A DNA stretch of 23,190 nt. Origin: a virus. A program made the translations under genes and the position numbers. The notes under the pieces were generated by a model. It searched no databases. It had not been told where the DNA came from and saw only the letters and a list, made by a program, of their open reading frames with translations. The stretch lies in the IMG/VR virus record IMGVR_UViG_3300032820_000127, positions 1 through 23,190 of that record; one strand, 5' to 3'. Of the stretch, positions 1-23,190 are shown one piece after another (positions within the stretch are counted from its first letter, which is position 1; every line of letters begins with the position of its first letter).

Positions 1-19
1 AGAATTTTAAGGGGAAATT

Positions 20-475
20 ATGGAAAATGAACAGAATTACACAGTTGAGGATATTATAACAGCAATCAAAAATAAAGAGCCTATTGAAGTAGAAAAGGCC
101 TTTTCTGATGTGTTGTCTACTAAACTTAAAGATACATTAGACACTAAAAAACAAGATCTTGCTAAATCTGTTTTTAGTCCTGATGCTGAATCCGAGAATG
201 AAGTTTCTGACGATGGGGAAGATTCTACAGATGAAGATGAGGAAGCAGATATAGACGAAGCCGATAGATTTACCAGTTCTGATAAAACTAAAAAAACTGA
301 TAGAAAGAAGAATAAGAAAAAACGAGATAAGTGGCTAAAAACTTCTGGTGGAAAAAAATATTCTAGGGGTCAGGAAAAAAGACAGGACAAAGTAAAGAAG
401 GGAACGGTTAAGGTGGATAAGAAAAGATCTAAGAATCAAAAACGAATTTCAAAGGCTTATAAAAACGAGGGGTAA
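20..475 (+). CDS. 67: gp67-like prohead core protein
   Basis: Probable minor component of the internal scaffold (core) of the prohead, expected to be degraded by the gp21 protease during head maturation. The N-terminal ~50 residues (DIITAIKNKEPIEVEKAF... LAKSVF) resemble T4 gp67 as I remember it. They are followed by a strongly acidic stretch (about 55-83) and a very lysine-rich tail (about 89-148). At 151 aa it is longer than T4 gp67 (about 80 aa), and the basic tail is the extra part. An AAGGGGA ribosome site sits just before the ATG. The TAA at 8-10 may be the stop of an upstream gene, portal gene 20 by synteny, but too little is present to tell. The assignment rests on composition, N-terminal resemblance and position before genes 21, 22 and 23. 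T4 gene 68 is the alternative. Confidence 0.6.
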   Translation: MENEQNYTVEDIITAIKNKEPIEVEKAFSDVLSTKLKDTLDTKKQDLAKSVFSPDAESENEVSDDGEDSTDEDEEADIDEADRFTSSDKTKKTDRKKNKKKRDKWLKTSGGKKYSRGQEKRQDKVKKGTVKVDKKRSKNQKRISKAYKNEG

Positions 476-478
476 ATC

Positions 479-832
479 ATGGCAATAACACCTATATTTG
501 AACAACGACAATCTGGAGGAACTGCGTGCTTTTTAATAGTTGGTGGGGATACTATTGATATTGGTAATGGCGGAGATCTATCTGATGCAGTTGCAGGAAT
601 TGCACAAACTATATCCATTACAAAATTACACTGGAGTGGTGAAGTATCAATAACAGATCAAACGGTTACTATTCCATTAACAGGAAATGGTGCTTGGTGT
701 CAATTTAATGGATGGACTCCTGTAGATTGTAATGCTGATATTACTGTTACTGGTACTGGTACTCTATTCATAGAAATTAAAAAAATAGGTGGGTTTGCTG
801 TTAGAGATGATTATTCTAACGCTGCAATATAA
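479..832 (+). CDS. Unknown beta-rich protein in the head cluster
   Basis: A 117-aa protein I do not recognise. It starts 3 nt after the stop of the gp67-like gene and ends 12 nt before the prohead protease gene, so it is almost certainly co-expressed with the head genes. The sequence is rich in Gly, Thr, Ile and Val, with alternating hydrophobic/polar strands (for example VTIPLTG, ITVTGTGTLFIEI). It has no predicted coiled coil, signal peptide or membrane segment, and suggests a small beta-sandwich. It has three Cys residues and several Trp. It occupies the place of T4 gene 68 but lacks the helical, charged character of a core protein. A virion or capsid-decoration role is a guess from position and fold type only. 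Confidence 0.75.
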   Translation: MAITPIFEQRQSGGTACFLIVGGDTIDIGNGGDLSDAVAGIAQTISITKLHWSGEVSITDQTVTIPLTGNGAWCQFNGWTPVDCNADITVTGTGTLFIEIKKIGGFAVRDDYSNAAI

Positions 833-844
833 GGAGAAGATATA

Positions 845-1498
845 ATGAAACTTATTACAGAACAAGTGAATGACTTATCCTTTGTTACAGAAGAAATAGG
901 TGGTAAAAAATCACTTTTTGTTGAGGGTGTATTTCTTCAAGCAGATGTTAAGAATAAAAATGGTAGAATGTATCCAAAGGAAATTTTACAACGTGAAGTA
1001 AAACGTTATAACGAACAGTATATCAAAACAAAACGTGCTTTTGGTGAATTAGGTCATCCTGATGGCCCAGTTATCAATTTAGAACGGGTTTCTCATATGA
1101 TAACTAATTTAAAAGAAGATGGTAAGGATTTTGTTGGTAAAGCTAAAGTTATGACATCTACTCCATACGGAAAAATAGTTGAATCACTTCTTGAAGAAGG
1201 TGCTACACTAGGTGTATCTTCTCGCGGTATGGGAACACTTAAAAAGGAAAAGGGTGCTAATGTAGTACAGGATGATTTTTATCTTGCTACGGCAGCTGAT
1301 ATTGTTGCAGATCCTTCTGCTCCTAATGCGTTTGTTGAAGGAATAATGGAAGGGAAAGAATGGATATATCAGGATGGTGTTTTTAAGGAAGAAACGTTAG
1401 AAAGATTCAAGAAAAAAGTTGAGAATACAAGCAGATTTAGTAAAGACAGAGAAAAGATTATTTTGGAATCGTTCAAAGAATTTTTGTCAGAAATCTAA
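845..1498 (+). CDS. 21: Prohead core protease gp21
   Basis: Serine protease of the T4 gp21 family. It is assembled in the prohead core and, once activated, cleaves the scaffold proteins and the N-terminus of the capsid protein after (L/I)-X-E sites. The family hallmark GELGHPDGPVINLERVSH lies at residues 67-84, with the likely catalytic His71. The segment LGVSSRG (122-128) carries the catalytic Ser (125 or 126). The length of 217 aa agrees with T4 gp21 (about 212). An AAGGAGA ribosome site lies before the ATG. It is followed by genes 22 and 23, the standard T4-like order. The call is secure. Confidence 0.95.
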   Translation: MKLITEQVNDLSFVTEEIGGKKSLFVEGVFLQADVKNKNGRMYPKEILQREVKRYNEQYIKTKRAFGELGHPDGPVINLERVSHMITNLKEDGKDFVGKAKVMTSTPYGKIVESLLEEGATLGVSSRGMGTLKKEKGANVVQDDFYLATAADIVADPSAPNAFVEGIMEGKEWIYQDGVFKEETLERFKKKVENTSRFSKDREKIILESFKEFLSEI

Positions 1499-1503
1499 AT
1501 TTT

Positions 1504-1511
1504 TATAAATA
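1504..1511 (+). promoter_or_regulatory. T4-type late promoter before gene 22
   Basis: Exact TATAAATA octamer, the T4 late promoter -10 consensus recognised by gp55-containing RNA polymerase. It lies in the 37-nt gap between genes 21 and 22, about 25 nt before the gene 22 start. The gp55 gene in this same window makes use of this consensus plausible. An AAGGAG ribosome site follows at 1522-1527. Confidence 0.75.
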
Positions 1512-1535
1512 CATAGTAAATAAGGAGAACGAAAA

Positions 1536-2882
1536 ATGGAAGCTCTCGAAAAAGAAATTCAAGCAATCATTGATTCGGATGAAGTAACGGAAGAAGCTTC
1601 TGCTGATGATACAGAGGAATCCATTGATGAAGCATATAAGACCAAAGATGAGGTCAAAGCTGAAGTCGATGAATTACTCAGTACAATGAAACGTAGTGAT
1701 TTAGTTGACGCTAAAACTAAATTAACTCCAGAGGAAGATGAAGAAATTACAGAAGAACCTGATGATGATACAGTTGGCGGTGAAGATGAAAAAGACGAAG
1801 CCGACGTAGAACCAGAAGGTGATTTTGAAGATTTAGCCACTGCCTTAGCTGGTTTGGAAGAAGATGAAAAAGGTATTATGGCAGCTATTGATGACGTAAT
1901 GGATGACGATTATAAAGAACCAACAGACGAAGATGACGATGAATGGACAGAACAAGATGATGAAATCGTTGATGAGGTTACAAAAATCGTAGAAAAGGTT
2001 GTCAAGAAAAAGAAACGTAAAGGAGCTGAGGGTAAAAAATCTCGTAAAGCTGCAAAAGCGTATTACAAGAAAAACAAAAAACGTATTCAGAAATTGGCTA
2101 AGATGGCCGCTAAGAAACGTAAAGGGAAAAAGAAAGCTACTGTCAAATTGTCACATTTTGATCCAACCTTGAATAAAGAAGAAGTTGATGTTCATGTTGA
2201 AGCATTGTTGGAAGGTGAAGGCCTTTCTGACGATTTCAAAGAAAAAGCTTCTATTATTTTTGAAGGTGCTGTTAATTCTAAAGTTGATGCAACTATTGAA
2301 AATTTGAAAGAACAATTTGATACTCAACTAGAACAAGCGTCAGAACAGGTTCAGGATGAATTGGCTACTAAAGTCGATACATATTTGAATTATGTTGTTG
2401 AGCAATGGCTAGAAGATAATAAATTGGCAGTAGAGAAGGGTCTTAGGACAGAATTGACTGAAGATTTCATTGGTGGAATGAAAACACTATTTGAACAGCA
2501 TTATATTGACGTTCCAGAAACCAAAATTGATATTTTTGACGATCTATCAGAACGTGTGGAAGAACTTGAAGATAAATTGAATGCAGAAATCGACAAGAAT
2601 ATTCAGTTAGAAGAAAAATTAAGTCAGTCTGAGAAGGAAGGCATTATTGAAGAAAGTGCCCAAGATTTATCAGAAATTCAAACCGAAAAACTAAAAGAAT
2701 TGGCCGGAGTCGTTGACTTCACAACATCACAAGAGTTTTCAGATAAGGTTCAGATGATTAAAGAAAATTATTTCCCGAATACATCAGAACCGAAATCCAA
2801 ACCAGTAGATGCACCAGAGTACGTTGGTAAGGGTGGATCAATGGATCGTTATACTCAGATGTTGACTAGGTCTATCAAGTAA
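1536..2882 (+). CDS. 22: Prohead scaffold protein gp22 with long charged N-terminal extension
   Basis: Main scaffolding protein around which the gp23 shell assembles. It is later cut into small peptides by gp21 and mostly lost. Residues about 218-415 look like the gp22 family: helical, with a probable coiled coil at 335-375 and the C-terminal stretch LKELAGVVDFTTSQEFSDKV. The protein is 448 aa against about 269 in T4. The excess is at the N-terminus: an acidic region (about 13-150) followed by a lysine/arginine block (about 155-200). That acidic-then-basic layout matches the gp67-like protein encoded at 20-475. Candidate gp21 cleavage sites of the L/I-X-E type occur around 380-390. The start has an AAGGAG site and lies downstream of a late promoter. 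Confidence 0.9.
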   Translation: MEALEKEIQAIIDSDEVTEEASADDTEESIDEAYKTKDEVKAEVDELLSTMKRSDLVDAKTKLTPEEDEEITEEPDDDTVGGEDEKDEADVEPEGDFEDLATALAGLEEDEKGIMAAIDDVMDDDYKEPTDEDDDEWTEQDDEIVDEVTKIVEKVVKKKKRKGAEGKKSRKAAKAYYKKNKKRIQKLAKMAAKKRKGKKKATVKLSHFDPTLNKEEVDVHVEALLEGEGLSDDFKEKASIIFEGAVNSKVDATIENLKEQFDTQLEQASEQVQDELATKVDTYLNYVVEQWLEDNKLAVEKGLRTELTEDFIGGMKTLFEQHYIDVPETKIDIFDDLSERVEELEDKLNAEIDKNIQLEEKLSQSEKEGIIEESAQDLSEIQTEKLKELAGVVDFTTSQEFSDKVQMIKENYFPNTSEPKSKPVDAPEYVGKGGSMDRYTQMLTRSIK

Positions 2883-2910
2883 GTTATTTTTAAATAAAGG
2901 AGAAAAGAAA

Positions 2911-4329
2911 ATGTACTTAGCAGAAAATTTAATCGAAAAGTGGGGGCCGGTACTCGACCATGAGTCACTACCCAAAATTAAAGACCACTATAAGAGAACA
3001 CTAACAGCCGTTCTATTGGAAAACCAAGAGAAAGCTATTAGAGAAGAACGATCAGCTCAAGCTGGATTTTTAACCGAAGTAGGAGCTCCTACTACTGGTA
3101 CAGGTGGTGCAGGATATGCAGATACATCTAATGCCGGTTTTAGTGGTGGAGCTAATAGTCCAGTCGCAGGTTATGATCCAATTATGATTAGTTTGGTTCG
3201 TAGAGCCGTTCCGCAACTTATCGCTTATGATATTTGTGGTGTTCAACCAATGACAGGGCCAACAGGTCTTATCTTTGCAATGAAATCAACTTACACTAAT
3301 CAAGGTACTGCATCTAGTACTGCTGATGAAGCTCTCTGGAATGAAGCACGTACGACTCATTCGAGTGATGGTACAGATGGTGGTGCTACTGGCGCCGATA
3401 ATGCTGAACAAGATCCTTTTGCAATTGCAAGTGGTACTCAAGGTCAAGCTGATGGTGAAGATGACGCTACATATGAAACACGATCTACATATGATGTAGG
3501 TGGTGATGGAATGAGTACGGTTGACGGGGAACAACTTGGTGGTGCGGCTGGTAATCAATTCCGTGAAATGTCATTCAGTATTGATAAAACATCTGTGACT
3601 GCAAAGTCACGTGCTCTCAAAGCTGAATACACAACGGAACTCGCACAAGACTTGAAAGCAGTTCATGGTCTTGATGCTGAAACAGAATTGGCAAATATTC
3701 TCTCAACGGAAATCTTGGCTGAAATCAACCGAGAAATTATCCGTCTAGTTAATGTTGTTGCCAAACGTGGTGCACAAGTTAATACAGCTTCAGCTGGTAC
3801 TTTTGACCTAGATAAAGATTCTAATGGTCGTTGGTCAGTTGAAAAGTTCAAAGGACTATTGTTCCAAATTGAACGTGATGCTAACACAATTGCTATTGAT
3901 ACTCGTCGTGGTCGTGGAAATATGATTATTACAAGTCCTGACATTGCTAGTGCTCTTTCAATGGCTGGTGTCTTGGATTATAATCCAGCTATCCAAAATA
4001 CAATTGACTCTGATGTCGCAACCAGTTCTTTTGCTGGTGTGTTGAATGGTAAATATCAAGTCTATGTAGATCCATATTTTATTAATCCAGATGGTGTTCA
4101 GGCTTCTGAATATTACACAATGGGTTATAAAGGTTCTTCTCCATATGACGCTGGTCTGTTCTATTGTCCGTATGTTCCTCTCCAAATGGTTAGGGCTACT
4201 GGTGAAGATACATTCCAACCGAAAATCGGGTTTAAAACTCGTTATGGTATCGTAGCTAATCCGTTTACATCAATTACTCGCGATGACAACGTTTACTATC
4301 GTAAAGTTAAAGTCGATAACCTAATGTAA
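2911..4329 (+). CDS. 23: Major capsid protein gp23
   Basis: Forms the hexamers of the icosahedral head, HK97 fold. Diagnostic segments are VRRAVPQLIAYDICGVQPM (96-114), GPTGLIFAMKS just after it, and the C-terminal FQPKIGFKTRYGIVANPF. The segment GFLTE/VGAP (52-60) fits the gp21 cleavage rule L-X-E, predicting removal of 56 residues and a mature chain of 416 aa. The region about 128-215 is rich in Gly, Thr, Asp and Ala and corresponds to the variable insertion domain. It is shorter overall than T4 gp23 (521 aa). Codon use is visibly richer in C and G than in the accessory genes, as expected for the most highly expressed virion protein. TTTAAATA at 2889-2896 is one mismatch from a late promoter, and an AAGGAGA site precedes the ATG. 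Confidence 0.97.
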   Translation: MYLAENLIEKWGPVLDHESLPKIKDHYKRTLTAVLLENQEKAIREERSAQAGFLTEVGAPTTGTGGAGYADTSNAGFSGGANSPVAGYDPIMISLVRRAVPQLIAYDICGVQPMTGPTGLIFAMKSTYTNQGTASSTADEALWNEARTTHSSDGTDGGATGADNAEQDPFAIASGTQGQADGEDDATYETRSTYDVGGDGMSTVDGEQLGGAAGNQFREMSFSIDKTSVTAKSRALKAEYTTELAQDLKAVHGLDAETELANILSTEILAEINREIIRLVNVVAKRGAQVNTASAGTFDLDKDSNGRWSVEKFKGLLFQIERDANTIAIDTRRGRGNMIITSPDIASALSMAGVLDYNPAIQNTIDSDVATSSFAGVLNGKYQVYVDPYFINPDGVQASEYYTMGYKGSSPYDAGLFYCPYVPLQMVRATGEDTFQPKIGFKTRYGIVANPFTSITRDDNVYYRKVKVDNLM

Positions 4330-4356
4330 ATAATTGTTCTACCTTAGGGCAAAAAA

Positions 4357-4372
4357 CACCCGCGCGCGGGTG
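4357..4372. repeat. 16-bp perfect GC palindrome after gene 23
   Basis: CACCCGCGCGCGGGTG is its own reverse complement. As RNA it forms a 6-bp GC stem with a CGCG loop (or the whole 16-mer pairs between strands). It stands between the gp23 stop and the terminator hairpin in an otherwise AT-rich genome. It may reinforce termination or protect the 3' end of the abundant gp23 mRNA. It has no T-run of its own. Confidence 0.8.
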
Positions 4373-4378
4373 AATATG

Positions 4379-4406
4379 AAGGGCCTCTCTTTGGGGGCCC
4401 TTTTTT
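4379..4406 (+). terminator. Intrinsic terminator after gene 23
   Basis: A 7-bp stem AAGGGCC/GGCCCTT (4379-4385 with 4396-4402) and a 10-nt loop, running into six T residues (4401-4406). It lies about 50 nt after the gp23 stop and just upstream of a new late promoter, so it separates the capsid transcription unit from the next one. Confidence 0.85.
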
Positions 4407-4410
4407 ATTG

Positions 4411-4418
4411 TATAAATA
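4411..4418 (+). promoter_or_regulatory. T4-type late promoter before the tail-tube-like gene
   Basis: Exact TATAAATA octamer directly after the terminator T-run and 19 nt before the next ATG. A start about 6 nt downstream would leave a very short leader reaching into the GGGAGG ribosome site (4426-4431). The terminator/promoter pair makes this a clear boundary between transcription units. Confidence 0.75.
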
Positions 4419-4436
4419 TAGGTATGGGAGGATATT

Positions 4437-4967
4437 ATGGCATTACAACAGAATCAACCAGAAAATTACAATATACTTTCACCAATTTCCTATAGATTGA
4501 TAATAGAAAAATTTCCATTACTTACTTTTTGGTGTCAAACAGCTAATATTCCAGGCATTTCTACTACCGAAGGAGTACATTCTACTCCGTTTAGAGAAAT
4601 ACCCGTAATAGGGGAAAAGATAGAATTTGAGACTCTAGATGTAACAATGATAGTAGATGAAGATTTAGCCAATTTCAAGGAAATCATGAATTGGATGACA
4701 GGATTTGCACCTGTACACGATAAAAAAGAACATACAGAATACCTAAATACACAATACACAACTTCAACAACAACAGATTATCAGAATTATCTATCAGATG
4801 CTATATTACACGTATTAACTAATAGTAAAGGTCATAACAAAGAAATAATTTTCCATGATATTTTCCCTACTTCTCTTGGTGCTATAGCATTTGACAGTAC
4901 AGGTGAAGTTGATCCAATAACCACAGATGTTTCATTTCAAATAAAGGATTATGTAATTGATGGATAG
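4437..4967 (+). CDS. Tail tube family protein (gp19/gp54-like)
   Basis: Probable virion tail protein of 176 aa. The N-terminal half has the pattern of myovirus tail-tube proteins: YRLIIEKFP (19-27), FWCQTANIPGIS (31-42), then PFREIPVIGEKIEFETLDVTMIVDEDL, with an NWMTG element near 85-89. In T4 this fold is shared by the tube protein gp19 and the tube initiator gp54. Gene order in related marine T4-like phages would put gene 3 (tail terminator) here. T4 gp3 is also 176 aa, but I do not see the IPG/VDE pattern as a gp3 trait, so I leave the symbol open. It starts with a GGGAGG site and overlaps the uvsY start by 8 nt. Expression from the late promoter at 4411 supports a structural role. Confidence 0.65.
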   Translation: MALQQNQPENYNILSPISYRLIIEKFPLLTFWCQTANIPGISTTEGVHSTPFREIPVIGEKIEFETLDVTMIVDEDLANFKEIMNWMTGFAPVHDKKEHTEYLNTQYTTSTTTDYQNYLSDAILHVLTNSKGHNKEIIFHDIFPTSLGAIAFDSTGEVDPITTDVSFQIKDYVIDG

Positions 4968-5397
4968 ACTAGATAAGATAAATGATGAAATACAGAAAGA
5001 TATGTCATTAGCCCGTGATTTGGATGTTTTGAAGGAAGCCAGTCTTAATATTCCATACCTACATCACAAATATTTAGTAAAATACCAAGAACAAAAAGGA
5101 ATAGTGTCTCTAATGGGAGCTAGGAAAGCTCAAAGATACCATGATGCAATGATGTATTATTCTGGTAAAGCTGATCCTGATATATATCAAGAAAAACCAT
5201 TAGATCATACCATCCTTAAATCAGACCTAGAAACTTGGATCAAAATTGATGAAAATTATGTACACGCGTGTCATCAACTCGTACATGCGGAAGCACTCTT
5301 AGATCTATATAAGAGAACTGTTGATCGTATTCCTAACCATTCGTTTTATATACAAAATTATATTGATATGTTGAAGTTTGAAAATGGTGAACGCTGA
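4960..5397 (+). CDS. uvsY: Recombination mediator UvsY
   Basis: Recombination mediator protein that loads the UvsX recombinase onto gp32-coated single-stranded DNA. It is 145 aa against 137 in T4. It shares with T4 UvsY the central pattern around KAQRYHDAMMYYSGKADPD and the C-terminal YIQNYIDMLKFENGE (T4: IKHIQDMRAFEAG). I chose ATG 4960 over the TTG at 4957, because TTG-ATG are adjacent codons and ATG is standard. AAAGGA at 4943-4948 is the ribosome site. It overlaps the preceding gene by 8 nt and uvsW by 14 nt, so it is likely translationally coupled to both. The partner genes uvsW and (partial) uvsX are in the same window. Confidence 0.92.
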   Translation: MDRLDKINDEIQKDMSLARDLDVLKEASLNIPYLHHKYLVKYQEQKGIVSLMGARKAQRYHDAMMYYSGKADPDIYQEKPLDHTILKSDLETWIKIDENYVHACHQLVHAEALLDLYKRTVDRIPNHSFYIQNYIDMLKFENGER

Positions 5398-6856
5398 TAC
5401 CATTAGAGTCCATAAGAAGGACGAAGTTTATAATCTTATAGAATGTGAGCCTGGAATTGCTCAGGAATTAGTTGATTTTTTCACTTTTGAGGTTCCTGGC
5501 TTTCGGTATATGCCTGCATATAGAAGTAAACAATGGGATGGTAAAATTAGACTTTTTAATCAATGGAAGTCTGAATTATATTCTGGTCTGTTACATCATC
5601 TGATGGAGTTTGCTGGTGATAGAAAATACCATTTGGAATGCGATAGTGATCTCCAATCATTTCAATTAGACTATTCCACCACAGAAAAACTTATAGATAA
5701 ATTTTCTATTCCTTTAGAGGTTAGAGATTACCAAATAGACGCAGTCAAGGTAGCATTATCCGATAAAAGGACAATATTACTTAGCCCCACTGCATCTGGG
5801 AAATCTTTGATTATCTATTCTCTGGTTAGATCATATCAAGATATGAACAATATGCAGACTTTGATCGTAGTTCCTACCACTACTCTGGTCGAACAAATGT
5901 TCAAAGATTTTGATGATTATGCTTCTGATGTTCATTGGACTTCTGAAGATAATTGTCATTTGATCTATTCTGGTAAAGAAAAGGATACGAACAAGCCCAT
6001 CATCATATCCACTTGGCAATCCATCCACAGACTCCCAAAATCATTTTTCGCTAATATCGGTATGGTGATCGGAGATGAAGCTCATAATTTCAAGGCTAAA
6101 TCACTAACCTCTATCATGACTAAATTAGTCAATTGTGAATATCGTATCGGTACTACAGGCACTTTAGATGGTACTCAAACCCATAAATTAGTACTAGAAG
6201 GTCTGTTCGGCCCTGTATACAATGTTATCACTACTAAGAAGCTTATGGAGGAAGATTATCTAGCTAATCTCTCTATACACTGTATAGTTTTGAAGCATGC
6301 TGAACAGATTAGTAAAATAGTCAAGGAAATGGACTATCCAGGCGAAATTGATTATTTAGTCAGAAATGAGGATAGAAATCAATTTATCGTTGATCTGGTA
6401 GAAGAATTAAGAGGCAATACTCTGGTATTGTATCAACTGGTTGAAAAACATGGTGAGATTTTATACGAAATGATAAAAGACAATTCTGACAAAAATGTGA
6501 AATTTATACATGGGGGAATATCTACCGATGAAAGAGAAACTATACGGATGGATACAGAGAAAAGTGAATCAACCATTCTGGTTGCTAGTTATGGAACTTA
6601 TTCTACCGGCATTAATATTAGGAATTTGCATAATGTTGTATTTTCTAGTCCATCTAAATCTAGGATCAGAAATCTCCAGTCTATTGGTAGAGCCTTGCGA
6701 AGAACCGATGAAAAATCTACTGCTCGTCTGTTTGACATAGCGGATGATCTCTCTGTGAAAAACTATCAGAATTATACATTGAAACACTTCATTGAGCGAA
6801 TGGGAATTTATGACAGCGAGCGTTTTGATTACGACATATCTAAAATTAATATTTGA
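5384..6856 (+). CDS. uvsW: ATP-dependent DNA/RNA helicase UvsW
   Basis: SF2 helicase that drives branch migration, fork regression and unwinding of R-loops, linking recombination to replication late in T4 infection. Motifs run in order: SPTASGKSL (Walker A, about 134-142), VVPTTTLVEQM (Ia), GDEAHNF (motif II, about 230-236), GTTGT (III, about 256-260), SYGTYSTGINI (V) and QSIGRALRR (VI). The N-terminal segment YRSKQWDGKIRLF matches the small T4 UvsW N-domain (YGNWDGRIRLL). It is 490 aa against about 500 in T4. ATG 5384 is preferred to the TTG two codons earlier. The start lies inside the end of uvsY. Confidence 0.96.
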   Translation: MVNADTIRVHKKDEVYNLIECEPGIAQELVDFFTFEVPGFRYMPAYRSKQWDGKIRLFNQWKSELYSGLLHHLMEFAGDRKYHLECDSDLQSFQLDYSTTEKLIDKFSIPLEVRDYQIDAVKVALSDKRTILLSPTASGKSLIIYSLVRSYQDMNNMQTLIVVPTTTLVEQMFKDFDDYASDVHWTSEDNCHLIYSGKEKDTNKPIIISTWQSIHRLPKSFFANIGMVIGDEAHNFKAKSLTSIMTKLVNCEYRIGTTGTLDGTQTHKLVLEGLFGPVYNVITTKKLMEEDYLANLSIHCIVLKHAEQISKIVKEMDYPGEIDYLVRNEDRNQFIVDLVEELRGNTLVLYQLVEKHGEILYEMIKDNSDKNVKFIHGGISTDERETIRMDTEKSESTILVASYGTYSTGINIRNLHNVVFSSPSKSRIRNLQSIGRALRRTDEKSTARLFDIADDLSVKNYQNYTLKHFIERMGIYDSERFDYDISKINI

Positions 6857-6857
6857 T

Positions 6858-6890
6858 AGACCTAAACCTTTTCTGAGCAGCTTCGTCTAA
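6858..6890 (+). repeat. 33-nt leader element, copy 1 (before gene 55)
   Basis: AGACCTAAACCTTTT, then 11 nt CTGAGCAGCTT, then CGTCTAA. It begins 2 nt after the uvsW stop and ends 36 nt before the gp55 start. Ends UAGAC and GUCUA can pair (5 bp). CCTTTT (6867-6872) is also complementary to the AAAAGG ribosome site of gene 55 (6909-6914). The copies at 10902 and 19558 share the flanks exactly and have the same 11-nt spacer length, but a different spacer sequence from this one. Function unknown. Confidence 0.8.
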
Positions 6891-6926
6891 TACAGTGTAC
6901 GTTTTATTAAAAGGATAAAAAATAAT

Positions 6927-7436
6927 ATGGCAACTAAACAACATTATGTGAATAATAAGAAATTCTATACTGAAATGGTTAAAATGAAGGAAGATTATCA
7001 GACAAAGGATGAATACAGAATAAGTGACTATATAGGTCAATGTTTTATGGATATTGCTAAGGGATTAAGTAATAGGCCTAATTTCATAAATTACACGTTT
7101 AAGGATGATATGATTTTTGATGGGATAGAAAATTGTGTCAGGTATTGTCATAATTTCAATCCTGAAAAATCTAAAAATCCATTTTCATATTTTACTCAAA
7201 TAATATATTATGCATTCTTACGGAGAATTGAAAAAGAGAAAAAACAGTCGTATATAAAGTATAAAATGACGGAAATTACCAGAGTGGAAGAATTAGTTGA
7301 TTCTGATGGTAATATAAACATAGAAAAAAGTTATAATGTATACCAACATGATTTTTCAAGTTTTGATGATTTTGAAAAAAAGAGATTGCCTACCAGAAAA
7401 GAAAAGACTGGAAAATTGGAGGAGTTTATGATATGA
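6927..7436 (+). CDS. 55: Late-transcription sigma factor gp55
   Basis: Sigma-family protein that directs host RNA polymerase core to TATAAATA late promoters, in T4 together with gp33 and the DNA-loaded gp45 clamp. It is 169 aa against 185 in T4. The region-2-like core is visible: YISDYIG... GIENCVRYCHNFNPEKSKNPFSYF followed by YYAFLRRIEKEKKQ. This is the sigma-region-2 pattern in which the FNP...NPF(S/A)YF element leads into the basic helix. Exact TATAAATA promoters at 1504 and 4411 are its expected targets. The ribosome site is AAAAGGA. It is preceded by copy 1 of the 33-nt element and overlaps the next gene by ATGA. Confidence 0.92.
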   Translation: MATKQHYVNNKKFYTEMVKMKEDYQTKDEYRISDYIGQCFMDIAKGLSNRPNFINYTFKDDMIFDGIENCVRYCHNFNPEKSKNPFSYFTQIIYYAFLRRIEKEKKQSYIKYKMTEITRVEELVDSDGNINIEKSYNVYQHDFSSFDDFEKKRLPTRKEKTGKLEEFMI

Positions 7437-7657
7437 GGCTTACTGATAAAATACCTACACCTAAAGCAGTTGAAATACTGATACAGTCTGTATTGGATGG
7501 TACTAAATCTGTGGATCAGAGAATAGAGGATGCAACATACTTAACTGTGATTCAGAGTAGAATAGATAAGGTATTGAATACTTTTCAACAGGAATATGAA
7601 GATTATATTAGATTTATGATGAAAAAGGAAAAAGATGAAAATAGCCCTTATAACTGA
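7433..7657 (+). CDS. Small unknown protein between genes 55 and 47
   Basis: A 74-aa protein I do not recognise. It is mostly helical and charged, with no Cys cluster, signal peptide or membrane segment. It starts within the gp55 stop (ATGA overlap) behind a strong GGAGGAG site, and its end overlaps the start of gene 47 by 23 nt, so it is embedded in a coupled operon and is real. The C-terminus is lysine- and glutamate-rich. It may be a small partner of gp55 or gp47, but nothing in the sequence decides this. Confidence 0.75.
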   Translation: MRLTDKIPTPKAVEILIQSVLDGTKSVDQRIEDATYLTVIQSRIDKVLNTFQQEYEDYIRFMMKKEKDENSPYN

Positions 7658-8669
7658 TACTCATTTTGGAGCTAGGAATGAAAATTCAGCTCTAATTAAA
7701 CACACAACTAATTTCTTCGCAGATACATTTTGGCCTTATATAGATAAACATGACATCGAATCCATTATTCACTTGGGTGATTTGGTAGATAAGAGGAAAT
7801 CAATCAACTTTCTAACCTTGAGCAATCTAAGAAAAAGTTTTATAGAACCTATTTTTGAAAGACGTATAGATACTCGTATAATAGTTGGCAATCATGATAT
7901 GTATTATAAAAATACTAATCAGGTCAATTCTGTCAATGAATTATATGGAGAGGCTCCGTTTATCTTTGTGCATGATGTAGTAAACACATTTTTATTTGAT
8001 GATTTGAATATTTGTCTTGTTCCTTGGCTATGCCCAGAAAATGAGGATGAAACCTTCATACATTTGGAGAAAACTGATGCTCAGGTGGTAATGGGTCATT
8101 TAGCATTAAATGGATTTACTATGCATCGAGGAATGGTTTGTGAGCAGGGATATGACACTGAGGATTTTAAAAAATTTGATCAGGTATTTTCTGGACATTT
8201 CCACCATAAAAATGGTAACGGTCATATAGAGTATTTGGGATCGCCTTATCAGCTGATGTGGTCTGATTATGATACTCCGCGAGGATTTCATATTTATGAT
8301 ACAGAAACCAGAGAAATTGAATTCATTGCTAATCCAGTAGATATTTTTGAGAGAATAGTCTATTCAGATGATAAGAATAATTCCTTTGAAAATTTAGAAG
8401 ATAAATTCGTCAAGGTGATTGTAGAGAAGAAGGAAAATCCATATCGCCTAGAGCAGTTTATTGATAGTATTTACAAGGATAATCCATATTCAGTAACGAT
8501 TGTGGACGAATCACTTGATTTTTCTGATACAGAAGATATAGTAGATGAAGCTGAGGATACATTGACTATTTTAGGTAAGTATGTTGACGGCATTGATACT
8601 AATGTGGACAAGGCTAAATTGATGTCTGTACTGAGAGAACTTTATACGGAGTCATTGGAGCTTATATGA
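7635..8669 (+). CDS. 47: Recombination nuclease subunit gp47 (Mre11/SbcD-like)
   Basis: Nuclease subunit of the gp46/gp47 complex, which resects double-strand ends to generate single-stranded DNA for UvsX-driven recombination-dependent replication, and which helps degrade host DNA. Calcineurin-like phosphoesterase motifs are complete: DTHFG (Asp8, His10), HLGDLVDKR (Asp49), VGNHDMY (Asn86, His87), MGHLALNG (His155) and SGHFHHKN (His188, His190). The length of 344 aa matches T4 gp47 (339). It overlaps gene 46 by 4 nt (ATGA), the usual coupled arrangement for this complex. Confidence 0.97.
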   Translation: MKIALITDTHFGARNENSALIKHTTNFFADTFWPYIDKHDIESIIHLGDLVDKRKSINFLTLSNLRKSFIEPIFERRIDTRIIVGNHDMYYKNTNQVNSVNELYGEAPFIFVHDVVNTFLFDDLNICLVPWLCPENEDETFIHLEKTDAQVVMGHLALNGFTMHRGMVCEQGYDTEDFKKFDQVFSGHFHHKNGNGHIEYLGSPYQLMWSDYDTPRGFHIYDTETREIEFIANPVDIFERIVYSDDKNNSFENLEDKFVKVIVEKKENPYRLEQFIDSIYKDNPYSVTIVDESLDFSDTEDIVDEAEDTLTILGKYVDGIDTNVDKAKLMSVLRELYTESLELI

Positions 8670-10375
8670 TATATTTTGAGAATTTAGGATGGAAAAATTT
8701 CTTATCAACAGGTAGGGAATGGACTAATCTGGATTTAAGTCAGAATCCAGCAACATTGATTATAGGGGAAAATGGTTCAGGAAAGTCCACCATGTTAGAT
8801 GCACTTACTTTTGCTTTGTATGGTAGACCTTTCCGAAAAATCAACAAGCCTCAGTTAGTCAATTCTGTTAATAAGAGAGATTGTGTGGTTCAAGTAGAAT
8901 TTAGAGTTGGGGGTACTCTTTATACTGTTCGTCGGGGTATGAATCCGTCATTGTTTGAGATTTATGTACGTGGTAAATTATTAGATCAAGATGCTAAGAT
9001 GAGGGATTATCAGGAGCGATTGGAGAAGAATATTCTCAAAATCAACTATAAATCTTTTACTCAGATTATTGTATTGGGGTCTAGTACATTCTTACCTTTT
9101 ATGAAGTTGAATCCTGCTCATCGTAGAGAAGTGATTGAAGATTTGTTAGAGATTGAAGTATTTTCTTTGATGAATAATCTGCTTCGGGTAAGAATGGCTG
9201 AGAATCAATCGCTACTTTCTGAAAATAATATAGCTTCTACACTGGTGCAGGAAAAAATTTCCCTGCAGGAAAAATATATTCGTGAGGTAGAAGAAATCAA
9301 AAATGACAAGATTGTAGAAACGGAAAAAAGTTTAGAGGAAAATCGTAAGAAGTTAGTTGCTAATGAGTCTAGGGTAAAGGATTTGTTAGAGGATCAGGAT
9401 ATGTTACAGACTTTCTTGGAAGAAAGAGCTCAGATGATTACTGATTACAATATGTTTCAGGGCCTTAAAACCAAGATTGACGATAGAGTTCGCAAGATAA
9501 AAGATGAAGTTTCGTCATATAGGGATATGGGTATCTGTGGAGTATGTAAGCAAGAAGTGAGTGATGATCATAAACATGAAATTATAAATGAGAAATCTGC
9601 AGAAATATTAGAATGTGAGGAAGGTGTTATTCAGCTAGATGATACTTTATCAGCTATCAAAGAGTCGATAGAGGAATTTGACAAGTATAAGGAATTGTCT
9701 GACGCTGTAGATGAGGAAGTAAAAAAGTTGGATAATGAATCAGATTCCGTTAGAAAGTATATTGATATGCTGATTCGTGATATTGAATATTTGGGTAAGG
9801 TTCGGAATAGAGCGGGTCAGGATCAGGAGAAGCTTCAAGGGTATCGGGGCCAATTGATGGCCCGTGATAGTGAATTGTTTGAATTGAGGGATTCTAAACA
9901 GTACTTGAACGTTGCTTCTGATATGTTGAAGGATACTGGAATCAAGACTTTGATTGTAAAGCAGTATTTACCTATTATGAACAAGCTAATCAATAAGTAT
10001 CTGACAGATATGGATTCCTATTTTGATTTTCACTTAGATGAGAGTTTTAATGAGGTGATTAGAGCTAATTTTAGAGATACCTTTACCTATGATTCATTCA
10101 GTGAAGGTGAGAAAATGAGGATAGATTTAGCTTTATTATTCACCTGGCGTGCTATCGCGAAGATGAAAAATAGTGCTAATACTAACCTGTTGATCTTGGA
10201 TGAGGTTTTTGACAGCTCTCTGGATACTAATGGAACAGAGGAATTTTTGAAGATTCTGCAAGGTATGGGATCTAGTAATGTGTTTATCATATCTCATAAA
10301 GGTGATACCTTGAACGAGAAGTTTGATGATGTAATAAAATTTGAAAAAGTGAAGAATTTTAGCAAGGTGGTGTGA
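8666..10375 (+). CDS. 46: Recombination ATPase subunit gp46 (Rad50/SbcC-like)
   Basis: SMC-like ATPase subunit partnering gp47. The Walker A GENGSGKST (34-42) is at the N-terminus. A long coiled-coil region contains the zinc-hook CGVC (Cys291, Cys294). The ABC signature FSEGEKMR lies at about 477-484 and the Walker B LLILDEVFD at about 508-516, both in the C-terminal lobe. It is 569 aa against 560 in T4, with the short coiled coil typical of phage Rad50 homologues. All catalytic elements are present. The HNH endonuclease gene follows 2 nt after its stop. Confidence 0.97.
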   Translation: MIYFENLGWKNFLSTGREWTNLDLSQNPATLIIGENGSGKSTMLDALTFALYGRPFRKINKPQLVNSVNKRDCVVQVEFRVGGTLYTVRRGMNPSLFEIYVRGKLLDQDAKMRDYQERLEKNILKINYKSFTQIIVLGSSTFLPFMKLNPAHRREVIEDLLEIEVFSLMNNLLRVRMAENQSLLSENNIASTLVQEKISLQEKYIREVEEIKNDKIVETEKSLEENRKKLVANESRVKDLLEDQDMLQTFLEERAQMITDYNMFQGLKTKIDDRVRKIKDEVSSYRDMGICGVCKQEVSDDHKHEIINEKSAEILECEEGVIQLDDTLSAIKESIEEFDKYKELSDAVDEEVKKLDNESDSVRKYIDMLIRDIEYLGKVRNRAGQDQEKLQGYRGQLMARDSELFELRDSKQYLNVASDMLKDTGIKTLIVKQYLPIMNKLINKYLTDMDSYFDFHLDESFNEVIRANFRDTFTYDSFSEGEKMRIDLALLFTWRAIAKMKNSANTNLLILDEVFDSSLDTNGTEEFLKILQGMGSSNVFIISHKGDTLNEKFDDVIKFEKVKNFSKVV

Positions 10376-10377
10376 TA

Positions 10378-10776
10378 ATGAATAAAACGATGAGGGCACA
10401 GGAGAGTAGAGAATTTTTACAAGAAAAATTAGATTTTATAGATACAATTATGTCTAGGCCGTATAGTCGGATGGATGCGAAGCAATGGAGAGGAATATTT
10501 CATACTTTTATTGATAGAAGAAATTCTTTAAAATCATCTGAACAAAAAGTATTGGGTCATCATAGATGGAGATGGAAACAGAGGTATGATAACTCTCATA
10601 TTTGGAAGGGTGTTAGAGAAAACTTTCTTTTATCTGTGGATAATGTTTGTTATAAATGTGATGGTGTTGCTATACAGGTACATCATCTATCATATGATAG
10701 AGTTGGTGGAAAAGAAATTCCAGAAGATTTAATGGCAGTATGTATACCATGTCATGGTAGAGAACATGGATATTAA
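10378..10776 (+). CDS. HNH endonuclease, free-standing
   Basis: A small nuclease of 132 aa with a zinc-stabilised HNH domain at its C-terminus: CYKC (Cys91, Cys94), VHHLSYDR (His102, His103), then CIPCH (Cys122, Cys125, His126). The N-terminal half is helical and basic (HHRWRWKQRYD) and may bind DNA. ATG 10378 is chosen over the GTG at 10372, because AAGGTGG (10364-10370) is then well spaced. T4-like phages carry many free-standing HNH homing endonucleases between core genes. This one sits exactly at the left edge of the accessory insertion between genes 46 and 45, so it may be a homing endonuclease that helped this junction vary. A general phage HNH nuclease is the alternative. Confidence 0.88.
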   Translation: MNKTMRAQESREFLQEKLDFIDTIMSRPYSRMDAKQWRGIFHTFIDRRNSLKSSEQKVLGHHRWRWKQRYDNSHIWKGVRENFLLSVDNVCYKCDGVAIQVHHLSYDRVGGKEIPEDLMAVCIPCHGREHGY

Positions 10777-10797
10777 TTTAAAAAAGTGAAATTAACC

Positions 10798-10827
10798 TTG
10801 ACTTTGCCTAGGTATAAATGGTATAAT
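10798..10827 (+). promoter_or_regulatory. Sigma70-like promoter P1 of the modification cassette
   Basis: TTGACT (10798-10803), 18-bp spacer, TATAAT (10822-10827), with an extended -10 TG at 10819-10820. This is a near-consensus host-type early promoter in the 255-nt gap after the HNH gene. It gives a leader of about 200 nt before the 216-aa gene. Architecture and surrounding bases closely match promoter P2 before gene 45 (shared ATGGTATAATATAGT). Confidence 0.85.
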
Positions 10828-10863
10828 ATAGTATTATCAACAATTGAGAGAAAGGATTGAGTT

Positions 10864-10944
10864 ATGAAGCGAACAAGGATTAGAGAAATTTTTTCTTTAA
10901 AAGACCTAAACCTTTTGGCGTGGGAAACGTCTAATATAGTATAA
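10864..10944 (+). CDS. Possible 26-aa leader peptide
   Basis: Short open frame in the leader of the cassette: ATG with an AAAGGA site 7 nt before it, 26 codons and TAA. The start MKRTRIREIF loosely resembles the gp45 start MKITRQTIDIL, and the promoter-to-ATG layout is also like that of gene 45. Its second half reads through copy 2 of the 33-nt element, so translation would remodel that element if it works as RNA. It could be a regulatory leader peptide, a relic of a duplicated gene 45 start, or chance. There is no independent evidence that it is made. Confidence 0.35.
   Translation: MKRTRIREIFSLKDLNLLAWETSNIV
10902..10934 (+). repeat. 33-nt leader element, copy 2 (cassette leader)
   Basis: AGACCTAAACCTTTT, spacer GGCGTGGGAAA, CGTCTAA. 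It lies about 70 nt downstream of the P1 start and 97 nt before the 216-aa gene. GGCGU can pair with ACGUC (5 bp, loop GGGAA), competing with the outer AGAC/GUCU pairing. TAATAT at 10932 lies 17 bp after AACCTT, so a promoter reading is also possible. After it, GATCA (10974-10978) and TGATC (10990-10994) form a weak further inverted repeat. Confidence 0.8.
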
Positions 10945-11031
10945 GAAGGACATTTGAACTTTTCTATAAACCAGATCAGGTTTTACACTTGATCGTAATA
11001 GTTACAAAAAATACTTTAAGAGGTATTCACG

Positions 11032-11682
11032 TTGACATTTCAAATTGAAGAATGTTCGATAACAGAATTAAGTTTAGATAATTTTATTTCAGATCCGTTG
11101 AACCGTGTTCCAACACCTATACCAGAGGTATGTTTTAAAAAATATGGTGCTGAACAGATTAGAATTGAGGGTAATGGTGGAATAAAATTTAACAGCTCTA
11201 TAGCGTCTCAATCGAATGATAAGGGTTTGGTGGACACGTCACCAAATAAACCGCCGGTATTAGTTTATACTGTGAAACATAATGGTAAGGCATATGTTAT
11301 AATCGGTAACGATGAAGATATTCCTGATATGTTTCCTTCTATGATACGGTATGAAGCTAAAAAGGAGCTTGTGAGGTTAGCAGGTGGCCCTGATACGGAG
11401 ATCTGGTATCACCCGTATAAATCAAGTGGAAAATATGAAAAGGTTAATTCTGTTTCGTTAGATATAATCGACAGGGTTAATGTTAGCAGACCAGCACAGG
11501 AGCCATGGGGATGTGAATGGATACATCCAATAGATGATGGTTCTTCTGTTGTCCGTGTTAAAGAAACCACTATATGGAGTAGTAATGGTAAGCCTCGCAA
11601 AAACGAAACTTTAGTTTTTGTATCTCCGAAGAAAGTTATCAAGTTTGTTGGTGGTAAGGTAATAGGTTTTAGAGTCGCTTAG
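11032..11682 (+). CDS. Unknown 216-aa protein, first gene of the cassette
   Basis: I do not recognise this protein. It is mixed alpha/beta with no membrane segment, Cys cluster or obvious catalytic motif. The second half has beta-like segments (VRVKETTIWSS, ETLVFVSPKKVIKFVGGKVIGFRV) and a Trp-rich patch (EPWGCEWIHP). No ATG fits. The TTG at 11032 is preceded by AAGAGGT (11018-11024) at good spacing, and an in-frame TAA lies just upstream at 11017-11019, so TTG is the start. It ends 15 nt before the methyltransferase gene and shares its promoter, so a role in DNA modification (specificity, recruitment or protection) is possible but is inferred from position only. Confidence 0.75.
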   Translation: MTFQIEECSITELSLDNFISDPLNRVPTPIPEVCFKKYGAEQIRIEGNGGIKFNSSIASQSNDKGLVDTSPNKPPVLVYTVKHNGKAYVIIGNDEDIPDMFPSMIRYEAKKELVRLAGGPDTEIWYHPYKSSGKYEKVNSVSLDIIDRVNVSRPAQEPWGCEWIHPIDDGSSVVRVKETTIWSSNGKPRKNETLVFVSPKKVIKFVGGKVIGFRVA

Positions 11683-11697
11683 TCTGATAGATCACAT

Positions 11698-12795
11698 ATG
11701 TATAATAACTATACGTTAGCAGACGTGAAAGAATCTGCTGAAAGGAAACTTTTCACAGTATTTTCAACCTTCGCAGGTGGTGGTGGAAGCTCCACCGGCT
11801 ATAAATTAGCCGGTGGAGATGTCCGCGGAGTATTGGAATTTCAAAAAGTCGGTATTAGAACCTATCTACAGAATTATCCCAAAACCAAATTTTTCTGTAA
11901 GGATATTCGTAATGTAACAGGTCAACAAGTATTGGATCGGTTGAGAATGCAACCAGAAGAATTGGATATTTTTGATGGTTCACCACCGTGCCCTCCCTTT
12001 TCGATGTCTGGCTCTAAACGTAAGGGCTGGAATAAAACCAAAACTGTATACGGAAAGAAGCAGACTAACATAGAAGATTTGTCATTTGATATGGCTAGAT
12101 TGGTTGGAGTAGTTCGCCCTAAAATAGTTATATATGAAAATGTCAAAGGGTTGACTATGGAATATGCTGCAGATCATTTTAAGAAAATTGTTAATGCATT
12201 TGAGGAACATGGTTATCAAAGTGTAAATCAAGTCTTGAATGCTAATAATTATGGAGTTCCACAAGGTAGGGAACGGGTATTCATGATCGGGGTTAGGGAT
12301 GATATATTACCTCATGGATTAGCATTAAGTTGGGCTTTTCCTACTCCTACAGAGAGTAGACCTACTATGAGAGATGCTATTGGTGATATGATGGAAGATG
12401 ATGAAAATTTAAAAGAACACGAAGAAATAATGGAGGCGATGAAGAAACAGAAAAGATGGGAGTACTTTAAAACAATGCCGTTAGATGTTAAAAAATACGT
12501 TTCCTATGGAGACTATAATCCAAAAGGTTCTGGTTTTCAAGCACGTAGGGTGCCTTGGGATAAACCATCACATACATTAACCGAAAGAGGTTTACAGTTA
12601 GGTACTTGTGCACATTTACATCCTGGCGAACATCGTGGTTTTACTCCGTTGGAAGCTAGGAGAATAATGTCATTACCATCTGATTATCATTTGGATGGTA
12701 ATATAAACGAAAGATTAGCTAGAATTGGATTAATGGTAGCTCCATTACAGATGAAAGCTTTAGCAGAAAATGTTTATAGGGAGTATTTGAGTTAA
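11698..12795 (+). CDS. C5-cytosine DNA methyltransferase
   Basis: Transfers a methyl group from S-adenosylmethionine to C5 of cytosine in DNA. Family motifs appear in order: I, STFAGGGGSSTGYKLAGG (23-40, AdoMet site); IV, DGSPPCPPFS (93-102, catalytic Cys98); VI, YENVKGL (Glu147); VIII, NNYGVPQGRERVFMIG (QxRxR-like, 189-193). A target-recognition region follows (about 200-300), then GFTPLEARRIMSLP and a C-terminal motif X region IGLMVAPLQMKALAENV. At 365 aa it is full length with all catalytic residues. No good ribosome site is visible before the ATG, 15 nt after the previous stop. No restriction endonuclease gene is adjacent. The next gene overlaps its stop and encodes a TET-like dioxygenase, so its product is probably an intermediate, not the final mark. 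The target sequence cannot be read from the protein. Confidence 0.95.
   Translation: MYNNYTLADVKESAERKLFTVFSTFAGGGGSSTGYKLAGGDVRGVLEFQKVGIRTYLQNYPKTKFFCKDIRNVTGQQVLDRLRMQPEELDIFDGSPPCPPFSMSGSKRKGWNKTKTVYGKKQTNIEDLSFDMARLVGVVRPKIVIYENVKGLTMEYAADHFKKIVNAFEEHGYQSVNQVLNANNYGVPQGRERVFMIGVRDDILPHGLALSWAFPTPTESRPTMRDAIGDMMEDDENLKEHEEIMEAMKKQKRWEYFKTMPLDVKKYVSYGDYNPKGSGFQARRVPWDKPSHTLTERGLQLGTCAHLHPGEHRGFTPLEARRIMSLPSDYHLDGNINERLARIGLMVAPLQMKALAENVYREYLS
11790..11818 (+). repeat. 12-bp inverted repeat inside methyltransferase motif I
   Basis: Arms CTCCACCGGCTA (11790-11801) and TAGCCGGTGGAG (11807-11818) are perfectly complementary around a 5-nt loop TAAAT. An alternative hairpin, GGTGGA/TCCACC (11782-11787 with 11791-11796), would compete with the left arm. 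It is GC-rich within an AT-rich gene. It encodes part of the conserved AdoMet motif but uses synonymous choices that make the arms match. Confidence 0.75.
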
Positions 12796-13775
12796 TGCGT
12801 GAAGAGAAATTTCCAGAATTGATGTCGTTTGAGAAATCAAAAGAATTACTTGGTGAATGGCCAGATCCTAGTCATATAAAACACTGGATAGAATCTGACG
12901 AAGATGTCGTAATCTATAAAGATGTAGGAAGTTTGTTTGATAATCCTATTTTAGGTGGTCTTAAAAAGAGAGTATATCAAGATCAGAGTGGTGGTAAGTA
13001 TGATGAAATAAAGGATTGCCTTCTCAGTATTGATGAAACGACTACCATGAGGGCTAATTGTGCCGGCCCTATTGATACAGAAGAATTGGACAAACAAGGT
13101 ATTAAATATGAATTACGAACCAAAAATTCATATAAGACATTAGATTCCAAGGGTAAAATTAGTATGATTGCTCACGGAAATCCTATTCATTCTGTGATGA
13201 TGGGTTATAAACGTGGTCGATTTACAGGTAAGATTGATAAATCTGGTTGGAGTAAACATAATCCAGAGAAAAATGAAATATTAAGTCAGATTCCACAGAT
13301 TAATGATATAGGGTATAGAGAATTGGCACCTACCTATTACGAAGCACAAAAAAACTTTGCTGAAACTTCTGTAGAAGAAGAATATCGTATTGCGGGTGGA
13401 ATTTACACCACATTATCGGCAAATAAATACAATCAAGGTGGCTCACCGGCGATGTCTTATCATATAGATTCAGGTGATCTACCAGAAGGGTTGACCACTA
13501 TTGCAAATTTTCATGATGGTGATGTAAAAACATATTTTGTGTTACCTAGATTTGGAGTAGCTATAGCTCGTGGTGATGGTGATGTATTCATTGGAGATAG
13601 TGGAGAAGTTCATGGAATTATTGAAGTTGAAGGATCTGGAACTTCTATGAATTGTGTATGTTATTGTGACACAAGATTGGCTACTTTGGGTAATAGGGGG
13701 AAACCTGAAAAATTAATTGGTAAACAGGCTAGAGAAGATGAAAAATCTGGTAGTCTGGAAGGACTTTGGGTATAA
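12795..13775 (+). CDS. TET/JBP-like 2-oxoglutarate/Fe(II) dioxygenase (predicted 5mC hydroxylase)
   Basis: Predicted to oxidise 5-methylcytosine in DNA to 5-hydroxymethylcytosine using Fe(II), O2 and 2-oxoglutarate. The C-terminal half carries the double-stranded beta-helix pattern of the TET/JBP family: a conserved Asn (SANKYNQGG, Asn209), the iron ligands HID (His223, Asp225), a FxxG...LP strand pair (ANFHDGDVKTYFVLPRFG), GDGDVFIGD, and the distal ligand His273 in EVHGI. Arg294 (DTRLA) is the candidate 2-oxoglutarate salt-bridge residue. The N-terminal ~190 residues are not recognised and may bind DNA. Its ATG overlaps the methyltransferase stop (TAATG), indicating coupled translation. Phage TET proteins working with a neighbouring C5 methyltransferase are established in the literature, and this pair fits that. 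Another DNA or protein 2-OG oxygenase is the alternative. Confidence 0.78.
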   Translation: MREEKFPELMSFEKSKELLGEWPDPSHIKHWIESDEDVVIYKDVGSLFDNPILGGLKKRVYQDQSGGKYDEIKDCLLSIDETTTMRANCAGPIDTEELDKQGIKYELRTKNSYKTLDSKGKISMIAHGNPIHSVMMGYKRGRFTGKIDKSGWSKHNPEKNEILSQIPQINDIGYRELAPTYYEAQKNFAETSVEEEYRIAGGIYTTLSANKYNQGGSPAMSYHIDSGDLPEGLTTIANFHDGDVKTYFVLPRFGVAIARGDGDVFIGDSGEVHGIIEVEGSGTSMNCVCYCDTRLATLGNRGKPEKLIGKQAREDEKSGSLEGLWV

Positions 13776-14986
13776 TGGTTAATTTGAAGAATATTTACGC
13801 TATGGAAAATCTGCGTATTTGTTTTGATTTAGACAATACGTTGGTTACGTTTCCAAAAGTAGATGGTGATTATAGTACAGTAGAACCGATACAGGATAAT
13901 ATAGACGCTGTTAAATTTTTGTATAATATGGGTCATTATATAATCATTTATACAGCTCGTAGAATGAGAACTCATGATGGTGATGTAGAAAAGGTTATAG
14001 CAGATATTGGAGAAATAACTGAAGCAAAAATAAAGGAATTTGGAATTCCTTATCATGAATTGATTTATGGTAAACCGTATGCACACTATTATATTGATGA
14101 TTTATCTTTAAATCCTTATGAAATTGATATTAGTGCTGAATTGGGGTTGGATGTAGTTCAGCCTAGAAAATTCAATAATATAGTATATGAGAATGGTAAG
14201 GTCATAAAATCTGCTATTGGAGATTCTGCTAGAAAATCGTTGGAAGGTGAAAAGTATTGGTACGAAACCATACCAGAAGGACTGGAAGATTTATTTCCTA
14301 ATTTTTTATCATCTGAAAATGGTACGATAGAAATAGAGAAAATAAAAGGCACAACATTTACTCATTTGTTGTTGGACGATGTTTTAACTGATAATCATTT
14401 TTTTATTTTATTGGAAGCTATCGAAAGAATACATGGTACTAGGGATAATGATATATATCAGGGAGGCCCTAGTATATATCATAATTACAATAAGAAAGTA
14501 ATAGATAGATTTATGGGGTATGATTATTCTAGGTTTAGGGATAGTACAGATGTATGTAGAAAAATAATCAATAAAGTTAAGGAATATGAATCAGCTGATT
14601 TAGGTCTTAGAGCAATAATACATGGTGATCCAGTTTTTAGTAATGTTCTATTAACATCTAATACAACTATTAAGCTTATAGATATGAGAGGTGAAATTGG
14701 TGGTCGTTTAACAAAAGTAGGTGATATATTTTATGATTATGCTAAAATTTATCAATCATTGGTTGGATATGATCGTATTTTGGTACAGAATCAAGCACCT
14801 CGTTTAGTTGATCAATCTCTATTGAAAAATGTGTTTGAGGAAATTTTTATATCAAAATTTGGAATTGATATGTTAGAGTATTTGAAATACTTGACAGCTA
14901 GTTTGTTTTTCTCGCTGATACCGTTACACGATAATGATAAATGTGAGAAATTTTATAACTGTATATTTGATTTGATAGGTGAATAA
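13775..14986 (+). CDS. HAD phosphatase fused to APH-like kinase
   Basis: A two-domain protein of 403 aa. Residues about 12-125 are a HAD phosphatase close to those in capsule gene clusters: CFDLDNTLVTFP (Asp18, Asp20), DYSTVEPIQ, IIIYTARRMRTH (Thr60), GKPYAHYYIDDL (Lys100, Asp108, Asp109). Residues about 135-400 look like an aminoglycoside/choline-kinase-type phosphotransferase: IHGDPVFSNVLL (catalytic-loop Asp285, Asn290) and LIDMRG (metal-binding Asp303). The N-lobe ATP-binding Lys is not obvious to me. ATG 13775 overlaps the dioxygenase stop (TAATG); a TTG at 13766 also exists. The next gene is a TagD-like cytidylyltransferase, so I infer it prepares a phosphorylated small molecule for activation. 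Direct phosphorylation of the hydroxymethyl group on DNA by the kinase domain is the alternative. Confidence 0.82.
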   Translation: MVNLKNIYAMENLRICFDLDNTLVTFPKVDGDYSTVEPIQDNIDAVKFLYNMGHYIIIYTARRMRTHDGDVEKVIADIGEITEAKIKEFGIPYHELIYGKPYAHYYIDDLSLNPYEIDISAELGLDVVQPRKFNNIVYENGKVIKSAIGDSARKSLEGEKYWYETIPEGLEDLFPNFLSSENGTIEIEKIKGTTFTHLLLDDVLTDNHFFILLEAIERIHGTRDNDIYQGGPSIYHNYNKKVIDRFMGYDYSRFRDSTDVCRKIINKVKEYESADLGLRAIIHGDPVFSNVLLTSNTTIKLIDMRGEIGGRLTKVGDIFYDYAKIYQSLVGYDRILVQNQAPRLVDQSLLKNVFEEIFISKFGIDMLEYLKYLTASLFFSLIPLHDNDKCEKFYNCIFDLIGE

Positions 14987-15429
14987 TGTCTTTTAAACAT
15001 TTAGGGTCGATGGAAGAGGCCAGGCGTCAGGATAGTGTAATAGGATTTACCTGTTCTACGTTTGATTTACTTCATGCAGGACATATTTCTATGTTGGCTG
15101 AGGCTAGTTCAGTTTGTGATTATTTGGTAGTGGGTCTATTATCAGATCCCACTATCTCTCGCGGAGAGAAAAAGAATAAACCAGTTCAGTCTATGTTTGA
15201 AAGATGGTGCCAATTACAAGCTACTTCTTATGTAGATTTAATTATTCCGTTTGAAACAGAACAGGAAATTATAGAGATAGTTAAGATAATTCAGCCTGAT
15301 ATTAGAATAGTGGGCGAGGATTATAAGGATAAAGAATTTACAGGTGATTATCTTTGTGATATACATTATAATCGCCGGCGACATGGATTTTCTAGTACTG
15401 AATTGATAGGAAGGATAAAGAATGGCTAA
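14986..15429 (+). CDS. TagD-like cytidylyltransferase
   Basis: A nucleotidyltransferase of 147 aa in the glycerol-3-phosphate/ethanolamine-phosphate cytidylyltransferase family, which makes CDP-alcohols from CTP and a phosphorylated alcohol. It shows TFDLLHAGHISML (HxGH motif, His30 and His33), RWCQLQATSYVDLIIPF (the substrate-side region), RIVGEDY and HGFSSTELI (134-141, in place of the usual RTxGISTT nucleotide motif). The size fits TagD (about 130 aa). ATG 14986 overlaps the previous stop (TAATG). Next to a kinase/phosphatase fusion and a transferase, it probably forms the activated donor of the cassette. Whether the nucleotide is CTP and the substrate glycerol phosphate or another phosphate ester cannot be decided from the motifs. 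Confidence 0.88.
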   Translation: MSFKHLGSMEEARRQDSVIGFTCSTFDLLHAGHISMLAEASSVCDYLVVGLLSDPTISRGEKKNKPVQSMFERWCQLQATSYVDLIIPFETEQEIIEIVKIIQPDIRIVGEDYKDKEFTGDYLCDIHYNRRRHGFSSTELIGRIKNG

Positions 15430-16807
15430 TATATTGTATGCTAAGATCGGTTTGAAATTACCTAAGAAAATGTGGGGTGGCACTCAAGATGGTTCTGGTT
15501 GGTCGTTGGGTCACGATGATGATGTCAGATTCCTGATAAATGTGTCTTACAACAATCCAGACGATAATTTTTACATTATTGGAGCTTCTAGTTTTGATGA
15601 GATAGAAACTGAAGAAAAGAAAAGATTGTTTCCACATGAAAATGTGTTTGATGCGTATAATTTTACTAAGTATAGTAAAGAAAATAGACCTAGTGAGGAC
15701 ATTTATAAGCCACATCCAGATAATGGATTTACAAAACCAGATTTGTTTGGAGATAGTGTATTAAAATGGAAAAATTGGGATACTGAAAATATACGATATG
15801 TGATTCCATTAGAATATTTGAACGAGAATAATATAATTGTAGATTATGGAATTATTGCAATGAGCAATATAATGCAGAGAAACCTTTATCAGAAGACTAA
15901 GACTAAGAAGGGAGGCTGGGCTAAACCTCTAGCTGTTGGTAGAAATTATGCAGCTCCTGTTATTCACACGTTGAATGAAACGGGTGTGAGGTGGGTTGCA
16001 ATGGTTGATGATCCAAGATGCATGCATGGTGCTTTTGATTTGTTTAATAATCCACCAATAGTCTTATCACAGATAAATGGCAGTATGACTACTTCAAATA
16101 TAACATCTTATGAAAATGATACGGTAGCCGAAGGCGAAGTAGATGTTATATATGCTCATGTCGAAAGTACTGTGGTGATGGATGAAAAGGTTAAATATGT
16201 AGATTCGTCTTGGTCTGATAGAGAAAATCTGATAAGTATTGCATTGAATGGTGGTTCTAATGATGAAGAAAAGGATTCAGTATTAGTAAAAGAGGTAGAT
16301 AATAGGTTCGGAATGCTAGAGGAATGGTTGTTAAATCCATTTCCAAATGTAGAGGTATATGGAAAGTGGGGAGATGTAATATTAGCTAGTGATAGTAGGT
16401 TTATGGGGTCTGTAGATCGTGACGAATTACATTCGGTGATGTCTAATTGGAACCATAGCCTTTGTATTCCAATTAAGGATGGGTGGGCGACTACTAAGTA
16501 TTTGGAATGTTTGAAATCTGGTGTTTCGCCGTTCTTACATCCGAATTATGATTCAGACAAGAATACTAAGATACAGGATTTTTATCGTGTAGAAAATGTT
16601 GAGGAATTTCGTGATAAATTAAATTTAGATGATGTTATTCACACAAGGGAATTGAATAAGGCAATCGATGCCTGTTTAGCTGATGAATTTACATCAGGTC
16701 AATATTTGAATGATACGGTATATAAACATTTGGGTATTGACAGAAAAGGCAGAAAAAACAAGAATCGGGAGTTATGGGAAGTTAAGTCTTCTACGGTTAC
16801 TTTTTAA
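15422..16807 (+). CDS. GT-B-like transferase (predicted DNA-modifying glycosyl- or related transferase)
   Basis: A 461-aa protein, the last gene of the cassette, overlapping the cytidylyltransferase by 8 nt behind a GGAAGGA site. I read it as a GT-B-type glycosyltransferase. It opens with a Rossmann-like strand (NILYAKIGLKLP). The C-terminal half has a VEVYGKWGD segment followed by NHSLCIPIKDGWATTKYLECLKSG and SPFLHPNYD, which resembles the nucleotide-donor-binding K..E.L..G..P region of GT-B enzymes. The assignment is from pattern only, and I see no close match to T4 alpha- or beta-glucosyltransferase. In context, the acceptor is predicted to be 5-hydroxymethylcytosine in phage DNA. A role in surface-glycan modification cannot be excluded. 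Confidence 0.55.
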   Translation: MANILYAKIGLKLPKKMWGGTQDGSGWSLGHDDDVRFLINVSYNNPDDNFYIIGASSFDEIETEEKKRLFPHENVFDAYNFTKYSKENRPSEDIYKPHPDNGFTKPDLFGDSVLKWKNWDTENIRYVIPLEYLNENNIIVDYGIIAMSNIMQRNLYQKTKTKKGGWAKPLAVGRNYAAPVIHTLNETGVRWVAMVDDPRCMHGAFDLFNNPPIVLSQINGSMTTSNITSYENDTVAEGEVDVIYAHVESTVVMDEKVKYVDSSWSDRENLISIALNGGSNDEEKDSVLVKEVDNRFGMLEEWLLNPFPNVEVYGKWGDVILASDSRFMGSVDRDELHSVMSNWNHSLCIPIKDGWATTKYLECLKSGVSPFLHPNYDSDKNTKIQDFYRVENVEEFRDKLNLDDVIHTRELNKAIDACLADEFTSGQYLNDTVYKHLGIDRKGRKNKNRELWEVKSSTVTF

Positions 16808-16812
16808 TAGCC

Positions 16813-16842
16813 TTGACATTAGGTTATTAAATATGGTATAAT
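16813..16842 (+). promoter_or_regulatory. Sigma70-like promoter P2 before gene 45
   Basis: TTGACA (16813-16818), 18-bp spacer, TATAAT (16837-16842), with an extended -10 TG at 16834-16835. It starts 5 nt after the cassette's last stop and gives a leader of about 35 nt for gene 45. It matches P1 in spacer length, extended -10, and the bases around and after the -10, including a similar AGAGAAA(A)AGGA ribosome-site region. Confidence 0.88.
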
Positions 16843-16881
16843 ATAGTTATCTCTAAGAATAGAGAAAAAGGAATAGATTAT

Positions 16882-17571
16882 ATGAAAATTACGCGACAGA
16901 CAATTGATATATTAAGGAATTTTAGTAGTATTAATTCTTCGATATTGGTAGATCCAGGCTCAGAACTTCAAACTATAGCAGCCAGGAAAAATATCCTTGC
17001 TAAATCAAGTGTAGAAGAATCTTTTAATCAGAAATTTGTTATATATGACTTGGTTCAATTTTTGGGATTGATTACAACTGAATCTTTTGAGGATGCTGAA
17101 TTGGATTTTGATACGAAATGGGTTAATATAGTGAATGGTAGATCCTCATCAAAGTATTTTTATGCTGATGAATCTACGATAATTAAACCAGAAAGGGAAT
17201 TGATAATGCCAGAAACTGAAATAAAGTTTGAATTAGATAAATCTGATTTAACTGATATTCTTAATATGGCTGGTATTTTAGCTACAGACGATTTAGCTAT
17301 TTCTAGTGATGGGGATACTATTTCCGCTGTTGTATTAGATAAACAAGATGATACATCTAATCATTTTAAAATTAATGTTGGTGATGGTAATGGAGATGAG
17401 TACACTGCATATTTTAAAATAGAAAATCTTAAAGTATTGAAAGGTACTTATGATGTATCTATTTCTAGTAAGGGAATTACTCATTGGGCTAATACGGACA
17501 TTCCTTTAGAGTATTGGATTGCATTAGAACCAGATTCTATTTATGAAACATTGAGTAAAGAGTCTATTTAA
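16882..17571 (+). CDS. 45: Sliding clamp gp45
   Basis: Trimeric DNA polymerase processivity clamp. In T4 it also activates late transcription by contacting gp55 and gp33. It is 229 aa against 228 in T4. Recognisable segments are the N-terminus MKITRQTIDILRNFSSINSSI (T4: LLKNFATINSGI), FVIYDLVQFLGLI (T4: VAIYDLNGFLGIL), and the C-terminus YWIALEPDSIYE (T4: YVVALEADS). Its own strong promoter P2 and an AAAGGA site give it early expression independent of the upstream cassette. Polymerase gp43 in this window ends in a clamp-binding-like tail. Confidence 0.95.
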   Translation: MKITRQTIDILRNFSSINSSILVDPGSELQTIAARKNILAKSSVEESFNQKFVIYDLVQFLGLITTESFEDAELDFDTKWVNIVNGRSSSKYFYADESTIIKPERELIMPETEIKFELDKSDLTDILNMAGILATDDLAISSDGDTISAVVLDKQDDTSNHFKINVGDGNGDEYTAYFKIENLKVLKGTYDVSISSKGITHWANTDIPLEYWIALEPDSIYETLSKESI

Positions 17572-17780
17572 TGAAAGAAAAACCGTTAGCTACTAAGGTA
17601 GAGATTGAAGATATATTAGAAAAGATTGATCTTGGTATGGATCAAGTTAAGTCTATGTTATTAGCCGATGATTATGACCCATCGGCTAATAATTATGAGT
17701 TGAAGTATTATATTAGAATTACTCTTGACGGTTTTTATCTATTGCAAAATATGATAGGAACATCACCTTTTGACATATAG
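17571..17780 (+). CDS. Small unknown protein between genes 45 and 44
   Basis: A 69-aa protein with no function I recognise. The start overlaps the gp45 stop (TAATG) and the stop lies 9 nt before gene 44, so it belongs to the clamp/clamp-loader operon. It is acidic and helical (VEIEDILEKIDLGMDQVKSMLL), without Cys or membrane segments. T4 has a small gene rpbA between 45 and 46, but I see no specific similarity. A clamp- or polymerase-binding function is only a guess from position. Confidence 0.7.
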   Translation: MKEKPLATKVEIEDILEKIDLGMDQVKSMLLADDYDPSANNYELKYYIRITLDGFYLLQNMIGTSPFDI

Positions 17781-17789
17781 GGGAAATTT

Positions 17790-18728
17790 ATGCGTGAAGA
17801 ATTTCTTTGGGTGGAAAAGTATAGGCCAAAGGTTATATCAGAATGTATATTACCTAGACCATTGAAGAAAACTTTTTCTGAGTTTGTTAAGAACAAGGAA
17901 ATTCCAAATTTGTTATTACATGGAAATTCTGGCATCGGTAAAACTACCGTTGCCAGAGCTCTTTGTGAAGAATTAGATTGTGATTATATTTTGATTAATG
18001 GTTCAGATGAAAGAAATATAGATACACTTAGAGGCAAGATAAAGGGATATGCTTCATCTGTTTCTTTATCAGGTAACAGAAAAATAATTATTATAGACGA
18101 AGCTGATTATTTAAATGCACAGTCTACACAACCTGCATTAAGAGCTTTCATGGAAGAATATTCGATTAATTGTGGATTTATATTTACTTGTAATCTTCTT
18201 CATAAACTTTTACCAGCTATCCAGTCAAGATGTAGTGTAATTGATTTCAAAATAGAGAAGAATCAACTACAATATATATGCGAAGAGTTTATGGCGAGAG
18301 TTGTAGATATTTTCGAGAAAGAGGGAATTGGTTATAATCAACAGGTTATTGCAGAGTTGATTATGAAATTTCTTCCAGATTGGCGAAGAGTTCTGAATGA
18401 GTTTCAGAGATATTCTGCAGGTGGTGAAATAGATGTTGGAATATTATCATCTTTAGATGATGAAAAATTTGAGAAATTAATTGATGTTTTGATCAAGAAG
18501 AAATTTACTGAAATTCGTCAGTGGGTGGTAGAAAATCTTGATACAAATCCGGCTTCAATTTATAGAAAAATTTATGATAATATAGTTCATGTTCTCGAAC
18601 CAGATAGTGTACCTACGGCTATTTTGACTATTGGCGAATATAGTTATAAATCTGCTTTTGTAGCTGATCAGGAAATTAATCTAATTTGTTGTCTGATAGA
18701 AATTTTGAATGGGTGTAAATTCAAATGA
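17790..18728 (+). CDS. 44: Clamp loader large subunit gp44
   Basis: AAA+ ATPase that, with gp62, opens gp45 and loads it at primer ends. Features run in RFC order: WVEKYRP (7-13), Walker A HGNSGIGKTT (44-53), Walker B IIDEADYLN (101-109), sensor-1 region FTCN (132-135), and the SRC arginine-finger motif QSRCSVI (145-151). It is 312 aa against 319 in T4. The ribosome site is AGGGGAAA. It ends in an ATGA overlap with gene 62, which supports the fixed 4:1 complex being made from one message. Confidence 0.97.
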   Translation: MREEFLWVEKYRPKVISECILPRPLKKTFSEFVKNKEIPNLLLHGNSGIGKTTVARALCEELDCDYILINGSDERNIDTLRGKIKGYASSVSLSGNRKIIIIDEADYLNAQSTQPALRAFMEEYSINCGFIFTCNLLHKLLPAIQSRCSVIDFKIEKNQLQYICEEFMARVVDIFEKEGIGYNQQVIAELIMKFLPDWRRVLNEFQRYSAGGEIDVGILSSLDDEKFEKLIDVLIKKKFTEIRQWVVENLDTNPASIYRKIYDNIVHVLEPDSVPTAILTIGEYSYKSAFVADQEINLICCLIEILNGCKFK

Positions 18729-19189
18729 TAGATTTATGGGGAGATCCGATACCAGAACCAGAAATAGAGGAAAAGGAGAAGGAGAAAAATTATCTTTTCA
18801 TGTTTTTTGATGATATTACGAACACAAAATCTAATATTATGAGGGTGTTGCATGAAAATGAACATAATGAATATGAACCTTATAAGATGAATAAATTTTT
18901 ATCGCAATCCGCAGATAGTATTTTTGATGTTAATGATATGAATGGTTTGCCAGATTTACCGATTCCTTTACAATATGACTATTTTATAAATAGTATTAGA
19001 CGTAGAAGCAGACGACCTGAAAAATGGTTGGTTGATTCTTCTATGTCTGTTAATGATTTAGATATTGTAAAGGAGTATTTTAATTACTCTAATCAAAAAG
19101 CGAAAGATGCATTGCTACTTTTGGGTGAGAGTGAGCTAGAATATATTAGATCAAAAACGTATAAAGGCGGTAAGGAGAATGATACATGA
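18725..19189 (+). CDS. 62: Clamp loader small subunit gp62
   Basis: Non-ATPase subunit of the gp44/gp62 clamp loader. Similarity to T4 gp62 is low but the pattern is right: NKFLSQSADSIFDVNDMN (T4: [23 protein letters not shown]), then RRSRRPEKWLVDSS (T4: GKRYGKWAKLVEDST), then the helix DIVKEYFNYSNQKAKDALLLL. It is 154 aa against 187 in T4, lacking part of both ends. Residues about 12-22 are a Glu/Lys run. The position directly after gene 44 with an ATGA overlap, and before regA, is decisive. Confidence 0.88.
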   Translation: MIDLWGDPIPEPEIEEKEKEKNYLFMFFDDITNTKSNIMRVLHENEHNEYEPYKMNKFLSQSADSIFDVNDMNGLPDLPIPLQYDYFINSIRRRSRRPEKWLVDSSMSVNDLDIVKEYFNYSNQKAKDALLLLGESELEYIRSKTYKGGKENDT

Positions 19190-19190
19190 T

Positions 19191-19565
19191 ATGATTGAGG
19201 TTCTTCTAGGGCAGCCTGATGATTTTTTGAAAGTGAGAGAGACACTATCCAGAATAGGTGTTGCGTCGCGACATGAACAGATATTATATCAATCATGTCA
19301 TATACTTCACAAACAGGGGAAGTATTATATAGTACATTTTAAGGAATTGTTTGCCTTAGATGGGAAACCAACTGATATATCGGAAAATGATTACGCGAGA
19401 CGAAATTCGATTATTAATTTATTAGTGGAGTGGGAATTGATCACGTTGGTTGATTCTCAGGAGTTAGAACCAGTAGCACCCATGAACCAAATCAAGATCT
19501 TACGATTTGATGAAAAGGATGAATGGGATCTGGTTGTAAAATATAATATAGGTCGAAAGACCTAA
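19191..19565 (+). CDS. regA: Translational repressor RegA
   Basis: RNA-binding repressor that blocks translation of many early T4 mRNAs by binding near their start codons, including clamp and clamp-loader genes. Similarity to T4 RegA is strong over the whole length: IEVLLGQPDDFLKVRETLSR (T4: IEITLKKPEDFLKVKETLTR), LYQSCHILHKQGKYYIVHFKE, and DEWDLVVKYNIG at the end. I start it at ATG 19191 to match T4's MIEI start. The upstream in-frame ATG at 19179 lies 1 nt after AAGGAG, too close to use it. The stop TAA (19563-19565) lies inside copy 3 of the 33-nt element. Confidence 0.96.
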   Translation: MIEVLLGQPDDFLKVRETLSRIGVASRHEQILYQSCHILHKQGKYYIVHFKELFALDGKPTDISENDYARRNSIINLLVEWELITLVDSQELEPVAPMNQIKILRFDEKDEWDLVVKYNIGRKT

Positions 19566-19590
19566 ACCTTTTGGCGTAGGAAACGTCTAA
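19558..19590 (+). repeat. 33-nt leader element, copy 3 (regA/hsp20 junction)
   Basis: AGACCTAAACCTTTT, spacer GGCGTAGGAAA, CGTCTAA. It differs from copy 2 at one base of 33. Its CTAAAC contains the regA stop codon, and it ends 62 nt before the hsp20 start. No ordinary -35/-10 promoter is visible in this gap, so this element is the main candidate for expression of hsp20. Confidence 0.8.
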
Positions 19591-19598
19591 ATATATGT

Positions 19599-19620
19599 GA
19601 GTGGTCGATTAGCGACACTC
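19599..19620 (+). promoter_or_regulatory. Hairpin in the hsp20 leader
   Basis: GAGT (19599-19602), bulged G, GTCG (19604-19607), loop ATTAG, CGAC (19613-19616), ACTC (19617-19620): 8 bp in two blocks. It follows the 33-nt element by 8 nt and has no T-run, so it is not a terminator. It may be an RNA leader structure or an operator. Confidence 0.5.
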
Positions 19621-19652
19621 AAATTTAATTTCTTGCTTATAGGAGAAAAACA

Positions 19653-20102
19653 ATGACAAATTTATTTACAACAATTCAAAGCAAATACGATCCCTATTTT
19701 TTGGGATTTAACCGTGTATTCGATCAACTGATTGATTTCGATAATCAAGTTGATAAAAGTAGAGGTAACTATCCACCTTACAACCTGATTCAAGATGGTG
19801 ATCAATATATCATCGAGTTAGCTGTTGCTGGATTTAGTGAAAATGATATAGACATCACTCACGAACCAGAGAAAAGTAGAATTACAATTGCAGGATCTAT
19901 CGGAACTTCTGATGGCACATATCTACATCAAGGTATTGCTAACAGGAATTTTAGTCGAACTTGGACAGTTGCTGATTCGGTTGAGGTGTTAGGTGCAGAG
20001 CTTGACGGTGGTATTTTGCGAGTTAAGTTGGAATCGGTCATACCAGAAGAAAAGAAGCCCAAAAAGATTGCGATTAAAAATCCGCAATTGTTGAGTGAGT
20101 AA
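19653..20102 (+). CDS. Small heat shock protein, Hsp20 family
   Basis: ATP-independent chaperone of the IbpA/alpha-crystallin family, 149 aa. The alpha-crystallin domain spans about 38-131: NYPPYNLIQDGDQYIIELAVAGFSENDIDI, a loop with GIANRNFSRTWTV, and the closing strand ELDGGILRVKL in the place of the usual LxNGxLxI. A C-terminal IAI (139-141) serves as the IxI oligomerisation motif. Hsp20 genes are characteristic of T4-like phages of marine hosts and absent from T4, probably aiding virion protein folding or protecting enzymes. It has its own leader (33-nt element plus hairpin), an AGGAG site and a terminator directly behind it. Confidence 0.95.
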   Translation: MTNLFTTIQSKYDPYFLGFNRVFDQLIDFDNQVDKSRGNYPPYNLIQDGDQYIIELAVAGFSENDIDITHEPEKSRITIAGSIGTSDGTYLHQGIANRNFSRTWTVADSVEVLGAELDGGILRVKLESVIPEEKKPKKIAIKNPQLLSE

Positions 20103-20110
20103 TCTTAGAT

Positions 20111-20133
20111 GGGGGTTTTAAAACCCCCTTTTT
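20111..20133 (+). terminator. Intrinsic terminator after hsp20
   Basis: GGGGGTTTTAAAACCCCC (20111-20128) is a perfect 18-bp palindrome followed by five T. As RNA it forms a hairpin with five G-C pairs plus U-A pairs. It begins 8 nt after the Hsp20 stop and ends 12 nt before the gp43 start, so it separates hsp20 from the polymerase gene. The start of gene 43 transcription is then by read-through or an unseen promoter. Confidence 0.85.
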
Positions 20134-20145
20134 ACTTAGGAAAAT

Positions 20146-22644
20146 ATGAAAGAAAATTTTTATACCAACATCCATCAATGGGGAAACAAACTTTTTGTTC
20201 GCAGTGTTGAGGATGGTGAAAGAATACGAGAGGAAATCTATGATTTCCAACCTACCTTATTTGTTTCAGAAGAAAATTCAAAATATAAGACTATTGATGG
20301 TAAGTCAGTAGGCCCTATCAATCCTGGCTCTATCACGGAGTGTAAGGATTTTGTGAAAATGTATGAAGGTGTGCCTGGATTTGAGTTATACGGTTCTACT
20401 GAATGGGTGCAACAATACATTTACGAGAATTTTAAGTCTACTGAACACGATATATCCAAAGTTAGAATTTGTACGATTGATATTGAAGTAGAAAGCGAGA
20501 ATGGGTTTCCAGATGTAGAAAGTGTTAATGAGAAAATAAATCTTATCACTGTCAAGGATAGTTTTACTGATAGGTGTTATGTATTTGGATTGCAGCCATT
20601 TCATTCAAATAGGGATGATATTTCTTATTTATTATGTGACGGCGAAGAACAATTGTTGACAAAGTTTCAAGAGTTTTTTGTAGAGTTGAAACCTGATATA
20701 GTAACCGGCTGGAATTGTAAGTGGTATGATATTCCTTATCTTATTCGCCGGATGAAAACTATGTTTGATGATAAATTTATCAATAAGTTATCACCGTGGA
20801 ATAGAGTTAAAGAAAGAACGAAAAAAACGTATAGGTTTGCAAAAACTCAGGTACAGGATGAAATATACTATCAAATTAATGGAGTTGCTATACTTGATAG
20901 CTTAGATATGTATAAGAAATTTACTTATATTAATCGAGAAAGTTATTCATTAGACTATATAGGGAAGGTAGAAGTAGGTGAATCTAAATTAGATTGGCAT
21001 GAAATGGGATATATATCACATAAAGATGTATATTCTAATGATTGGAAAACTTGGGTAGAGTATAATATACAGGATGTAGAACTGGTAGAGAAGATAAATG
21101 ATAAATTAAATTTATTAGAGTTGATACTACAAACATCATATGATGCTGGTGTTAATTATGAAGATGTATCATCGCCAGTAAGAATGTGGGATTCTATTAT
21201 CTATAAGCATCTAAGAGATAGAGATATAGTCATACCACAGAAAAAAAGTGAAGCCGAAAAGAGAGATTACGAAGGCGGTCATGTTAAAGATCCACAAGTG
21301 GGTGCTCATGATTGGGTAGTATCGTTTGATTTGAATAGTCTGTATCCACATTTAATAATGCAGTACAACATTTCTCCTGAAACTTTACTGGATACAGATA
21401 AATTGGAGTATGAGGTAGAGGATTATTTGGAACAGAAACTTATACCAGAGCATAAAGGTCAAAATGTCACTGCTAATGGATATTATTATAGTACTGAGAA
21501 ACAGGGATTTCTTGGTGAATTGATGCAGTGGATGTACGATGACAGAACAAAGTATAAGGAATTGGAACAAAGGGCTAAACAGAATGGGGATGATAATTTA
21601 GTCGCGAAATACAATACTATTCAAATGGCTCGAAAGATTGCACTTAATAGTGCTTATGGTGCGTTAGCCAATGAATGGTTTAGGTATTATGATATTAGAC
21701 TTGCAGAATCCATTACTAAGTCAGGTCAATTAGCTATTCGTTGGATAGAACAGGAATTGAATAAATACTTGAATGATGTAATGGAAACTGAGGATAAGGA
21801 TTATGTGGTTGCTGCTGATACTGACAGTGTGTACTTGGCTTTTGGTGACTTGGTTGATAAATTTCTTGGATCGGTGACAGATAAGAATAAAATTGTTGAT
21901 ATGTTAGATAGTTTTTGTAGGGATAAGGTTCAGCCTTTTATTGAAGAATCCTATCAAATACTTGCTGATTACATGAACGCTTATCAACAGAAGATGAATA
22001 TGAGTAGGGAAGTCATTGCGGATAAAGGAATTTGGACTGCGAAGAAACGATATATACTTAATGTTTATGATAACGAAGGATATAGGTATGATGAACCAGA
22101 TTTGAAAATTATGGGAATAGAAGCTGTTCGTAGTTCTACTCCATCAGTTTGTAGAGATAAGATTAAGGAATCGTTGGAAATAGTTTTAAGAGGAACAGAA
22201 GATGAACTTCAACAGTATATTTCTGATTTTAAGAATGAATTTTTTGAAATGAATCCAGAAGTAATAGCATTTCCGCGGTCTGTTACTGGAATGGATAAAT
22301 ATAAATGTTCTGTAGGTATTTATCAGAAAAGTACTCCTATTCAAACGAAAGGTAGTTTACTCTATAATTATTGGGTCAAGGATAAAGGACTCGATGATAG
22401 ATATGAACTGATAAATGAAGGCGATAAGATAAAGTTTACATATTTGAAAGAGCCGAATGTTATTAATGCGAGGGTTATTTCTTTCCCATCTCGATTACCT
22501 AATGAATTGGGTTTAGAGAAATATGTTGATTATGAAACACAATTTGAAAAGTGTTATATTGATCCAATTACAACTGTATTGGATACCATTGATTGGAAAC
22601 ATGAGAAAATCTCTACATTAGAAGATTTTTTCGGAGGTGTATAA
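20146..22644 (+). CDS. 43: Replicative DNA polymerase gp43 (family B)
   Basis: Polymerase with 3'-5' proofreading. Exonuclease motifs: Exo I IDIEVES (Asp112, Glu114), Exo II GWNCKWYDIPYL (Asp195), Exo III YNIQDVELV (Asp310). Polymerase motifs: A FDLNSLYPHLI (Asp395), B ARKIALNSAYGAL (495-507), C AADTDSVYLAF (Asp558, Asp560), then KKRYILN. The C-terminus STLEDFFGGV looks like a clamp-binding tail. It is 832 aa against 898 in T4, with no gap in a catalytic motif and no split or intein. A weak AGGA site precedes the ATG. RegA, which represses T4 early genes, is encoded just upstream. Confidence 0.98.
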   Translation: MKENFYTNIHQWGNKLFVRSVEDGERIREEIYDFQPTLFVSEENSKYKTIDGKSVGPINPGSITECKDFVKMYEGVPGFELYGSTEWVQQYIYENFKSTEHDISKVRICTIDIEVESENGFPDVESVNEKINLITVKDSFTDRCYVFGLQPFHSNRDDISYLLCDGEEQLLTKFQEFFVELKPDIVTGWNCKWYDIPYLIRRMKTMFDDKFINKLSPWNRVKERTKKTYRFAKTQVQDEIYYQINGVAILDSLDMYKKFTYINRESYSLDYIGKVEVGESKLDWHEMGYISHKDVYSNDWKTWVEYNIQDVELVEKINDKLNLLELILQTSYDAGVNYEDVSSPVRMWDSIIYKHLRDRDIVIPQKKSEAEKRDYEGGHVKDPQVGAHDWVVSFDLNSLYPHLIMQYNISPETLLDTDKLEYEVEDYLEQKLIPEHKGQNVTANGYYYSTEKQGFLGELMQWMYDDRTKYKELEQRAKQNGDDNLVAKYNTIQMARKIALNSAYGALANEWFRYYDIRLAESITKSGQLAIRWIEQELNKYLNDVMETEDKDYVVAADTDSVYLAFGDLVDKFLGSVTDKNKIVDMLDSFCRDKVQPFIEESYQILADYMNAYQQKMNMSREVIADKGIWTAKKRYILNVYDNEGYRYDEPDLKIMGIEAVRSSTPSVCRDKIKESLEIVLRGTEDELQQYISDFKNEFFEMNPEVIAFPRSVTGMDKYKCSVGIYQKSTPIQTKGSLLYNYWVKDKGLDDRYELINEGDKIKFTYLKEPNVINARVISFPSRLPNELGLEKYVDYETQFEKCYIDPITTVLDTIDWKHEKISTLEDFFGGV

Positions 22645-22645
22645 A

Positions 22646-23116
22646 ATGAGAGTGCATGCGTTGGCGAAAGAGTTTGGTGTAAAGTCTACAGAATTTGTGG
22701 ATATTATACAGGGGTTTGGTATAGATGTAAAGAGTCATTTGAGTGGATTAGATAGTGCTCAGGTATCTGATATTAGACATAAAATGATTATTAGAAAAGA
22801 AGCTAAAATAGAATCTTCAGTCACTTCTTCAATGGATGTAGGTGTTGAAGATCTTGATGTAGAGGAGCTCAATCCATTGGGTAATCTTACACAAGAAGAA
22901 GTGGATAAAGTAATGGTTGAAACCAATAGACAGGGTGAATCCGCTGAAGAATTTAATGCTCGTAGGAGAGAAGAAATAGCTGAAGAAAAGAAAAAGATAG
23001 AAGAAAGGGAAAATCTGTCTTTAGTTGTTACACAAGCAAAAGAGAATAAGCAAGAACAGCTCCTGAAATTAGAACGTGCAGGACTTTGGGGTTGGATTAA
23101 GGGATTATTTAGTTAG
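22646..23116 (+). CDS. Protein with IF2 N-terminal-like domain
   Basis: A 156-aa protein. The first ~45 residues, MRVHALAKEFGVKSTEFVDI with GFGIDVKSHLSGLDSAQVSDI a little further on, closely follow the small helical IF2_N domain found at the N-terminus of bacterial translation initiation factor IF-2. The rest has no GTPase: an acidic middle (about 60-95), a probable coiled coil (about 100-140) and a short amphipathic end LWGWIKGLFS. ATG 22646 is placed 7 nt after GGAGGT; GTG 22637 is less likely. It lies between gene 43 and the probable uvsX gene, so it is made with replication genes. Its role is unknown. Contact with the translation machinery or with DNA are both possible. Confidence 0.75.
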   Translation: MRVHALAKEFGVKSTEFVDIIQGFGIDVKSHLSGLDSAQVSDIRHKMIIRKEAKIESSVTSSMDVGVEDLDVEELNPLGNLTQEEVDKVMVETNRQGESAEEFNARRREEIAEEKKKIEERENLSLVVTQAKENKQEQLLKLERAGLWGWIKGLFS

Positions 23117-23128
23117 GAGAAAAAATAT

Positions 23129-23190
23129 ATGGATGATTTTCTTTCGGATTTAGTCAAAGAATTAGCTGATGAATATACTACTATTGCCGC
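23129..23190 (+). CDS. uvsX: Start of probable recombinase UvsX (partial)
   Basis: Open frame from ATG 23129 running off the window, behind an AGGAGAAAA ribosome site. Only about 20 residues are visible (MDDFLSDLVKELADEYTTIA). They resemble the N-termini of UvsX RecA-like recombinases in marine T4-like phages, and the position after gene 43 fits. The ATP-binding motifs are beyond the window, so this rests on a short match and synteny. Confidence 0.6.
   Translation, partial: MDDFLSDLVKELADEYTTIA

Follow-up and report, generated by a model that had tools for sequence, protein, structure and literature searches.

The window analysed here is a stretch of 23,190 nucleotides from a contig of a T4-like marine virus, in which a cassette at 11698-16807 spans five overlapping genes. 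All five open reading frames (ORFs) lie on the plus strand. The start of the HAD/APH gene was taken as the ATG at 13775; the automatic ORF begins at a TTG 9 nt earlier (13766). The features of the region are:

10798-10827, plus strand: promoter-like TTGACT-18-TATAAT site preceding the unit, its -10 extended (TG) (consensus match only)
11032-11682, plus strand: orphan protein of 216 aa, encoded ahead of the methyltransferase and after the promoter (no family match)
11698-12795, plus strand: DNA cytosine-5 methyltransferase, CmoX relative (PF00145; SPPC, ENV and QGRER motifs)
12795-13775, plus strand: TET-family Fe(II)/2-oxoglutarate dioxygenase (H223, D225, H273; predicted fold)
13775-14986, plus strand: fusion of HAD phosphatase and APH-type kinase (family profiles; motifs intact)
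14986-15429, plus strand: HIGH-superfamily nucleotidyltransferase of HldE-C/TagD type, putative donor-activating step (HAGH and SSTELI motifs)
15422-16807, plus strand: GT-B glycosyltransferase related in structure to T4 DNA beta-glucosyltransferase (predicted fold)
16813-16842, plus strand: promoter-like site TTGACA-18-TATAAT, 12/12, with extended -10, opening the next unit (gp45)

Successive genes overlap by 1, 1, 1 and 8 nt, the first three junctions reading TAATG and the last ATGGCTAA; the ORF coordinates and junction sequences thus bear out the five overlapping genes described in an earlier note on this DNA, while the size that it gave to the unit is probably too small. Two exact matches to the extended -10 sigma-70 promoter consensus flank the unit, and the 216-aa gene that they enclose is therefore probably co-transcribed with the cassette and would be its sixth member. 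The product of this gene has no match in Pfam, PHROG, NCBIfam or by tblastn, and no Rfam RNA or tRNA was found within the window. The same order of TET, HAD/APH, nucleotidyltransferase and transferase genes recurs in an independent contig (L013), with 53% identity to the window nucleotidyltransferase and 42% to the transferase, and again downstream of a methyltransferase-TET pair in L120, with one additional gene in between. This repetition indicates that the arrangement is not due to chance.

The methyltransferase matches PF00145 with an E-value of 1e-48 (166.9 bits; Pfam cut-off 22) and contains the hallmarks of C5-methyltransferases, namely the PC nucleophile (SPPC), ENV and QxRxR (QGRER). 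Among solved structures, CmoX of phage S-B43 comes nearest to it (8yf3, 6.7e-78), and the SPPC motif is common to both, as would be expected if the window enzyme were itself a CmoX-type carboxymethyltransferase, producing 5-carboxymethylcytosine to be tailored by the other genes. However, CmoX needs Arg350, which binds the carboxymethyl group (PMC12783734), and this position is Leu in the window enzyme and in 60 of 60 TET-partnered methyltransferases, which speaks against CmoX identity. In addition, it is hard to see what a TET and a beta-glucosyltransferase-like enzyme would do with a carboxymethyl group, and reading through the list of window ORFs brought no CmoA to notice. The carboxymethyl route is thus very unlikely. 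The window resembles the S-B43 5-carboxymethylcytosine system in the kinship of the C5-transferases and in a modification written on finished DNA, but differs in the Leu and in having TET and a glycosyltransferase in place of CmoA and CmoY. For the preferred 5mC-forming enzyme, base composition is suggestive of a GpC context: the GpC odds ratio is 0.80 in the window and averages 0.79 in 55 TET loci versus 1.06 in 31 thymidylate-synthase (TS) loci, a comparison in which lineage and host are confounded.

The dioxygenase at 12795-13775 matches the Tet_JBP model of Pfam with an E-value of 1e-7, although at 31.7 bits it falls just under the curated cut-off of 34.9, a search threshold rather than a biological feature. 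Since most of its close relatives pass this cut-off, there is no doubt that it belongs to the TET family by descent. The best PDB match of the predicted fold is human TET2 (Z 21.0, rmsd 3.6 A, 259 aligned), followed at lower Z by NgTet1 (18.6) and AlkB types (about 14); judged by this model, the enzyme is a genuine TET relative, as had been proposed. A TET profile (A5) found no match among PDB sequences. The Fe triad HxD...H (H223, D225, H273) is invariant in 73 of 73 relatives. The Arg of the last core strand that usually binds 2-oxoglutarate is kept in 68 of these and is Ser284 in the window, a correction to the earlier reading that leaves the family assignment intact. This Arg is usual for activity and not definitional for TET/JBP proteins, so its absence weakens the claim of TET activity, not that of TET descent.

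The loss is confined to the window and L008-L011, and exactly these five sequences, which share one ancestor, have an Arg at position 259 that looks compensatory. The TET of this lineage might alternatively be dead or altered, leaving DNA with 5mC or another oxidation product, and with sugar genes that act elsewhere or decay. The loss of the usual Arg favours such a view, but purifying selection on the gene (dN/dS about 0.09, dS saturated), the coincidence of Arg259 with the affected sequences and the retention in the same clade of a T4-type alpha-glucosyltransferase (PF11440, 8e-28; L008-L010) directly after methyltransferase-TET make it improbable. An active TET yielding 5hmC is therefore preferred. 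The contig covers 23 kb of the phage genome, and a near-identical record 28 kb, so that a gp42 gene may lie outside it; two complete genomes of TET phages, Melnitz and DLP_6, contain no thymidylate-synthase-family gene.

The third gene consists of a HAD part (about 13814-14126), matching TIGR01689 (EcbF-BcbF, 4.6e-14), and an APH part (about 14153-14957) with a weak match; the HAD/APH motifs (DxDxT, T, K, DD and HGDxxxxN / ID) are intact. TIGR01689 is no more than a remote clue to the capsule-type donor enzymes suggested previously; closest in kind is the arabinose cluster of phage RB69, the genes of which have homologous HAD and APH kinase domains. The nucleotidyltransferase matches PF01467 (1.1e-12), and its best curated model is the C-terminal domain of HldE (3.7e-26), ahead of TagD (7e-15), so that the name cytidylyltransferase holds for the family only and the enzyme may use either ATP or CTP. 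The TagD match and another to ethanolamine-phosphate cytidylyltransferase (8e-18) would also fit an activated polyol or alcohol as donor (CDP-glycerol-like), making the final base a phosphodiester conjugate of 5hmC and not a glycoside; APH-type kinases, moreover, include choline kinases. The higher score of the HldE model, the sugar-transferase-like fold of the transferase and the repeated substitution, in the same module, of the HIGH-type enzyme by NTP_transferase-type enzymes, which are typical of sugar-1-phosphates, argue against such a donor, which is unlikely.

The preferred donor, a nucleotide sugar, would be made by the logic of the ADP-heptose pathway (HldE/GmhB), with a kinase, a HAD phosphatase and a HIGH-type nucleotidyltransferase, except that the window kinase is of APH and not PfkB type. 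RB69, unlike the window, has an NTP_transferase fused to the kinase and a separate isomerase. The unit contains no sugar isomerase, and no SIS-type arabinose-5-phosphate isomerase adjoins the transferase at any locus of its family; these loci lie on incomplete contigs, and the enzyme may be provided by the hosts. A search of bacterial HAD-APH homologues gave no clue to the identity of the sugar; our best guess is a pentose or a heptose.

The transferase has no Pfam match. Its predicted fold is GT-B, in agreement with the earlier assignment, and T4 beta-glucosyltransferase is the best PDB match (Z 22.3, 310 aligned), 4 Z above the next fold family (18.3). A profile of 7 diverse rows matched T4 beta-glucosyltransferase with an E-value of 1e-5 and nothing else below 0.25; the match weakened to 0.002 with a combined alignment and was absent with a larger one (A4, 39 closer rows). 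Being alignment-dependent, it leaves the kinship resting mainly on the fold. Arg295 and Glu362, invariant in the family, align in the region of Arg191/195 and Glu272 of the T4 enzyme. Since PF09198, the N-terminal domain of T4 beta-glucosyltransferase, is not matched, the transferase is classed as a structural relative and not a member of that family. Structurally, it is thus a relative of DNA beta-glucosyltransferase, predicted to transfer a sugar to 5hmC. Two RB69 proteins, ORF050c and the transferase ORF003c, were rejected as its kin, having no match to the window profiles.

A survey of 50 deduplicated loci carrying a transferase of the window type found HAD in 46 and APH in 45, together with a nucleotidyltransferase of either HIGH type (18) or NTP_transferase type (27), never both. 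A TS-family gene of dCMP-hydroxymethylase type is adjacent in 32 loci and a TET gene in five, again never together, so that gp42-type or TET genes are linked to the family in 37/50. Among cultured relatives, Pseudoalteromonas phage XG4 carries the transferase together with the donor module, and the Melnitz phages carry methyltransferase-TET. On the transferase tree the window falls inside one 100/100 clade with 4/5 TET-linked rows. The hydroxymethyl source changed at least twice on this tree and the nucleotidyltransferase type at least six times, which suggests that the two types perform one interchangeable activation step. In other phages the slot after methyltransferase-TET is occupied by GT8 or TAGT, the latter being PF20691, the TET-associated glycosyltransferase of Pfam. 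The gp42 or TET neighbours, and the alpha-glucosyltransferase in the same slot, point to 5-hydroxymethylcytosine as the acceptor. The Asn position of TS is occupied by Asp in each of the 32 TS-family genes. Of these, 29 (all except those of L028, L029 and L031) share 44-59% identity with T4 gp42, as against 24-30% with RB69 ORF048. In the RB69 / Mosigvirus arabinosylation cluster (PMC6024577, PMC13390438), the sugar of RB69 is placed on 5-hydroxycytosine, which another TS homologue produces; this acceptor is not favoured for the window transferase family in view of these gp42 motifs and identities.

The same data bear on whether the HAD/APH, nucleotidyltransferase and transferase genes are mere neighbours of methyltransferase-TET and make or alter a host surface glycan, as in superinfection exclusion. 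The donor genes resemble capsule genes (TIGR01689), and in a Pelagibacteraceae MAG a glycosyltransferase lies close to NTP_transferase-HAD-APH. However, the genes overlap, the transferase fold is closest to a DNA-glucosylating enzyme, its family is tied to gp42-type or TET genes and its slot is also used by a DNA alpha-glucosyltransferase; a surface role therefore has little probability.

Glycosylation of DNA being preferred, the unit probably directs post-replicative hypermodification of cytosine in four steps, leaving aside the identity of the sugar. We infer every reaction from the families and folds of the proteins, their conserved catalytic motifs, the order of the genes and their linkage across many phages. 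The C5-methyltransferase would methylate cytosines of the phage DNA, perhaps in GpC context, and the TET-family dioxygenase would convert 5mC to 5hmC. Alongside these steps, a host sugar phosphate would be turned into a sugar-1-phosphate by the APH-type kinase and the HAD phosphatase, presumably in that order, and the nucleotidyltransferase would make an NDP-sugar from it; the ADP-heptose pathway works in this way, and the RB69 arabinose cluster probably does too. The beta-glucosyltransferase-like enzyme would then transfer the sugar to the hydroxyl of 5hmC. The sequence of 5mC, 5hmC and a conjugated base on finished DNA, as first proposed, is supported by the two folds, the gp42-or-TET linkage, the alpha-glucosyltransferase of the sister phages and the TS-free genomes of Melnitz and DLP_6. 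The modified DNA would probably be shielded from bacterial defences (restriction or CRISPR).

Phage methyltransferase/TET hypermodification clusters were reportedly described by Burke et al. in PNAS in 2021, and pairs of this kind feeding tailoring enzymes were, as the earlier note held, already known. The window is like them in that the C5-methyltransferase adjoins TET, tailoring transferases follow and oxidation occurs on the polymer; it differs in the apparently displaced 2-oxoglutarate Arg of TET and in a transferase related to beta-glucosyltransferase with its own kinase, phosphatase and nucleotidyltransferase, which looks like a new combination within a known type. With T4 gp42 and its beta- and alpha-glucosyltransferases it has in common the presumed 5hmC acceptor and a GT-B transferase of the beta-glucosyltransferase fold, whereas T4 makes the hydroxymethyl group on dCMP and not on DNA, and the window donor is apparently not host UDP-glucose. 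It is possible, with somewhat less than even probability, that such a phage-made nucleotide sugar, other than UDP-glucose, is used by the beta-glucosyltransferase-like enzyme on 5hmC that is written post-replicatively, at sites chosen by the methyltransferase, by a TET whose 2-oxoglutarate Arg has moved to another strand, and that the product is a glycosyl-5hmC (e.g. pentosyl or heptosyl) unreported in DNA.

In these results, phage DNA modification falls into modules that can be separated. One writes the hydroxymethyl group and is either gp42-type or a methyltransferase with TET; a second makes the donor and consists of HAD, APH kinase and either of two unrelated nucleotidyltransferases; the third is the transferase. 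As the same donor and transferase module occurs with both routes to 5hmC, it offers testable predictions for dozens of environmental phages. The cofactor site of the window TET may have been rewired, and the family may supply DNA glycosyltransferases that use new donors and could serve to label 5hmC.

The window is a contig of a T4-like phage, with recognisable ORFs that we take to encode capsid, tail tube, UvsW, gp55, gp47/46, clamp, clamp loader, Hsp20 and DNA polymerase. A unit of five genes is located between gp46/HNH and gp45, and the overlaps claimed by the earlier note are present, being 1, 1, 1 and 8 nt at successive junctions.

Features of the unit and its flanks
10372-10776, HNH endonuclease gene (PF01844), immediately 5' of the unit
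10798-10827, exact match to the extended -10 sigma-70 promoter consensus
11032-11682, 216-aa orphan
11698-12795, + strand, C5-methyltransferase
12795-13775, + strand, TET dioxygenase
13775-14986, + strand, HAD/APH fusion
14986-15429, + strand, nucleotidyltransferase
15422-16807, + strand, GT-B-like transferase
16813-16842, second exact match to the same consensus

Since promoter-like sites flank this stretch on both sides, the orphan, for which database searches found no relatives, is probably co-transcribed with the five genes.

The methyltransferase matches PF00145 (1e-48). Among proteins of solved structure it is nearest to CmoX, the carboxymethyltransferase of Synechococcus phage S-B43, which acts in GC and is defined by Arg350 (PMC12783734). 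At this position, however, the window enzyme and 60/60 TET-partnered homologues examined have Leu, and the protein is therefore read as a putative ordinary SAM methyltransferase; GpC specificity is a tentative possibility. Gln occupies the position in 33 distant homologues without a nearby TET gene. Such a distant homologue with Gln lies near the transferase in most phages with a module of the type of gp42, the T4 dCMP-hydroxymethylase (loci L015, 11257-12477; L020, 11259-12476; L002, 5363-6580).

The second protein matched the Pfam profile Tet_JBP, with a score (31.7) slightly below the curated cut-off (34.9). The AlphaFold model (pLDDT 89) agrees with the proposed TET/JBP-like dioxygenase, being closest to human TET2 (Z 21.0, 259 residues), followed by NgTet1, CMD1 and CcTet, with AlkB-type enzymes ranking lower. 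The Fe(II) triad is invariant among 73 TET relatives. Unexpectedly, the usual 2-oxoglutarate-binding Arg is replaced by Ser284 in the window and sister loci L008-L011, and exactly these five of the 73 have a new Arg259, 25 residues upstream and on a different core strand of the model. We infer that the 2-oxoglutarate anchor may have relocated to Arg259; owing to common ancestry the change counts as one event. Strong purifying selection (dN/dS about 0.09, with dS saturated) argues against a dead TET.

The transferase matched nothing in Pfam. A profile of seven diverse relatives found T4 beta-glucosyltransferase at 1e-5 and no other match below 0.25, a result that varies with the choice of alignment; in this match the family's invariant Arg295 and Glu362 align near T4 Arg191/195 and Glu272. 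The predicted model (pLDDT 83) bears out the proposed GT-B-like fold and is clearly nearest to the T4 enzyme (Z 22.3, 310 residues), ahead of the next family (18.3) and T4 alpha-glucosyltransferase (16.4).

Regarding the acceptor, a thymidylate-synthase-family gene lies near the transferase module in 32 of 50 deduplicated loci that carry the transferase family, always with Asp at the thymidylate-synthase Asn position (32/32). Of these, 29 share 44-59% identity and the gp42 motifs with T4 gp42, versus 24-30% identity with RB69 ORF048. TET replaces this gene in 5/50 loci, and the two never occur together (0/50). A PF00303 search of the complete genomes of TET phages Melnitz and DLP_6 found no gene, and three large contigs that carry the gp42-type module lack TET and have two PF00303 genes. 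Directly 3' of methyltransferase-TET, sister phage L009 encodes a T4-type DNA alpha-glucosyltransferase (10957-12132; 8e-28), as do L008 (2352-3527) and L010. Together, these observations point to 5hmC as the probable acceptor.

The slot after TET is filled by differing tailoring enzymes among sister phages, including a protein with a GT9-like look in L011 (555-1466; motif judged by eye); other TET loci have TAGT or GT8. A P-loop nucleotide kinase lies a few genes from TET in many loci (a cluster of 25; L050 8520-9092, PF18751; Melnitz locus L001 7557-8090, weak match), which suggests kinase-based tailoring of 5hmC. Caulobacter phage Cr30 (L005 7419-8747 and 12711-13892) has a TET relative and, at a distance of about 4 kb, a gene for inositol-1-phosphate synthase, with an HldE-type nucleotidyltransferase elsewhere, and possibly makes a different conjugate.

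In the RB69 arabinose cluster, ORF050c (L027 493-1662) is a PF01136 U32 protein, a family including enzymes that 5-hydroxylate RNA pyrimidines, and might take part in 5-hydroxycytosine synthesis, for which ORF048 is the presumed synthase. The arabinose of RB69 is attached to 5-hydroxycytosine (PMC13390438).

HAD and APH motifs are intact in the window fusion. The RB69 cluster (PMC6024577) holds homologues of both parts, namely its HAD protein and, for the kinase, one half of ORF053_052c. The transferase family is accompanied by HAD in 46/50 and by APH in 45/50 loci. For activation, 18 loci have a HIGH-type enzyme and 27 an NTP_transferase, with no locus having both, and the type changes at least six times on the transferase tree; two unrelated enzymes swapping in one slot are good evidence that both would perform the same step, activation of a sugar phosphate. 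The window enzyme is of HldE-C/TagD type. RB69 homology hints at a pentose, and HldE likeness at a heptose. The closest cellular relative is a Pelagibacteraceae NTP_transferase-HAD-APH fusion protein (41% identity).

Methyltransferase-TET hypermodification in phages is already established, reportedly by Burke et al. in 2021, and Pfam contains a TET-associated glycosyltransferase family. Within limited literature coverage, no description was found of a beta-glucosyltransferase-like family that brings along an interchangeable donor pathway of its own, of its occurrence alongside either gp42-type or methyltransferase-TET chemistry, or of the displaced TET arginine.

In the scheme that we consider likely, the C5-methyltransferase would write 5mC, TET would turn it into 5hmC, APH, HAD and the nucleotidyltransferase would make an NDP-sugar, and the beta-glucosyltransferase-like enzyme would yield glycosyl-5hmC. 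By analogy with T4 and RB69, the modification would be expected to protect phage DNA against restriction and CRISPR nucleases.
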